From positions 1,116,001 through 1,180,000 of the forward strand of contig NC_018691.1 of the NCBI RefSeq assembly GCF_000300005.1: a DNA stretch of 64,000 nt, read 5' to 3'. Both the position numbers and the translations under genes were made by a program. The notes beneath the pieces were generated by a model. That model made no database searches, was not told the DNA's origin, and saw nothing but the letters and a program-made list of their open reading frames with translations. This document shows, piece after piece, positions 1-64,000 of this stretch (the first letter of the stretch is position 1; each line of letters begins with the position of its first letter). This stretch comes from Alloalcanivorax dieselolei B5. Its GTDB lineage: Bacteria > Pseudomonadota > Gammaproteobacteria > Pseudomonadales > Alcanivoracaceae.

Positions 1-701
1 AAGGCGACTTCGGCCAGAGCTACTTCTGGAAGCAGCCGGTGGTGGAGCTGATCCAGGAGCATGCCAAGGTCACCATCATGCTGGCCTTGTTGGCGCTGGT
101 GGTGACTGTGGTGATTGCTTTGCCCCTGGGGATCAGCGCCGCGCTCAGACCCAACAGCTGGGTCGACCGGTTTGCCCTGTCGACGGCGGTGTCGGCCCAG
201 GCGATTCCCAACTTCTGGCTGGGGCTGATGCTGATCATCCTGTTCGCGGTGACCTTCCCGATCTTCCCCGTGTCCGGTGATTCGAGCTGGCGACACTATG
301 TTTTGCCTGCCTTCGTACTGGGAACCAGTTCGGTGCCCGCGGTAATGCGGTTGACCCGTACCGGTTTGCTCGACGTGTTGGGCTCGGACTATATCCGCAC
401 CGCCCGCGCCAAAGGGTTTACCGGCTATCGGTTGATCCTGCGCCAGGCGCTGCGTAATGCGCTGTTGCCCATCGTCAGCGTGCTCGCGGTACAGCTGGGA
501 CACAAACTGGGCGGCTCCATCGTCACCGAATCGGTGTTCAGCATGAACGGTCTGGGCCGGCTGGCGGTGGAGTCCATTTTCAACTCCGACATACCGACCG
601 TGCAGTCCTTGATCCTGCTGTTCGTACTGACCTTCGTGTTGCTCACGCTGGCGGCGGACCTGATCAACGCCTGGCTCGACCCTCGGATCAGGATGGGATG
701 A
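1..701 (+). CDS. ABC transporter permease, DppB/OppB type (5' truncated)
   Basis: Inner-membrane permease of a peptide/opine/nickel-family ABC importer; the reading frame is open from base 3 at the window edge, and the first visible residues (GDFGQSYFWKQPV) match the loop before the second membrane helix of DppB-type proteins, so the N-terminus lies outside. Several hydrophobic helices are visible, and the EAA-type coupling loop (DYIRTARAKGF) that contacts the ATPase lies near position 400. The stop overlaps the next permease start as ATGA, indicating translational coupling. Substrate cannot be read from a permease; the neighbouring hydrolases and lyase suggest a small organic substrate rather than general dipeptides (inference). 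Confidence 0.9.
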   Translation, partial: GDFGQSYFWKQPVVELIQEHAKVTIMLALLALVVTVVIALPLGISAALRPNSWVDRFALSTAVSAQAIPNFWLGLMLIILFAVTFPIFPVSGDSSWRHYVLPAFVLGTSSVPAVMRLTRTGLLDVLGSDYIRTARAKGFTGYRLILRQALRNALLPIVSVLAVQLGHKLGGSIVTESVFSMNGLGRLAVESIFNSDIPTVQSLILLFVLTFVLLTLAADLINAWLDPRIRMG

Positions 702-1633
702 ACATGACAATAACGGAATCCGTTGGCGGCAACGAACTGACATCCGAGGCGGAGCGCGAACAGGCCCAGCTCGGGCTGACGCCAGGGCAAGTGGCGATCA
801 AGCGCGCGCGCCGGCACCCGGGATTGCTGGTGGGCTTTGGCATTCTGCTGGTGATGGCGCTGTTCGCCGTGCTGGCACCCTGGCTGGCGCCTCACGATCC
901 CTATCTGCAGAACCTGTCCTTGCGCCTGCTGCCACCGGCCTGGGTCGAGGGCGGGCAATGGAGCCATGTACTGGGCACCGACCACCTTGGCCGGGACTAC
1001 CTTAGCCGCATCATTTATGGCGCGCGTATTTCCATGATGATCGGCATCGGCGCCGCCACTATCGGCGCGATCATCGGTGTCACGCTCGGCGTGATCGCCG
1101 GTTACTTCGGCGGCTGGCTGGATCAGGCGGTGAACTTTCTGGTGACCTGTCAATTGGCGGTGCCCAGCCTGCTGCTGATCATGGCGCTGGTGTTCGTGAT
1201 CGGCCAATCGATCACGGTGGTGATCTTCGTGATAGGCGCCACTCACTGGGTGTTCTATCTGGTGGTGACGCGCTCCGCCACGTTACGTATTCGCGAGCTG
1301 GATTTCGTCGCCGCCGCCAGCGCCATGGGCTGTAGCCGGTTGCAGATCGCGGTTAAGGAAATCCTGCCCAACCTGCTCAACCAGATCCTGGTGATCTTCA
1401 CCCTGGAAGTGGCGGTGGCGATTCTCAATGAGGCGACGCTGTCGTTCCTGGGGCTGGGGGTGCCGTCACCGACCCCGTCCTGGGGGTTGATGATCGCCGA
1501 AGGCAAGACCGCCATGTTCTTCCAACCCTGGCTGGTGATCCTGCCCGGCATTGCTCTGTTCGTGCTGGTGATTGCCATCAACCTGCTTGGTGATGGCGTT
1601 CGCGATGTCACCGTGACCAACCGGAGAAGCTGA
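698..1633 (+). CDS. ABC transporter permease, DppC/OppC type
   Basis: Second permease (311 aa) of the peptide-type ABC importer. It has the DppC-family N-terminal cytoplasmic stretch, a first membrane helix near residues 45-65, the HVLGTDHLGRDYLSR motif after the periplasmic loop, and a coupling loop (ASAMGCSRLQ) near residue 210. The start overlaps the upstream stop as ATGA; an ATG two codons later is equally possible. The next gene begins one base after its stop. Length and topology are typical of the family, and nothing looks damaged. Confidence 0.9.
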   Translation: MNMTITESVGGNELTSEAEREQAQLGLTPGQVAIKRARRHPGLLVGFGILLVMALFAVLAPWLAPHDPYLQNLSLRLLPPAWVEGGQWSHVLGTDHLGRDYLSRIIYGARISMMIGIGAATIGAIIGVTLGVIAGYFGGWLDQAVNFLVTCQLAVPSLLLIMALVFVIGQSITVVIFVIGATHWVFYLVVTRSATLRIRELDFVAAASAMGCSRLQIAVKEILPNLLNQILVIFTLEVAVAILNEATLSFLGLGVPSPTPSWGLMIAEGKTAMFFQPWLVILPGIALFVLVIAINLLGDGVRDVTVTNRRS

Positions 1634-1634
1634 G

Positions 1635-3719
1635 ATGAGCACCGAATCCTTGTTGGAGATTCGCGATCTGTCGGTGGCGATTCCCACTGAGACCAGCACG
1701 CTCAGGGCGGTACGGGGAGTGGACCTGGAGCTGCGTCGGGGCGAAACCCTCGGCATTGTCGGAGAGTCCGGTTCCGGCAAATCGATGACGGCGCTGGCGC
1801 TGATGAACCTGCTGCCGCCGGCGGCGCGACGCTCGGCGGCGTGCGTCAACTTCGCCGGCACCGATCTGAGCACGGTCAGCGAAAAGGAACTGGCCGGACA
1901 GGTACGCGGCCGCAAGATCGGCATGATCTTTCAGGAGCCGATGACCAGCCTCAACCCGGTCTACTCCATCGGGCGCCAACTGACCGAGGCGATGACCCTG
2001 CACGGTGAGGTGTCCGCCGCGCAGGCGCGGCGACGTGCGATTCAGTTGCTGGAGAAAGTGGGGCTGCCGGATCCGGCCAGTCGCCTCAAGCAGTACCCTC
2101 ACGAGCTGTCCGGCGGCCAGCGCCAGCGCGTAATGATCGCCATGGCATTGATGAACGAACCGGAACTGCTGATCGCCGACGAGCCTACCACGGCACTGGA
2201 CGTGACTATTCAGGCGCAGATTCTGCATCTGCTTCGCGGGCTGCAAACCGAGCTGGGCATGTCGATGATCCTGATCACCCACGATCTGGGCGTGGTGTCC
2301 CGGGCCGCCGATCGTATCGCCGTGATGTACGCCGGTGACATCGTTGAAACCGGCACCACCGGAGAGGTGCTCAATGATCCCCGTCATCCTTATACCCGCA
2401 GGCTGCTGGAATGCGTGCCGGGCTACCGTGAAGCGTCGGCGCGCCGGCTCGGATCGATCCCCGGGGTGGTGCCCGCCATGACCGGTGAGATTCGCGGCTG
2501 CGCTTTCGCCGCGCGCTGCCCCCGTGCGGTGGAAAAGTGCTTCACCGATGCGCCGCCCACCCGACCCCTGGGGCCGGCGCGAGCCTATGTGTGTCACGAT
2601 CCGGAGGAAACCCGGAACCGGTCGTTGCCGGGCGGACACGACGCGGAGCAGGCGCCGGTCACTAAGCCGGCCAAGGAAAGCGTGCTCAACGTGACGGGTG
2701 TCAGCCGCACCTTCTCGGTACGCCGGGGCATGTTTGGCAAACGCAAGTCGCTGCGGGCGCTGGACAACATCAGTCTGGAGATCCGTAAAGGCGAAGTGCT
2801 GGCATTGGTGGGGGAGTCCGGCTGCGGCAAAAGCACTCTGACCCGCACCATCCTGGGTCTGGAAACACCGGACAGCGGCACCGTGACCCTGGCCGGCCGG
2901 CCTGTTGGCGCGCTGCCGCCACGGCAACGGGCGCGCCTGATCCAGCCCATTTTCCAGGACCCGTATTCGTCGCTGAATCCGCGCAAGACCATTGGCGACA
3001 TCATCGGCCGGCCGTTGCAGGTAAACCAGTTGGGTGCCAAGGCGGAACGACGAACCCGGGTGCGGCGCATGATGGAGTTGGTGGGGCTGCCGGCGCGGGT
3101 ATTCAACAGTTTTCCGGATCAACTGTCCGGCGGCCAGCGTCAGCGCGTGGCCATTGCCCGGGCCTTGATTCTGGATCCCGAAATCGTCATTTGCGACGAG
3201 CCCACTTCGGCGTTGGATGTCTCGGTGCAGGCGCAGATTCTGAATTTGCTGCTGGACCTGCGCGATGAACTGGATCTGACCTATCTGTTCGTGACCCACG
3301 ATCTTTCCGTGGTCGCTCACCTGGCCGACCGGGTGGCGGTGATGTATCTGGGCGAAATCGTCGAATGCGGTGATCGCGATCAGGTGCTGACCCACCCCCA
3401 ACACCCCTATACCCGGGCACTGCTGGATTCGGCCCTGAGTATCGCGCCGGAGCTGGACGTCCCCGAGCCGCGTTTGACCGGTGACTTCCCCAATCCCATG
3501 AACCGGCCGGCCGGATGCCCGTTCCATCCACGTTGTCCGCTTGCCGATGCGCAATGCCGCAGCCGTGCGCCGGAAGTGCAGTGGGCCGCCGACGGCACTC
3601 TGGTGAAATGCTGGAAGGCCGGAGACGCCGCTGCCGCTTTCCCCCAGCTCACCGCTGGTCAGACCCCCGAAAACTGGCCAGACCCCCCAATAATAAATAA
3701 AGAGGAATCCGCGCCATGA
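1635..3719 (+). CDS. ABC transporter ATP-binding protein, DppD-DppF fusion
   Basis: A 694-aa protein with two complete nucleotide-binding domains, corresponding to DppD and DppF joined in one chain as in GsiA/YejF-type proteins. Each half has a Walker A (GESGSGKS near residue 43; GESGCGKS near residue 395), an LSGGQRQRV signature, a Walker B followed by DEPT, and a switch histidine (THDL). Each half also carries the C-terminal oligopeptide-transporter extension with clustered cysteines (for example [14 protein letters not shown]), which in relatives binds an iron-sulfur cluster. It powers import through the two upstream permeases. The stop overlaps the next start (ATGA). Confidence 0.92.
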
Positions 3720-4801
3720 AGAAAAGGCTGATATTGCCCCTCGGATTGATGGCTCTGCTTGCCGCCTGCCAGTCGACGCCGCCGGCACCAATGACGTACT
3801 CGGAGAACACCGAGCAGGAGAGCGTGCAACCGGAAACCTTCGAGCGCTACGGTTCCATCGTGGTACCGGCGGGTACGGCGGAGAAACCGGTGAATATGCG
3901 GCTCTGGTATGCGCGGCCGGATCGCCTCACGGCGGATACGCCGGTGGTGCTGGTGATGCACGGTGGCCGTCGTGACGCGGACAACTATCGGGATTTCTGG
4001 GGGCCTTACGCCAACAAATACAACGTTCTGGTGGTGGCGCCGGAAGTATCGCAAAAGGACTTTCCCACCGGTTGGGGGTATCAGGCCGGTAACTGGGTGT
4101 CGCCGGACTCATCCTCGGTGGATGCCAGCAAGGGGCACCGGAATCCGCCGGAACAATCCTCCTTCGCCGCCGTCAACCGGGCCTTCGACCGGCTGTGCGA
4201 ACGGTTCGGGTTGAACGCCAGCGAATACGACATCTGGGGGCACGGCAGCGGCGCCCAGTTCGTGGCGAGAATGATCATGCTGTATCCGCAGGCCAAGGTG
4301 CGCACGGCGGTAGCCGCCAACTCCGGCACCTATACCTTTCCGGATTGGAGTCTGCCACTGCGCTACGGGCTCAAGAACACCGGCGTCGAGCCGGAGGACC
4401 TGCAAGCGGCTTATGCCCATCACCTGGTCATCATGCTGGGCACCGCCGACAACGATCCCTCGCACCGGCTGCTCAGTCAGCTCGATATCGCCCGGGCCCA
4501 GGGCGCCCATCGCCTGGCCAAGGGCAAGAACTTCCATGCCGCCAACCAGCGTCAGGCGGAAAAGCTGGGGGTGCCCTACAACTGGGAGTTGCGCACGGTG
4601 TACGACATCGGTCATAGCGGCCGCAAGATGTCCGGGCCGGGTGCCCGTTATCTGCTGGCGGGCAAAGCGGAAGAGCCGCTGTTTCCCTTGCGGCGTGACG
4701 AAGCCTCCGGGCAGGACGGCGACGCTGCTCGTCGGGACGGCTCGGAAAAATCGACGGATCTGCTGCGCGGCTCCGGTGACGGTGAAGTGTCGCCGTTCTG
4801 A
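3716..4801 (+). CDS. Lipoprotein alpha/beta hydrolase (poly-ester depolymerase-like)
   Basis: A 361-aa predicted lipoprotein: basic N-terminus, hydrophobic segment and lipobox LAAC with Cys18. The body resembles the LpqC/PHB-depolymerase group of alpha/beta hydrolases: a VVLVMHGGRRD oxyanion-loop region near residue 80, a WGYQAGNW stretch, and a putative nucleophile in WGHGSGAQ near residue 180. The residues around that serine (HGSGA) differ from the classical GxSxG. A late histidine (DIGHSG, near residue 300) could complete a triad. The C-terminal 30 residues are polar and probably disordered. It is coupled to the ABC transporter by ATGA, suggesting it processes the substrate in the periplasm before or after uptake; substrate unknown. 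Confidence 0.75.
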   Translation: MKKRLILPLGLMALLAACQSTPPAPMTYSENTEQESVQPETFERYGSIVVPAGTAEKPVNMRLWYARPDRLTADTPVVLVMHGGRRDADNYRDFWGPYANKYNVLVVAPEVSQKDFPTGWGYQAGNWVSPDSSSVDASKGHRNPPEQSSFAAVNRAFDRLCERFGLNASEYDIWGHGSGAQFVARMIMLYPQAKVRTAVAANSGTYTFPDWSLPLRYGLKNTGVEPEDLQAAYAHHLVIMLGTADNDPSHRLLSQLDIARAQGAHRLAKGKNFHAANQRQAEKLGVPYNWELRTVYDIGHSGRKMSGPGARYLLAGKAEEPLFPLRRDEASGQDGDAARRDGSEKSTDLLRGSGDGEVSPF

Positions 4802-4829
4802 ACCTGACCGTTTCATAGCGAGAGGCATT

Positions 4830-5651
4830 ATGAGCAAGGTGGATCATGGCGAGAGGCGGAACCGCCTTGGCCTGGAACACGGGGGGCTGAGCTTTCTGCA
4901 TGCCGGCCGGGGGGCGCCGGTGGTGCTGTTCCACGGCCTCAACGGCAACGCGGAAAGCTGGCGATACCAGTTGCACGACCTGGCCGACGAGCTGGAAATG
5001 TGGGCCTGGGATGCCCCCGGTTACGGGGATTCCGACATCGCCGGCGAAACCCTGGACGATCTGGCCCGCGTTGCTATCGAGTTCATCAAGCGGATCGTGC
5101 CGGGGCCGGTGAATCTGGTGGGGCACTCCATGGGCGGGTTGGTGGCGATGCGTGTGGCCATGCTGGAACCCGGCCTGGTGCAGCGGTTGGTGCTCTCCTG
5201 TACGCATCCGGGACACGGCCTGAGTGGCGCGGCCGCCTCCGACCAGCGCTACCAGCGACGGCTGCGGGAACTTCAGGAATTGCCCGGCCCGGTTTATGGC
5301 GAACGCCGCGCCCGTGGCATGTTGCCGGCCGACGCCGATCCGGCGGTATTCCGGGAAGTGGCGCGGATCGCCGCCCAGTCCCGGCCGGAAGGCATGGGCC
5401 GGGCCGCCCTGGCGATTCAGCGCGCCAGTCTGCAGGCGGAGTTGAGCAGAATCCGCGCGCCATCGCTGGTGATCACCGGCGATCAGGACAGGGTGGCGCC
5501 GCTGAGCAAGGCCGAGCCGCTGTTGAACGGCATCGCCGATGTACGCCACCTGGCCCTGGACGGGCTCGGCCATGCGCCCTATATGGAAGACCGCCGCCGC
5601 TACAACGCGGCGCTGACTGATTTCCTGCTGCGGCGTGACGCCAGCGGATAA
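4830..5651 (+). CDS. Alpha/beta fold hydrolase
   Basis: A cytoplasmic 273-aa alpha/beta hydrolase of the enol-lactonase/esterase group. It has the VVLFHGLNGNAESW oxyanion segment near residue 30, a classical nucleophile elbow GHSMGG near residue 98, an acid in the GDQD turn near residue 215 and a histidine in LGHAPYMEDR near residue 247. The frame is open much further upstream, inside the lipoprotein gene, but the ATG at 4830 follows a GAGAGG ribosome site and fits the family length. Next to a PcaB-like lyase it is reminiscent of the PcaB/PcaD pair of protocatechuate catabolism, although the remaining pathway genes are absent, so the substrate is left open. Confidence 0.8.
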   Translation: MSKVDHGERRNRLGLEHGGLSFLHAGRGAPVVLFHGLNGNAESWRYQLHDLADELEMWAWDAPGYGDSDIAGETLDDLARVAIEFIKRIVPGPVNLVGHSMGGLVAMRVAMLEPGLVQRLVLSCTHPGHGLSGAAASDQRYQRRLRELQELPGPVYGERRARGMLPADADPAVFREVARIAAQSRPEGMGRAALAIQRASLQAELSRIRAPSLVITGDQDRVAPLSKAEPLLNGIADVRHLALDGLGHAPYMEDRRRYNAALTDFLLRRDASG

Positions 5652-5664
5652 ACAGCGATGAAGA

Positions 5665-5708
5665 GCTGAGAGAAGGGCTGACAGAAGGGCTGACAGAAGG
5701 GCTGAGAG
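5665..5708 (+). repeat. 12-bp tandem repeat covering the ribosome-binding region
   Basis: Three full copies and one partial copy of a 12-bp unit (GCTGASAGAAGG) fill most of the 58-bp gap between the hydrolase stop and the lyase start. Each copy carries a purine-rich AGAAGG that could act as a ribosome site; the last full copy sits nine bases before the ATG at 5710. Confidence 0.85.
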
Positions 5709-5709
5709 T

Positions 5710-7095
5710 ATGACCCAGGCGAATCAGGAAGAACGCGAGAGCCCCGAGGCGCTGTTCGCCATGCCACGGAAAATTCAGGCCTGGCTGGACATCGAAGTGG
5801 CGCTGGCTCGCAGCCAGGCGGAGCTGGGCATGATCCCGCCAGCCGCCGCCGAGGAAATCGCGCGCAAGGGCGATCTTGGTTGCATTGACCTGGACGCGCT
5901 GCTCCGGGACATGGCGCGGACCAAAGCACCGATCGTTTCCCTGGTGCGCTTTCTGGCCGCCGCCTGTGACGGCGATGCGGGAGACTATGTGCATTGGGGC
6001 GCCACCACCCAGAATGTCATGCAGGCCGGGGAAGTCTTGCTGGTACGCGAAGCGCACGGTCGGTTGTTGACGCAATTGGCCGCCGGTCTGGATTCCCTGG
6101 CGGGGCTGGCCGATAACGGCGCCGCGCAGGTGATGGCGGGCCGTACCCAGCGTCGGCACGCTCTACCGATCACCTTCGGTTTCAAAGTGGCGACCTGGAT
6201 TGATGAGCTGCTCCGGCACGAGGAACGCCTGCGTGCCGCGGAGCCCAGAGTGTTCACCCTGGTGTTCGGGGGCGCGGTCGGGGCGAGACATTCGTTTGGC
6301 GACGAAGGGGACGCACTCGGCCGGCGCCTCGCCGGACAGTTGGGCCTGGGCTGCTTCGAGGTGCCAAGCCGGTCGGTGAACGACCACATGGTGGAGTATG
6401 TGTTGCTGCTGGCATTGCTGGCGGCGACCTGTTCCAAGATCGCTCAGGAGCTGTTTGTCCTGATGTCGGAGGAATATGGCGAGGTTTACGAGGAACTGGG
6501 CGATCTGGTGGTGGGCAGCAGCACCATGCCGCAGAAGATCAATCCCAAAATTTCCGTTAACGTCATCGCCGTTGCCGCCCAGTTGCGGGCTCAGGTCAGC
6601 CTGGCGCTGGATGCGGTTCAAGTCAGCCATGAAGGGGACGCGGCTTCCAGCAAAATGCTGTACACCTCCCTGGAAACGGCCTGTCCCCTGGCACTGGAAA
6701 TGATGGCGTCGTTGGTGGAACTGCTGGACAAACTGCGTACCGTTCCGGACAAAATGCGACGGAACCTGGCGCTGACCGGCGGCCTGATCAACAGTGAGAA
6801 CGTGATGATGGAAATGGCGCGTCATGGCATGGGGCGCCAGCGGGCCCATGATCTGGTGCACGCGGCAGCGCTCGAGTCCCTGCGTGATGGCCGGCCATTG
6901 GACCAGGTGCTGGCGGAGGCGCCCGGTGTTGCCGGCGTGATTCAGGCGGCGCAGCTTGGCGCCGCTTTGCAACCGGAACAGTATCTGGGCGATTGCGAGA
7001 AGCTGGCCCGGCAACTGGCCGGCCGGGCGCGCACCCGGTCCAAACGGATCCGCGCCCGAGTCAAAGGCCAGCAGGCGCCGGCACTTGACCGCTGA
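5710..7095 (+). CDS. Adenylosuccinate lyase/PcaB-like family lyase
   Basis: A 461-aa member of the class-II fumarase/aspartase superfamily, whose enzymes cleave C-N or C-O bonds releasing fumarate or catalyse a related cycloisomerisation. It shows the superfamily signature GSSTMPQKINPK near residue 272, an HWGATTQNVMQAG block near residue 95 like that of 3-carboxymuconate cycloisomerase and adenylosuccinate lyase, and an RTQRRHALP block near residue 150. A true purine-pathway PurB is unlikely because the gene sits in a transporter/hydrolase operon. Alternatives include an aminopolycarboxylate or succinyl-amino-acid lyase. The basic C-terminus (RARTRSKRIRARVKG) is unusual for the family. Family assignment is firm, the reaction is not. 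Confidence 0.8.
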   Translation: MTQANQEERESPEALFAMPRKIQAWLDIEVALARSQAELGMIPPAAAEEIARKGDLGCIDLDALLRDMARTKAPIVSLVRFLAAACDGDAGDYVHWGATTQNVMQAGEVLLVREAHGRLLTQLAAGLDSLAGLADNGAAQVMAGRTQRRHALPITFGFKVATWIDELLRHEERLRAAEPRVFTLVFGGAVGARHSFGDEGDALGRRLAGQLGLGCFEVPSRSVNDHMVEYVLLLALLAATCSKIAQELFVLMSEEYGEVYEELGDLVVGSSTMPQKINPKISVNVIAVAAQLRAQVSLALDAVQVSHEGDAASSKMLYTSLETACPLALEMMASLVELLDKLRTVPDKMRRNLALTGGLINSENVMMEMARHGMGRQRAHDLVHAAALESLRDGRPLDQVLAEAPGVAGVIQAAQLGAALQPEQYLGDCEKLARQLAGRARTRSKRIRARVKGQQAPALDR

Positions 7096-7120
7096 ATCCA
7101 TGGTGGTGTCCGCGCTGGAA

Positions 7121-7645
7121 TCAATTCGCCGACAACTGCTCCCGGTAATCGGCTTCCAGTTCAGTGTGCAACGCCCAGAATGACGGCGGCGTGGTTTCTT
7201 TCAGGGCTGCCGCCAGAATCGCCAGATGAGTATGCCAGCCCGTCGCCACGCTGGTTTTTTCCGTGTCGCTCAAGCGCTGATGGGTAATCCGCAGGCGCAC
7301 CTGGTCGTCCTCGGGGGTCAGTTCGAAGGTGACTTCCGAGCCGCCTTCTCCCCAGGTGAACGTCAGCAGGTGTGGGGCTTCGCAGCGGAGAACGGTGCCT
7401 TTGAGCACCGCGCCCTCGGCGTCGGCATGGCGTTTGGGGGCGGTATCGCCGGGTTCCGACAGCTCACTATGATGAAACTCCAGGGTGACCACGCCGCCGA
7501 CGAACAGCCCCATGGGGCCGGCGGCCAGCCAGCGGGCGCGTTTCTCGGACTCGGTCAGATAGGCCCAGATCCTCTCCACCGGACCCGGCAGCAGCCGCTC
7601 CAGTGTCAGAGTATCGGGCTTGGTCAGCTTGGCGTAATCGTCCAT
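7121..7645 (-). CDS. SRPBCC (AHSA1-type) domain protein
   Basis: A 174-aa START-like protein of the Aha1/AHSA1 group; such folds bind hydrophobic ligands in a cavity. Recognisable features are RLLPGPVERIWAYLTESEKRARW at the N-terminal helix-grip, the FTWGE strand near residue 95 and the WHTHLAIL helix near the C-terminus. An open frame extends upstream, but the ATG at 7645 follows an AAGGAGAAC ribosome site. It lies 40 bp downstream of an ArsR-type repressor in the same direction, a very common pairing in which the regulator controls the SRPBCC gene. The ligand is unknown. Confidence 0.85.
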   Translation of the reverse strand: MDDYAKLTKPDTLTLERLLPGPVERIWAYLTESEKRARWLAAGPMGLFVGGVVTLEFHHSELSEPGDTAPKRHADAEGAVLKGTVLRCEAPHLLTFTWGEGGSEVTFELTPEDDQVRLRITHQRLSDTEKTSVATGWHTHLAILAAALKETTPPSFWALHTELEADYREQLSAN

Positions 7646-7685
7646 GGTGTTCTCCTTAAGAGTAGGGCCCGGGTCGGGGTGAAGG

Positions 7686-8015
7686 TCAGTCGCCCTGGCG
7701 CAGAGCCTGTTCCAGAGCGTCCAGCCGTTCATTCCAGAACGCCTGATAATGGCGCAGCCAGTCCATGGCCCCGGCCATGGGGTCGGCGTTCAGCCGGCAG
7801 ACGTGGACGCGCCCCTGCTTTTCCCGGGTCAGCAATCCCGCCTGTTCCAGCGCCTTGATGTGCTTCGAGGCGCCGGCCAGGCTCATCGAGAAAGGCGCCG
7901 CCAGCTCTCCCACCTTGCGCTCGCCTTCGGCGAGCAGTGCCAGCATGGCGCGGCGGGTGGGATCGGCCAGGGCCTGGAAAACGGCATCGAGTGTGTCGGG
8001 TTTATTGTTAACCAT
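7686..8015 (-). CDS. ArsR/SmtB-family winged-helix repressor
   Basis: A 109-aa winged-helix regulator: ALADPTRRAMLALLAEGERKVGELA, then the recognition helix SLAGASKHIKALEQAGL, then the wing EKQGRVHVCRL. It lacks the ELCVCD metal site of metal-sensing ArsR proteins, matching the non-metal SRPBCC-associated branch. The frame is open 12 codons further, but that stretch contains the promoter elements, so ATG 8015 is the start. Predicted transcription begins within about one or two bases of that ATG, so the message is probably leaderless. Two matching palindromes over the promoter imply autorepression. Confidence 0.88.
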   Translation of the reverse strand: MVNNKPDTLDAVFQALADPTRRAMLALLAEGERKVGELAAPFSMSLAGASKHIKALEQAGLLTREKQGRVHVCRLNADPMAGAMDWLRHYQAFWNERLDALEQALRQGD

Positions 8016-8061
8016 GTGGTTGAATATATGGGTGGCCTTTTTGACTGTCAACCAAAAGGTT
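8010..8061 (-). promoter_or_regulatory. arsR promoter with two AACCnnnnGGTT operators
   Basis: On the minus strand there is a perfect -35 TTGACA (8051-8046), a 17-bp spacer and a -10 TATATT (8028-8023), ending seven bases before the arsR ATG. Two palindromes of the same type, AACCATGTGGTT (8010-8021) and AACCAAAAGGTT (8050-8061), lie with centres 40 bp apart. One covers the start site and start codon, the other the -35 edge. This is the expected arrangement for autorepression by the encoded ArsR protein. Confidence 0.75.
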
Positions 8062-8692
8062 AATTATTTTCAGGAAGGCGGCCACTCAAGTGGTCCACAT
8101 CGCAGGTGGCCGGCAGCGCCTTGAGCTGACGCATCAAACCGCCGGCGGTGAGTGCGCCACGTATTGGCGCTCCGGCCTGCCGCAGCCGCTCCGAGCTCCA
8201 GCGGTTGCAGGTCCGGCCCAGCCAGAAGGTGCCCTCGGCCTGGAAGAACAGGCTGGCCCCGTATAAGCCGGGGCCTTCCGTACGTACCGTTCCATCCGTG
8301 TTCCGCTGAAAGTCCGCCGCCAGTGCCCGGGCCAGGCGGTGCCAGTGGTCCGGCGACGGGCACAGAGCCGCCAGATCCTTGTGGGGCAGGTGCGCTGGAT
8401 GCCGCTCCAGGGCCACCACGTGCAGCACGCTGTCGGTGGGCCAGAACAGGGCTTTCAGCAGGCGCGGGACACTGTCGTTGTGCTGATAGAAGTCGGTGTC
8501 GCCCCAGCCGAACTCGTAATAATCGGTATCCGGCAGATGATCGCGCAGAAACCGCAGGTGAGGGTCGAGCTTGTCGGCCGGTATCACCAGGCCGGTGTGC
8601 CAGCGGTGCCGTACCACCAGAAGAGGTTCTTCGTGGTCGGCGTGGGCCGGTACGGCGAGGATCAGCAATACAGTTGCCAACAAGAGCTTCAT
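8060..8692 (-). CDS. DUF2459 family exported protein
   Basis: A 210-aa protein with a cleavable signal peptide (MKLLLATVLLILAVPAHA), so periplasmic. It carries the DUF2459 (TIGR02117) hallmarks: RHRWHTGLVIPADKL just after the signal and YYEFGWGDTDFYQ near residue 70. The family is found near transport or urease-region genes but has no established biochemical function. The start chosen is the signal-peptide methionine at 8692; 22 further codons are open upstream but hydrophilic. The stop ends just where the arsR operator begins, so read-through could reach arsR. Confidence 0.8.
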   Translation of the reverse strand: MKLLLATVLLILAVPAHADHEEPLLVVRHRWHTGLVIPADKLDPHLRFLRDHLPDTDYYEFGWGDTDFYQHNDSVPRLLKALFWPTDSVLHVVALERHPAHLPHKDLAALCPSPDHWHRLARALAADFQRNTDGTVRTEGPGLYGASLFFQAEGTFWLGRTCNRWSSERLRQAGAPIRGALTAGGLMRQLKALPATCDVDHLSGRLPENN

Positions 8693-8820
8693 GATCTCAT
8701 CTCCGTACCGGCGGGTTCCGTTACGGAACGGTCCCATATCAATACTGGAAGACACCAATCCATGGTAGCATCGCCCCGCTTTGTTTCCGTGCGCGTATCT
8801 CTGATTCAGAAAGGCTTGTC

Positions 8821-10302
8821 ATGTTGAGACCTCTGGACATCTCCCAATATCGATTCCTTCCCGGCGGAGCAGGCCGGATCCTGTTCGCCATCCTGGCTCT
8901 GCTGTTTGCTCCCGGTGCCCTGGCCGCCACTGGCGGCCTTGATCTGACCGGCTCGGTGGCCGGGTTCATTGCCCTCACCATCTTCGTCCTCGCCTATGCC
9001 CTGGTAATGGCCGAGGAAAAGCTGCACATGCGCAAGTCCAAGCCGGTACTGGTGGCCGCTGGTATTATCTGGGCGTTGATCGGCTGGGTTTACGTCCAGT
9101 CCGGTATGCCCGATGAGGCCGAGCACGCGTTCCGCCACACCCTGCTCGAGTTCACCGAACTGATGCTGTTCCTGTTGGTGGCGATGACCTACATCAACGC
9201 CATGGACGAGCGCCGGGTTTTCGATGCGCTACGGGCGTGGATGGTGCGTAAGGGGTTCAGCTATCGACAGTTGTTCTGGATTACCGGCGTACTGGCTTTC
9301 CTGATCTCGCCGATCGCCGATAACCTCACCACCGCGTTGCTGATGTGCGCGGTGGTGACGAAAGTGGCGGAAGGGGACAAGCCCTTCATCAACGTGGCCT
9401 GTATCAACATCGTGGTGGCCGCCAATGCCGGTGGCGCCTTCAGTCCGTTTGGCGATATCACCACTTTGATGGTGTGGCAGGCGGGCCTGATTCATTTCAC
9501 TGAGTTCTTCGATCTGCTGATCCCGTCGTTGATCAACTATCTGATCCCGGCGGTGGTGATGAGCCTGTTCATCAAGAGCCACAAACCCAGTGGCGTGAAG
9601 GAAGAGGTCGAGCTCAAGCGCGGTGCCCGCCGTATCATCGCTCTGTTCCTGCTCACCGTGGCCACCGCCGTGGCCTGTCACTCCGTGCTGCATCTGCCGC
9701 CGGTGCTGGGGATGATGACCGGTCTGGGCTATCTGCAGTTCTTCGGCTATTTTCTGCGCCGGACCCTGCCGCGCTCCCTGGAGAAAAAACGCCGCCATTA
9801 TCTGCGTCGCGGTGATGATAAACGCCTGTCTCAACTGGGCAGCATCGTGCCTTTTGATGTGTTCAACCGGGTGGCGCGGGCCGAGTGGGACACCTTGCTG
9901 TTCTTCTACGGCGTGGTGATGTGCGTGGGCGGCCTGGGCTTCATGGGGTATCTGGGCATGTTGTCCGAGGCACTCTACACCGGCTGGAACGCGACCTGGG
10001 CCAATATCGCCCTGGGCATAATTTCCGCGGTGGTGGACAACATTCCGGTGATGTTCGCGGTGCTGACCATGGAACCGGAAATGTCCCACGGCCACTGGTT
10101 GCTGATCACTCTCACCGCGGGCGTCGGCGGCAGCCTGCTGTCCATCGGTTCCGCCGCCGGGGTGGCGCTGATGGGGCAGGCGCGGGGCCTTTATACGTTC
10201 ATGGGGCACCTGAAATGGAGCCCGGTGATTGCACTGGGCTATATCGCCAGTGTGCTCGCTCACCTGTGGCTGAACGCGGAAAGCTTCACCGTTTTCAATT
10301 AA
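8821..10302 (+). CDS. nhaD: Na+/H+ antiporter NhaD
   Basis: A 493-aa inner-membrane sodium:proton antiporter of the NhaD branch of the ion-transporter superfamily. Evidence is about a dozen hydrophobic segments and the family blocks SPIADNLTTALL near residue 165, NAGGAFSPFGDITTLMVW near residue 205, SAVVDNIPVMFAVLTMEP near residue 405 and a final GVGGSLLSIGSAAGVALMG. It exports Na+ or Li+ in exchange for protons, which suits a marine organism. It is monocistronic, divergent from the DUF2459 gene, and followed by a modest hairpin and a REPIN. Confidence 0.92.
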   Translation: MLRPLDISQYRFLPGGAGRILFAILALLFAPGALAATGGLDLTGSVAGFIALTIFVLAYALVMAEEKLHMRKSKPVLVAAGIIWALIGWVYVQSGMPDEAEHAFRHTLLEFTELMLFLLVAMTYINAMDERRVFDALRAWMVRKGFSYRQLFWITGVLAFLISPIADNLTTALLMCAVVTKVAEGDKPFINVACINIVVAANAGGAFSPFGDITTLMVWQAGLIHFTEFFDLLIPSLINYLIPAVVMSLFIKSHKPSGVKEEVELKRGARRIIALFLLTVATAVACHSVLHLPPVLGMMTGLGYLQFFGYFLRRTLPRSLEKKRRHYLRRGDDKRLSQLGSIVPFDVFNRVARAEWDTLLFFYGVVMCVGGLGFMGYLGMLSEALYTGWNATWANIALGIISAVVDNIPVMFAVLTMEPEMSHGHWLLITLTAGVGGSLLSIGSAAGVALMGQARGLYTFMGHLKWSPVIALGYIASVLAHLWLNAESFTVFN

Positions 10303-10324
10303 TTGAATCCTTCCCGCCGGAATC

Positions 10325-10350
10325 GCGGCCTTTGTTCCGCCAAGGGCCGC
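10325..10350 (+). terminator. Possible nhaD terminator hairpin
   Basis: GCGGCC (10325-10330) pairs with GGCCGC (10345-10350), extended by an imperfect TTT/AAG pair, and is followed by TCTT. The U-tract is short, so this is a weak call. Confidence 0.35.
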
Positions 10351-10370
10351 TCTTCGATGGATTCCGAGAT

Positions 10371-10465
10371 GGCTACAAGGGCGCTGTAGGAGCCAGCCTT
10401 GCTGGCGAATGTTTTTCCCAAGAAGCAATTCGCCTGCGGGGCAGGCTCCTACAGCGGCTTCGTAG
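10371..10465. repeat. REPIN-like palindromic repeat, copy 1
   Basis: Two inverted REP-type sequences: GGCTACAAGGGCGCTGTAGG onward on the left and its inverted partner ending CTCCTACAGCGGCTTCGTAG on the right, around a short AT-rich spacer. The core GTAGGAGCnnGC resembles Pseudomonas REP elements. Two related copies occur at 14256 and 16471. Confidence 0.8.
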
Positions 10466-10483
10466 TTCCTCCATGGGACGCGG

Positions 10484-10678
10484 TCAGCGCCGTTTCACCA
10501 TCGCCCATCCGATCATCACCACCGGCATCGCCAATCCCACCCACGACATCACATCCAGTACACCGTCTCCCAGTAGCGCCGCGACCAGGCCGATCAGGCT
10601 GATGACGGCAATCAGCACGGGCACGGCGAAGATGCGCGTCGGCGTATTGTGGCGTCGGTTGGGTGACAACCGGCTCAT
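10484..10678 (-). CDS. Small membrane protein, 64 aa
   Basis: A short protein starting with a basic segment (MSRLSPNRRHNTPTR) followed by two hydrophobic stretches, about residues 17-35 and 41-59, ending VKRR; probably a two-helix inner-membrane protein. Its ATG overlaps the stop of the PepSY gene as ATGA, so it is translationally coupled to it and likely serves the same iron-related system. I do not recognise a family. The frame is open further upstream, but that part overlaps the PepSY gene and is not needed. Confidence 0.65.
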   Translation of the reverse strand: MSRLSPNRRHNTPTRIFAVPVLIAVISLIGLVAALLGDGVLDVMSWVGLAMPVVMIGWAMVKRR

Positions 10679-11817
10679 GAGGCGCCTCCCGTGGGGGACG
10701 TTTGTGTCTGGCGGTGTGCCGCGCCCGTGACCGGGGAGCGGCGAGCGAGCCATAAGTAAAGGCCACTGATCAGCACCACCATGGTGATCACGTCGAGCAG
10801 CGCCCAGAGGAGTTTCAGCGGCAGACCACCGTAATCACCGAAATGCAGTGGCCCGGACAGCGCCAGGGTTTTGTTGTACCAGGGCATTTCGCGCATGGCC
10901 GCGAACGCTCCGGTGCGAGCGTCCACCAGCGCCGGCGTGACGATGTGAGAGGTCAGCGGTGTGTTGCCGTGCAGAAACACCGCGTAGTGATAGTCCGTGG
11001 ACCAATCGCCGCCGGGGAAAGCCACGAACTGCAAGGTCATGTCCGCGGCGGCTTCCCGAGCCTGGGCCACGGCGTCGTCCAGGGAGGCCATCTCCTGGGG
11101 AGAGGGCACGGTAGCGCCCTGATAGCCGGCGGTGAGATCGGCCAGTGAGCGGTTCTGCCAGGTCTCCAGGATCGGGGTGGCAAGGGTGTTGACCACGCCG
11201 GTGAGGCCCACCACGGTGAGCCAGGCCACGGTAACGATGCCGAGCAGGTTGTGATAGTCCAGCCATTTCAGCCGCTTCGACCGGTTGCTTCGCAGCGTGC
11301 CGAAGTCCAGCTTGCGCATGAACGGGGCGTAGAGCACCACGCCGGAAACCATGGCGAGCACCAGCAGAACGCCCATGGCGCCCAGGAATAACATGCCGGG
11401 AAGGCCCAGGAACAAATCGGTGTGCAGCTGCAGAATGAAATCCATGACGCCGCCTTCGTGCCCGGGCACCACCTCGCCGCTGGTGCGGTCGAAGGAAGCG
11501 AAGTGCATGTCACCAGCAGCCGCGTCCGGGGTGGGGCCGGTGGTGACGTTGACCACCGGCCGGTCGGTATCGAAGCTCATGAACAAGGGCACCTCGCCGG
11601 GGCGGTGGGTGAGGGCGGCGTCGAGCAACTGATCCAGGGACAGCAAGGGCCCGCCCGGATTGGCCGGTTGCCAGTCGCCGCTGTCCGTCAGGGCGTCGAT
11701 CTCGTCATGAAAAATCAACGGCAGGCCGGTGAGGCACAGCATCAGCATGAAGGCGGTGCAGATCAGGCTGGTCCACTTGTGGACGGCGGACCAGAGCGTC
11801 AGGGTTTTCTGTTTCAT
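10675..11817 (-). CDS. PepSY-associated TM domain protein
   Basis: A 380-aa inner-membrane protein of the PepSY-TM family (PiuB/FpvG-like), often encoded with TonB receptors and thought to act in ferric-siderophore reduction or release. The first helix is near residues 15-38 (WTSLICTAFMLMLCLTGLPLIF), with further helices near 140-160, 190-210 and 345-365. HKWTSL at the start, LQLHTDLFLG near residue 130 and DYHNLLGI near residue 187 contain the conserved histidines that could ligate haem or metal. It lies 55 bp downstream of the receptor gene, separated by a strong stem-loop. Confidence 0.85.
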   Translation of the reverse strand: MKQKTLTLWSAVHKWTSLICTAFMLMLCLTGLPLIFHDEIDALTDSGDWQPANPGGPLLSLDQLLDAALTHRPGEVPLFMSFDTDRPVVNVTTGPTPDAAAGDMHFASFDRTSGEVVPGHEGGVMDFILQLHTDLFLGLPGMLFLGAMGVLLVLAMVSGVVLYAPFMRKLDFGTLRSNRSKRLKWLDYHNLLGIVTVAWLTVVGLTGVVNTLATPILETWQNRSLADLTAGYQGATVPSPQEMASLDDAVAQAREAAADMTLQFVAFPGGDWSTDYHYAVFLHGNTPLTSHIVTPALVDARTGAFAAMREMPWYNKTLALSGPLHFGDYGGLPLKLLWALLDVITMVVLISGLYLWLARRSPVTGAAHRQTQTSPTGGAS

Positions 11818-11833
11818 AGCGGAAAACTGCCTG

Positions 11834-11860
11834 GGCGCCCCACCCCGGGGACGGGGCGCC
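11834..11860 (-). promoter_or_regulatory. Intercistronic stem-loop between receptor and PepSY gene
   Basis: GGCGCCCC (11834-11841) pairs perfectly with GGGGCGCC (11853-11860), with a further CCCC/GGGG pair inside. In the direction of transcription it is followed by only a short T4 run some bases later, so it more likely protects the receptor message or attenuates read-through than fully terminates. Confidence 0.5.
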
Positions 11861-11872
11861 TGGGTTGCCGGG

Positions 11873-14065
11873 TTAGTAGTCGAGGGTTGCCGACAGCAGG
11901 ACCGTGCGGGGAGCGCCGACGGTCAGATAACCGGCGCCGGGAAAACCGCCGGCGGAAGCCCAATAGTCCTCGCCGGTGACGTTCTCCACCCGCCCGCGCA
12001 GGGTCAGGAACATGGAATCGCTGAGAGCGATCAGGTAGCGGGCGCCCAGATCGAGCCGGGTCCAGGCGTCGACTTTCTGGGTGTTGGCTTCATCCGCGTA
12101 TTGGGAACTGGTGTAGATCACCCGGCCATCCACGGCCAGGTCCGGCAGTTGCGGAACCCGATACTCCAGATTCAGATTGGCCTGGGTTTCCGGTGAGCCG
12201 ATGGCGTCGTTGCCGTCCACATCCGCGTCCAGGAAGCTGAGGCCGCCGAGTACGCTGAGGTCGCGAGTCAGATTGCCGTAGGCCATCAACTCGACGCCGG
12301 TGTTTTCCTGGTGGTCGACGACTTTATACACATTGGCTGCGGTGTAACCGGCCACCGGTTTGCGGCTACGATAGACAGAAACGCTGCCTCCGAGTCGGCC
12401 GCCATCGTATTTGACCCCCACTTCGCTCTGCTCGGTTTCATAGGGTTCGAGTGCTTCTCCGGCGTTGACTACCGGGGTGTTGTTGTTTTCGGCCGACGCA
12501 ACCTGACCTCTCTGCAGGCCTTCAATGTAGCTGGCATACACGGAAACGGCGGGGGTGAGTTTATAGAGCACGCCGACACTGGGAGAGAGAGCATGGTCGT
12601 CATAACTGGCATTGCGCGGACCGCCGCCATAGGCGTAACTCTTATCCTGGATATTCTGGTAGCGGGCGCCGAGAGTAACCAGTAAACGCTCGTCCAGCAT
12701 GGACAATTGATCGGCGAGAGCCACGCTATTGAACCGGGTCTTGGCTGTCAGTTGCGGGCTATCCAGATTGCCGCCGGGAAAGTCGGCGATAGGCATGGAC
12801 TTGTCCTCTGGCCGATATATATTGCCTGTGGTCGCCGTCAGTGCCATGGCGTAGGCGTTCTTCGACCTCAACTCGTAGGTGGAACCGGACACAGTGAGGC
12901 TATGGCCGATGGCGCCGGTGTCGAAGGTGAACCGCACGCCGGTCTCACCGGTAACCACCGTGTCCTCGCGCGCGGTATCAAAGCGATTGGCGGTGTAGTT
13001 ACCGTTGCTGCTATCTACCGTGGGATTGGCGAAGATGGAATCCTCTTCACCCTGGCGGGCGCCGAGTGCGGCCCAGGCGGTGATGTTATCGGAGAAGTCG
13101 TACTCGGCGCGCAGAGTGCCGAACAGATCGTTCGAATCCGAGTAAGTCCAGGACTGGCCGATGGATTCGTCGGCGTTCGGTGCGTCGGTGATGGGCACGA
13201 CGATGCCCTGATCAGGCTGATTTTTAAAAGTAATGTTCGGTTGTCCGCCGTCGATACGGTGTTTCTGGAAACCCAGATCGGCGGAGACGCGCAGGGCATC
13301 GCCGCGGTAATCCAGGCCGATATGGGCCATGGACAGCTCCGACTCCTCGCCGTCCACGGCGGTGTCCCCGTCTCGGCGGGCGGCGTTCACGCGGATACCG
13401 AAGCGGCCGTCGTCGGAGCGGTTGGCCACATCGGCGGCGACCATGCCCTGGCCGCCGCTGCGCGCCCCCAGTGTGATCTGATTGATCGGCTCGTTGGGCG
13501 CGCGTTTGGGCAGCACGTTGACGCCGCCGCCGAGGCCGCTGCCGCCGGGAGCGGCGCCTTTGAGGAAAGTATTGGCGCCACGGAACACCTGCACCCGCTC
13601 GATGAACTCCGACGCCAGGTACTGGCGCGGCAGCAAACCGTACAGGCCGTTGTAGGTCATGTCATCGGAATACACCGGCAGGCCACGAACCAGGTACACC
13701 TGCTGGTAGTTGCCGAAGCCCCGGGCCACCCGCACCGCCGGATCATTGAGCAGGATCTCGCCGACGCTGGCGGCCTGCTGGTCCTCGATCAGTTGCTCGG
13801 TGTAGCTGGTGAAACTGTAGGGCGTTTCCATCACCGACTGGCTGCCGAGAATACCGACGGAGCCGCCTTCCGCCACCTGGCCGCCCGCGTACGCCTTGCT
13901 CAGGCCCTCGGCGGAAGCGTCGGCGCTGGATTGCACTTCCACTGGCGCCAGCTGATGGGGGCCGCCGCTGTCTTCATCCGAGGTCTGCGCCTGTGCAGTG
14001 GGGAAGGCGCCGATGGCAAGCAGGGACAATGAGAGAGAGGAAAGCCGCAAAGTGGTTGGTCGCAT
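11873..14065 (-). CDS. TonB-dependent siderophore receptor
   Basis: A 730-aa outer-membrane receptor. Residues 1-27 form a signal peptide ending AQA; a plug domain follows with the siderophore-receptor motifs YLVRGLPVYSDDMTYNG near residue 125 and ERVQVFRGANTFLKG near residue 155; the rest is a beta-barrel ending in ATLDY with the typical terminal aromatic residue. It takes up a ferric chelate using TonB energy, plausibly from the exbB-exbD-exbD-tonB operon at 35240-37611. A Fur-like site lies upstream. The ligand cannot be told from the sequence. Confidence 0.92.
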   Translation of the reverse strand: MRPTTLRLSSLSLSLLAIGAFPTAQAQTSDEDSGGPHQLAPVEVQSSADASAEGLSKAYAGGQVAEGGSVGILGSQSVMETPYSFTSYTEQLIEDQQAASVGEILLNDPAVRVARGFGNYQQVYLVRGLPVYSDDMTYNGLYGLLPRQYLASEFIERVQVFRGANTFLKGAAPGGSGLGGGVNVLPKRAPNEPINQITLGARSGGQGMVAADVANRSDDGRFGIRVNAARRDGDTAVDGEESELSMAHIGLDYRGDALRVSADLGFQKHRIDGGQPNITFKNQPDQGIVVPITDAPNADESIGQSWTYSDSNDLFGTLRAEYDFSDNITAWAALGARQGEEDSIFANPTVDSSNGNYTANRFDTAREDTVVTGETGVRFTFDTGAIGHSLTVSGSTYELRSKNAYAMALTATTGNIYRPEDKSMPIADFPGGNLDSPQLTAKTRFNSVALADQLSMLDERLLVTLGARYQNIQDKSYAYGGGPRNASYDDHALSPSVGVLYKLTPAVSVYASYIEGLQRGQVASAENNNTPVVNAGEALEPYETEQSEVGVKYDGGRLGGSVSVYRSRKPVAGYTAANVYKVVDHQENTGVELMAYGNLTRDLSVLGGLSFLDADVDGNDAIGSPETQANLNLEYRVPQLPDLAVDGRVIYTSSQYADEANTQKVDAWTRLDLGARYLIALSDSMFLTLRGRVENVTGEDYWASAGGFPGAGYLTVGAPRTVLLSATLDY

Positions 14066-14106
14066 GGTGATCCCCGTTATGGTTGGTTATCCAGGTGAGC
14101 GGGGTA

Positions 14107-14132
14107 ATTGTAGCAATAATGAGAATGGTTTG
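14107..14132 (-). promoter_or_regulatory. Fur-like box and extended -10 upstream of the receptor
   Basis: On the minus strand TGCTACAAT is an extended -10 (hexamer at 14112-14107), and the bases just upstream, CAATAATGAGAATGGTTTG read on the plus strand (14114-14132), resemble the Fur box hexamer repeats (ATAATGAGAAT). Iron-repressed expression of the receptor is inferred. Confidence 0.55.
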
Positions 14133-14255
14133 CTTTGGTGGTGAGCCGGTCACCAATGATATCGTTGTCCCTGGGGAACTGCTGTCCCGCAGTTCCGAGA
14201 GATCCCGCCTACCTCGCCGTATTAACAGGTCTCGGGGGCATAAACTGAGGGGGGT

Positions 14256-14347
14256 GCTACAAGGCCGCTGTAGGAGCTTGCCCTGCAAGCGAATTACGTT
14301 GCGCTTCAAAAAATTCGCTTGCAGGCAAGCTCCTACAGCGGCTTCGT
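14256..14347. repeat. REPIN-like palindromic repeat, copy 2
   Basis: An inverted pair of REP sequences (GCTACAAGGCCGCTGTAGGA onward; CAAGCTCCTACAGCGGCTTC near the right end) with GCAAGCGAATT and AATTCGCTTGC as inner arms around about 16 bp. It is closely related to the copies at 10371 and 16471. Confidence 0.85.
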
Positions 14348-14436
14348 CCCGGCGGGGGAGCGATCAGCGTGCAGGCGCGTCCCGAAATGTGGGACAGCCG
14401 TGGTCCCTGGAGCTTGATTGTGAGGGGCAGGCGGTG

Positions 14437-14491
14437 GATCGCGGTCCTCTTCATGCTGGAAAGGACCGGCATGCTGGAAAGGACCGCGATC
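14437..14491. repeat. Inverted repeat enclosing an 18-bp tandem duplication near the pfp stop
   Basis: GATCGCGGTCC (14437-14447) and GGACCGCGATC (14481-14491) are perfect inverted arms, extendable by three pairs across a one-base bulge. Between them CATGCTGGAAAGGACCGG is duplicated in tandem (14452-14469, 14470-14486). It sits just beyond the phosphofructokinase stop and could act as a transcript 3' end without a clear U-tract. Apart from this, REPIN copy 2 and the Fur-like site, the 14066-14510 gap holds nothing I recognise. Confidence 0.6.
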
Positions 14492-14510
14492 ACCGCCGGA
14501 TTCCGGGGCC

Positions 14511-15773
14511 TTATACCTCGAACTGATCGTTCAGCTTTTTTGCCACCGCGGCCAGTTTCAGTTTGGCGAATTGCGGCAGGCCGTTCTTGTACGGCGGGTA
14601 GGACTCGCCTTCGATCAGCGGCGCCAGATAGTCGCGGGCGGAGGGGGTGATGCCGAAACCGTCCTTGGTGATGAATTTACGCGGCATCTTCTTTTCCACG
14701 TTGGCCACCTTCTTCAGCGGCGCCTCACCGATGGTCCAGCCGTACTTCTTGGTTTTCTTGCGCTCGATGGTGGGCATCACGGCGTTCTTGCCGGCCACGG
14801 CGAATTCCACCGCCGCGCGGCCCACCGCGTAGGCCTGCTCCACATCGGTGGCGGAGGCGATATGACGCGCCGCCCGTTGCAGATAATCACTGACCGCCCA
14901 GTGGTATTTGTAGCCCAGCTCGTTCTTCACCATCTGCGCCAGTACCGGCGCCACGCCACCCAGTTGTTTGTGGCCGAAGGCATCGGTGGTGCCGGCATCG
15001 GCCAGGAAGGTGCCGTCGGCGGTGCGGGCCCCTTCCGAGACGACGATGACGCAGTAGCCCACCTTCTTCACCGTCTCGTCCACTTTCTTCAGGAACGCCT
15101 GCTGATCGAAGGCGATTTCCGGGAACAGGATCAGATGCGGCGCATCCTCGTTCTGTTCCTTGGCGAGACCGGCGGCGGCGGCGATCCAGCCGGCGTGGCG
15201 GCCCATCACTTCCATCACGAATACCTTGGTGGAGGTGGCGCACATGCTGGCCACGTCCAGGGCCGCCTCGCGGCAGCTCACCGCGGTGTATTTGGCGACG
15301 GAGCCGAAGCCCGGGCTGACGTCGGTGATCGGCAGGTCGTTGTCCACGGTTTTCGGTACGTGAATCGCCTGGATCGGATACCCCATGGTCTTGGACAGCT
15401 GCGAAATCTTCAGACAGGTATCGGCGGAGTCACCACCGCCGTTATAGAAGAAGTAGCCGATGTCGTGGGCCTTGAACACCTCGATCAGACGCTCGTATTC
15501 GCGCTGGGAGGTTTTCAGATCCTTCAGCTTGTAGCGACAGGAACCGAAGGCGCCGCCGGGGGTGTGCTTGAGCGCGGCGATGGCGCTTTTGCTTTCCTTG
15601 CTGGTGTCGATCAGATCCTCGGTGAGGGCACCGATGATGCCGTTACGACCGGCATAGACTTTGCCGATCACGTCCTTGTGGGCACGGGCGGTTTCGATCA
15701 CTCCCGCCGCGGAGGCATTGATCACGGCGGTAACCCCGCCGGACTGTGCGTAAAAGGCGTTTCTGGACCCCAT
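14511..15773 (-). CDS. pfp: Pyrophosphate-dependent 6-phosphofructokinase
   Basis: A 420-aa cytoplasmic enzyme that reversibly phosphorylates fructose-6-phosphate using pyrophosphate. The Gly-Gly-Gly-Asp-Ser (GGGDSADT) at about residue 112 and PKTVDNDL near residue 140 are diagnostic of the PPi-dependent type; ATP enzymes have GGDGS and PGTIDND there. MEVMGRHAGWIA near residue 190 and the SEGAR block near residue 245 contribute to sugar-phosphate binding. Using PPi makes the step reversible and can support gluconeogenesis during growth on hydrocarbons or organic acids. Monocistronic by context. Confidence 0.92.
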   Translation of the reverse strand: MGSRNAFYAQSGGVTAVINASAAGVIETARAHKDVIGKVYAGRNGIIGALTEDLIDTSKESKSAIAALKHTPGGAFGSCRYKLKDLKTSQREYERLIEVFKAHDIGYFFYNGGGDSADTCLKISQLSKTMGYPIQAIHVPKTVDNDLPITDVSPGFGSVAKYTAVSCREAALDVASMCATSTKVFVMEVMGRHAGWIAAAAGLAKEQNEDAPHLILFPEIAFDQQAFLKKVDETVKKVGYCVIVVSEGARTADGTFLADAGTTDAFGHKQLGGVAPVLAQMVKNELGYKYHWAVSDYLQRAARHIASATDVEQAYAVGRAAVEFAVAGKNAVMPTIERKKTKKYGWTIGEAPLKKVANVEKKMPRKFITKDGFGITPSARDYLAPLIEGESYPPYKNGLPQFAKLKLAAVAKKLNDQFEV

Positions 15774-15925
15774 TGCAAACTCCCTGAGCTGGCCGCGCCG
15801 GCGTGGCGGCCTACCGTTGAAATCGCGCGCATTCTAGCGGAAAAGGCACCGGCCTGTCCCCCGGGTTGCTCCCCAGGATGGTGTCCGGCTGCCGGCTCTG
15901 GAACAATAGCGCTCCGGGAGGAGAT

Positions 15926-16444
15926 ATGAATGCTTTGATTCGCCTGTTCTGGCACCTGAGTCTGTTTCGCAAGGGGCCGGAGGATATGCCCTATACGCCG
16001 CCATTGCTGGTGATCCTGCTGGTGGCCTGGCTGATCATGCAGGGGCTCAGTGCCAATCTGCAGACCAGCCTGCCCGCCGGCCAGTTGATCGCCGTGCAGT
16101 GGATTTCGTTGTTGCTGGTCACCGCCGTGACCACCGCCGCGCTGGCCTTCAAGGGTTTGCTGACACGTTGGGTGCAGACCATGATGGCGCTGCTGGGGCT
16201 GGACCTGTTGCTGTCTCTGGTGGCGCTGCCGCTGCTGATCGTCAACATGGCCGCGGCGCAGCCGATACCGATCATCGACGGCCTCTACTTCATGCTGGTG
16301 AGCTGGCAACTGGCGGTGCAGAGTTTTATCTATCACCGTTCCCTGGATGTCAGCCCGCTGCTGGGGCTGGCGCTGGCGTTCTCCCTGCTGATTCTCACCT
16401 ACATGACGTTGGCGGCGTTCATGCCGGAGGTGCTGAACCGCTGA
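15926..16444 (+). CDS. Multi-pass membrane protein, unknown function
   Basis: A 172-aa protein with an amphipathic N-terminus (MNALIRLFWHLSLFRKGPEDMPYTPP) followed by about four to five hydrophobic segments, near residues 27-43, 57-78, 87-109, 118-135 and 142-163. The ATG at 15926 follows a GGGAGGAGAT ribosome site, so the longer open frame upstream is not used. I recognise the general look of Alcanivorax-type hypothetical membrane proteins but no named family. It is divergent from pfp and followed by REPIN copy 3. Confidence 0.7.
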   Translation: MNALIRLFWHLSLFRKGPEDMPYTPPLLVILLVAWLIMQGLSANLQTSLPAGQLIAVQWISLLLVTAVTTAALAFKGLLTRWVQTMMALLGLDLLLSLVALPLLIVNMAAAQPIPIIDGLYFMLVSWQLAVQSFIYHRSLDVSPLLGLALAFSLLILTYMTLAAFMPEVLNR

Positions 16445-16470
16445 CGCGGGATTCGCTGCCCGCGGAGAAA

Positions 16471-16572
16471 GCTACGGAGCCGCTGTGGGAAGCTTGCTTG
16501 CAAGCGAATGTTTGTTGGTTGGGGCCCAGTACAATTCGCTTGCAAGCAAGCTTCCCACAGCGGCCTTGTAGC
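16471..16572. repeat. REPIN-like palindromic repeat, copy 3
   Basis: The longest of the three palindromes: GCTACGGAGCCGCTGTGGGA onward is inverted as GCTTCCCACAGCGGCCTTGT at the right, and AGCTTGCTTGCAAGCGAATG has its inverted partner ATTCGCTTGCAAGCAAGCTT around about 20 bp. It occupies most of the gap between two convergent genes. Its core is GTGGGAAGC where copies 1 and 2 have GTAGGAGC. Confidence 0.85.
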
Positions 16573-16602
16573 CCCCTCTGTATCCAGGTCTGCAAGAGGC
16601 AC

Positions 16603-17508
16603 CTACACCCCCAGGCACCCCAGCGCCATGGCCGCCGCCGAGGTGCGGTTTTCCACCCCCAGTTTGCGGAATACCTGCTCCAGGTGCTTGTTCACGGTAC
16701 GCGGGCTCAGGGTCAGGATCTGGCCGATTTCCCGGTTGGTCTTGCCCTGGGCGATCCACAGCAGCACCTGGGCTTCCCGGGGCGTCAGCCGCAACTGGGC
16801 GCGCAAGCGTTCCGCGCCCTCTTCCTCGTCGTGTTGATGGATACGGAACAGGAACTCGCCGGCGGTGACCTCGCCGAGAAAACGCAGGCGAAAGGCGGTG
16901 TCGCCATCACTGACGGTGTGCAGATCCGACGGTTGCGGCGCCCGGGCCAGCCAGTCCTCGATGTGTCGGGCGAGCAGCGCCAGCCGTTTGTCGCGATTGC
17001 CGGCATCGTCATTGAGCAATTGTTCCGCCTGCGGTGTGGCCCACTGCCAGCGGCCGTCGCGGCCGGTGGAGAAGGCCGCCTGAGCGAAGCGGTCCAGGGC
17101 GCTGCGGGCGCTCTGAGTCTGGCGGGCATTGGTCAGATGGACGCGAATGCGGGCGATCAGCTCCGAGGGGCGCACCGGTTTGGTGACATAGTCCACCCCG
17201 CCGGCCTCGAGCCCCCGCACCACGTCCTCGGCATCGCTGAGCCCGGTCATGAAAATCACCGGAATGGGCGCCAGCGGCGGCCGGTTTTTCAGTTGCCGGC
17301 AGGTCTCGAAGCCGTCCATCCGCGGCATCATCGCGTCCAGCAGGATCAGATCCGGCACCATCTTTTCGGCGATATTGAGCGCCTGCTGACCGTCCAGGGC
17401 GAGCAGGGCGGTCAGGTCCGCCTGTTCCAGGGCCTGGTGGATCATGCCCAGGGAGTCCGGCGAATCGTCCACCACCAGAACCAGGTCCTTGCGATCGGGT
17501 TGGCTCAT
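16603..17508 (-). CDS. LuxR-type response regulator of the urea/amide cluster
   Basis: A 301-aa response regulator. The receiver spans about residues 9-125, with acidic pocket DD14-15, phospho-acceptor Asp58 (LILLDAMMPRMDG), Thr88 and Lys110. A middle stretch of about 100 residues is of unclear fold. The C-terminal LuxR/NarL helix-turn-helix begins at LTPREAQVLLWIAQGKTN and contains the recognition helix SPRTVNKHLEQVFRKLGV. Its ATG overlaps the stop of the upstream kinase as ATGA, making the two a translationally coupled pair. It probably activates the divergent urt operon; a binding site was not recognised. Confidence 0.9.
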   Translation of the reverse strand: MSQPDRKDLVLVVDDSPDSLGMIHQALEQADLTALLALDGQQALNIAEKMVPDLILLDAMMPRMDGFETCRQLKNRPPLAPIPVIFMTGLSDAEDVVRGLEAGGVDYVTKPVRPSELIARIRVHLTNARQTQSARSALDRFAQAAFSTGRDGRWQWATPQAEQLLNDDAGNRDKRLALLARHIEDWLARAPQPSDLHTVSDGDTAFRLRFLGEVTAGEFLFRIHQHDEEEGAERLRAQLRLTPREAQVLLWIAQGKTNREIGQILTLSPRTVNKHLEQVFRKLGVENRTSAAAMALGCLGV

Positions 17509-20500
17509 GGCGTGCGCTCCAGCACTTGTATCACCTGATGGAAATCGAAGCGGCGCAGTGAGGCGGTCAGGGTCTCGGCCAGGGGCGCCGGCAGATGCCG
17601 GTCCCGGCGGGCGCGTTCCAGACGTTCCCGCAGCCCCCGCAAGTGACCGATTTCCGCCAGGGCCACCAGCTCGTCACGCAGTGCCTTGTCCAACGGCGGC
17701 GCGGGGGCATCCCCGGCCGGTGTCGCCGGCGGGCGGTGTTCCCAGTCCAGGCGAAGGTGGCGGGCCAGGATTTCCAACAGCGTGCTCAGTTTGAACGGTT
17801 TCACCAGATAGTCGTCATGCGGACCGTCGTTGAAGGTGTTGGCGCGGGCGGCTTCGCGGGCGTTGGCGGACAGCATCACGATCGGTGCCTGGCAGCCGGC
17901 CTGGCGCAGAGCCTGGGTGGTTTGCCAGCCGTTCAGCCCGGGCATGGCCACGTCCATCAGGATCAGATCCGGTGTGCTCTGGGCTTGCATCGCCAGGGCG
18001 GTGCGGCCGTCCGGCGCCTCCAGCACCTGAAAGCCCAGTGGCGTCAGCAGATCGCTGATCAAGCCGCGGTGGGAGGGATCGTCGTCCACCACCAATAAGG
18101 TCCGGCGTGGGCCCAGGTAACCGTGCACCGGGCGGGTTGGTTCGCGGTCCTGGCTGTTGCCGTGCTCGAGGCTGGAGAGCATGACCGAGAGTCGGAATTC
18201 GCTGCCTTGTCCAGGGATGCTGCTGACCTGGATGTCGCCGCCCATGATATCGGCGAGCAGTTTGGTGATGGTCAGGCCCAGACCGGTGCCGTGGACCACC
18301 GGCATGCCCGGTTTGCGCACCCGTTCGAACGGCCGGAAGATGCGTGCCTGATCTTCCTCGGCGATGCCGACGCCGGTGTCGCGCACGGTGAACTCCGCCA
18401 CCTGCGAGCGATAGCGGAAGTGCAGGGTGACCCGGCCCCGGTCGGTGAACTTGATGGCGTTGGATAACAGATTGATCAGGATCTGGCGCAATCGCTTCTC
18501 ATCGGTGGCCACCCATTCCGGAATGCGCCCTTGTGGCATGAACTCGAAGCCGATGCCTTTGTCCTCCGCTTGCAGCCGGAACATGGTCACCAACTCGTCG
18601 ATCAACGCCGGTACCCGCACCCGGTTGCGGTACAGCTCCAGTCTGCCGGCCTCGATCTTGGAGATCTCCAACAGCCCTTCGATCAGATCGGAGAGATGAC
18701 CGGTGCTGCGGCGGATGGCGACGATGGCCTCGCGGCGGCTGTCGGGGATGGCCGGGTCGTGCTCCAGCAACTGGGCGTAGCCATAGGCGGCGTTCAAGGG
18801 TGAGCGCAGCTCGTGGCTGAGGCCGGTGAGATAGCGGCTCTTGGCCTGATTGGCGGCTTCCGCCAGTTCCTTGGCCTTTTGCAGTTCGCGGTCGGTCTTC
18901 TCGTGGGCCTTGATCTCCGCCATCAGGGCGCGGGTCTGCTTCTGGGTTTCTTCTTCCGCCACCCGGCGGCTTTCGTGGGCGAGCACGAACAGCCACGCCA
19001 CCACACCGCTCATGATCACCAGAATCACGAACAGCTTGGCCAGGGTGGCGGCCAGCACCGCCCGTGCCGGTGGTTCGCCGGCGGCGGCCTGGTAGTAGAC
19101 CAGCGTCAGAAAGGCGGCCAGCAGTGACGTCACCACCAGCAGCAGGCCGAGAAAATGCCCTATGCGAGTGCGCAGATGGTTGAGGGCACGATCCGGCAGG
19201 ATGCCCGCGAGCCAGCCCATCAGTTGCTGCTGGAAGCGGGCATCCTGCTTGCAGCTGTCATGGCAGCGGGCGTCCAGGGAACAGCACAGCGAACAGATCG
19301 GCCCGTTGTAGGCGGGGCAGAACGCCATGTCTTCCTGGTCGAAGGCGTGTTCGCAGATACAACAGGGTTTGCCCTCCACCGACTCCGGCCGTGATGGCGG
19401 CCGGGCGATGTAGTAGCGCCCGCGGGTGGCGACGGCGATCAGCGGTGCGCATACGAAGGCGGCGAACAAGGTGATGAACGAGGCCAGCGCCTCGCTGGCG
19501 GCGCCCAGCACGCCGGCCTTGCAGGCCAGGCCCACCAGGGTGGCCAGCAGCATGGCACCGCAGCCCACCGGGTTGAGGTCATACAGATAGGCGCGTTTGA
19601 ACTCGATGTGCCTGGGGCTCAGACCGAGCGGTTTGTTGATCACCAGGTCCGCCACCAGGGCGCCGATCCAGGCCACCGCCACCATGGCGTAACTGCTCAG
19701 AATCGACTCGAACGCCCGGTAAATACCGATCTCCATCAGCAGCAAGGCGATCATCACGTTGAACACCAGCCAGACCACCCGGCCGGGGTGGCTGTGGGTC
19801 AGGCGCGAGAAGAAATTGGACCAGGCGATGGAGCCGGCGTAGGCGTTGGTGACGTTGATCTTCAACTGCGACAGCACCACGAAAATACCGGCCAGTGCCA
19901 GCAGGGCGGCCGGATGGCTGGTGACGTGGGCAAACGCCATCAGGTACATGTGCATCGGTTCCTGGGCCTGGCTTTGCGGCAGGCCGTGATGAATCGCCAA
20001 TACCACCAGGAAAGAACCGGCCAGTGCCTTGAGGGCGCCGACCACGATCCAGCCGGGGCCGCCGGCGAGCATGGCCGCCCACCAGCGGACCCGGGTGGCG
20101 GGCGTCTTCTCCGGCATGAAACGCAGAAAATCCACTTGCTCACCGATCTGCGCCACCAGCGAGAACAACACCGTGGAGGCGGCACCGAACAGCAACAGGT
20201 CAAAACCGCCATGGCGGGCGTCGCCACCGGGGAACTGGAACCAGCGGTCCAGCGATTGCGGGTCCTGCCAGAGAATGAACACGAACGGCAGCAACTGCAG
20301 GATCACCCAGAAGGGCTGGGTCCAGGCCTGGAACCGGGTCAACTGGGTGATGCCGTGGGTGACCAGCGGAATCACCACGATGGAACTGGCCACATAGCCC
20401 AACGTCAGCGGCAGGCCGAACAGGACCTCCAGGGCCATCGCCATGATCGCCGATTCCAAGGCGAAGAAGATGAAGGTGAAGGACGCGTAGATCAGCGAGG

Positions 20501-20846
20501 CGATGGTTGAGCCCAGGTAGCCGAACCCGGCACCGCGGGTGAGCAGATCAATGTCGACGCCGTCGCGGGCGGCGTAGTAACTGACCGGGATGGCCAGCAG
20601 GAAGATGGTGACGCTGAACACGGCGATGGCCCAGGCCGCGTTGGTAAAGCCGTAGTTCAGGGTGATGGCGGCGCCAATCGCCTCCAGGGCAAGAAACGAA
20701 ATCGCGCCCAGGGCGGTCAGCGCCACCCGGCCCGGTGACCAGCGCCGGGCGGACTTGGCGGTGAACCGCAGGGCGTAGTCTTCCAGAGTCTGGTTGGCGA
20801 CCCATTGGTTGTAATTGCGCCGCACCGGAAAGATTCGTTGCTGCAT
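17505..20846 (-). CDS. NCS1-type transporter-fused hybrid histidine kinase
   Basis: An inner-membrane hybrid sensor kinase of 1113 aa from the ATG at 20846; a TTG 22 codons upstream is possible, but VRRNYNQWVANQTLEDYALRF is the expected transporter start. Residues 1-480 resemble a purine/cytosine (NCS1) permease with about 12 helices. Residues 495-532 hold a cysteine cluster (CCICEH...CPAYNGPICSLCC...CHDSC). Two more helices lie near 565-585 and 600-622, then a coiled linker, HisKA with His678 (SHELRSPLN), an ATPase domain (NLLSNAIKF, DTGVGIAEED, GTGLGLTI) and a receiver with Asp965 (LILMDVAMPG). The permease half probably senses, or both carries and senses, the substrate, as proposed for CbrA-type kinases. 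Confidence 0.9.
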   Translation of the reverse strand: MQQRIFPVRRNYNQWVANQTLEDYALRFTAKSARRWSPGRVALTALGAISFLALEAIGAAITLNYGFTNAAWAIAVFSVTIFLLAIPVSYYAARDGVDIDLLTRGAGFGYLGSTIASLIYASFTFIFFALESAIMAMALEVLFGLPLTLGYVASSIVVIPLVTHGITQLTRFQAWTQPFWVILQLLPFVFILWQDPQSLDRWFQFPGGDARHGGFDLLLFGAASTVLFSLVAQIGEQVDFLRFMPEKTPATRVRWWAAMLAGGPGWIVVGALKALAGSFLVVLAIHHGLPQSQAQEPMHMYLMAFAHVTSHPAALLALAGIFVVLSQLKINVTNAYAGSIAWSNFFSRLTHSHPGRVVWLVFNVMIALLLMEIGIYRAFESILSSYAMVAVAWIGALVADLVINKPLGLSPRHIEFKRAYLYDLNPVGCGAMLLATLVGLACKAGVLGAASEALASFITLFAAFVCAPLIAVATRGRYYIARPPSRPESVEGKPCCICEHAFDQEDMAFCPAYNGPICSLCCSLDARCHDSCKQDARFQQQLMGWLAGILPDRALNHLRTRIGHFLGLLLVVTSLLAAFLTLVYYQAAAGEPPARAVLAATLAKLFVILVIMSGVVAWLFVLAHESRRVAEEETQKQTRALMAEIKAHEKTDRELQKAKELAEAANQAKSRYLTGLSHELRSPLNAAYGYAQLLEHDPAIPDSRREAIVAIRRSTGHLSDLIEGLLEISKIEAGRLELYRNRVRVPALIDELVTMFRLQAEDKGIGFEFMPQGRIPEWVATDEKRLRQILINLLSNAIKFTDRGRVTLHFRYRSQVAEFTVRDTGVGIAEEDQARIFRPFERVRKPGMPVVHGTGLGLTITKLLADIMGGDIQVSSIPGQGSEFRLSVMLSSLEHGNSQDREPTRPVHGYLGPRRTLLVVDDDPSHRGLISDLLTPLGFQVLEAPDGRTALAMQAQSTPDLILMDVAMPGLNGWQTTQALRQAGCQAPIVMLSANAREAARANTFNDGPHDDYLVKPFKLSTLLEILARHLRLDWEHRPPATPAGDAPAPPLDKALRDELVALAEIGHLRGLRERLERARRDRHLPAPLAETLTASLRRFDFHQVIQVLERTP

Positions 20847-21158
20847 GTCAGCGTCGTTCACCCACCCGAATGGAAGTGGTGCGCGGTCCCGAAACACCGT
20901 GCACAGCGTCAAAGCCTCTTTGAATCAACGTTCTTCAAACAGAAAGAAGCAGGATTCGTGCCCAACTTTTGATCATGGGCTGTCTTTATTCCCCAGGCCC
21001 GACGGTACCCTCCGGGTGACGGGTCGCCTATGGGGAGAATGACGTAGGGACCTGACCCAATCACCGAATGGGCCACCCGCCGGCCCCTTCCCATACTCGT
21101 TGCCAATGACCGCCGGTCCTGGGGCCGGTCGGTCCGAACCGCTGACGAGGGGAAGACC
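20847..21158. other. Divergent regulatory gap between sensor kinase and urtA
   Basis: About 310 bp. Near 20995-21040 an imperfect stem pairs CCCCAGGC with GCCTATGGGG around an inner ACCC/GGGT hairpin, and CCGGTC-type half sites recur near 21110-21135. No convincing sigma-70 or sigma-54 promoter was seen. The region must hold the urt promoter and any site for the LuxR-type regulator. Confidence 0.4.
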
Positions 21159-22400
21159 ATGACGAGAGCAAAGGTAACGGCGCCGGGTTTGAAGCGGCGA
21201 TTGGGGTGGGCCGGTCTGCTGGCCTGGGCCACCTTGGGGTTGCCCGGGATAAGTGCGGCCGATGACGTCAACAGCACTGGCCTGGCGGTAACCGAGGACA
21301 CCGTCAAAGTGGGGATCCTGCATTCCATCACCGGCACCATGGCGATCAGTGAAACCGGTTCGGTGCAGGCGGAAAAACTGGCCATCGAGCAGATCAACGC
21401 CCAGGGCGGCGTGCTTGGACGCAAAATCGAGTATATCCAGGAAGATGGCGCCAGCGACTGGCCCACCTTCGCCGAGAAAGCGCGCAAGTTGCTGGTCAAC
21501 GACAAAGTGGCGACGGTGTTCGGGTGCTGGACTTCCGCCTCCCGCAAGGCGGTTCTGCCGGTGTTCGAGCAATACAACGGCATGCTCTACTACCCGACCT
21601 TCTATGAAGGACTGGAGCAATCGCCCAATGTGATCTACACCGGCCAGGAAGCGACGCAACAGATCCTCGCCAGCATCGACTGGGTGGTGAAGGAGAAGGG
21701 CGCCAAGACCTTCTATCTGCTCGGTTCCGACTACATCTGGCCGCGCACCTCCAACAAGATCGCCCGCAAGCATATCGAGAAGAAAGGTCTGAAAGTGGTG
21801 GGTGAGGAGTACTACCCGCTGGGCCACACGCAGTTCAACTCGGTGATCAACAAGATCAAGCTGCGCAAGCCGGATGTCATCTTTGCTTCCGTGGTGGGCG
21901 GTTCCAACGTGGCCTTCTACAAGCAGCTCAAAGCCGCCGGCATTGATCTGACCAAGGAAAAGCCGCTGCTGCTGACCATCTCCGTCACCGAGGATGAAAT
22001 CCTGGGTATCGGCGGCGAGAACGTGGAAGGCGCCTATGCCTCCATGAAGTACTTCCAGAGCCTGGACAACCCGAACAACGCCGCCTTCGTGAAGGCGTTC
22101 AAGGAACGCTGGGGCGATGACATCGTGATCGGCGACGTGACCCAGGCGGCTTATCTCGGTCCCTGGCTGTGGAAAGCGGCGGTGGAGGAAGCCGGTTCCT
22201 TCGACGTCGACAAGATCCGTGAAGTGTTCCCGGGCATCGAACTGAAGACGGCACCGGAAGGCTATGTCCGCATCCACGAGAACCATCACCTGTGGTCCAA
22301 GGCACGCATCGGCCAGGCGCAAAAAGACGGCCAGTACAAAGTGGTGTACGAGACCGAGGATCTGATGGAGCCGGATCCGTTCCCCGAAGGCTACAAGTAA
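21159..22400 (+). CDS. urtA: Urea/short-amide ABC transporter substrate-binding protein
   Basis: A 413-aa periplasmic binding protein of the UrtA/FmdD family. An N-terminal signal (basic KRRLGWAG, hydrophobic run, ISAADD) is followed by VKVGILHSITGTMAISETG, in which the serine/threonine cluster belongs to the ligand pocket, then GCWTSASRKAVLPVFE near residue 125 and YYPTFYEGLEQSPNVIYTG near residue 145, all characteristic of urea- or amide-binding members. RBS GAGGGGAAG precedes the ATG. It heads the urt operon and is followed by a strong hairpin. Urea versus short-chain amide specificity cannot be settled by reading. Confidence 0.93.
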   Translation: MTRAKVTAPGLKRRLGWAGLLAWATLGLPGISAADDVNSTGLAVTEDTVKVGILHSITGTMAISETGSVQAEKLAIEQINAQGGVLGRKIEYIQEDGASDWPTFAEKARKLLVNDKVATVFGCWTSASRKAVLPVFEQYNGMLYYPTFYEGLEQSPNVIYTGQEATQQILASIDWVVKEKGAKTFYLLGSDYIWPRTSNKIARKHIEKKGLKVVGEEYYPLGHTQFNSVINKIKLRKPDVIFASVVGGSNVAFYKQLKAAGIDLTKEKPLLLTISVTEDEILGIGGENVEGAYASMKYFQSLDNPNNAAFVKAFKERWGDDIVIGDVTQAAYLGPWLWKAAVEEAGSFDVDKIREVFPGIELKTAPEGYVRIHENHHLWSKARIGQAQKDGQYKVVYETEDLMEPDPFPEGYK

Positions 22401-22407
22401 CCAGACC

Positions 22408-22431
22408 GCCGGCACCCGTGAGGGTGCCGGC
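22408..22431 (+). promoter_or_regulatory. GTGA-capped hairpin between urtA and urtB
   Basis: A perfect 10-bp stem, GCCGGCACCC (22408-22417) with GGGTGCCGGC (22422-22431), capped by the GNRA tetraloop GTGA. No U-tract follows. Hairpins of this kind after binding-protein genes stabilise the upstream message and lower expression of the permease genes. Confidence 0.7.
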
Positions 22432-22466
22432 CCGATTCGACGCGAAAGGTTGCCCGGGAGAACGCC

Positions 22467-23393
22467 ATGTTCGCTGATTATTCCATGCCGGAGCTGATGT
22501 CGATTTTCGCCATGCAAGGCTTTGCCGGCTTGTCGTTGTTTTCCATCTTCGTGCTGATGGCCCTGGGGTTGGCGATTATTTTCGGCCAAATGGGCGTCAT
22601 CAACATGGCCCACGGTGAGTTCATGATTCTGGGGGCCTACACCACCTACCTGACCGCCGGCCTGTTCGAAAATGTGCTGCCCGGTCTGTACGGCATTTAT
22701 TTCTTTGTCGCCATGTTCCTGGCGTTCATAGCCAGCGCTTTGCTCGGCATGCTGGTGGAATGGTTGATGATACGCCACCTGTACCACCGGCCGTTGGATA
22801 CGCTGCTGGCCACCTGGGGGCTGAGCCTGATTCTGCAGCAGGCCTACCGTTCGATCTTCGGCGCCCGGGAAGTGGGCGTGAGTCTGCCGGATTGGATGAT
22901 GGGCTCCATCGCCGTCACCGACCTGGTGGAAATCCCCATCAACGGCGTGATCGTGATGGTGCTGACGCTGGTCATCGCCACTCTGGTCTATCTGTTGATG
23001 TTCCGTTCCGGCTGGGGACGTCAGGTACGCGCGGTGGTGCAGAACCGGCCCATGGCGGAGGCGGTGGGTATTGATACCGGCAAGGTGGACCGGATCACCT
23101 TTGCCCTGGGGTGCGGTATCGCTGGCGTCGCCGGCGCGGCCTTTACCATGATCGGATCCACCGGTCCCACTTCCGGACAGCTCTACATTGTCGACACCTT
23201 CCTGGTGGTGGTGTTCGGCGGCGCCCAGAGCCTGCTCGGCACCATCGCATCCGCGTTCACCATTTCCCAGGCTCAGTCGACCATGGAATTCTTCCTCAGC
23301 GGCTCAATGGCCAAGGTACTGACGCTGCTGGTGGTGGTGGGCATTCTCATGCTGCGTCCTCAGGGTTTGTTCGCTCTCAAGGTTCGCCGTTAG
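22467..23393 (+). CDS. urtB: Urea ABC transporter permease UrtB
   Basis: A 308-aa branched-chain/urea-type permease with about eight helices. FGQMGVINMAHGEFMILGAY near residue 33 is the LivH/UrtB hallmark, and GWGRQVRAVVQNRPMAEAVGI near residue 185 is the ATPase-coupling loop. This is the short form, without the long periplasmic N-terminal extension some UrtB proteins carry. It forms the channel with UrtC and lies downstream of urtA after the hairpin; an AGAAC-type weak ribosome site precedes the ATG. Confidence 0.92.
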   Translation: MFADYSMPELMSIFAMQGFAGLSLFSIFVLMALGLAIIFGQMGVINMAHGEFMILGAYTTYLTAGLFENVLPGLYGIYFFVAMFLAFIASALLGMLVEWLMIRHLYHRPLDTLLATWGLSLILQQAYRSIFGAREVGVSLPDWMMGSIAVTDLVEIPINGVIVMVLTLVIATLVYLLMFRSGWGRQVRAVVQNRPMAEAVGIDTGKVDRITFALGCGIAGVAGAAFTMIGSTGPTSGQLYIVDTFLVVVFGGAQSLLGTIASAFTISQAQSTMEFFLSGSMAKVLTLLVVVGILMLRPQGLFALKVRR

Positions 23394-23402
23394 GAGGCCG
23401 TG

Positions 23403-24554
23403 ATGAAAACAACTCCATCCGCATCTTCATTGATGTCCCGGGAGAACCTCTATTTCCTGGTACTGGCGGCGCTGCTGTTGCTGGTGTTTCCGGTGCTGCT
23501 GGATGCCTTCCGTCTCAATCTGGTGGGCAAGTACCTGACCTACGCCTTCGTTGCCGTGGGGCTGGTGCTGTGCTGGGGCAAGGGCGGCATTCTCAGTCTC
23601 GGGCAGGGTGTCTTCTTCGGACTGGGCGGCTATTGCATGGCCATGTTCCTGAAACTGGAAGCGTCCAGTCCCGAGGCCACCGCCAGCCAGTCCACGCCGG
23701 GCATTCCCGACTTCATGGATTGGAATCAGGTCACTGAACTGCCCTGGTTCTGGCAGCCGTTCCACAGCTTCTCCTTCACTCTGATCGCGGTGGTGATGGT
23801 GCCGGTGATTCTCGCCTTCATTATCGGCGTGGCCATGTTCAAACGGCGCGTCGGCGGCGTCTACTTCGCCATCATTACCCAGGCGATCGCCGCCATTCTC
23901 ACCATCCTGATCATCGGGCAGCAGGGCTTTACCGGCGGCGCCAATGGCATCACCGACCTGCGCACGCTGATGGGTTGGGATATCCGCAGCAACGAAGCCA
24001 AGACAGTGCTGTACTTCGTTACCTCCGGTTTGCTGTTGGCCTGCGTGTTGCTGGCCCGCCATGTGCTGGGCAGCAAACTCGGCCGCATTCTGGTGGCGAT
24101 GCGGGACCAGGAAGACCGGGTTCGCTTTTCCGGCTACGACGTGGCCTCGTTCAAGGTGTTCGTGTTCTGTCTGGCGGCGGCGCTGTCCGGTATCGGCGGT
24201 GCCTTGTTCACCTTGCAGGTGGGGTTCATGTCGCCTTCCTTCGTCGGCATCGTGCCGTCCATTGAAATGGTGATCTTCTGCGCCGTGGGCGGACGTCATT
24301 CACTGCTCGGCGCGGTGTATGGCGCGCTGTTGGTGAACGCGGCGAAAACCGGGTTTTCCGAATCCTTTCCGGAACTCTGGCTGTACGCCATGGGCGCGCT
24401 GTTCATCGCCGTGGTGTTGGCGTTCCCCAACGGCATTGCCGGTCTGTATCAGCGCTATCTGATGCCGCTGGAGAAAAGAATGCTGGGTGGTCTGGGCAAA
24501 GCCGCCAACACGCCGCCCACGGCCGCGGCCCGCCGGATGGAGGAAACCCCATGA
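23403..24554 (+). CDS. urtC: Urea ABC transporter permease UrtC
   Basis: A 383-aa LivM-type permease. Hallmarks are LCWGKGGILSLGQGVFFGLGGY near residue 57, the TGGANGIT loop near residue 178, and the coupling loop GRILVAMRDQEDRVRFSGYD near residue 225. A GTG one codon upstream is an alternative start; AGGAGG sits better for the ATG. The stop overlaps urtD as ATGA. Confidence 0.92.
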   Translation: MKTTPSASSLMSRENLYFLVLAALLLLVFPVLLDAFRLNLVGKYLTYAFVAVGLVLCWGKGGILSLGQGVFFGLGGYCMAMFLKLEASSPEATASQSTPGIPDFMDWNQVTELPWFWQPFHSFSFTLIAVVMVPVILAFIIGVAMFKRRVGGVYFAIITQAIAAILTILIIGQQGFTGGANGITDLRTLMGWDIRSNEAKTVLYFVTSGLLLACVLLARHVLGSKLGRILVAMRDQEDRVRFSGYDVASFKVFVFCLAAALSGIGGALFTLQVGFMSPSFVGIVPSIEMVIFCAVGGRHSLLGAVYGALLVNAAKTGFSESFPELWLYAMGALFIAVVLAFPNGIAGLYQRYLMPLEKRMLGGLGKAANTPPTAAARRMEETP

Positions 24555-25297
24555 GCACGTCCCGGGATTTTATCCTCACCGTGGAAGGACTGACCGTGTC
24601 CTTCGATGGCTTCAAGGCGGTCAATGATCTGTCCCTGTACCTGGAGCACAACGAAATCCGCGTCATCATCGGCCCTAACGGCGCCGGCAAGACCACGGTA
24701 CTGGATCTGATCTGTGGTAAGACCCGCGCCACCGACGGCGCCATCCGTTTCAAGGGCCAGGAACTGACGCGCATGAAGGAGCACCAGATCGTCCGCTCCG
24801 GGGTGGGCCGAAAATTCCAGAACCCGTCCATATATGACGACCTTACCGTGTTCGAGAATCTGGAGGTGTCCTATCCACGCGGACGTTCGGTGATGGGCGC
24901 GCTGGCGTTCCGTCGCGATCAGCAGGTCCTCGATGCGGTACACGAAGTGGCGGAAACCATCTTTCTGGCGGATCAACTGGACTGCCGTGCCGACCTGCTC
25001 AGTCATGGGCAAAAGCAGTGGCTGGAGATCGGCATGCTGCTGATCCAGAAGCCGGATCTGCTGATGCTGGACGAGCCGGTGGCGGGCATGTCGGTGGCGG
25101 AGCGCAAGAAGACCGCCGAGTTGCTCAAGGTGATCACCCGTGATCACACGGTATTGGTGATCGAGCACGATATGCAGTTCGTCGGTGACATCGCTGATCG
25201 TGTCACCGTGATGCACCAGGGCCAGGTGTTGTCCGAAGGCTCCCTGGCCCATGTCAAAGCCGACCCGAAAGTGGTCGAGGTCTATCTGGGGCACTGA
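24551..25297 (+). CDS. urtD: Urea ABC transporter ATPase UrtD
   Basis: A 248-aa LivG-type ATPase: Walker A GPNGAGKTT near residue 41, Q-loop in GVGRKFQNPSIYDDLTVFENL, signature LSHGQKQW in place of LSGGQ (usual for UrtD), Walker B LLMLDEPVAGM and a switch His in VIEHDM. It pairs with UrtE to drive UrtBC. The start overlaps urtC and its stop is two bases from urtE, so expression is coupled. Confidence 0.93.
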   Translation: MSTSRDFILTVEGLTVSFDGFKAVNDLSLYLEHNEIRVIIGPNGAGKTTVLDLICGKTRATDGAIRFKGQELTRMKEHQIVRSGVGRKFQNPSIYDDLTVFENLEVSYPRGRSVMGALAFRRDQQVLDAVHEVAETIFLADQLDCRADLLSHGQKQWLEIGMLLIQKPDLLMLDEPVAGMSVAERKKTAELLKVITRDHTVLVIEHDMQFVGDIADRVTVMHQGQVLSEGSLAHVKADPKVVEVYLGH

Positions 25298-25299
25298 TC

Positions 25300-25989
25300 A
25301 TGCTGAAATTGCAGAACTACTCCGTAGCCTATGGGCAGAGCAAGGTGATCCATGACTTGCAACTGGACGTGGGCGAGAACGAGATTGTCGCGGTGGTCGG
25401 CCGCAACGGCATGGGCAAGACCACGTTGATGAAATCCATGGTGGGCATGGTGCCGGCCAGAGAGGGCGTGTTGTCCATGCAGGGCGTCGATCTGATGCCG
25501 CTGAAAAGCCATCAAAGGGTCAAGGCCGGACTCGGCTTCGTACCGCAGGGACGGATGATCTTTCCCACTTTGACGGTGAAGGAAAATATCGAGACCGGCC
25601 TGGCCGCGTCCGGGCGCAAGGGCATTCCCGCCGACCTCTACGAACTGTTTCCAGTGCTCAAGGACATGGCTTCACGCAAGGGCGGCAACCTGTCCGGTGG
25701 GCAGCAGCAGCAACTGGCTATCGCCCGCGCCCTGGCCACTGATCCCAAGGTGCTGATTCTCGATGAACCCACCGAGGGGATCCAGCCTTCCATCATCCAG
25801 GAGCTGGCGCGAACGCTACGCAAAATTCGCGACACGCGCGGGCTCTCCATTCTGGTTTCCGAGCAGGTACTGAGTTTCGTCATGAACGTGGCGGACCGGA
25901 TTCTGGTGATCGAGAAAGGGCGCTTCGTGCATCAGGAAGAACGCGAAGGGGCAAACCAGGAAAAAATCGCCGCCTATCTGGCGGTCTGA
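25300..25989 (+). CDS. urtE: Urea ABC transporter ATPase UrtE
   Basis: A 229-aa LivF-type ATPase with Walker [10 protein letters not shown] near residue 35, [21 protein letters not shown]-loop region, canonical signature [15 protein letters not shown] and Walker [16 protein letters not shown]. The last few residues (KIAAYLAV) are typical of UrtE. It is the last transporter gene and lies 17 bp before amiE, linking uptake with amide hydrolysis. Confidence 0.93.
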
Positions 25990-26006
25990 ATTCGAGGAGA
26001 CAAGCA

Positions 26007-27053
26007 ATGCGTCATGGTGATATTTCCAGTAGCGCCGACACCGTCGGTGTGGCGGTGGTGAACTATAAAATGCCGCGTCTGCACACCCGTGAGGAGGTGC
26101 TGGATAACGCGCGGCACATCGCCGAAATGATCAAGGGCATGAAGCTCGGATTGCCGGGCATGGACCTGGTGGTGTTCCCCGAATACAGCACCATGGGGAT
26201 CATGTATGACCCCGATGAAATGATGGCCACCGCCGCCACCGTGCCGGGCGATGAAACCGATATTTTCGCCGCCGCCTGCCGTGAGGCAAACACCTGGGGC
26301 GTATTCTCGCTCACCGGCGAGCGCCATGAAGAGCACCCCCACAAGGCGCCGTACAACACCCTGGTGCTGATCGATAACCAGGGCCGTATCGTGCAGAAAT
26401 ACCGCAAGTGCATTCCCTGGTGCCCGATCGAGGGCTGGTATCCCGGTGACAGCACCTACGTTACCGAAGGGCCGAAAGGGCTGAAGATCAGCCTGATCAT
26501 CTGTGATGACGGTAACTATCCGGAGATCTGGCGGGATTGTGCCATGAAAGGCGCCGAGCTGATCGTGCGTTGCCAGGGCTATATGTACCCGGCCAAGGAA
26601 CAACAAATCATGATGGCCAAGACCATGGCCTGGGCCAACAACTGCTATGTGGCGGTGGCCAACGCCACCGGTTTCGACGGTGTCTATTCCTACTTCGGAC
26701 ATTCCGCTCTGGTCGGCTTCGACGGCCGCACCTTGGGGGAATGTGGCGAAGAGGAGATGGGCGTGCAGTACGCTCAGCTCTCGGTTAGCCAGATCCGTGA
26801 TGCCCGCGCCAACGATCAGTCTCAGAATCATTTGTTCAAGTTGCTGCATCGTGGTTACACCGGTGTGCACAACTCCGGTGACGGTGACAAGGGCGTGGCC
26901 GATTGTCCGTTCGATTTTTATCGAACCTGGGTGTTGGATGCGCAGAAAGCCCAGCAACAGGTGGAAGCCATGACCCGCGATACGGTTGGCGTGGCGGACT
27001 GTCCGGTGGGCGACTTGCCGGTACCGGACAAGGAAAGGGCGGTGGGGGAGTAG
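26007..27053 (+). CDS. amiE: Aliphatic amidase
   Basis: A 348-aa nitrilase-superfamily amidase hydrolysing short aliphatic amides (acetamide, propionamide) to acid and ammonia. The catalytic triad is visible at the numbering of the Pseudomonas enzyme: Glu59 (VVFPEYST), Lys134 ([10 protein letters not shown]) and Cys166 ([15 protein letters not shown]). The protein begins MRHGDISSS and keeps the full length and C-terminal extension of AmiE. RBS GAGGAG precedes the ATG. The usual amidase regulators AmiC and AmiR are absent here; control more likely comes through the two-component pair upstream. Confidence 0.95.
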
Positions 27054-27059
27054 ACGCCG

Positions 27060-28130
27060 GTGCCCTTCATCAATGATCGCCTGATGGAACAGGCGGAGTC
27101 CCGGCCGCCGCCGGTGACGCCGGGGGCCCGCGTTTCCCGCTTCCAGTTCGAGCCGGATCAGGTGATGGCCCGGCTGAGCGCCCGCATCGTCGGCCAGGAT
27201 CCGGTGCTGGCGGACCTGGAGGCGATGCTGACGCGGATCAAAGCGGATATTTCCGATCCGGAACGGCCGCTGGCGGTGTACCTGTTTGTCGGCCCCACCG
27301 GTGTTGGCAAGACCGAAACCGCGCGCCTGCTGGCCGAGGCGCTGCACGGTCGCGCCGACGCGCTGTGTCGGGTCGATATGAACACTCTGGCCCAGGAGCA
27401 CTACGCCGCCGCGCTCACCGGCGCGCCACCCGGCTACGTGGGGAGCAAGGAAGGACATACCCTGCTGGATGAGGAACGGCTGCGCGGCACCTTCCGCAAA
27501 CCGGGGGTGGTGCTGTTCGATGAAATTGAAAAGGCCGACGCCCGGGTCATACGGGCTTTGATGAATGTGCTGGATCATGGCCGTTTGCCATTGTCCGCCG
27601 GCACCCGGGAGCTGGATTTTCGCAACAGCCTGATCTTCATGACCAGCAATCTCGGTGCCCGTGAGGCTCAGGCCAGATTGTCCCTCTATCGCGGCGGCTG
27701 GCGCCGCTGGCTGGGATTGCGTCCGGGGGAGGTGGAGCGTATTCCGGAACAAGCGGTGTTCGAGCACTTTGATCCGGAGTTCATTAATCGTATCGACCGC
27801 ATTCATTACTTTCAGCCGTTGGCGCCACAACGGGCCGAGGCGCTGCTGGATATTGAACTGGATCGCCTGGCGGACCGCCTGCAAGGACGGGACGTTCATC
27901 TATCCTGGCAACCGGCGGCGCGGGCCCGGTTATGCGCCGGGCAGGATATCCGCTACGGCGCCCGTGATCTGCGGCGGCGTCTGCGCAACGAACTGGAACC
28001 GAAGGTGGCCGCGGCCATGTTCGGCCACCCCGGCACTCGTCAGTTTCTGGTGCGAGCCTCCGGTGGTACCTTGGAGGTCGTGCCGGTGATGGATACCGAA
28101 CCCCACGACGCACTACGTCATACAACGTAG
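27060..28130 (+). CDS. amiB: AmiB, single-ring Clp-like AAA+ ATPase
   Basis: A 356-aa AAA+ protein resembling the second ATPase module of ClpA/ClpB. Walker A GPTGVGKT at residues 78-85, pore-loop GYVG at 125-128, Walker B VVLFDE at 150-155, sensor-1 MTSNLG near 198 and Arg finger region FINRIDRI near 238, with a C-terminal small domain holding YGARDLRR. There is no Clp N-domain, no first AAA module and no ClpB middle coiled coil. It corresponds to AmiB, which follows amiE in the Pseudomonas amidase operon; its client is not established. The start is GTG, seven bases after the amiE stop. Confidence 0.85.
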   Translation: MPFINDRLMEQAESRPPPVTPGARVSRFQFEPDQVMARLSARIVGQDPVLADLEAMLTRIKADISDPERPLAVYLFVGPTGVGKTETARLLAEALHGRADALCRVDMNTLAQEHYAAALTGAPPGYVGSKEGHTLLDEERLRGTFRKPGVVLFDEIEKADARVIRALMNVLDHGRLPLSAGTRELDFRNSLIFMTSNLGAREAQARLSLYRGGWRRWLGLRPGEVERIPEQAVFEHFDPEFINRIDRIHYFQPLAPQRAEALLDIELDRLADRLQGRDVHLSWQPAARARLCAGQDIRYGARDLRRRLRNELEPKVAAAMFGHPGTRQFLVRASGGTLEVVPVMDTEPHDALRHTT

Positions 28131-28153
28131 GCGCCGGGGTGTTTTCACCAATG

Positions 28154-28204
28154 GCGCCGGCCGGTGGCCGGCGCGATAGTGTCAGGGCCTGCCCGGCAGG
28201 CTCT
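28154..28204 (+). promoter_or_regulatory. Two adjacent hairpins between amiB and fmdA
   Basis: Hairpin 1 is a perfect 9-bp stem, GCGCCGGCC (28154-28162) with GGCCGGCGC (28166-28174). Hairpin 2 pairs AGGGCCTGCC (28184-28193) with GGCAGGCTCT (28195-28204), one mismatch and a very tight loop. Neither has a U-tract. They probably stabilise or partly separate the amiE-amiB and fmdA-fmdB messages. Confidence 0.55.
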
Positions 28205-28261
28205 GATTCATGATCCCTGCCGAGGCATGGGATGACGACATTGAGCGGAGGGAAGCACACC

Positions 28262-29491
28262 ATGGCTGAGACCATCATTAAAATTGATCTGAACAAGTCC
28301 CCGTACGAGAACGAGAAAGTGCATAACCGGTGGCATCCGGATATTCCCATGGCCGCCATGGTGAAGCCCGGTGATGACTTCATCGTGGAATGCCATGACT
28401 GGACCGGCGGGCAAATCAACAACGACGACAACGCCGAGGACGTTCGCGACGTGGATCTGACACAGGTGCACTTCCTGTCCGGTCCGGTGGGTGTGGAAGG
28501 CGCCGAGCCCGGCGATCTTCTGGTGGTGGATATTCTCGATATCGGCACCTTCGAGGAAAGCCAGTGGGGCTTCAACGGCTTCTTTTCCAAACAGAATGGC
28601 GGCGGCTTTCTGACCGAGCACTTTCCCGAAGCGCAGAAAACCATCTGGGACTTCAATGGCATGTTCACCAAGTCCCGCCATATTCCCGGCGTGGAGTTCG
28701 CCGGTCTGATTCACCCGGGGCTGATTGGCTGCCTGCCGTCCAAGGGCATGCTGGATGAATGGAACAAACGGGAAAAAGAACTTTACGATACCGAACCGGA
28801 TCGGGTGCCCGGCCTGGTCAATCTGCCGTTCGCCGATACCGCCCACATGGGCAAGTTGAACGGTGATGCCCGTAATGCCGCGGCGGCGGAAGGCGCGCGT
28901 ACGGTGCCACCAAGGGAGCATGGCGGTAACTGCGACATCAAGGATCTGTCCCGTGGCTCGCAGATTTACTTTCCGGTGTACGTGAAGGACGCCGGTCTGT
29001 CCGTGGGCGACCTGCACTTCAGCCAGGGTGATGGGGAAATTACTTTCTGTGGCGCCATCGAGATGGCGGGCTGGATTCACATGCGGGTGAATCTGATCAA
29101 AGGCGGCATGGAAAAATACGCGATCAAGAACCCGATCTTCAAACCCAGCCCGATGGCGCCGAAGTACGATGACTATCTGATCTTCGAAGGCATTTCCGTG
29201 GACGAGGAGGGCAAGCAGCACTACCTGGACGTGCATATTGCGTATCGCCAGGCTTGTCTCAACGCCATCGAGTACCTGAAGAAATTCGGCTATTCCGGTG
29301 CCCAGGCCTATTCGCTGCTGGGATGCGCGCCGGTGCAGGGCCACATCAGCGGCGTGGTGGACGTGCCGAACGCCTGTGCCACTTTGTGGTTGCCCACCGA
29401 CATTTTCGAGTTTGACCTCAAACCCGGCGTGGATGGTCCTCAGCACAGCGTGGCCGGATCCATGGATGTGCCACTGGCGAAAGACAAGTAA
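28262..29491 (+). CDS. fmdA: Formamidase FmdA
   Basis: A 409-aa acetamidase/formamidase-family enzyme hydrolysing formamide to formate and ammonia, a different fold from AmiE. The sequence shows family blocks NRWHPDIPMAAMVKPGDDF near residue 20, CHDWTGGQINN near residue 45, HPGLIGCLPS near residue 150 and HGGNCDIKDLSRGS near residue 220, whose residues lie in the active site. It starts at MAETIIKIDL after a GGAGGG ribosome site; ten further codons are open upstream. It forms a unit with fmdB 23 bp downstream and is separated from amiB by two hairpins. Confidence 0.94.
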   Translation: MAETIIKIDLNKSPYENEKVHNRWHPDIPMAAMVKPGDDFIVECHDWTGGQINNDDNAEDVRDVDLTQVHFLSGPVGVEGAEPGDLLVVDILDIGTFEESQWGFNGFFSKQNGGGFLTEHFPEAQKTIWDFNGMFTKSRHIPGVEFAGLIHPGLIGCLPSKGMLDEWNKREKELYDTEPDRVPGLVNLPFADTAHMGKLNGDARNAAAAEGARTVPPREHGGNCDIKDLSRGSQIYFPVYVKDAGLSVGDLHFSQGDGEITFCGAIEMAGWIHMRVNLIKGGMEKYAIKNPIFKPSPMAPKYDDYLIFEGISVDEEGKQHYLDVHIAYRQACLNAIEYLKKFGYSGAQAYSLLGCAPVQGHISGVVDVPNACATLWLPTDIFEFDLKPGVDGPQHSVAGSMDVPLAKDK

Positions 29492-29514
29492 GGCCCGGAT
29501 AGAGGAGAACGGCG

Positions 29515-29847
29515 ATGCCGTTATACGACTATAAATGCGCGAACCACGGACTGTTCCATGCGCTGGTGGCGGTGGCGGAATCCGGTATCGCCCACGCCTG
29601 CCCGCAATGCGGTGAACTGGCGCCGCGGGTGATCATGGTGCCGCCGGAGGTGCTTGATATGGCCCCGGCCCGCCGTCAGGCCATGGAATGCAACGAACGC
29701 GCCGCCCATGAACCCCGGCGAGGCAACGACCACAGTGAAAAGGAGCAAGGCTGCTGCCACCACGCCAAACCCTCGCCGAAAGTGTTCTACACCGCCGACG
29801 GCAAGAAAATGTTCCCCTCGGCGCGGCCCTGGATGATTAGCCACTAG
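29515..29847 (+). CDS. fmdB: FmdB-family zinc-ribbon protein
   Basis: A 110-aa protein with the FmdB N-terminal zinc ribbon: MPLYDYKC, then CANH and, near residue 29, ACPQCGE, giving a likely metal site from two knuckles (the first is C-x2-H rather than C-x2-C). A second CCHH lies near residue 80, before KVFYTADGKKMFP. FmdB proteins travel with formamidase genes and were suggested as regulatory or maturation factors. RBS GAGGAGAAC precedes the ATG. It is last in the operon, before the terminator. Confidence 0.9.
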   Translation: MPLYDYKCANHGLFHALVAVAESGIAHACPQCGELAPRVIMVPPEVLDMAPARRQAMECNERAAHEPRRGNDHSEKEQGCCHHAKPSPKVFYTADGKKMFPSARPWMISH

Positions 29848-29854
29848 GAGAGGC

Positions 29855-30009
29855 AGTTGACAGTTGATAGTGGACAGTTGACAGCGAAAATCTAAAAACA
29901 GACCAAAAGCAAAGAGGCCGCGCCCAGTACTTGGACGCGGCCTCTTTCATTTCCGTTCACGCAGATCTGATCCGCGCAGCTATCAACTGTCCACTATCAA
30001 CTGTCAACT
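29855..30009. repeat. 27-bp perfect inverted repeat flanking the terminator
   Basis: The arm at 29855-29881 (AGTTGACAGTTGATAGTGGA and seven further bases) is repeated inverted at 29983-30009, enclosing 101 bp. The arms themselves contain direct repeats of GACAGTTGA. The right arm touches the stop codon of the MaoC gene, so the element fills the convergent gap exactly. No transposase or target duplication is seen. Confidence 0.85.
29911..29947. terminator. Bidirectional rho-independent terminator
   Basis: AAAGAGGCCGCG (29911-29922) pairs with CGCGGCCTCTTT (29936-29947) around a 13-base loop, giving a 12-bp stem with A-rich and T-rich flanks on the two sides. It lies between convergent fmdB and the MaoC gene and should stop transcription from both. 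Confidence 0.85.
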
Positions 30010-30467
30010 CAAAAAAGCACCATCCCCAGGCTTTCCGCCACGCAGGCCGGTTTGTCGCTGCCTTCAAGCTCGATGGTGACTTCGTTGCAGAGCAGGTAGC
30101 GGCCTTCGCCTTTCTGGGTGACGGATTTCATCACGAAGCGGGCGCGGACGCGGGCACCGGCGGGGACGGGGGCGAGGAAGCGGCAGCCGTTGAGGCCGTA
30201 GTTGATGCCGGCTTTGACCCCTTCGATGGCGTAGATCTGATCCTTGAACATGGGGATCAGGGACAGCGTCAGGTAACCGTGGGCGATGGGGCCGCCCATG
30301 GGGGATTCCTTGTTGGCCCGTTCCACGTCCACGTGGATCCACTGGTGGTCGCCGGTGGCTTCGGCGAACTGGTTGATGCGCTCCTGGCTGATGGTTTCCC
30401 ATTCGGAAACGCCGAGCTCCTTACCTTCCCAGCTTTGCAGTTCGTCGGGACTTTTAATTGTCAGCAT
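30009..30467 (-). CDS. MaoC-like (R)-specific enoyl-CoA hydratase
   Basis: A 152-aa hot-dog-fold hydratase that adds water to trans-2-enoyl-CoA. The hydratase-2 motif is intact: FAEATGDHQWIHVDVERA near residue 30, with catalytic Asp and His in DHQWIH, followed by GPIAHGYLTLSLIP. In related bacteria it feeds polyhydroxyalkanoate synthesis or beta-oxidation. The start at 30467 follows GGGAGACATC; the open frame upstream of it is not used. Monocistronic, convergent with fmdB. Confidence 0.88.
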   Translation of the reverse strand: MLTIKSPDELQSWEGKELGVSEWETISQERINQFAEATGDHQWIHVDVERANKESPMGGPIAHGYLTLSLIPMFKDQIYAIEGVKAGINYGLNGCRFLAPVPAGARVRARFVMKSVTQKGEGRYLLCNEVTIELEGSDKPACVAESLGMVLF

Positions 30468-30696
30468 GATGTCTCCCAAGACAATAACGAAAGAAAGTGG
30501 CCGCCGCTTCCGTAAGGAAGAGAGGGGCGGCCACGCTCCATGGTAATCCATTAACCGGCTCGGGGTATCGTCGGGTATGGCCGTTTTCTTGTTCCATATG
30601 TCTGCTCATTGGCCGGGATAGCGCAACCGGGAGCTCCGGGCGGGCAGCGGGTTACCGCGGTGACGGACACCACTGGCGCCAGAGCCCCTATGTCAT

Positions 30697-30743
30697 CTGG
30701 CAGCAGTTTGTCATCATTGTATAATGCGGATGCGAATCATTCC
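30697..30743 (+). promoter_or_regulatory. Promoter and Fur-like box of the second TonB receptor
   Basis: CTGGCA (30697-30702), 17-bp spacer and a perfect TATAAT (30720-30725), followed at 30729-30743 by GATGCGAATCATTCC, matching the Fur core AATGATAATCATT at most positions. The 10-mer TCATTCCTAT here recurs upstream of exbB (37751-37760). The rest of 30468-30696 shows no gene. Confidence 0.6.
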
Positions 30744-30777
30744 TATAATTGTGCTTGTTATTGGTCAGGAGACTTGT

Positions 30778-33030
30778 ATGGCTAGCCGATCCGGCAACAC
30801 ACAACAACGGCGGGGCCGGGGCACCCGCCATCCACTGGCCTGGGCGGTGGCCGCCACCATGATCAGCAGCCCGGCCTGGGCTCAGGACAGCTCCGGGACA
30901 CAGCAACTGGACACGGTGGAAGTGGGCGCTCAGGGCGAGAGTGCCTTGGGGGAAGCGGACTTCGGCTATGTGGGGCAGCGTAGTCTCACGGCTACCAAGA
31001 TCGATACCCCGGTGAGCGAGACCCCGCGCGCCATCTCCATTGTCACCCGCGAGCAAATGGAAGACCGTGCCTCGATCAGCATCGCCGATGCCCTGCAATA
31101 CACGCCCAGCATCCAGGCGAACTATTTTGGCGAGGACAACAAGCAGGACTGGTTTGTCATCCGTGGTTTTGATCAGGCCAATAACGGTTTGTACCGCGAT
31201 GGTACCCGGGTCTATTCATACGGCTTCTATAGCTGGCAGATCGATCCCTTTGGCCTGGAGCGGGTGGAGATTTTGCGCGGCGCGCCGTCCGCTCTGTATG
31301 GACAGAACCCTCCGGGCGGCGCCATCAATACCGTCAGCAAGCGCCCACGTTCTTATTCCAGTGGCTATGTGGGTCTGGAGTACGGCAGCTACGACCGTAA
31401 GCAGTTGTCGGTGGACGTGAGCGGACCGGTGGGGGAAGGGCATGCCTACCGCCTGGTGGCGTTAAGACGTGACAGCGAAACCCGGGTGGACGATGTGGAT
31501 GCCGAGCGCACCTTGATCGCGCCATCTTTCAAAGCCGCGCTGGGAGACAATACCGATCTGACCCTGCTGGCTTCCTATCAAAAAGACGATTCCGACCCCT
31601 ATCTGCAGTTTCTGCCCACCAGCGGGGTGATCACGCCGAACCCGAACGGCGAGATTGATGATGACGTGGCCGTTGGTAATCCGGACTATGAAAAGTTCGA
31701 GCGTGAGCAAGCCACGCTTGGATACGAATTCGAGCACCGTTTCAGCGACAACACCAGGTTCCAGCAGTACACCCGCTATCAGCACATGAAGATGGATCTG
31801 CGGCAGATGTACTCCCTGGGTTATATGCCCAATTCCGGCGACTCTCAGCTACTGCGTGGGCTGTCCGACGAGGAAGGCGACGCCGACGGGATCAACGTGG
31901 ATAACCGGCTGATCCATAAGTGGAGTTTCAACGGAATCGACCACACGCTGTTGGTGGGGATGGATTATCAGAGTCTGTCCATCGATGGTAAAACCTATGC
32001 TGATCCGGTAATGGGCTACGAAGCGGCGCCCGGTATTTATGCGCCCGCACTGCTCGATCCATACCATCCCAGCTATAGAGATGCGAACGCCCTGGTGCCT
32101 TTGCGGTGTGACTTTTCCACTGGCGCCTGTAATCCCCTGACCGAAGCCGATCGGCAGGAAAGAGACATCGATTTCTATCAGGCTGGTGCTTATCTTCAGG
32201 ATCAGATGAAGTTCAATGACCGCTTCGTCTTCCTGTTTGGCGTTCGTTATGATCACGCCACACAGGAGTACCAAAACAAAACCCTTTCCACGCAGCAGAA
32301 GACGCGAAACGAGGAGTGGACCACCAGCACCGGTCTGGCGTACCTGTTTGATAATGGAGTCACGGCTTACGCCAACTACTCCCAGTATTTCCTGCCGGTA
32401 CGAATCGAAATCGCCAGAGCGGGGACTAACGAGGCCAAACCGGAATCCGGCGACAATGTCGAATTGGGCCTCAAGTACCAGCCGCACGGTTTTGATGGCT
32501 ACTTCAACATGGCTTTGTTCCAGGCCACCAAGGAAAATATGGCCACGGGGGCCGCACTGACCTTGCAGCAGATCGGCGAGGTCGAGAACAAAGGGGTGGA
32601 ACTGGAGGCCGTTGCCAACATTACGCCGAGTCTCAGCGTGATCGCCAACGCCACCTTCATGGACCCGGAAATCAAGGAGAACGGTAATGCGGCCCAGGAA
32701 GGCAATCGTCCTGAGCAGGTGGCCAAGACCCTGGCTTCCGCCTGGGCCAAGTACAGCTTCCTTGAAGGACCGATGAAAGGGGTTTCCGTGGGCACCGGGG
32801 TACGCTATGTCGGCGATACCTATGGCGATAACGACAACACCCGCGAGCATCGCGTGCCGTCGTTCACGCTTTGGGATGCCACGGTGAGCTATCAGTGGCA
32901 GGACTGGAAATTCCAGGTGGCGGCCAAGAATCTGGCCGACAAGGAATATGTTGCCACCTGTTCCAGCGCCTATTACTGCTGGTACGGGGATCGCCGCAAC
33001 GTTATCGCCAGCGTGAGCTATGCCTGGTAA
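30778..33030 (+). CDS. TonB-dependent siderophore receptor (FhuE/FoxA-like)
   Basis: A 750-aa outer-membrane receptor: a basic N-terminus (about 20 residues) before a signal sequence ending SPAWAQ, a TonB-box-like stretch (LDTVEV), a plug with TPRAISIVTREQMEDR, FVIRGFDQANNGLYRDG and ERVEILRGAPSALYGQNPPGG, then a barrel ending VSYAW with the terminal aromatic residue. The plug motifs are those of hydroxamate-siderophore receptors (FhuA/FhuE/FoxA group), although ligand is a guess. ATG 30778 follows AGGAGACTTGT; an earlier in-frame ATG lies within the promoter/Fur region and is rejected. Confidence 0.92.
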   Translation: MASRSGNTQQRRGRGTRHPLAWAVAATMISSPAWAQDSSGTQQLDTVEVGAQGESALGEADFGYVGQRSLTATKIDTPVSETPRAISIVTREQMEDRASISIADALQYTPSIQANYFGEDNKQDWFVIRGFDQANNGLYRDGTRVYSYGFYSWQIDPFGLERVEILRGAPSALYGQNPPGGAINTVSKRPRSYSSGYVGLEYGSYDRKQLSVDVSGPVGEGHAYRLVALRRDSETRVDDVDAERTLIAPSFKAALGDNTDLTLLASYQKDDSDPYLQFLPTSGVITPNPNGEIDDDVAVGNPDYEKFEREQATLGYEFEHRFSDNTRFQQYTRYQHMKMDLRQMYSLGYMPNSGDSQLLRGLSDEEGDADGINVDNRLIHKWSFNGIDHTLLVGMDYQSLSIDGKTYADPVMGYEAAPGIYAPALLDPYHPSYRDANALVPLRCDFSTGACNPLTEADRQERDIDFYQAGAYLQDQMKFNDRFVFLFGVRYDHATQEYQNKTLSTQQKTRNEEWTTSTGLAYLFDNGVTAYANYSQYFLPVRIEIARAGTNEAKPESGDNVELGLKYQPHGFDGYFNMALFQATKENMATGAALTLQQIGEVENKGVELEAVANITPSLSVIANATFMDPEIKENGNAAQEGNRPEQVAKTLASAWAKYSFLEGPMKGVSVGTGVRYVGDTYGDNDNTREHRVPSFTLWDATVSYQWQDWKFQVAAKNLADKEYVATCSSAYYCWYGDRRNVIASVSYAW

Positions 33031-33176
33031 CACGGGGCATTGATCCGGCCGGGTGCCTGGCAGCGCGCTGCTTTCGCCAGTTGAACGGGGCGTCGGCTCT
33101 TCACCTGACCGCCGGTTATCGCTATGGTGCGGAGGTTTGCCCCGCGATGGCCGGGGGCGTCGGCGAGAGGAACTCG

Positions 33177-34538
33177 ATGCACATTCACATTCTGGGTATT
33201 TGCGGTACCTTCATGGGGTCGCTGGCGCAACTGGCCCGGGCCCAGGGGCACCGGGTCACCGGTGCCGATGAGAACGTCTATCCGCCGATGAGCGACCAGC
33301 TGGCCGCCGCCGGTATCGACATCACCGAGGATTATGACCCGTCGCAACTGGAGCCGGCCCCGGATCTGGTGGTGATCGGCAATGCCCTGAGCCGTGGCAA
33401 TCCGGCGGTGGAGGCGGTGCTGGATCGGGGCTTGCCGTACACCTCCGGGGCCCAGATGCTGGCGCAGGTGGTGTTGCCCGGACGCTGGGTGCTGGCGGTG
33501 GCCGGTACCCACGGCAAGACCACCACCAGCAGCATGCTGGCCTGGATTCTGGAACACGCGGGATTGAATCCCGGTTACCTGATCGGTGGCGTGCCGGCCA
33601 ACTTCGGTGTTTCCGCCCGGCTGGGCGAGAGTCCGTTCTTCGTGGTCGAGGCGGACGAGTACGACACCGCGTTTTTCGACAAGCGCAGCAAGTTTGTTCA
33701 TTACCGGCCACGCACCGCTATTCTCAATAATCTGGAATTCGACCACGCCGATATTTTTACCGATCTGGCCGCGATCCAGACCCAGTTCCATCATCTGATC
33801 CGCACCATTCCCTCCCAGGGCAGGATCATCCTGCCGCAAGGAGAGCCGGCTCTGGAGGAGACCCTGGACAAAGGCTGCTGGAGCGAGCTGGAGCGTTTCG
33901 GTGAAGATGCCGATCCCGGCTACCGTTTGCTGGCGGCGGATGGCTCCGCCTTCGAGGTGCTGGAAAACGGCCGGGTGGTGGGCCGGGTGAGCTGGTCGCA
34001 AACCGGCCGCCATAGCGTCAACAACGGCATGGCGGCGCTGTTGGCGGCGCGGCATGTGGGCGTGACGCTGGCCCAGGGGGCGGAGGCGTTGAGTGCGTTC
34101 CAGGGCGTGAAGCGCCGCATGGAACTGCGTGGCGAGATAGCGGGTGTGCACGTTTACGATGATTTCGCCCATCATCCCACCGCCATCGCCACGACGCTCG
34201 ACGGGCTTCGGCGCAAGGTCGGTGAGCAGCGCATCGTGGCGATCATCGAACCGCGTTCCAATACCATGCGCCTGGGCCGTCATCGCGATACTCTGGCACA
34301 AAGCACCGCCGCCGCCGACCAGGTGATCTGGTATCAGCCGCCGGGTCTGGACTGGTCCCTGGATGACGTAGTGGCGCAGTCACCGGTGCCGGCACGGGTG
34401 GAGCAGGATCTCGATGCGCTGGTGGCGGCGGTGGCCGCCGGTGAGCGCGGCCCCTGCCATCTGGTGGTAATGAGCAACGGCGGTTTTGGCGGTATTCACG
34501 GCAAGCTGCTGGACGCGCTGCACGCGGCACGGTCCTGA
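33177..34538 (+). CDS. mpl: UDP-MurNAc:tripeptide ligase Mpl
   Basis: A 453-aa Mur-ligase-family enzyme that reattaches the recycled murein tripeptide L-Ala-gamma-D-Glu-mDAP to UDP-MurNAc in ATP-dependent fashion. [14 protein letters not shown] at the start is characteristic of Mpl rather than MurC. ATP loop [13 protein letters not shown] near residue 110, [16 protein letters not shown] near residue 157, and [17 protein letters not shown] and EPRSNTMR blocks follow. The frame is open upstream into the receptor gene, but ATG 33177 follows GAGAGG. The stop overlaps the next open frame, and ubiX follows 14 bases later. Confidence 0.94.
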
Positions 34539-34552
34539 TGGGAGAGAGCGCG

Positions 34553-35164
34553 ATGCGACAACGGATCACTCTTGCGTTCACCGGCGCCTCCGGTGCCCCT
34601 TACGGGTTGCGCTTGCTGCAATGTCTGCTGGAAGCGGACTGCGAGGTCTACGTCTTGTTGTCGAAGGCGGCGCGGGTGGTGATCGGTACCGAGACCGATC
34701 TCAAGCTGCCCGCCGGCACCGGTGCCGCCGAGACCGCGTTGCGGGACTGGAGCGGTACCGATAAAGGCCGTCTGGTGGTCTGTGGCCTGGAGCAGTGGAC
34801 CGCGCCGGTGGCGTCCGGCAGCGGCGCGCCGGCGGCCATGGTGGTGTGCCCCTGTTCCACCGGCACGCTGTCCGCCATTGCCAATGGCGCCAGCGATAAC
34901 CTGATCGAACGGGCCGCGGATGTGGCGATCAAGGAACGCCGCCACCTGATCCTGGTGCCTCGGGAGGCGCCGCTATCCGCTTTGCATCTGGAAAACATGC
35001 TGAAGCTGGCGCGGCTGGGTGTCACCATCCTGCCGGCGGCGCCGGGCTTCTACCATCGCCCGCGGCGAGTGGAGGATCTGGTGGACTTCGTGGTGGCGCG
35101 TCTGCTGGATCACCTGGGCGTGCCGCAGACGCTGGTGGCGCGCTGGGGAGAGAAGGAGGGCTAA
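34553..35164 (+). CDS. ubiX: Flavin prenyltransferase UbiX
   Basis: A 203-aa FMN prenyltransferase producing the prenylated flavin cofactor used by UbiD in ubiquinone synthesis. [18 protein letters not shown] at the N-terminus is the phosphate-binding signature; [26 protein letters not shown] near residue 105 and [20 protein letters not shown] near residue 140 line the flavin/DMAP pocket. ATG 34553 follows GGGAGAGAGC; a start five codons earlier overlapping mpl is possible. Co-transcribed with mpl, as in several relatives. Confidence 0.93.
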
Positions 35165-35210
35165 GCACCTGCTTATGCCCACACCCTGACTGGTCTGTTT
35201 CTGCTAGGGA

Positions 35211-35223
35211 GCTACGAAGCCGC
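35211..35223. repeat. Truncated REP fragment
   Basis: GCTACGAAGCCGC is the reverse complement of the outer end of the REPIN copies (GCGGCTTCGTAG at 10454-10465). Only this end is present and there is no inverted partner; it may be a decayed REP or chance. Confidence 0.3.
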
Positions 35224-35239
35224 CGCAGCAGCGTTGTCC

Positions 35240-36046
35240 TTATAGCGTGTAATTGATCGGAATCCGCACCGCCACCGGATCGCTTCCCAACTGGGCCGGG
35301 GGCGGCGGGAAGCGCAGCCGGCGCACCAGTTCCAGGGATTGCTGATCGAGAATGCGGCTGTTGGAACTGCCCACCAGTTCCACATTTTCCGCACGGCCCT
35401 GGGCGTTGACCCGGAAACTGACTTCCACTTCACCCTGCTGCCGGCGCATGCGCGCCCGGGCCGGGTAGACCTTGTTGTACTCGATGGTATCCCGCACCTT
35501 GCCGAGATAGCGGTTCAGAGCGTTGTCGTTGTCACCGCTGCGATGGACGCCCTCGCCAATGTCCCCGGCGATGCCTTTCTGGCCCTTGGGTTGGGGCGCG
35601 CCGCCCGCCACCTGTTCGGTTGGCTCCGCGTCCGGTTCCGCTTCGGGAGAACCGGCGGGTTCGGCCCGTGGCTCAGGGGCGGGTTCCGGCTCGGGCTTCG
35701 GCTCCGGTTTGGGGACGGGCTTCGGCTCGGGCTTGGGTTCCGGTTTCGGTTCGGGTTTGGGCTCCGGCTTGGGTTTGGGCTTTGGTTTCGGCTTCGGTTT
35801 GGGCTCGGGTTTGGGTTCCGGCTTGGGCTCGGGCTTCGGTTGAGGCTTGGTTTCCACCTGAGCCACCTGGGGCGCCGGTGCCGGTGGTGCCGGCTTGGGC
35901 GCCAGCGACAACGTCATGGCCTGCTGACCACCCTGAATGCCCACGCGGCCACCGGCCAGGGTCAGCGAATTCACCGTCACCAGCAGGCTGCCGTGAACCA
36001 GGATCGCGAGGGCCCAACTAATGATCAGTCGTATACTTCGCCTCAC
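35240..36046 (-). CDS. tonB: TonB energy-transducing protein
   Basis: A 268-aa TonB: N-terminal membrane anchor near residues 5-30 with the [13 protein letters not shown] stretch whose histidine fits the H-x-S signature, a periplasm-spanning Lys-Pro/Glu-Pro repeat (residues 67-122), a polar linker, and a C-terminal TonB domain from about residue 175 ([47 protein letters not shown]). It carries energy from ExbB-ExbD to outer-membrane receptors, plausibly those at 11873 and 30778. ATG overlaps the upstream exbD stop (ATGA). Last gene in the operon. Confidence 0.92.
35681..35848 (-). repeat. tonB: Lys-Pro/Glu-Pro coding repeat in tonB
   Basis: About 28 consecutive dipeptides of KP, EP, KV or EP type encoded by degenerate 6- and 12-bp units (minus-strand AARCCNGARCCN). 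It builds the extended rod that crosses the periplasm. A tract like this is prone to length change by slippage or recombination. Confidence 0.85.
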
Positions 36047-36552
36047 GGAGTGTTCTCGCTCTGGGTTACCAAACGAACTTCTTCCACACCCAGGTCTCGC
36101 AGTTTGCCCAGGTTTTCGCGCAATACACTAAGTGGCACACCGGCATCAGCCAGCAGGCGCACCAGCGGTAATGTCGTCTCTTGCCCGCTGTCGGCGGTGG
36201 CGGCGGTGGTGGGTGCCGTCGGGCTTTCTTTGGAGCCGTTTTGAGCCGCCTTGTCAGCCGCTTCCTTTTCCCGTTCCGCCTGATGTTCGGCGATCAGCGT
36301 GGCGAGGCTGGCCTCGGCCACCGGTTCGCCGTCATGGAACAGCACGCCTTGCTTGTCCAGGATCAACATCAATTGGCTGGGGTCTTCCTCGGTGGCGGCC
36401 TCGGCGCTGTTCGGTGCGGTCACATCCACGGTGGGACGTGGCGCCAACTGGCCGGCCACCATGAAGAAGATCAACAGAAGAAACACTACGTTGATCAGCG
36501 GCAGCACCGGCTCCAGCGGTGGCCGGCGGGGGCTGTTGTCTTCCAGATTCAT
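36043..36552 (-). CDS. exbD: Second ExbD/TolR-like protein with Asn in place of the membrane Asp
   Basis: A 169-aa ExbD/TolR-type protein with one N-terminal membrane helix (residues 15-36, [21 protein letters not shown]) and a periplasmic domain, longer than usual with a Ala/Thr/Ser-rich insertion near residues 95-125. The helix keeps the family frame PLIxVVF, but the position of the universally used protonatable Asp is Asn21 (codon AAC). The first ExbD of the same operon has Asp at this place. It starts four bases inside the upstream gene (ATGA) and is coupled to tonB in the same way. It may form a mixed ExbD pair; a purely structural role is inferred. Confidence 0.85.
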
Positions 36553-36932
36553 GGCAGCAGCTCCAGCTGCACTTCCTTGAGGCCGGCGGCCCGGGCCACG
36601 TCAACGGCGGCGAGGGCGGCCTGCAGGGGCGCGTCCGGATCGCCGGTGATCAGCACGGCTTCGTCATGGCCGGCCAGCCTTTCACCCAGCTGTTCAAGGG
36701 ACAAGGCTTCGCCGTTCCAGTCCACTTTGCCTTCCGCGTTGACGTGCAACTCCAGCCAGGTCTTGTCGTCCTGCCGTTCCACGGCTTCGCTGGGCACCAC
36801 ACTCACCGGCAGGTCCTTCCAGGCCCCGAAGCGGGTGGCCAGCATGAAGAACACCAGCAGAATAAAAACCACATCGATGAGTGGGGTGAGACTGATAGCC
36901 GGCGAACGGTGACGTTCGGGCTCAAGATACAT
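36549..36932 (-). CDS. exbD: ExbD biopolymer transport protein
   Basis: A 127-aa ExbD: short cytoplasmic start ([14 protein letters not shown]), one membrane helix ([20 protein letters not shown]) with the essential protonatable Asp20, and a periplasmic domain ending with the [10 protein letters not shown] strand. It works with the ExbB-type channel to turn proton flow into TonB movement. The gene overlaps exbB by 11 bp and the second exbD by four, so all are translationally linked. Confidence 0.92.
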
Positions 36933-37611
36933 GGGCGATGCGGGCCTCGCTGCTGGGAACGCTGTCCCGGGTCGGAGCGTTGCTGTCCTGGTCGAGGCGG
37001 CGGCGTTGTACTTTCAGCTGGGACAGGCGGTCCTGCAGTTTTTCCCGGCACACCTCAATGGTGCGGTCCGCCCAATGGAAGGCGGCCAGGGCGGGAATCG
37101 CCACGGTCAGACCCGCGGCGGTGGTCAGCAGTGCTTCCCAGATACCGCCGGAGAGAATGGCCGGATCCACCTGGGAGCCGGCCTGTTCCAGAGCCTGGAA
37201 AGCGCTGATCATGCCGAAGACGGTGCCGAGCAGGCCCAGCAGCGGCGCCAGCGCGCTGATCACCTCGAGAATCCGCAGCCCGCCACGCAACTCATCCAGG
37301 GACTCGCGGGCGCGGCGCAGGCTGTCTTCTTCCCAGCTTTGCTCGTCCATATCGCGCTGGTTCCAGGAGGTCAGCACCACCTGATCGATGGGCGTACGGC
37401 CCGGCTTTTGTTGGGCCGGAACTTCACCGCGTTCCAGACTCGCCAGCAGGGCATCCGCCTGGCGGCTTGCCTTGGGGCGCACACGGGCGAACTGCAGTAT
37501 CTTGGAAATCAGGGTGGCCAGACCGATCACGGACATCAGGCCAAGCACCCACATGGTGATACCACCGGAAACGAACCACTCGGGGAGGTGAAACTGCAGA
37601 GAAGAGGTCAT
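36922..37611 (-). CDS. exbB: ExbB/TolQ-type proton channel protein
   Basis: A 229-aa MotA/TolQ/ExbB-family protein with three helices: residues near 15-40 ([23 protein letters not shown]), near 125-150 ([20 protein letters not shown]) and near 165-190 ([19 protein letters not shown]). These two latter motifs are the channel-lining hallmarks. It forms the pentamer holding ExbD. ATG 37611 follows TGGAGTTCGG; a longer start adds a basic leader and is unlikely. First gene of exbB-exbD-exbD-tonB. Confidence 0.9.
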
Positions 37612-37721
37612 CGCCGAACTCCATCGTGGAAAAGGCGGATATCGCCGTCGGCCGGGACGTATAAAAGCGGATAACGGCACCTTGGGGCACCGTGACGGGA
37701 CGATATCTCAGTGTGCGGGCG

Positions 37722-37771
37722 AGTCTAGCACTTCGCACAGTGAATGCAAGTCATTCCTATTTACAGGAATG
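37722..37771 (-). promoter_or_regulatory. exbB promoter with Fur-like site and adjoining palindrome
   Basis: On the minus strand TTGCAT (37749-37744), 16-bp spacer and TAGACT (37727-37722) form a plausible promoter. Overlapping the -35 is the palindrome GAATGcaagtCATTC (37742-37756), similar to Fur sites, and next to it CATTCCT (37752-37758) pairs with AGGAATG (37765-37771). The shared 10-mer TCATTCCTAT also occurs at the second receptor promoter. Confidence 0.5.
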
Positions 37772-37852
37772 TGACGATGGATAGGCTGTTTCAATAAGCG
37801 TGGGAGATGTGGGGAGAGGGGGAAGGCGCCCGGTTGACGCCTCCCCATGAGG

Positions 37853-38284
37853 TTACTGCTTGATCAGGGTGTAGTTGAGTTCGGACTCGATACGGTCGCC
37901 GTTGATGTCCAGCATTTCCAGCGCATTCAGCGCGGTTTCCAGGTAGCGCAGCTGGCTTTCCACATCCTCGGACTGGGGATTCAGCACCACGGTGCGGTAA
38001 GCGGTACCGTCCATTTCCTTATTGCCGTAGGCCCACTGGCCGCGCTCGACTTCGGTACGGCCCGCGCGGGAACTGTCCATGTACTCTTCACGCAACTCAT
38101 ATTGGGTCGGACGGTCTTTCTCATCGCTGTACAGAGTCAGGGAAGTACGGATCCCGGAGCAGTCCGCGCAGGGCAGCATGCCGCTGTACAAGGCCTTGTC
38201 CGCCTGAGGGTTGGAGGGAGTGGAAGAACAGCCCGCCAGTACCAGACCGGAGGCCAGACCCAGGGTAAGCAAAATCTTTTTCAT
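37853..38284 (-). CDS. NlpE-like copper resistance lipoprotein
   Basis: A 143-aa lipoprotein: signal with lipobox LAGC (Cys19), then the NlpE N-terminal domain with GMLPCADCSGIRTSLTLY at residues 36-52, containing the CxxC motif that in NlpE binds copper or senses disulfide state. It has the N-terminal domain only, without the OB-fold C-terminal domain of E. coli NlpE, as is usual in shorter homologues. Envelope stress or copper sensing is likely; no Cpx pair lies nearby. Single gene downstream of the exbB promoter region on the same strand. Confidence 0.8.
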   Translation of the reverse strand: MKKILLTLGLASGLVLAGCSSTPSNPQADKALYSGMLPCADCSGIRTSLTLYSDEKDRPTQYELREEYMDSSRAGRTEVERGQWAYGNKEMDGTAYRTVVLNPQSEDVESQLRYLETALNALEMLDINGDRIESELNYTLIKQ

Positions 38285-38417
38285 GCTTCTATCTCCATAT
38301 AGATCAAGCGTTATCTGATCCTAGTCGATTAGAAGCTTTTGGTGTGAACACGTTCACGCTTTTAACAGTCTTTAACCGGGGCGGGGCCGGGAGGGAAAGG
38401 ACAGCGGGTCACGCCGG

Positions 38418-38507
38418 TTAATCGCGGCGGCGGGCATGAATTCTCTGAGCCACTTCGATGACCGCGATGGCCACCGCCAGGGCGATGAAAAAATACAGCA
38501 GAATCAT
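38418..38507 (-). CDS. Candidate 29-aa single-pass membrane protein
   Basis: A short frame encodes MILLYFFIALAVAIAVIEVA followed by QRIHARRRD: one hydrophobic helix of about 20 residues with a basic C-terminal tail, the normal pattern for small inner-membrane proteins. AGTGGGGATCC precedes the ATG as a weak ribosome site. It stands alone between the NlpE-like gene and the GST gene, next to the nested palindromes at 38524-38624. Too short for family assignment; coding status is inferred from composition only. Confidence 0.4.
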   Translation of the reverse strand: MILLYFFIALAVAIAVIEVAQRIHARRRD

Positions 38508-38523
38508 GGATCCCCACTTGATG

Positions 38524-38624
38524 GCTATGGCCGGAATACACCCCCTGGTCAGAAACTGACCTGAATAGGATGTTAGGGTGTGACCAAAACTAAGCATAAC
38601 GTCTTATGTTTGAATGGCCATAGC
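38524..38624. repeat. Nested palindromes between GST gene and small ORF
   Basis: Outer arms GCTATGGCC (38524-38532) and GGCCATAGC (38616-38624), middle arms ACACCC (38538-38543) and GGGTGT (38576-38581), inner hairpin GGTCAG-AAA-CTGACC (38547-38561), and a side hairpin CATAA-CGTC-TTATG (38595-38608). All can form together as a branched structure. No protein is encoded here. Confidence 0.55.
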
Positions 38625-38668
38625 AAAGTGCGGGGAATGGGCACTGGAGCACATTCCCCCAGGGAGGA

Positions 38669-39334
38669 TCAACCCAGTGGTTTCAGAGCCCCGCCACGTT
38701 CCTCCGCCCTGCGGTAGGCGGGGCGGCTTTCCAGCCGTTCAATGAAAGCCCGGATGTTGGGCATTTCCCCGGGGGCCCGGGCCTGCGCCGCTTGCAGTGG
38801 GAAGCTCATCTGAATGTCGGCGGCGCTGAAATCGTCGCCGGCGAACCAGGCATGCTCGCCAAGATGACGCTCGACGAAGCCCAGATGATCGCTGAGGCGA
38901 GGGTTCAGGAAGCCCTGATTCAGTCCCTGGCTGATTTTCCTGGCCACCGGGCGGATAAAGAACGGCATCGGCGATTGGGGGACTCGGGAGAACACCAGCT
39001 TCATTACCAGCAGCGGCATCAGTGAGCCTTCAGCGTAGTGCAGCCAGTATTGGTAGGCTTCGCGGCCGGGAGCGCCCGGTTCCGGGCGGAAGCGGCCCTG
39101 GCCGTGGTGGTCCAGAAGGTATTCGAGAATGGCGCCGGATTCAGCCACCACCCGGTCATCGTCCTGCAGTATCGGCGCTTTGCCCAGGGGGTGAATTTTC
39201 CGCAGGCTCTCCGGCGCCAGCATGGTAACGGGGTCGCGCTTGTAATGGACGATTTCGTAGGGGAGTCCCAGTTCTTCCAGAAGCCAGAGAACCCGCAGGG
39301 AACGGGAATTTTCCAGGTGGTGAACGGTGATCAT
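38669..39334 (-). CDS. Glutathione S-transferase
   Basis: A 221-aa cytosolic GST. Thioredoxin-like N-domain with HHLENSRSLRVLWLLEELGLPYE (putative catalytic Ser in NSRS), cis-Pro GKAPILQDD near residue 53 and glutathione-binding ESGAILEYLLD near residue 66; helical C-domain with the DDFSAADIQMSFPL motif near residue 165. It resembles the bacterial GSTs of the YfcF/Beta-like groups; substrate unknown. Single gene downstream of dacB on the same strand. Confidence 0.88.
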   Translation of the reverse strand: MITVHHLENSRSLRVLWLLEELGLPYEIVHYKRDPVTMLAPESLRKIHPLGKAPILQDDDRVVAESGAILEYLLDHHGQGRFRPEPGAPGREAYQYWLHYAEGSLMPLLVMKLVFSRVPQSPMPFFIRPVARKISQGLNQGFLNPRLSDHLGFVERHLGEHAWFAGDDFSAADIQMSFPLQAAQARAPGEMPNIRAFIERLESRPAYRRAEERGGALKPLG

Positions 39335-39401
39335 CGGGATGCTCCGGGCCGTGGCGTGACAACGTCAAAGCCCGGAGCATAACAGAGACGGGATAACCGT
39401 G

Positions 39402-40889
39402 TTATCGGCCGTCGCCCGCGGAAGCCGCGGTGACCCGGCTGGCATCGGTGCCCGGTTCCACCAGGGTGTGCACCGCCTTCAGCACTTCATCCAGTACCGC
39501 CCGGGATTTCCAGGCGCTGCGATCGTTGATCATGGCCGCCACCGCCCAGGTGGTATTGTTCTGGTCGCGGGTGAAGCCGGCGATGGAGCGCACGTTTCTC
39601 AGAGTGCCGGTCTTGATATGGCCCTCGCCCACCAGCGCGGTATTACGCAGCCGGTTACGCATGGTGCCGTCCATTGCCACCAACGGCAGCGAGGCGATCA
39701 GCTCGGCGGCGAACGGACTGCGCCAGGCCTGTTGCAGCATCAGGGCCTGCTGGTGGGCGGTGATACGCTCCAGACGGGACAGTCCTGAACCGTTCTCCAA
39801 CACCACCTGGCTGATGTCGATGCCTTTCAGACGCATCCATTCAAGGATTGCCCGATCGGCCGCCGCCAGGTCGTCCTTGTCGCCGGCCAGCCGGTTCTCC
39901 GCGCCAATGGTAAGGAACAGCTGGCGGGCCATGACGTTGCTGCTCCATTTATTGATGTCGCGCACCATGGTGACCAGATCCGGTGAGGAGGTGGTGACCA
40001 GAAGCTTGGCGCCCCGCGCCAGCCGGCCAGTGCGGTCGCGGCCGGACAGGGTGCCGCCCATTTCCCGCCACAGGCCGCGGATCAGATTGGCGGTGTAGTC
40101 TTGCTGGGACATCAGCGACAGATAACGGTCGGCGCGGCAGTTCTCCGGCAAGGCGCCGGTGATCGTCACGGTGATCTTGCGGCGATCGGAAAAGTCCGGC
40201 TCGTATTGCAGCGCCTTGGAATTATGCACCGGGCAACGGCCGCGCTCGGGTGCGGTGACCTTGTTGTCGATGACGATCTTGCTGACCGGCGGTTCGGTGC
40301 TCACATGCACCTTGCCATCCCGGCTCATCATGCGAATACGGAACACATTCAGGTTGGTGAGCAGGGAACCGGGCTCCACCAGATAGGGCGCGTAGGGATT
40401 GTCGCCATCATCATTGAAATGGGGAACACCGTTGGGCAGATGAAAATAGCTGCCGTCGAGCACCAGATCACCGCGAATATGCTTGATGCCCATGGCGCGC
40501 AGATCACGCAGCAGCAGCCACATACGTTCCAGGGTCAGTTTGGGATCGCCGACACCGACGTAGTAAAGGTTACCTTTGAGCGTATCGCCCTTCTGTTCGC
40601 CGTCGGTGTACAGACGGGTGTGCCACTGGAAGTTGGGGCCAAGCAGTTCCAGAGCGGCGTACGTGGTGACCAGTTTCATGGTGGAACCCGGATTCATCTG
40701 CTCATCGGCATTGACGAAGCGGGGCTCGCCGGGGCCGTCCAGGGGAATCGCCGCCAGAGACAGGGATTGTTCCGGCAATTTCCGTTCCTGCAGGCTCTCA
40801 TAGATGCTGTCGGCCCAGGATTCGGCGCTGGCCGGGGATATGGCGACGAACATCAGAAACAGTGACAACCAGAACGGACGGCAAGTCAT
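39402..40889 (-). CDS. dacB: D-Ala-D-Ala carboxypeptidase/endopeptidase PBP4
   Basis: A 495-aa periplasmic class-C penicillin-binding protein. Signal peptide MTCRPFWLSLFLMFVAISPASA; active-site SxxK in NPGSTMKLV near residue 70, a PBP4-type inserted domain, SxN in KWSSNVMARQ near residue 310, and KTG in GHIKTGTLRNV near residue 405. It trims pentapeptides and cleaves cross-links in murein. The start is ambiguous: ATG 40889 gives a clean signal peptide, ATG 40919 would add ten residues. A perfect hairpin (40923-40947) lies just upstream. Confidence 0.9.
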   Translation of the reverse strand: MTCRPFWLSLFLMFVAISPASAESWADSIYESLQERKLPEQSLSLAAIPLDGPGEPRFVNADEQMNPGSTMKLVTTYAALELLGPNFQWHTRLYTDGEQKGDTLKGNLYYVGVGDPKLTLERMWLLLRDLRAMGIKHIRGDLVLDGSYFHLPNGVPHFNDDGDNPYAPYLVEPGSLLTNLNVFRIRMMSRDGKVHVSTEPPVSKIVIDNKVTAPERGRCPVHNSKALQYEPDFSDRRKITVTITGALPENCRADRYLSLMSQQDYTANLIRGLWREMGGTLSGRDRTGRLARGAKLLVTTSSPDLVTMVRDINKWSSNVMARQLFLTIGAENRLAGDKDDLAAADRAILEWMRLKGIDISQVVLENGSGLSRLERITAHQQALMLQQAWRSPFAAELIASLPLVAMDGTMRNRLRNTALVGEGHIKTGTLRNVRSIAGFTRDQNNTTWAVAAMINDRSAWKSRAVLDEVLKAVHTLVEPGTDASRVTAASAGDGR

Positions 40890-41311
40890 GGTCAATGCGG
40901 GCTCCCTTGAATACTGCATACGGATCCGCTGTCATGGGCAGCGGATCGGGGCTTCCTTGGCACGGCGGCAGCAGGAATCGCTGCGACCGCGAAATTCGGA
41001 TTGCTATAAACCTGGCCTGACAACGGCGGAGGCGGCGCCAATGCCGGGAAGTTCCGGTAGCAGAGCCGCGCGCCGTTTTGGGCAATATTAGACTAAACGA
41101 ATTGCCGGTCACGGTCAGTGGCGAGCCGGGGCGCACTTTGTAAAACCTTAGAGCTTGTTTGGGACCTTCACGTCCCTGTCAAACAGGGTTCCGTAAGGCC
41201 TCCGTACAGACCCGTGCCCCGATGGAGAGCCCCATTCCCGTCAAACCGTGATTACGCGTGTTCATGTAGAATGACCACACCGCGCAACCGGAATCACGAC
41301 CTGATGACCTT
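40890..41311. other. Structured divergent gap between dacB and DUF6164 gene
   Basis: No protein gene seen. Two foldable elements: GATCCGCTG (40923-40931) with CAGCGGATC (40939-40947), close to the dacB start; and a compound stem at 41146-41198, in which CCTTA pairs with TAAGG, GTTTG with CAAAC and GGGAC with GTCCC. TAGAAT near 41266 may be a -10 for the DUF6164 gene. Confidence 0.5.
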
Positions 41312-41671
41312 ATGACCACCTTGCTTTTGAATCTGCGCCGGGTACCGGACGACGAGGCGGACGAAGTCCGTGCGTTGCTGGAGCGGCATGACATTCCTTT
41401 CTATGAAACCAGGCCCAGCCTTTGGGGCGTCTCCGCTGGTGGAATCTGGCTGACCCGCCCCGAGGATCGGCAGCGGGCACAGGCGCTGATGGCGGAGTAC
41501 CAGCGGGACCGGGGCCAGCGGCAACGGGCCGCCTATGAGGAAGCCCGCCGTCTGGGTACCGCACCGACCCTGTGGCGCCGATTGCGGGAACAGCCGGTAC
41601 AGGCGCTGGCCATGCTGTTGGCGGTGATTGCGTTGCTGTTGGTCACGCTGCTGCCGTTTTTGACCCTTTGA
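41312..41671 (+). CDS. DUF6164 family membrane protein
   Basis: A 119-aa protein with a soluble N-terminal region typical of DUF6164 (LLLNLRRVPDDEADEVRALLERHDIPFYETRPSLWGVS...IWL), a long charged helix (residues 50-90), and one C-terminal membrane helix (residues 97-117). The N-terminal half resembles the DUF2007/putative signal-transducing fold. No ribosome site is obvious before the ATG. Function unknown. It is convergent with the MFS gene, two bases apart. Confidence 0.75.
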   Translation: MTTLLLNLRRVPDDEADEVRALLERHDIPFYETRPSLWGVSAGGIWLTRPEDRQRAQALMAEYQRDRGQRQRAAYEEARRLGTAPTLWRRLREQPVQALAMLLAVIALLLVTLLPFLTL

Positions 41672-41673
41672 TC

Positions 41674-42852
41674 TCAGGTGGCGGCGGGCACCGGTCTTGG
41701 TGTGAGCCGGGAGGCCATGGCCATCAGGATCAGCACGCCCACGGCCATGACCGCCCAGGCATAGGAGAGAGCGCTTAGCTGTTCGCGCAGTACTCCGGCG
41801 ACCAGTGGCATGGTGCTGGCAATGATGTAACCGCCGCCCTGCACGAACCCCATCAGGGCCCCGGCCTCGGCCGGATTGGCGGCGTGGTCCATGGTCACGA
41901 TCAGCGATGACGGGAACAAGGCGCCGATACCCAGGCCGAGCACGATGACCACCGGCAGTGCCAACGGTATCGGCGCCAGTATCAGGCCGGCCAGGCCGGC
42001 GAGTACCAGAGACAGCACCACCAGCAGCGGACCGCGCCGGTCCGGGAAGCGGCCGATCCAGGCGGAGACCGCCAGTCCGGCAACGACTTCCGCCAGGGTC
42101 AGCAGCCCCAGCAGCAGGCCGCCCTGATTGGCGCTCAGTCCCAGTTCCACGTAATAGGGCGGCAGCCAGGCCAGTACCAGGGTATAGGCGCCGGTGCCAA
42201 TGCCGAAGAACGTCATTAGCAGCCAGGCGCGGGGGGAACGGAGCGGCAGGGATACTCTGGTGGCATCCACGGGCGCCGCGTAGGCGGAAGCGGCACGCCA
42301 CCACAGCACGGCGGCGAGTAATGCCGGCAGGGCCCAGATGGCCAGGGCGCCAGGCCAGCCGAGGCTGCCGCTGAGGGGGGAGGTGCTGGCGGCGGCGAAC
42401 GCTGCGCCGCCCATGATGCCGCAGCTGTACAACCCCATGACCATGCCGATACGGGTGGGAAAAACGCGCTTGATGAAAGCGGGAAGCAGGGCCTGGATCA
42501 GGGCGATGCCCAGGCCGCCCAGGGCGGCGCCGATAATCAGGCTGCCGCCGTCGTGCCGGATCAGGCGCGACCCGCAGGCCAGGGCGATGATTATAATGCC
42601 GAGGGTGACTCCCCTGAATTCCCCCAGTTGCCGTTGCAGGGCGCCGGCCAGCAGGGCGCAGACGCCCATCGCCAGGACCGGCAGAGTGGTAAGCAGACCG
42701 GCGCCGCTGTCGCCGAGACTGGTGGCGGCCTGGATATCGTCCAGCACCGGGCCCACGGCGGCGAGAATCGGCCGCAGATTGAGGCCGGCAAGGACGATGG
42801 CCAACAGCAGTATCAGGGTGTTGGTGGGACGTGCGGGAGTATCAGTGGTCAT
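41674..42852 (-). CDS. MFS transporter, CynX/NimT type
   Basis: A 392-aa, 12-helix major-facilitator protein of the cyanate/nitroimidazole (CynX/NimT) group: LAGLNLRPILAAVGPVLDDI in helix 1, PAFIKRVFPTRIGMVMGLYS in the central part of the N-half, and GIGALFPSSLIVTMDHA in the C-half. Such carriers export or import small anions or drugs. It is divergent from a MarR regulator gene, with a shared palindrome in the 83-bp gap; regulation of the transporter by that MarR protein is inferred. Confidence 0.85.
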   Translation of the reverse strand: MTTDTPARPTNTLILLLAIVLAGLNLRPILAAVGPVLDDIQAATSLGDSGAGLLTTLPVLAMGVCALLAGALQRQLGEFRGVTLGIIIIALACGSRLIRHDGGSLIIGAALGGLGIALIQALLPAFIKRVFPTRIGMVMGLYSCGIMGGAAFAAASTSPLSGSLGWPGALAIWALPALLAAVLWWRAASAYAAPVDATRVSLPLRSPRAWLLMTFFGIGTGAYTLVLAWLPPYYVELGLSANQGGLLLGLLTLAEVVAGLAVSAWIGRFPDRRGPLLVVLSLVLAGLAGLILAPIPLALPVVIVLGLGIGALFPSSLIVTMDHAANPAEAGALMGFVQGGGYIIASTMPLVAGVLREQLSALSYAWAVMAVGVLILMAMASRLTPRPVPAAT

Positions 42853-42881
42853 GGTCGTTGCGCACTTGTCTTTAAATTAAG

Positions 42882-42899
42882 TATCTTAGTATAAAGATA
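42882..42899. promoter_or_regulatory. 18-bp palindrome, candidate MarR operator
   Basis: TATCTT-AGTATA-AAGATA in the AT-rich gap between the divergent MFS and MarR genes. It overlaps TATAAA-like -10 sequences, suiting a repressor site controlling both genes. Confidence 0.6.
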
Positions 42900-42935
42900 A
42901 ATAGTTGAAGAATCACTACTGATCAGAGGGCCACT

Positions 42936-43436
42936 ATGAAAGATCGAGCGGAATGGGCGGGGGAGCAATGGCGGCGGGAGCGGCCGGACATGGACCCGTT
43001 CCCGATGCAGGTATTGGGCCGCTTCGCGGAATTGGCCCAGCGTATCGAGCGGGATCACCTGAACCCGTTGTTCGCCGACCACGGATTGCGGCCCGGGGAG
43101 TTCGATGTGCTCGCCACGCTGCGCCGTTCCGGTGAGCCCTATGCGCTGACGCCGACGGCCTTGTACGAGGCGCTGATGATCACCTCCGGTGGCATGACCA
43201 ATCGGGTGGACCGGTTGCAGAAAGCCGGATTGGTGGAGCGCCGCAAGCACCCTTCGGATCGGCGCGGGGTCTTGGTGACCCTGACCGGGGAAGGGTTATC
43301 CCTGATCGACCGGTTGCTGCCGTTGCACGTGGACAATGAGCGGCGTGTCCTCAGCGGGCTGGGGCCGGACGACCAGCAGCGCCTGTATGCGCTGCTGGGA
43401 GGGCTGTTGGAAGGCCTGGGAAAAGACGACGGTTGA
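42936..43436 (+). CDS. MarR-family transcriptional regulator
   Basis: A 166-aa winged-helix regulator. Helix-turn-helix around LTPTALYEALMITSGGMTNRVDRLQKAGLVERRKHPSDRRGVLVTLT (residues 70-115), with the DRRG wing typical of MarR proteins. The N-terminal 25 residues are charged. It lies divergent from the MFS transporter and probably represses it and itself at the 42882 palindrome, released by an unknown small ligand. The stop is six bases from the convergent lipA stop. Confidence 0.88.
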   Translation: MKDRAEWAGEQWRRERPDMDPFPMQVLGRFAELAQRIERDHLNPLFADHGLRPGEFDVLATLRRSGEPYALTPTALYEALMITSGGMTNRVDRLQKAGLVERRKHPSDRRGVLVTLTGEGLSLIDRLLPLHVDNERRVLSGLGPDDQQRLYALLGGLLEGLGKDDG

Positions 43437-43442
43437 TGCGCC

Positions 43443-44447
43443 TCAGGCCGGGTGGGCCAGATCGTCGGGGTCGCCGACGTTAACGCCTTTGTGCTGCAGA
43501 TCGGCGTGGTAGGAACTGCGCACCATGGGGCCGGAAGCGATGGAGGTGAAGCCCATCTTGCGGCCTTCCTCGGCGAACATCTTGAAGTCGTCCGGATGCA
43601 CGTAGCGTTCCACCGGAGCGTGGAAGCGGCTCGGCTGCAGGTACTGGCCGATGGTGATCATGTCCACATCGTGGTCGCGCAGATCACGCAGGGTCTCCAG
43701 CACCTGGTCGTTGGTTTCTCCCAGGCCGACCATGATGCCGGATTTGGTGGGGACATCCGGACGGCGGGCGCCGAATTGCCGCAGCAGCTTCAGGGAATGC
43801 TCGTAACGGGCTCCTGGCCGGGCTTTCTTGTACAGGTGCGGCACGGTTTCGATATTGTGGTTGAACACATCCGGCGGCGTCGCATCCAGGATGTCGAGCG
43901 CCTCTTCCAGGCACGGACGGAAATCCGGCGTCAGAATCTCGATCTTGGTGTTCGGGCTGGTGGCGCGGACTTCGCGAATACAGTCGGCGAAGTGGCCGGC
44001 GCCGCCATCGGCCAGATCATCCCGGTCCACCGAGGTGATGACCACGTATTTCAGGGCCAGATCGGCCACGGACTCGGCCAGGTGAAGGGGTTCTTCCGGG
44101 TCCAGCCCATTGGGACGTCCGAAGCCCACGTCGCAGAACGAACAGCGGCGGGTGCAGATATCGCCCATGATCATGAAGGTGGCGGTGCCGCCGCCAAAAC
44201 ACTCCGGCAGGTTGGGGCAGGACGCCTCTTCACAGACGGTGTGCAGTTTCTGCCGGCGCAGCATGCTCTTGATGCGCTGAATCTCGCCGTTGGCGGGTAC
44301 TCGCACCCGGATCCAGTCCGGCTTGCGCTCGCGTACCGGCGCTTCCTCGTTAACCACGGGAATGGTGCGGACCTTGTCGGCGCCGCGCAGCTTGTCGCCG
44401 ATGCGGACTTTCTGTTTTGCCGGACGTTTCGCCTGTGCTTCGCTCAT
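43443..44447 (-). CDS. lipA: Lipoyl synthase LipA
   Basis: A 334-aa radical-SAM enzyme inserting two sulfurs into octanoyl groups on lipoyl domains. Both iron-sulfur cluster motifs are present: [12 protein letters not shown] (auxiliary cluster, near residue 70) and [10 protein letters not shown] (radical-SAM cluster, near residue 100). [15 protein letters not shown] near residue 230 and the terminal SSYHAD segment are family signatures. The ATG at 44447 follows GAGAGAAC; 42 more codons are open but unlikely. It follows lipB on the same strand. Confidence 0.94.
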
Positions 44448-44520
44448 CTGTTCTCTCGCGTTGGCGTGTAAGCGCCTTTTGGGCGCTTGCTCAATGTCAT
44501 CAGGGCCGGGTAGACCTCCG

Positions 44521-45177
44521 TTACCGCTGGGGTAAAGTGTACCAGTCCGGGGGCGGTGCTGTCCGGAGCTCAAGCCCCAGGCGCTGGGCGAGAATCGTAA
44601 CCAGATCCTCCTCCACCTGTTGCCGGGTCAGTGTCAGGCCTTCGGCGGCCAGACTGGTCATCGGCTGGCCGGCGTAGCCGCACGGGTTGATGCGCTGCCA
44701 GGGCGTGGCGTCGGCGTCCCGATTCAGGGCCAGGCCATGATAACTGCCCTTGCGGCGAATGCGCAGGCCCAGCGAGGCGATCTTGGCGCCGTTCACATAG
44801 ACGCCGGGGGCGTCCGCGCGGTTGACGGCATCAATGCCCTGCGCCGCCAGGTAGTCCACCACGGCCTGTTCGATGGCGTTGACCAGTCCGCGGCTGCCCA
44901 TCCCCAGACGCCGCACGTCCAGCATCAGATAGACCACGGTCTGGCCGGGACCGTGGTAGGTGACCTGGCCGCCGCGATCGCTGCGCACCACCGGGATATC
45001 GCCGGGGTTGAGCACGTGTTCGGGCTTGCCGGCCTGGCCCAAGGTGTACACCGGCGGGTGTTCCAGCACCCACAGTTCGTCGGGCGTGCTGTCATCCCGT
45101 TGTTCGGTGAAATCCCGCATGGCCCGCCAGCAGGTGTCGTAATCCGCCTGTGGCAGATAGCGGACGAGCAGGTTCAT
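44521..45177 (-). CDS. lipB: Octanoyltransferase LipB
   Basis: A 218-aa enzyme moving octanoate from acyl-carrier protein to lipoyl domains. [15 protein letters not shown] near residue 35, [20 protein letters not shown] near residue 70 and the catalytic-region [23 protein letters not shown] near residue 135 (Lys at KIAS), with [13 protein letters not shown] containing the catalytic Cys. GGAGCGTGCCG precedes the ATG; a GTG two codons upstream is an alternative. It precedes lipA by about 70 bp. Confidence 0.94.
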
Positions 45178-45196
45178 CGGCACGCTCCGGTTTGTG

Positions 45197-45469
45197 TCAC
45201 AGGGTGATTTTCACATGGGGGCAGGCGTTCAGTTCCCGATACAGGGCTTCCACCTGCCCTTTGTCTTGAACCGTGATGCGGGCGGTGAGGGCAATGAAAT
45301 TGCCACGGCTGCTGGGGCGGGCGCTGAGGTTGCGCGGACGGTCGAATTCTTGCTCCAGCACACGCTCAATGATGTCCACCACGGCATCTTCCAGCGGCGC
45401 GTCCACGGCGCCCATCACTTTCAAATGCATGGTGTGGGGGAATTCCCAAAGCTCTTCACGGATGGCCAT
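45197..45469 (-). CDS. ybeD: YbeD/DUF493 family protein
   Basis: A 90-aa ferredoxin-like-fold (ACT-like) protein with [18 protein letters not shown] near residue 8 and [30 protein letters not shown] near residue 50. The family usually sits between dacA/dat and lipB, as here, and is thought to be regulatory; biochemical role not established. GAATCGAC precedes the ATG weakly. Confidence 0.9.
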
Positions 45470-45496
45470 GTCGATTCTCGCTGCGGTGGCGGATAC

Positions 45497-46360
45497 TTAC
45501 ACGCCGCAAAGGCGGCGCTTGAACGCTATATAGTGGCGGGCGAGGATTTTCCAAGTCTCGCCGGGGCGGCCATCGCCCACCGGGCGGCCATCCAGAGAGA
45601 CCACCGGCACCACGTCGCGGGTGGAACTGGAGATCCACACTTCGTCGGCGTCGCCCAGTTCGGCCTCGCTGATTTCCCGTTCACGCAGGGGCAGGTCCTG
45701 TTCCCGGCACAGTTCGATGATCAGATCACGGGTGATACCGCCGAGAATGGCATGGCTGGCCGGCGGGGTGGCGATTTCGCCGTCCTTGACGATAAACACG
45801 TTGCTGGCGGCGCCTTCGGTGACGAAGCCGTCATGGATCAGGATCGCCTCGCGGGCACCGGAGGCGATCGCCTGCTGCCGCAGCAGAATATTGGGCAGCA
45901 ACGATATGGACTTGATGTCACAACGGGCCCAGCGGATATCGTCCAGGGTGATAGCCGCGGCGCCGGTGATCTGATCCGGACTGTCCGCTGCCGGTACCGT
46001 CAGCGGCGCGGTGCTCATGAACACCGTGGGTGGCACCGGCGGATCGGGAAAGGCGTGATCACGCTTGTCGGCGGCGCCACGGGTAATTTGCAGGTACAGC
46101 GACAGATTGCCGCCGCCATTGCGCTGGATCAGCTCCTGGCAGCGGCGGCGCCAACCGGCGCGGTCATGCGGGTTGATCAGATACAACGCCGACAGGGAGC
46201 GTTCCAGCCGGCGCAGGTGTTCCTCGAAGCGGAACAGCACCCCATTGAAGGCGGGGATCACCTCGTATACCCCATCGGCGAACAGGAAACCGCGATCCAT
46301 TGGCGAGATGCGGGCCTGCTCCATGGCCATGAAGGCGCCGTTGAGGTAGACCGTGCTCAT
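45497..46360 (-). CDS. dat: D-amino-acid aminotransferase (class IV PLP)
   Basis: A 287-aa class-IV PLP aminotransferase of the D-alanine aminotransferase type, making D-Glu/D-Ala for murein. MSTVYLNGAFMAMEQARISPMDRGFLFADGVYEV at the start, the PLP lysine in CDIKSISLLPNILLRQQA near residue 145, EGAASNVFIVKDGEI near residue 175 and GGITRDLIIELC near residue 200. Its ATG overlaps the dacC stop (TGATG). A branched-chain or 4-amino-4-deoxychorismate lyase function is possible within class IV, but the cell-wall context favours Dat. Confidence 0.88.
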   Translation of the reverse strand: MSTVYLNGAFMAMEQARISPMDRGFLFADGVYEVIPAFNGVLFRFEEHLRRLERSLSALYLINPHDRAGWRRRCQELIQRNGGGNLSLYLQITRGAADKRDHAFPDPPVPPTVFMSTAPLTVPAADSPDQITGAAAITLDDIRWARCDIKSISLLPNILLRQQAIASGAREAILIHDGFVTEGAASNVFIVKDGEIATPPASHAILGGITRDLIIELCREQDLPLREREISEAELGDADEVWISSSTRDVVPVVSLDGRPVGDGRPGETWKILARHYIAFKRRLCGV

Positions 46361-47526
46361 CAGAACAGGCCTTTGAAGAACAGCATGATGTGGTCCCACA
46401 GGCGGGAGAAAAAGCCGCCTTCTTCCACGCTTTCCAGTGCCACCAGCGGTGTTTCGCTGATCACCTGGTCGTCCAGCCGGATGGTGACCGTGCCGTATTG
46501 CTGGCCTTTCTCGATCGGAGCACGCAGTTGCGGGTTGATCGTCATATCCGCCTGCAGACGGTCGGCGCTGTCCCGTGGCACGGTCAGTTGCACGTCTTTT
46601 TGCGGACCCAGGCGCACGGTGTTGGCGGCGCCCAGCCAGACATCCGGGTTGGCCAGCACGTCGTTGGCGCTGTAGGCCTTGTAGGATTCGAAGAAACGGA
46701 ACCCGTAGGTCAGCAGCTTTTGCGTTTCCTGAGCGCGGGCCTGTTCGGAGGCGGTGCCCATGACCACGCTGATCAGGCGCATCTCGTCGCGCTTGGCGGA
46801 GGCCACCAGGCAATAACCGGCTTCGTCGGTGTGGCCGGTTTTCAGGCCATCGACGGTGGAGTCCCGCCACAACAGCAGGTTGCGGTTGGTCTGGGTGATG
46901 CCGTTGTAGGTGAATTCCTTCTCGGCGTAGATATCGTAGTGTTCCGGGTAGTCGTTGATGATGGCCCGGGCCAGCCGTGCCATGTCATGGGCGGTACTGT
47001 GGTGATTTTCCGCCGGCCAGCCAGTGGCGTTCATGAAGTGGGTATCGTTCATGTTCAGAGCCCGCGCCTGTTGGTTCATCAGGTCGGCGAAGGCGTCCTC
47101 GGAGCCGGCGATATACTCGGCCATGGCGACACTGGCGTCGTTCCCGGACTGGATAATGATCCCGCGCAGCAGGTCGTCGATGGCGACCTGGGTGCCTTCC
47201 TTGAGAAAAGTGCGCGAACCGCCCATGCGCCAGGCCTTGACGCTGACCGGTGCCTGGTCCTGAAGCGAAATATTGCCGGACTGAATCTCCCGCTCGGCGA
47301 TATAGGCGGTCATCATCTTGGTCAGACTGGCCGGGGGCATGGTCTGATCGGCGTTGTGCTGGACGATGATGTGGCCGCTGCGGGCGTCCATCAAAATATA
47401 GCTGCGGGCTTCCACCGAAGGCGCGCGTGGCACGGTGCTTTGAGCCTGCCCGGTCAGCGGCAGCAGCGCAAGACAGGCGGCGGCGAATAAAAAGAAGATA
47501 TCGCGAAGGGCAATTCTCTGAGTCAT
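46360..47526 (-). CDS. dacC: D-alanyl-D-alanine carboxypeptidase (PBP5/6 type)
   Basis: A 388-aa low-molecular-mass PBP. Signal peptide ending GQAQS; SxxK in PPASLTKMMTAYIA near residue 64, SGNDASVAMAEYI (SxN) near residue 127, KTG in DGLKTGHTDEAGYCLVASA near residue 230; a C-terminal beta-domain and an amphipathic anchor helix (GGFFSRLWDHIMLFFKGLF). It trims pentapeptide stems and is held to the inner membrane by that helix. Upstream of dat in the cell-wall cluster. Confidence 0.92.
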   Translation of the reverse strand: MTQRIALRDIFFLFAAACLALLPLTGQAQSTVPRAPSVEARSYILMDARSGHIIVQHNADQTMPPASLTKMMTAYIAEREIQSGNISLQDQAPVSVKAWRMGGSRTFLKEGTQVAIDDLLRGIIIQSGNDASVAMAEYIAGSEDAFADLMNQQARALNMNDTHFMNATGWPAENHHSTAHDMARLARAIINDYPEHYDIYAEKEFTYNGITQTNRNLLLWRDSTVDGLKTGHTDEAGYCLVASAKRDEMRLISVVMGTASEQARAQETQKLLTYGFRFFESYKAYSANDVLANPDVWLGAANTVRLGPQKDVQLTVPRDSADRLQADMTINPQLRAPIEKGQQYGTVTIRLDDQVISETPLVALESVEEGGFFSRLWDHIMLFFKGLF

Positions 47527-47565
47527 GGTTTCCTGCCTGTTAGGTACTTCTTGTCGAATCCGGCC

Positions 47566-48516
47566 TTAGCGAACCGGCATCGGGGTGCCGAAGCCGGCCT
47601 GCTGGCATGCCTGGCGCGCCTGTTCCTGGTCGTCCAGGCTAGCAAAGGGGCCCAACCACACCTTGTAGTAGGCGCTGTCCTCCAATTTGCGCACGGTCAC
47701 CGGCAACTTCAGCCGGTCGCGCAACTGGCGTTCCAGATCGCGGGCGCCATCCAGGGCACGGAAGGCGCCGGCCTGGAGATAGAGATCTCCGGATCGGGCC
47801 TGGTTTTTACCGGCCTCCGGCGGCGGGCTGTCCAGTGCTGCCCGTACCGCGGTGGGCACGGTGCCCTGACGACGGCCGCCGGGGCGTTCCTCCGGTGTCA
47901 GCGCTTCCACCCGCACGTGGCCGGTGCCGTTCTGCTCGATGCCGAGACGAACCGCGGCGGCCCAGGACAGATCGATGATGCGGTCGGAATGGAAGGGGCC
48001 GCGGTCGTTCACCCGCACCACCAACTGCTTGTTGTTATCCAGATTGGTGACGCGGACATAAGTAGGCAGCGGCAGGGTGCGGTGGGCGGCGGTGAACCGG
48101 TACATGTCATAGGGTTCACCGCTGGAAGTCCGATAACCGTGAAACTTGCGTCCATACCAGGACGCCAGCCCTTCCTCATGGTAGCCCTCGGAGGACGGCA
48201 ACACATGATAGGTCTGTCCCCACACGGAGTAGGTGGCCGGATTGCCGTAACGGCTCGGCGGCTCGGATTTGGGAACCGGCTCCGGTATCCGCTCTATACT
48301 GCTGCGATCCTCGGCGGGCGGCGGACTGTCGGTGCTATGGGCATAACGGTCCGAGCCCGGTGCGCCGGCGGGGTCGCGGGCAGGGGGCTGGGCCGGGGAG
48401 GCATCACCGCTACTCTTTTTTGGAGGGCCGGCTGGAGCGTCCGGCGTGGTCGCCGGCGGGGTCAGGCTACAGGCACCCAGAGCCAGGGCCAAGGCACTGA
48501 TCAGAAGGCCACGCAT
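47566..48516 (-). CDS. rlpA: Septal-ring lytic transglycosylase RlpA
   Basis: A 316-aa lipoprotein: lipobox LGAC (after MRGLLISALALA), a Pro-rich linker, a double-psi beta-barrel with GLASWYGRKFHGYRTSSGEPYD near residue 130 and the catalytic-type Asp in NDRGPFHSDRIIDLSWAAA near residue 185, and a SPOR domain at the C-terminus (YLQAGAFRALDGARDL). It cleaves denuded glycan at the septum. ATG overlaps the mltB stop (TGATG); a TTG one codon upstream is possible. Confidence 0.93.
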   Translation of the reverse strand: MRGLLISALALALGACSLTPPATTPDAPAGPPKKSSGDASPAQPPARDPAGAPGSDRYAHSTDSPPPAEDRSSIERIPEPVPKSEPPSRYGNPATYSVWGQTYHVLPSSEGYHEEGLASWYGRKFHGYRTSSGEPYDMYRFTAAHRTLPLPTYVRVTNLDNNKQLVVRVNDRGPFHSDRIIDLSWAAAVRLGIEQNGTGHVRVEALTPEERPGGRRQGTVPTAVRAALDSPPPEAGKNQARSGDLYLQAGAFRALDGARDLERQLRDRLKLPVTVRKLEDSAYYKVWLGPFASLDDQEQARQACQQAGFGTPMPVR

Positions 48517-49562
48517 CAAGACCGGTCCTCTTCCAGCGCATGGGCCAGCTGCCGGGACAGCTGCAGCACCGCCATGGCGTAAAGTTCGCTGTGGTTGTAT
48601 CGAGTGATCACGTAAAAGTTGCGCGTCACCATCCAGAATTCGTGTCCTTTTTCACCGGTCAGGTCCAGCAGCGCCACCTGGGTGTCATCCGCCAGATCAA
48701 AGCAGTATTCGCTGCCGAGGGTATCATCCTGGCAGCTCACTGCCACTACGCCGTTTTTCCGGGCCGTAGCGAGACTGAAGGACGGCTTGTAGCCTTTTTC
48801 CGCCAACGCCTCATAGCCCTGACCTTCGATTCTGGCGCGGGCGGCTACCGGGAAGCCCGGCTGCCAATGATGACGGTGGAAATAATTTGCAACACTGCCG
48901 ATGGCGTCGGCGGGGCTGTTGACCAGATCGGTGACGCCATCTTGATCATAGTCCACCGCGTAGGCCTGGTAGCTGGTGGGAATGAACTGAGCCAGGCCCA
49001 TGGCGCCGGCGTAGGAACCGGTGATCTCGCTGGCGTCGATATGGGCCTGGTTTTCCATCTCCATCAGGGCCACCAACTGGCCGCGGAAGAAGGACGCCCG
49101 TGGTGGATAATCGAAGCCCAGGGTGGTCAAGGCGTCCAACACCCGGTAGGTGCCTTTATGACGGCCGTAGTAGGTCTCCACGCCGATGATGGCGAGGATG
49201 ATTTCACGGGGTACGCCATATTCGGCCTCGGCCCGGGCCAGTTCCTGCTGGTTTTCCCTGGCGAAGGCGACGCCGGCGTCGACCCGTTCCTGCTGTAAAA
49301 AGATTTTCTGATAACGGGCCCAGGTCATGGTGTGTTCCGCCGGGCGCGCGATGGATTCGAGGATCTTGTCCTGCCGCCGGGCCTGGGAGAGCAGTTCGCG
49401 GGCCCGTTTTTCGTCCACTCCTTTTTTCACCACTTCCTGGATCAGGGCTTCCGCCTTGGGGTGATGGGCATAGCCTTGCTCTTCGGCGAAAGCCGTGGCC
49501 ATGGGGAAAACAGCGGTGAGGAAAACAAAGGGGGTGAGCAGGGCGGACAGTCTTACACCCAT
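48516..49562 (-). CDS. mltB: Membrane-bound lytic murein transglycosylase B
   Basis: A 348-aa MltB-type lytic transglycosylase. Signal peptide MGVRLSALLTPFVFLTAVFPMATAFA without a cysteine lipobox, so soluble periplasmic or anchored differently from E. coli MltB. Catalytic Glu in AIIGVETYYGRHKGTYRVLDAL near residue 125, SYAGAMGLAQFIPTSYQAYAVDYD near residue 180. Start at 49562 follows GGAGAAACTC; an ATG four codons earlier is possible. Adjacent to rlpA and the elongasome genes. Confidence 0.9.
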   Translation of the reverse strand: MGVRLSALLTPFVFLTAVFPMATAFAEEQGYAHHPKAEALIQEVVKKGVDEKRARELLSQARRQDKILESIARPAEHTMTWARYQKIFLQQERVDAGVAFARENQQELARAEAEYGVPREIILAIIGVETYYGRHKGTYRVLDALTTLGFDYPPRASFFRGQLVALMEMENQAHIDASEITGSYAGAMGLAQFIPTSYQAYAVDYDQDGVTDLVNSPADAIGSVANYFHRHHWQPGFPVAARARIEGQGYEALAEKGYKPSFSLATARKNGVVAVSCQDDTLGSEYCFDLADDTQVALLDLTGEKGHEFWMVTRNFYVITRYNHSELYAMAVLQLSRQLAHALEEDRS

Positions 49563-49695
49563 GAGTTTCTCCATAAAAACAGGGGGGATGGGGCTGGGAG
49601 CCATAATATCGGGGTCGGCAAGGTTAAACCATGATCGCGGCGCGCGCCGCGCTGGCGACAGGCTCTAAGTGCTGACCATGGAATCCGCCGCCGGT

Positions 49696-50841
49696 TCAGA
49701 AGTTGATGAAGCGCCGGTGGGTATGGATCGACATCAGCATGCCGAAACTGGCCAGCAGGGTAACAATCGAAGTGCCGCCATAACTGACCAGCGGCAGCGG
49801 TACCCCCACCACCGGCAGCAGGCCGGACACCATGCCCACGTTGACAAACACGTAGATGAAAAAGGTCATGGTCAGTGCCGCCGCCAGCAATCGGCTGAAG
49901 GTCTCCTGAGCTTGCCAGCTGATAAAGAAGCCGCGCCCGATGATTACCAGATAGACCGCCAGTAACAGCAGGAATCCGATCAGCCCGAACTCTTCACCGA
50001 GCACGGCGAGAATGAAATCGGTGTGGGACTCCGGCAGGAAGTCCAGCCGCGACTGGGTGCCGTCCTGCCAGCCCTTGCCGCCGATGCCGCCGGAGCCGAT
50101 GGCGGTCTTCGACTGGATGATGTTCCAGCCGGCTCCACGCGGGTCGGCCTCCGGATTCAGGAAGGTGTCCACCCGGGTGCGCTGGTAGTCGTGCAGAACG
50201 AAGAAATACATCAGGGGCGCGGCCACCACCAGCACCAGCACCGCCAGCCCGATCAGCCGCCAGGACAGCCCCGCCATGAACAGGACCACCAGGCCGGCGG
50301 CGGCAATCAGAAGGGCGGTGCCCAGATCCGGTTGCATGGCGATCAGCACTGTGGGTAGAAAGATGAGGACCAGCGCGCCAAGCACATTACGTTTTGACGG
50401 CGGCAAAGTGCGGTCGCTGAAGAACCAGGCGACCATGGCCGGCACCGCCAGTTTCATCAGTTCCGCGGGCTGAAAACGGCCGATGCCGGGCAGGCTCAGC
50501 CAGCGCTGGGCCCCCTTCGCCTCGGTGCCTACCAGAATCACCAGTGCCAGCAGGACCAGGCCGACGCAGTACACCAGGGGTGCCCAGAAACGGAACGTTC
50601 TCGGTGGCAGTTGCGCCAGCACCAGCATCACCAGCAAACCGCCGCCGAAGCGGATGGCCTGGCGGACCACCGTGTCCAGGCTGCCGCCGCTGGCGCTGTA
50701 GAGGACCGCCAGGCCGCCCAGCATGGTCAACAGAAGGGCCGCCAGCAGCGGTGGGTCCAGATGCAGGCGCGTGGCCACCGGGGTGCGGAAGATGGCATGG
50801 CCGCCGTTGTCGGTGGTTCTGACCGGATCGACTTGACTCAT
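49696..50841 (-). CDS. rodA: Rod-shape SEDS glycosyltransferase RodA
   Basis: A 381-aa SEDS-family peptidoglycan polymerase with about ten helices. WLSLPGIGRFQPAELMKLAVPAMVAWF near residue 115, KTAIGSGGIGGKGWQDGTQSRLDFLPESHTDFI near residue 245 (with the catalytic-region Asp), and GVPLPLVSYGGTS near residue 350 are RodA signatures. It partners PBP2 (mrdA), whose stop overlaps its start as ATGA. Confidence 0.94.
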   Translation of the reverse strand: MSQVDPVRTTDNGGHAIFRTPVATRLHLDPPLLAALLLTMLGGLAVLYSASGGSLDTVVRQAIRFGGGLLVMLVLAQLPPRTFRFWAPLVYCVGLVLLALVILVGTEAKGAQRWLSLPGIGRFQPAELMKLAVPAMVAWFFSDRTLPPSKRNVLGALVLIFLPTVLIAMQPDLGTALLIAAAGLVVLFMAGLSWRLIGLAVLVLVVAAPLMYFFVLHDYQRTRVDTFLNPEADPRGAGWNIIQSKTAIGSGGIGGKGWQDGTQSRLDFLPESHTDFILAVLGEEFGLIGFLLLLAVYLVIIGRGFFISWQAQETFSRLLAAALTMTFFIYVFVNVGMVSGLLPVVGVPLPLVSYGGTSIVTLLASFGMLMSIHTHRRFINF

Positions 50842-52778
50842 TGGGCGGCCGTCCTGGTCGAGTGGGCGGTGGCGGCGGTGGTATTGGCCGGTGCGGGCAG
50901 CGCATTCTGTATGGGCGGCCGCGCCAGCGGCTCCGGAACACTCAGATTACCGTCCTCGTCCAGCAGCCAGGCGTCCATCACCTGACGAGCCACCGGGCCG
51001 GCCACGGAACCGCCATGACGGCCATTCTCCACCATCACCGCCACGGCGATGGCCGGGTTTTCAACCGGCGCGAAGGATACGATCAGAGCATGGTCGAGCA
51101 TGCGTTCCGCCAATTCTTCCTCGTTATAGGTTTCTTCCTGGCCAACCGAAAACACCTGAGCGGTGCCGCTTTTGGCGCCCATATGATAGCGGGCGTCCTT
51201 GGCCATGACACGGCCGGTGCCGCGGTTGCTGTGGACCACGGCTTCCATGGCGTGCTTCATGCGCTCCCAGTTTTGAGGGTCCTTGAGCACGATATCCGGA
51301 CGGCGCGGCCGATGGGTTTCATCGGCGGCCAGGGTGGGTACCACCTGGTGGCCGTCATTGGCCAGGATCGCCGTGGCCACCGCCAGTTGCAGCGGGGTGG
51401 TGAGCATGAAGCCCTGGCCAATACTGGTGTTGATGGTATCGCCGTGGAACCAGGGTGCGTTACGGGCGGCCCGTTTCCATTCCCGGGAAGGCATATTCCC
51501 TTCGGATTCGTTGAGCAGGTCGATGCCGGTGGTCTCGCCGATGGAGAAGCCGACCATGAAATCATGCATGCGATCGATACCGAGCCGGAACCCCATATCG
51601 TAGAAATAGGTGTCACAGGATTGCACCACCGCCTTTTCCATATCCACCTGACCATGCCCCCAGCGCTTCCAGTCCCGGTAGCGGTGCGGATTGCCCTCGA
51701 GACTGAAATAGCCGGGGTCGTGGATGGTCCTCTCCCAGGTGGTGACGCCGGCATCCAGGCCCGCCAGACCGAGCATGGGTTTCACCGTGGAGCCTGGTGG
51801 ATAACGGCCCTGCAGGGCGCGGTTGAACAGCGGGTGATCATGATCCTGCTGATAACGGGCATAGTCCTTGTGGGAAATGCCGGTGACGAACAGGTTGGGA
51901 TCGAAACCGGGGCGGCTGACGAAGGCGAGCACGCTGCCGTCGCGGGGATCAATGGCGATCACCGCGCCGCGCCGCTCGCCGAGGGCGTCATAGGCGGCCT
52001 GCTGCACTCTCAGATCCAGGGACAGGCGCAGATCGTCACCGGGTATCGGTGGTTGCTCTTCCAGAACCCGCAGGATCCGGCCGCGGGCATTGGTTTCCAC
52101 CTGACGATAGCCGACCTGGCCGTGTAGCCGATGTTCGTAATAGCGTTCCACGCCGGTGCGGCCGTAATAATGAGTACCGCTGTAGTTGCGCTGCTCGGCC
52201 AGGGTCATGTTATCCAGGTCCTCGGCGTTGAGGCGGTTGACGTAGCCGAGCACGTGGGAAAACAGATGACTGTGAGGATAGTAACGCACCGGCGATGCCG
52301 TGACCCGGGCCCCGGGTAGCTCGTGTTGATGCACCGCGATGCGGGCGATCTCCTCCTCGGTGAGCCGGCCGCGCAGCGGGATCGGTTCCCACGGGCGGCG
52401 GGCGCTGGTGCGGCGCCGCTCGAACCGCTCCAGGTCATCGTCGGTCAGCGGGATCAACTGGCGGATGCGATTCAGGGTGTCGTGCAGATCCGCGCTTTGC
52501 TCCACTGCCAGTTCCAGGGTGAAATCCGGCCGGTTCACCGCCAGGATTTCCCCGTTGCGGTCGGTGATCAGGCCGCGCGGCGGCGACATCGCCTGGGTCA
52601 GCACCCGGTTGTTGTCGCTAAGGGTAGTGAACCGGCTGTGCTGGGCAATCTGCAGCCAGGCCATGCGCCCGACCAGCACCAGCGACAACACCAGCACCAG
52701 CGCCACCGCCACCAGCAGCCGCAGGCTGAACAGACGGTGCTCGTGATGGTGGTCCTTGAGGGTCAGCGGTTGGCGCAT
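50838..52778 (-). CDS. mrdA: Penicillin-binding protein 2
   Basis: A 646-aa class-B PBP, the transpeptidase of cell elongation. One N-terminal anchor near residues 18-38; dimerisation domain containing RGLITDRNGEILAVN near residue 75; transpeptidase SxxK in YPPGSTVKPMLGL near residue 335, SxD-type SCDTYFYDMG near residue 395 and KSG in GAKSGTAQVFS near residue 550. The C-terminal 30 residues are Ala/Pro/Thr-rich. It is coupled to rodA (ATGA) and lies downstream of rlmH. Confidence 0.94.
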   Translation of the reverse strand: MRQPLTLKDHHHEHRLFSLRLLVAVALVLVLSLVLVGRMAWLQIAQHSRFTTLSDNNRVLTQAMSPPRGLITDRNGEILAVNRPDFTLELAVEQSADLHDTLNRIRQLIPLTDDDLERFERRRTSARRPWEPIPLRGRLTEEEIARIAVHQHELPGARVTASPVRYYPHSHLFSHVLGYVNRLNAEDLDNMTLAEQRNYSGTHYYGRTGVERYYEHRLHGQVGYRQVETNARGRILRVLEEQPPIPGDDLRLSLDLRVQQAAYDALGERRGAVIAIDPRDGSVLAFVSRPGFDPNLFVTGISHKDYARYQQDHDHPLFNRALQGRYPPGSTVKPMLGLAGLDAGVTTWERTIHDPGYFSLEGNPHRYRDWKRWGHGQVDMEKAVVQSCDTYFYDMGFRLGIDRMHDFMVGFSIGETTGIDLLNESEGNMPSREWKRAARNAPWFHGDTINTSIGQGFMLTTPLQLAVATAILANDGHQVVPTLAADETHRPRRPDIVLKDPQNWERMKHAMEAVVHSNRGTGRVMAKDARYHMGAKSGTAQVFSVGQEETYNEEELAERMLDHALIVSFAPVENPAIAVAVMVENGRHGGSVAGPVARQVMDAWLLDEDGNLSVPEPLARPPIQNALPAPANTTAATAHSTRTAAQ

Positions 52779-52882
52779 GTGGATCCTGTGATCGGTTCCG
52801 CGCCCGGTCGCCGCGGCACGGTGATCGGAACGAAATGTGAATGTGGATCGCGCATGGCTGCCAGATTATCGGGTGGTTTTGC

Positions 52883-53353
52883 TCAGCGATGATAGGGGTG
52901 GCCGGCAAGCAGCGTCCAGCCGCGATACAGCTGTTCGGCGAGCAACACCCGTACCAGCGGGTGCGGCAGCGTCAACGCCGACAGTGACCAGCGCTCATCG
53001 GCAGCGGCGGACAACCTGGCACACAAGCCATCCGGACCTCCCACCAGCAGCGCCAGATCCTGCCCCAGATCCCGCAACTCGCCGAGACGTTGTGACAACA
53101 TGGGCGTATCCACCGCTTTGCCGGTGACCTCCAGGGCCACCACGCGGGCGCCGGGCAGCTTCTCCAGCCGTTTGCGGATGGCCTCGCCCTCGGCCCGCAC
53201 CAAAGCGGCGACGTCGCCCTTGGCCCGTTTGGGCAGCGGGATTTCCTCCAGCTGCAGGCGCATGTCCGGGGGCAGCCGCTTCTGGTATTCCTGGAAGCCC
53301 TGCTCGACCCAGGCCGGCATGCGAGTGCCGACGGCAAACAGATGGATGCGCAT
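52883..53353 (-). CDS. rlmH: 23S rRNA pseudouridine1915 N3-methyltransferase RlmH
   Basis: A 156-aa SPOUT methyltransferase acting on pseudouridine 1915 of 23S rRNA. MRIHLFAVGTRMPAWVEQGFQEYQKRLP at the start, LALLVGGPDGLC near residue 100 (AdoMet-binding trefoil knot), and the conserved C-terminus LLAEQLYRGWTLLAGHPYHR. Standard length for the family. It sits between rsfS and mrdA, as in most gammaproteobacteria. Confidence 0.94.
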   Translation of the reverse strand: MRIHLFAVGTRMPAWVEQGFQEYQKRLPPDMRLQLEEIPLPKRAKGDVAALVRAEGEAIRKRLEKLPGARVVALEVTGKAVDTPMLSQRLGELRDLGQDLALLVGGPDGLCARLSAAADERWSLSALTLPHPLVRVLLAEQLYRGWTLLAGHPYHR

Positions 53354-53434
53354 AGACTCTCCTGCGGCGCCTCTCTGCCCCGGCCCTCGGTGATGCCGGG
53401 TCAGGCAAGTGGGACTGCGAAACGGCTCGCCGGT

Positions 53435-53809
53435 TCAGCCCGGATCCTTGTCGGCCGGCGTGCCGGCCCGCTCGGGATGGTGATCCGGGTTCCGCCACAG
53501 GCGTTCCAGATCGTAGAACTCGCGGGTGGCGGGCAGCATCAAGTGGACGATGACGTCACCGAGATCCACCAGGATCCACTCGGCCCCTTTTTCGCCTTCG
53601 GTGCCCAACGGGCGATGACCGGCCTGTTTGGCCCGTTCCACCACGTTGTCCGCCAGTGCTTTGACGTGGCGGTTGGAGGTGCCGCTGGCGATGACCATAT
53701 CGTCCGCCACACTGGTGAGCTCGCGAACATCCAGGTGGGTGACGTTGCGTGCTTTCAGTTCTTCGAGCGCGTCGAGTACCAGATCCAGCAGAGAGGTATC
53801 AGAACTCAT
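53435..53809 (-). CDS. rsfS: Ribosomal silencing factor RsfS
   Basis: A 124-aa RsfS/Iojap protein that binds L14 on the large ribosomal subunit and blocks subunit joining in starvation. [50 protein letters not shown] and [29 protein letters not shown] blocks are diagnostic. The C-terminus is longer than the minimal family by about ten charged residues. Its ATG lies 11 bp inside the end of nadD, so the nadD tail overlaps its ribosome site. Confidence 0.94.
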
Positions 53810-54599
53810 GGGGCCTCATTGTTTCCATTGTATTGGCGTCGGTGTTGGTAGTGACGTCGGTGTTGGTAGTGGCGTCGATGTCGGAGCCGGGTTCGGTGAT
53901 TCCGGGTGCCGCCGGGACAGCGGATGTCCGCACATTATACAAACCATGGCGGCGGATATGCGCTTCCACCACCGGGGTCAGGGCACGGCATTGTCCCCGG
54001 TACTCCAGTGCCTCGCGGATGGCGGTGGCGGAAATGTCCATGTGCGGATGCGTCAGCATCAGCCGGCGCCCCGCCGGGAGTGCCTGCAGCAGGCGTGGCC
54101 GGCCCCGCGGAAAGGCCTTTTCCACCGCCGGCAGCGGTGCTGGCGCGCCGGGGCGAGGCACCACCGCCAGATGGCACAAGGCGGCGAAGCGACGCCAGCC
54201 GTGCCATTGATGCAGGCTGGCGAAGCTGTCGGCGCCGATCATGAACACCAATGGCCGCCGCCGGCCAATGAGGCGGCGAAAGTGCTGCAACGTCAGATGA
54301 GTGTAGGACGGGCCGGCCTGGCGCAACTCCCAGTCATCCGCCAGCAGGGCCGGATGTCCGGCACAGGCCAGACGCACCATGGCCAGGCGCTCGCCGGCGT
54401 CCGCCAGGGGCTGGGGCCGGTGTGGCGGTACCGCATTGGGCAGCAACCGCACCGGCGCGTTACCGAGCGCCTGGGATACGGCCAGGGCGGCGCGCACATG
54501 AGCACCGTGAACCGGGTCGAAGGTGCCACCGAAAAGAATCAGCGGCTTCACGCCGCTGATTTCGGATGTCGGACGTCGCACGTCGGACGCTTTAAACAT
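53799..54599 (-). CDS. nadD: Nicotinate-nucleotide adenylyltransferase NadD with repeat tail
   Basis: A 266-aa NaMN adenylyltransferase in NAD synthesis. [20 protein letters not shown] (nucleotidyl-transferase GGTFDPxH) near residue 20, [16 protein letters not shown] near residue 125, and ISATAIR near residue 185. After HGLYN the core normally ends, but here about 45 residues follow, including TNTD-type hexapeptide repeats. The start is uncertain: ATG 54599 follows CGGAAGAC, GTG 54551 is an alternative just before the core. The end overlaps rsfS by 11 bp. Confidence 0.88.
53836..53885 (-). repeat. nadD: 18-bp tandem repeat in the 3' end of nadD
   Basis: Units of 18 bp (plus strand GRCGTCGGTGTTGGTAGT) repeat about 2.7 times at 53836-53885, encoding a [12 protein letters not shown]-type peptide repeat in the NadD tail. 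The unit length keeps the frame, so copy number could vary without disrupting rsfS. Confidence 0.85.
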
Positions 54600-54688
54600 G
54601 AAGTCTTCCGGCAAGCGGGGGAAGCGAATGTCCGTTGGCGGAAATTCGATTCGTTTTCTGCGGCAAACCCGGCATCGTAACGGCGGCC

Positions 54689-55957
54689 TTACTGGCGCAC
54701 ATGCCCGTCGCCCAGTACCACCCATTTTTGACTGGTCAGCCCTTCCAGACCCACCGGGCCCCGGGCATGGAGCTTGTCGGTGGAAATGCCGATCTCCGCG
54801 CCAAGGCCGTATTCGAAGCCGTCGGCGAAGCGAGTGGAAGCGTTGACCATCACCGAGCTGGAATCCACTTCGGCGAGAAAACGCCGTGCCCGGGTGTAAT
54901 TCTCGGTGATGATCGCCTCGCTGTGCTGGGAACTGTAGCGATGGATGTGATCCATGGCCTGATCCAGATCATCGACGAGGCGAATGGCCAGAATCGGCGC
55001 CAGATACTCTTCTTCCCAGTCGCTTTCGGTGGCGGCGGTAATGTCTTTCAGCAGCGCCCGGGTGCGTTCGCAGCCACGCAACTCCACACCCTCTTCCCGG
55101 TACATCCGGGCCAGCTCCGGCAGCACCGTGGCGGCGATGTCCTGGTGCACCAGCAGCGTTTCCATGGTGTTGCAGGTGCCGTAGCGCTGGGTCTTGGCGT
55201 TGTAGGCGACTTTGATCGCCTTGTCGGCATCGGCGTCCACATCGATGTAGGTGTGGCAGTTGCCGTCCAGATGTTTGATCACCGGCACCCGGGCTTCGCG
55301 GCTGATGCGCTCGATCAGGCCCTTGCCGCCGCGGGGAACGATCACGTCCACGTATTCGGGGTGGGTGATCAACTCGCCCACGGCGGCACGGTCGGTGGTT
55401 TCCAGTACCTGTACCGCGGTTTCCGGCAGGCCGGCGGCGGCCAGACCCTGACGCAGGCAGGCGGCGATGGCCTGGTTGGAATCAATGGCTTCGGAACCGC
55501 CACGCAGAATCGCTGCGTTGCCGGATTTCAGACACAGGGCCGCCGCGTCGATGGTGACGTTGGGGCGGGATTCGTAAATGATGCCGATCACGCCCAGGGG
55601 CACGCGCATGCGGCCCACCTGGATGCCGGAGGGACGATAGCTCAGATCGGTGATCTCTCCCACCGGATCGGCCAGCGCGATAACCTGCTCGAGCCCTTCC
55701 ACCATGCCCTCGAAGCGCGCCGGGGTCAGTTCCAGGCGATCCAGCAAGGCCGCGTCCAGGCCATTGTCGCGGCCCCGCGCCAGGTCGCCCTGGTTGGCGG
55801 CGAGAATGGTGTCACGGTGCTCGCGCAACGCCCCGGCGATGGCCATCAGGGCGTTGTTCTTGTCACCGGCGCTGGCCCGGGCCATGGCCCGGGCGGCGTC
55901 GCGGGCGTGCTCGCCCACGTTGGCCATGTACTGCTGGATATCCATGTGTTCTGTCAT
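54689..55957 (-). CDS. proA: Glutamate-5-semialdehyde dehydrogenase (gamma-glutamyl phosphate reductase)
   Basis: A 422-aa NADPH-dependent reductase of proline synthesis, converting glutamyl-5-phosphate to glutamate semialdehyde. [37 protein letters not shown] near residue 115, [33 protein letters not shown] near residue 195, and the catalytic Cys in [14 protein letters not shown] near residue 250. ATG 55957 or the in-frame ATG four codons later may be used; neither has a strong ribosome site. It precedes nadD by about 90 bp. Confidence 0.94.
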
Positions 55958-56018
55958 GCCGTGTCGATCGGAAGCCCCATAGTATAGGTGCAGGACGACA
56001 GCGGCGAAACCGGCGCCT

Positions 56019-56876
56019 TCACGCCGGCCCGGTGCGGGCTTCCAGGACCCGTACCATCGGGGTGCGGCGGGTGCGCGGAATGGGCAGTTGCTGGTAGTAA
56101 TCCGCCGGGTCGTGAATGTCGAGGCCGTGGAAACCGAGGGTGCGAAAGTGGCTGCGGCTCTCCTCGTCGGAATCGAAATGGAAGCTGACCTGGCTGCGGG
56201 ACAGGACTCCGAGCAGGCCGCCCAGGGTTTTCAGGGTCCGCTGGAAACGGCGATTGGCGTAGAGCGGATAGTTGTCGGTGAGATAACGGCCATCGGGAAA
56301 GCCGGCCAGTGACGCCGCCAGCCGTTGCCAGAACGGGCTGATCGAGGCCAGCGAGAAATAATTGATCAGGCCTTCGGTGACCACCGCCACCGGCTTGTCC
56401 GGGTCGAAGCGGGCCAGCAAGGCGGGCACGCTGTCATCGCCCTGTTCCAGCAGAATATTCACGGTTTCCACCCGGTGCCGGTCGCCAAGCGCCCCCAGCC
56501 GTGCTAGCAGCCGCCGTTTGCGCCGGGCCATGTCCGGCAGATCCGCTTCCACATAGGTGATGCCGGAGTGCTGCTGACGAAAACGACAACCGCGTGGGCT
56601 CAGACCACAGGCGATTTCCAGAATCTGCACGTCCGGATAGCGTTGGATCAGTGACTGCAGGCGGGCGTTGATGAGGTAATGGCGTTGCAACAGGAAAGTG
56701 CGGATATTGCCGCCCAGCAGTTGTTTGCCCGCCGCCTCGAAGGGGGTCATCGCATGGTACAGCAAGGCCCCGACGGGGGTCTGGAAAGCCGCCGAGGAAA
56801 GCCCGTTCCGCACCCATACCTGGCCGGTATAAAGAGCAGTAAAGCTGATCGAAGAGGTGTCCAGACGCTGCGGCAT
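56019..56876 (-). CDS. Class I SAM-dependent methyltransferase, LCMT/TcmP-like
   Basis: A 285-aa methyltransferase of the leucine carboxyl methyltransferase/TcmP group. [22 protein letters not shown] near residue 80 is the AdoMet-binding Motif I, and [17 protein letters not shown] near residue 107 supplies the acidic and basic residues typical of the group; [13 protein letters not shown] near residue 160 is motif IV-like. Substrate unknown. It lies between proA and holA on the same strand but seems a separate insertion in the otherwise conserved gene order. Confidence 0.82.
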
Positions 56877-57282
56877 GGTTCTTTCCTGGCGACGATGGAA
56901 TCCGGTTCATGGACCCTAGCAGAGTGGCGGGCTCCGAGCGGGCCAATCCGGGACCAGCCCGCTGTCGTCGAGAAAGGACTGGATTCAGGCCAGACGGTGA
57001 TGCGTGGCCATCATGGCGATAATTCTGGTGGTGCCGGAATGACGACCTGGTCGGTAGATATCGAAAAGGGCAGGTCCAGAGTACGGGTTGGCGGATAACC
57101 ACCTTTGGCCGGTTCATTGGCCGGATAACGTGACTCTGTAGGTCGCATAGCCAAAGGGTTTGTGCCGGATTTATTCTTTTTTTAAGCGTGTTTGGGGCCG
57201 GTTCCGCCAAGCGCTGATCTGTATGGGCCTTCCGCTGTCTTTGATGGAGGGTAACCTCATCTTTCTCCAGATCACGTCTGGT
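56877..57282. other. Gap of 406 bp without recognised genes
   Basis: No convincing protein or RNA gene was found. An A/T-rich stretch at 57171-57187 (TTTATTCTTTTTTT on the plus strand) lies without an adjacent stem. The promoter of the methyltransferase gene should lie at the left end, but I could not place it. Confidence 0.5.
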
Positions 57283-58287
57283 CTATCTTTCCAGAATCGG
57301 CGGCAGAGGCTGGCCGGTAAGACGCAGCACCAGGCTGCTGAGGTGTTTCCAGGGATCGCCGGGGGCCATGCCCTTGACGGTGCGGTCGGCGCGGATCGCC
57401 AGGGCCTGGGCCTGATGCAACTGGCGCGGCCGCAGGCGCGAAGCCTGGGTTTCCATGGCGCGTATCCGGGCGGGCGGCATGCGCGGCGGGTTGCCGCCGG
57501 AGAGCAGGGCGTCCAGGCCGCGCAGGTGGCGGCTCAGGGCCCACAGGATCACCGGCGGTTCCACGCCCTCGGCCCGCAGTGTTCGCAGGATCCGCAGGGC
57601 GCGGGCGGGATCGCCCTGGGCGGTGGCGTCGGTGAGATCGAAAGGTGTGTAACGGCTGGAATCGCCCACCGACTGTTGCACGGTTTCCGGTGTGATGTGG
57701 CCGTCCTCGGCCAGCAGGGCCAGTTTGTCCACCTCCTGGGCGGCGGCCAGCAGATTGCCTTCGCTGCGCTGGATCAGCAGTTCCAGGGCGTCTTCGTCCG
57801 CTTTGAGGCCACGGCTGGCCAGACGGTCCCGCAACCAGGGGTAAAGCTGGCGTCCTTCCACCGGCCAGATCTCGATGACCGCGCCGCAACCGTCCAGCGC
57901 CTTGACCCAGGCGCTGCCCCAGTCTTTGCGGCGGTCCAGCCGCGAGCAGCGGATCAGCAGCAGGGTGTCGGGGGACGGGGTGGCCATCAGGTCCCGCAGG
58001 ATCTGGCTGCCCGCTTTGTCCGGGCGCTTGTCGTTGAGTACCACCTCGAGGATCCGGCGGCCGCCAAACAGGCTCAGGCTTTGCGCTTCGTTGAGCAGGG
58101 CATTCCAGTCGATGCCGGTGTCGGCGCTGAAACGTTGCCGCTCCTCGAAACCGCGCTGGCGGGCCGCGGCGCGCAAGGCATCAAGGGTCTCGTCCTGTTG
58201 CAAGGGCTCGTCGCCGGCCACCAGATAGACCGGCAGCAGCGCTTCGCCCTTGAGGTGCTTGCCCAGTTGGTCCGCACGCAGCCGCAT
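57283..58287 (-). CDS. holA: DNA polymerase III delta subunit HolA
   Basis: A 334-aa subunit of the clamp-loading complex that opens the beta clamp. MRLRADQLGKHLKGEALLPVYLVAGDEPLQQDETLDALR at the start is the diagnostic DNA-pol3-delta block (VAGDEPL), followed by the SLSLFGGRRILEVVL segment near residue 70 and the collar-domain region GVEPPVILWALSRHLR near residue 240. It ends before the leuS-lptE-holA boundary and lies five bases after the lptE stop, co-transcribed. Confidence 0.92.
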   Translation of the reverse strand: MRLRADQLGKHLKGEALLPVYLVAGDEPLQQDETLDALRAAARQRGFEERQRFSADTGIDWNALLNEAQSLSLFGGRRILEVVLNDKRPDKAGSQILRDLMATPSPDTLLLIRCSRLDRRKDWGSAWVKALDGCGAVIEIWPVEGRQLYPWLRDRLASRGLKADEDALELLIQRSEGNLLAAAQEVDKLALLAEDGHITPETVQQSVGDSSRYTPFDLTDATAQGDPARALRILRTLRAEGVEPPVILWALSRHLRGLDALLSGGNPPRMPPARIRAMETQASRLRPRQLHQAQALAIRADRTVKGMAPGDPWKHLSSLVLRLTGQPLPPILER

Positions 58288-58292
58288 GGCGG

Positions 58293-58796
58293 TCAGTCCT
58301 GTTGTACTTTGCGGGAAGCGTCCGCCAACTGGTTGATCAGGCGGTAGACGATGTCGTCGTACAGGTCCTGGCGGATCATCTCTTCCTCATCGGAAGAGGC
58401 GGTGATGTTGTCCGGGTAGTAGGCCAGGTTACGCAGTGCCCTGATGTGGCGGGGCGGGTTGAGCGGCGCCTGGGTGTCGCGGTCGATCAACTGCCACACC
58501 AGCTCGTAATGCAGTTCCAGTTCAGCGATCCGCCCGCGCTCGTCCACCGCCGCCGTGCGCCGGTCCCAACGTTCGTCGATGACCCTGATCACGTAGGGCG
58601 ACTCGTTGTGCAGCAGCACGCCCAGCGGCGTCAGTTCCCGTTCCAGGGTGTAACGTAACCGGGCAGTGCCGCCGGCCAGGGTCACGCTTTCGAACTGCGG
58701 CGTGTGGGTCTGGCCGCGTAGCTGCCAGCCGCTGCACGCTGTCAGCAGGAGCGTGGCGAGAACAAGCAACAGCGTGCGATGCGGGACGAGCGTCAT
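58293..58796 (-). CDS. lptE: LPS-assembly lipoprotein LptE
   Basis: A 167-aa lipoprotein plugging the LptD barrel in lipopolysaccharide export. Signal with lipobox LTAC (Cys21, MTLVPHRTLLLVLATLLLTACSGWQLRGQ), a GWQLRG stretch right after the lipid Cys typical of LptE/RlpB, ELELHYELVWQLIDRDTQAPL near residue 92 and the DDIVYRLINQLADA end. It lies between leuS and holA, the usual place. Confidence 0.92.
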   Translation of the reverse strand: MTLVPHRTLLLVLATLLLTACSGWQLRGQTHTPQFESVTLAGGTARLRYTLERELTPLGVLLHNESPYVIRVIDERWDRRTAAVDERGRIAELELHYELVWQLIDRDTQAPLNPPRHIRALRNLAYYPDNITASSDEEEMIRQDLYDDIVYRLINQLADASRKVQQD

Positions 58797-58823
58797 GAAG
58801 ATCTCCGTGAGCTGCCGGTCTTC

Positions 58824-61301
<2,478 letters not shown>

Positions 61302-61427
61302 TCAGTCGGTGTCTGTCAGTGTGTCGTCGCGTAAGTCGTGTCACATGGCTGACGAACGGTGTACGGGTCGGGCACATAACATAAAAGGAAACATAGGATA
61401 CATGAGCGGGGCGCGGGCAGACAGCGA

Positions 61428-62054
61428 ATGGACGAGGTAATGATTCTGGGCATGGTGGCGCTGGTGATGGCCGCTGCCACCTTGCCGGCGGTGGTCGCTC
61501 GGTTCTACCCGCCGGTGCCGCCACGGCGTGGCTCGTCGCCGCCACGGGCGGTGGTGGTGCTGGGGGCAGGCCGGCGCCGTGATGGCGATGGTTACCGTCT
61601 CAACACGCTGGGCCTGAAGCGGTTGCGGGTGGCGTTGGAACTGGCCCGCGAGCGGCAATTGCCGTTATTGCTTTGCGGTGGCGCCCCCGGCGCCGAGGCG
61701 CTGCTTCCAGAGCAATCCGAAGCCGCGCTGATGGCCGAGGTGGTGCGCCGGACCTGGCCGGATGCGCCCCTGATGCTGGAACCGGAGAGCCGCAATACCT
61801 GGGAAAACGCGGTAATGGCGGCCCGGGTTCTGCGTCTTCGCGGTATCGAGAGCCTGGTGCTGGTCACCGATCAGGCCCATCTGTGCCGGGCCACGCTTTG
61901 TTTTCAAGCCCAGCACCTTGAAGTGACGTCCCATGCGGTGACTTCCCTGCCACGCCGCCCCTGGATGCCCTCCGCCGGGGCGTTGTCACAGATGCCGGTG
62001 ATCTGGCGCGAATGGCTGGCGCTGATCTGGTATCACTGCAAATACCCGTTGTGA
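61428..62054 (+). CDS. YdcF/ElyC-like DUF218 protein
   Basis: A 208-aa DUF218-family protein: short N-terminal membrane helix (VMILGMVALVMAAATLPAVVARF), then VVVLGAGRRRDGDGYRLN near residue 43, LPLLLCGGAPGAEALLPEQSEAALM near residue 80 and ENTWENAVMAARVLRLRGIESLVLVTDQAHL (residues 124-155). The family (SanA, ElyC, YdcF) is implicated in envelope processes and nucleotide binding. Divergent from leuS, convergent with the DASS gene. Confidence 0.85.
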   Translation: MDEVMILGMVALVMAAATLPAVVARFYPPVPPRRGSSPPRAVVVLGAGRRRDGDGYRLNTLGLKRLRVALELARERQLPLLLCGGAPGAEALLPEQSEAALMAEVVRRTWPDAPLMLEPESRNTWENAVMAARVLRLRGIESLVLVTDQAHLCRATLCFQAQHLEVTSHAVTSLPRRPWMPSAGALSQMPVIWREWLALIWYHCKYPL

Positions 62055-62067
62055 TAATCGCGGTCCT

Positions 62068-63525
62068 TTACCAGATGGTCCTCACCAGCACATAGCTGAG
62101 CAGGGTCACCACCACGATGCCCACCAGGTTCAGGAAGAAGCCGGCGCGGATCATGTCGCCGATGCGCAGATGGCCGGTGCCGAAAACAATCGCATTGGGC
62201 GGCGTCGCCACCGGCATCATGAAGGCGCAACTGGCGGCGATGGCGGCGGGAATCGCCAGCAGTTCCGGTGACATGCCCTGGGATACCGCCAGGGCGCCGA
62301 GCAATGGTAAAAACGCCGCGGCGGTGGCGGTGTTGGAGGTCACCTCGGTGAGGAAGATGATCACCATCACCACCATGCCGATCAACAGGATCAGCGGCAG
62401 GAAGCCAAGCGCGCCCATGCCCTGGGCGATCCAGTCGGCGAGGCCGGTGGCGCGGATCTGGGCGGCCAGGGACAGACCGCCGCCGAACAGCAGCAGCACG
62501 CCCCAGGGCAGCTTGCCGGCGTGGCCCCAGCTCATCAGGAAATCCCGGTTTTTGATGCTCACCGGCACCAGGAACAAGGCGATGGCTGCCGCCATGGCAA
62601 TGCTGGTGTCGTTGATTCCCGGCACGACTTTGGCGATCAGGGGCTGGAATACCCAGGCGAAGGCGGCGCACACAAAGACCACCGCGACCCCTTTCTCGCC
62701 CCGGGACAACGGCCCCAGCGCCTTGAGTTCGTCGTTGATCAGGGCATCGCTGTCGGCCAGCTTTTCCGCTTTGCGCAGGCCACCCCGGGTCAGCCACAGC
62801 CAGGTGACGCCCAGCATCACCACCGACACCGGCACACCCACCAGCATCCATTGTCCGAAGCCGATATGGATGTCGTAGTTGTCCTTCAGAAAGGCAATCA
62901 ACAGCGCGTTGGGCGGCGTGCCGATCAGGGTGCCGATGCCGCCGATGCTGGCGGCGTAGGCGATGCCCAGCAGCAGCCCGGTGGAGAGACGCTCACTGTG
63001 CGGGTTGTCATCGCCCAACAGAGTGATCACCGACATACCGATGGGCAGCATCATGATCGAGGTGGCGGTATTGCTGACCCACATACTGAGGAAGGCGGTG
63101 GCCAGCATGAAGCCCGCCACCTGGTAGGCGGGCTGGCTGCCGACGGCACGCAACGTCATCAGGGCGATGCGTTTATGCAGATTCCAGCGTTCCATGGCCA
63201 GCCCCAGCATGAAGCCGCCGAGAAACAGAAAAATCGCCGGGTTGGCGTAGGGCGCGGACGCCTTGTCCACGGTGCTGATGCCCAGAGCCGGAGCCATCAG
63301 GATCGGCAACAGGGAGGTGACCGGAATCGGGATTGCTTCGGTGGACCACCAGGTGGCCATTAACAAGGTCAGGCCCACGGTGCGCCAGCCTGCTTCGCTC
63401 AGGGTGCCGGGCGGATCGGTCAGCAGGCAGGCCAGTAGCAATAGAGGTCCGAGGAACAGGCCGATCCAGGCGGCGAGATCGGTGTCTTTCTTGATTTCGG
63501 CCTGGTGCCGGGCAGCGTCGGTCAT
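62068..63525 (-). CDS. Anion:Na+ symporter, SLC13/DASS family
   Basis: A 485-aa, roughly 11-helix transporter of the divalent anion:Na+ symporter family for dicarboxylates, sulfate or phosphate. WWSTEAIPIPVTSLLPILMAP near residue 60, WVSNTATSIMMLPIGMSV near residue 150 (first SNT motif), and TEVTSNTATAAAFLPLLGAL near residue 395 (second SNT motif) are the Na+/anion-site hallmarks. ATG 63525 follows CAGGAGTCGTC; an upstream ATG adds 12 residues. Adjacent to a SulP transporter; sulfate or C4-dicarboxylate are the leading guesses. Confidence 0.9.
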   Translation of the reverse strand: MTDAARHQAEIKKDTDLAAWIGLFLGPLLLLACLLTDPPGTLSEAGWRTVGLTLLMATWWSTEAIPIPVTSLLPILMAPALGISTVDKASAPYANPAIFLFLGGFMLGLAMERWNLHKRIALMTLRAVGSQPAYQVAGFMLATAFLSMWVSNTATSIMMLPIGMSVITLLGDDNPHSERLSTGLLLGIAYAASIGGIGTLIGTPPNALLIAFLKDNYDIHIGFGQWMLVGVPVSVVMLGVTWLWLTRGGLRKAEKLADSDALINDELKALGPLSRGEKGVAVVFVCAAFAWVFQPLIAKVVPGINDTSIAMAAAIALFLVPVSIKNRDFLMSWGHAGKLPWGVLLLFGGGLSLAAQIRATGLADWIAQGMGALGFLPLILLIGMVVMVIIFLTEVTSNTATAAAFLPLLGALAVSQGMSPELLAIPAAIAASCAFMMPVATPPNAIVFGTGHLRIGDMIRAGFFLNLVGIVVVTLLSYVLVRTIW

Positions 63526-63601
63526 TGACGACTCCTGAGGCGCATAACGAAAAACAAACAAGTATGCACTCGGAGCCGGGCGTGGGGAATTAGACTTATC
63601 G

Positions 63602-64000
63602 CTAGCGCGGCGGGGCGAGACTTGCCGGATCCAGAGCCCGCAGGGCGTCGAAATGAGTCAGAAAGATCCGGCCGTGCAGGTGTTCCGGGAACGGCGAACG
63701 GCGCAAGCGATCCATCACCGGGCCCTTGACCTCGGACAGATGCAGCGTGACGCCGGCGTCCCCCAGCCGTTGATTGAGACTTTCCAGGCTGTCCAGGGCG
63801 CTGGCGTCGATCTGATTCACCGCCGAGCACAACAGCACCACATGGCGGATTTGCGGCCGCTGCATGACGCAGTCGTAGATCTGATCTTGCAGATGGCGGG
63901 CGTTGGCGAAGTAAAGGGATTCGTCCACCCGCAGCGACAGCACGGTGGCGGAGACCAGCACCTGATGCCGCTGCACATTGCGGAAATGCTCGGTGCCGGG
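63602..64000 (-). CDS. SulP-type anion transporter, C-terminal STAS domain (5' truncated)
   Basis: The frame is open to the right edge: PGTEHFRNVQRHQ then VLVSATVLSLRVDESLYFANARHL, the junction of SulP transporters into their cytoplasmic STAS domain, followed by VVLLCSAVNQIDASALDSLESLNQRL near visible residue 60 and the VKGPVMDRL helix. Only about 132 residues are visible; the membrane half lies outside. SulP proteins carry sulfate, bicarbonate or dicarboxylates, and the STAS domain regulates them. Confidence 0.85.
   Translation of the reverse strand, partial: PGTEHFRNVQRHQVLVSATVLSLRVDESLYFANARHLQDQIYDCVMQRPQIRHVVLLCSAVNQIDASALDSLESLNQRLGDAGVTLHLSEVKGPVMDRLRRSPFPEHLHGRIFLTHFDALRALDPASLAPPR

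Follow-up and report, generated by a model that had tools for sequence, protein, structure and literature searches.

An exbB-exbD-exbD-tonB operon of Alloalcanivorax dieselolei B5 with an Asp/Asn pair of ExbD proteins: a candidate one-aspartate Ton motor

The closest described system is the ExbB-ExbD-TonB complex of Escherichia coli, in which five ExbB subunits are combined with two identical, Asp-bearing ExbD proteins encoded by one exbD gene. An ExbD(D25N) variant is described as inactive in that host (PMC11658791). According to a structural paper from 2025, the channel alternates between the two essential Asps in all the rotary models it cites for MotAB and ExbBD, each proton corresponding to a step of 36 degrees (PMC12215075). 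The two identical Asps are described as asymmetrically placed in most structures, and one exception is named (PMC12905483). For the MotB protein of Campylobacter jejuni, an Asn variant in a solved structure was taken as a mimic of the proton-bearing state (PMC11940233).

We analyzed a stretch of 64,000 nucleotides from Alloalcanivorax dieselolei B5 (NC_018691.1, positions 1,116,001 to 1,180,000), referred to below as the window. It contains a Ton operon that is homologous to the E. coli system throughout and shares with it the pore threonines of ExbB, the ExbD layout, and TonB. However, whereas the two ExbD chains are identical in E. coli, the window operon encodes two unlike ExbDs, one of which carries Asn at the site of the Asp.

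The operon and its two ExbD proteins

The operon lies on the minus strand (37680-35240) in the order exbB-exbD1-exbD2-tonB, and Pfam recognized all four products. The exbB gene (36922..37680, minus strand; MotA/TolQ/ExbB family) encodes 252 amino acids from a GTG and scored 96.5 bits against PF01618; an internal ATG at 37611 is the likelier start. It overlaps exbD-1 (36549..36932, minus strand; 127 amino acids) by 11 nucleotides, and overlaps of 4 nucleotides follow between exbD-1 and exbD-2 (36043..36552, minus strand; 169 amino acids) and between exbD-2 and tonB (35240..36046, minus strand; 268 amino acids from a GTG, PF03544 [TonB_C] 76.3 bits). The TonB protein has His18 in its N-terminal hydrophobic stretch, a long Lys/Glu-Pro linker, and a TonB C-terminal domain. 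Both features by which we recognized a Ton motor were therefore found at this locus, namely an ExbB with pore threonines and a TonB in the operon. In ExbB, Thr153, Glu182, and Thr187 aligned with Thr148, Glu176, and Thr181 of E. coli ExbB (5sv0; positions counted by hand). A further acidic residue, Glu139 (37266-37264), opens the second conserved helix; it precedes the pore threonine by 14 residues and, from the geometry of the helix, may point into the pore.

ExbD-1 and ExbD-2 scored 77.5 and 58.3 bits against the Pfam ExbD profile (PF02472), both above the cut-off of 25.4 bits. ExbD-1 has Asp20 in PLIDVVF (codon GAT, 36873..36875, minus strand), and ExbD-2 has Asn21 in PLINVVF (codon AAC, 36490..36492, minus strand). 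HMMER aligned Asn21 with the Asp of the solved E. coli ExbD (chain 6tyi_Y), which is Asp25 when counted by hand from the printed alignment; the positions and residues originally predicted for the two sites were thus correct. The predicted transmembrane helix of ExbD-2 (residues 17 to 35) contains no acidic residue, so that the helix Asp of canonical proton coupling is found in ExbD-1 and is replaced by Asn21 in ExbD-2. Neither protein reached the cut-offs of the NCBIfam equivalogs scored (ExbD, TIGR02803 and TIGR02804; TolR, TIGR02801). ExbD-2 scored 34.5 against 127.3 for TolR and 28.9 against 152.95 for ExbD_1, and ExbD-1 scored 37.4 against 127.3 for TolR and 27.3 against 123.45 for ExbD_2.

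The structure models agreed with the profile comparison in giving both proteins the common ExbD layout. ExbD-1 was modeled with a helix at residues 16 to 39 and an ExbD-like periplasmic domain, and ExbD-2 was modeled with a helix at residues 17 to 35 and a mean pLDDT of 82.3. For both models, the top Foldseek matches in the PDB were ExbD periplasmic domains with a probability of 1.00. The best fold match of ExbD-2 (8pek) had an E value of 4.1e-4 and an rmsd of 6.7 A. The periplasmic domain of ExbD-2 contains a low-complexity insert of approximately 30 residues (about 99 to 128; 36258-36169), which was predicted with lower confidence and is absent or shorter in the aligned relatives; this insert is perhaps the cause of the modest fold match. 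Judged by its residues, ExbD-2 is a variant of the ExbD family and not a canonical ExbD.

The host genome has four more ExbD-family loci, each with Asp and an adjoining ExbB-like gene, and one of them (L004) resembles a canonical ExbB-ExbD-TonB set. In the window, an FhuA/FoxA-like TonB-dependent siderophore receptor above the NCBIfam cut-off (TIGR01783) is encoded on the plus strand at 30724-33030, approximately 2 kb past tonB with other genes in between. Among 55 long Asp/Asn loci, 22 had an open reading frame resembling a TonB-dependent receptor within the fetched flanks of up to 5 kb. Six neighbors were scanned: one is a siderophore receptor above its NCBIfam cut-off, three resembled parts of heme/B12/iron-type ABC transporters at scores below the equivalog cut-offs, and two had no match. 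Judging from these neighbors, the Asp/Asn Ton system likely serves iron or heme uptake.

Distribution and conservation of the Asp/Asn pair

Loci were collected with ExbD-2 as the query (in its own family, order, and class), by a genome-wide scan for the Asn motif, with ExbB as the query, and by direct fetch. Altogether 286 loci were read, of which 5 had no recognized ExbD (L241, L252, L256, L259, and L260; four of them came from the ExbB search in the order of an Asp/Asp genome) and 34 duplicated ExbDs already counted, leaving 247. Tandem exbD pairs were present in 199 of these, 189 of them Asp then Asn and 10 Asp-Asp, and none of the 199 was Asn-first or Asn-Asn. The check originally suggested was whether second ExbDs conserve Asn while the first ones keep Asp, and they do so in 189 of 199 pairs.

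The counts can be split by the search through which a locus was first found. The genome of the window itself contributed 1 Asp/Asn pair, the ExbD-2 query 53 with no Asp/Asp pair, and the fetch of the rest of the family 8. The Asn-motif scan gave 73 Asp/Asn pairs, for which the search pattern imposed the Asn but not the Asp of the partner; it matched at least 540 relatives, and the best 80 were kept. Within these best 80 of at least 540, the closest named relatives were Alloalcanivorax and Alcanivorax, the window's own record possibly being excluded. The ExbB query, which is blind to the ExbD residue, yielded 54 Asp/Asn and all 10 Asp/Asp pairs, the latter being oversampled in part of these searches, where the queries were ExbBs of Asp/Asp operons and one search was run in the order of an Asp/Asp genome. 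With the ExbB of the window alone as the query, 15 new Asp/Asn pairs and 2 Asp/Asp pairs were recovered. In this ExbB-query output, several ExbB/TolQ-like matches of approximately 202 residues from genomes of one family (f229) contained one internal in-frame stop, perhaps where the matches overran the end of the gene.

In the family of the window, the operon was found in 41 of 46 genomes, all 41 with the same gene order and the Asp/Asn pair, and the other 5 gave weak matches or none. The Asn is therefore not a strain-specific variant, as would have undermined the original prediction, and its conservation across relatives rules out chance or error as its source. By record titles, the Asp/Asn operon occurs in both Alpha- and Gammaproteobacteria. 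A tblastn search with ExbD-2 for plasmid-borne copies found none among 72,556 records. An open reading frame resembling tonB was present in 172 of the 189 Asp/Asn loci, and none was recognized in the stretch read of the remaining 17. The two exbD genes are closely spaced, with a median gap of 2 nucleotides between the stop of the first and the start of the second and a 4-nucleotide overlap in 65 of 189 loci (starts assigned by rule).

The 48 loci with a single ExbD had Asp in all but one. The exception (L222) has ExbD-1 and ExbD-2 in one open frame (2069-2950); a natural fusion was considered and rejected, since what appears to be the normal end of ExbD-1 sits in another frame, which makes a frameshift, in the assembly or real, likelier.

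The motifs around the site were compared in 163 pairs and 45 single ExbDs, before the final 34 loci joined the set. The first ExbDs of these pairs shared an 18-residue consensus with Thr at position -4 from the site in 96%, a residue that the second type does not have, while most second ExbDs had an acid at -7 and PLIN(V/I) followed by ten further consensus letters. In the full set, 153 of 189 second ExbDs had the acid at -7, which occurred in none of the 189 first ExbDs and none of the 47 single ones. Positions -14 to -5 together carried a mean net charge of +2.65 in ExbD-1 and +0.64 in ExbD-2; for single ExbDs it was +0.4. Such unlike charges ahead of the helix fit, if weakly, with contact between unlike chains. 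The helix of ExbD-2 was approximately as constrained as that of ExbD-1 and had invariant positions.

We built a careful tree from a thinned sample in which the diagnostic column was blanked. All 38 first ExbDs fell into one clade (99/92), from which the 14 single ExbDs of the sample were all absent, and a separate clade (98/94) took in 36 of the 38 second ExbDs. Odd or long-branched sequences were left out (L211, L214, L238, L193, L210, L207, and L244, and the single ExbDs L212, L213, and L222). The Asn-bearing second ExbDs of L202 and L234 grouped with the single Asp ExbD of L018 (99/90), away from the other second ExbDs. More than one origin of the Asn-type second ExbDs is possible on the basis of these trees; a quick tree of 256 rows, which left many forks unresolved, required 5 changes for the first ExbDs and also 5 for the Asn-type second ExbDs.

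A second tree contained 92 diverse second ExbDs, again from a thinned sample (without L211, L214, L238, L244, L207, and rows with fewer than 80 filled columns), and only N or D occurred at the site. Codon changes at this position comprised 28 at the third base and 4 at the first base. On the best tree, the Asp residues among the Asn-type second ExbDs required 4 changes, at least 2 of them forced by well-supported branches, the alignments being short and L182 standing on a long branch. Asn is a single base change away from Asp, so its retention argues for selection rather than inertia. The excess of third-base over first-base changes and the restriction of the site to Asn and Asp show that the Asn of the second ExbD is held by long-term selection.

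Eight of the 10 Asp/Asp pairs were judged from their sequences to be the same operon type (L179, L182, L247-L249, L258, L262, and L273), and Asn is thus not absolutely required. In 6 of these 8, the Asp-bearing second ExbD had S, A, or N at position +2 from the site, where the Asn-type second ExbDs of the same sample had V or I, hinting at local readjustment. The other two (L211 and L214) have a different B-B-D-D arrangement, in which a pair of exbB-like genes is combined with a pair of exbD-like ones, and each of their ExbDs has Asp and a TPMLD motif.

Readings of the Asn-bearing ExbD

We lean toward a motor of five ExbBs with one ExbD-1 and one ExbD-2, in which Asp20 would be the one proton carrier and Asn21 a fixed mimic of the protonated state. 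The ExbD-1/ExbD-2 heterodimer would form the central axle within the ExbB pentamer, and only Asp20 of ExbD-1 would take up and release protons. Asn21, at the place of the second Asp, would act as a permanently neutral, always-protonated stand-in, still able to hydrogen-bond in the ring of ExbB threonines. With a fixed Asn facing one Asp, half of the alternating cycle would be frozen; the simplest consequence would be a step of 72 degrees for each proton in place of 36, or, in rotary 5:2 models, no more than 5 protons for a full turn where two Asps would use 10. Alternatively, the motor could work as a ratchet with its idle state set by the Asn side. A mixed axle is the best-fitting reading because no Asn-first or Asn-Asn pair was found, the order is strict, the genes are closely spaced, the N-terminal charges are unlike, and the pore threonines aligned with Thr148 and Thr181 were kept in every Asp/Asn ExbB scored (162 taken). 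The originally predicted mixed pair with a single protonatable group is thus what we infer from order, pairing, charges, and threonines, and the eight operons of the same type with two Asps count against it. So do the second ExbDs that fall outside the main clade and the ExbB residue aligned with E. coli Glu176, which was not conserved (E in 91 of 162 Asp/Asn ExbBs). Given models with two alternating Asps, a one-Asp motor might also fail to run.

The motor could instead consist of ExbD-1 homodimers, with ExbD-2 as an accessory protein whose membrane Asn takes no part in proton transfer and whose partner is TonB or peptidoglycan, bound away from the pore or at a different stage. The insert that ExbD-2 has of its own is in keeping with this, and a tandem exbD2 gene of Xanthomonas campestris is described as dispensable for iron uptake and needed for pectate lyase activity (PMC3551730). 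However, a helix outside the pore has no obvious need for Asn in a hydrophobic run, and neither the constraint on the ExbD-2 helix, close to that of ExbD-1, nor the restriction to N or D is expected of it; we regard an accessory role as unlikely. It seems to us rather unlikelier still that ExbD-2 forms nonconducting complexes of five ExbBs and two ExbD-2 chains, which would compete with the active complexes, adjusting the system or switching it off. Asn in place of this Asp is described as inactivating E. coli ExbD (PMC11658791), and a subunit of this kind might serve as a brake. For a brake, however, further neutral residues should be acceptable at the site, where only N or D was seen, and exbD-2 should then sometimes be lost. 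Only one of the 48 single ExbDs (L264) looks like a first ExbD of this operon type, and its contig ends directly after that gene; the careful tree, with 14 single ExbDs, placed none among the first ExbDs.

That both sites carry protons, through post-translational conversion of the Asn to Asp or through a substitute acid in ExbB such as Glu/Asp139, is in our judgment very improbable. Residue 139 was acidic in 157 of 164 ExbBs from Asp/Asn operons (2 of the 164 having gaps there), compared with 1 of 45 from single-ExbD loci, which would fit a compensating proton carrier. Yet both ExbBs scored from Asp/Asp operons of the same type (L179 and L182) also have Glu139, and so this residue is a trait of the ExbB lineage that does not go with the Asn; we rejected it as a compensating carrier, and it lies 14 residues off the pore threonine. 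Asn followed by Val or Ile is a poor deamidation site, which makes conversion unfavorable here. We give almost no credence to a decaying duplicate that has lost its Asp and is drifting. ExbD-2 does lack the residue known as essential, but its helix has invariant positions, the operon is found, by record titles, in two classes of Proteobacteria, and 28 third-base against 4 first-base changes with only N or D at the site led us to reject the drift of a dead copy.

Relation to described systems

Tandem exbD genes are already known from Xanthomonas and Myxococcus, and motors with two B-type subunits from AglRQS and the vWA pairs. Tandem or multiple exbD genes are also the subject of papers on Sphingobium (PMC8599685) and Helicobacter (PMC13367063). 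An Asn-bearing second ExbD was not found described in the open-access literature searched by titles, abstracts, and passages, with subscription papers mostly outside this scope. The Xanthomonas campestris cluster tonB-exbB-exbD1-exbD2, compared by its description, likewise has tandem exbD genes in a Ton cluster but differs in having tonB first and an exbD2 dispensable for iron uptake (PMC3551730). Compared in the same way, exbB1-exbD1-exbD2 of Myxococcus xanthus (Oar/PopC) shares two exbD genes with one exbB and a tonB (PMC11658791). The AglRQS gliding motor of Myxococcus combines one pentamer-type protein with two ExbD/MotB-like proteins, described as either hetero- or homodimers; unlike in the window operon, both B-type subunits are described with the conserved Asp (PMC9389320). 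The TPH-vWA pairs with a TolQ-like partner resemble the proposed axle in that unlike proteins form heterologous pairs, modeled inside one pentamer, but they are not ExbD proteins and are described with a conserved Asp pair, one per monomer (PMC12204202). Laboratory variants of MotB with Asn for Asp carry Asn at the same functional site as a mimic of the protonated state (PMC11940233); those are engineered, whereas the Asn of ExbD-2 is natural and stands on one of two unlike chains.

On the broader proposal, that in a whole class of Ton motors each axle naturally works with a single proton-binding Asp, while a selected Asn on its partner imitates a permanently protonated site, our judgment is evenly balanced. 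If it is true, alternation between two Asps is not essential for 5:2 motors, and motors of this class would have another proton "gear." The natural Asp/Asn pairs and their few Asp/Asp relatives, which are ready-made comparison motors, make the two-Asp alternation assumed in the rotary models (PMC12215075, as described there) directly testable. The two ExbD chains are separately encoded, so each could be labeled or mutated alone, which is impossible with the identical pair of the E. coli type.
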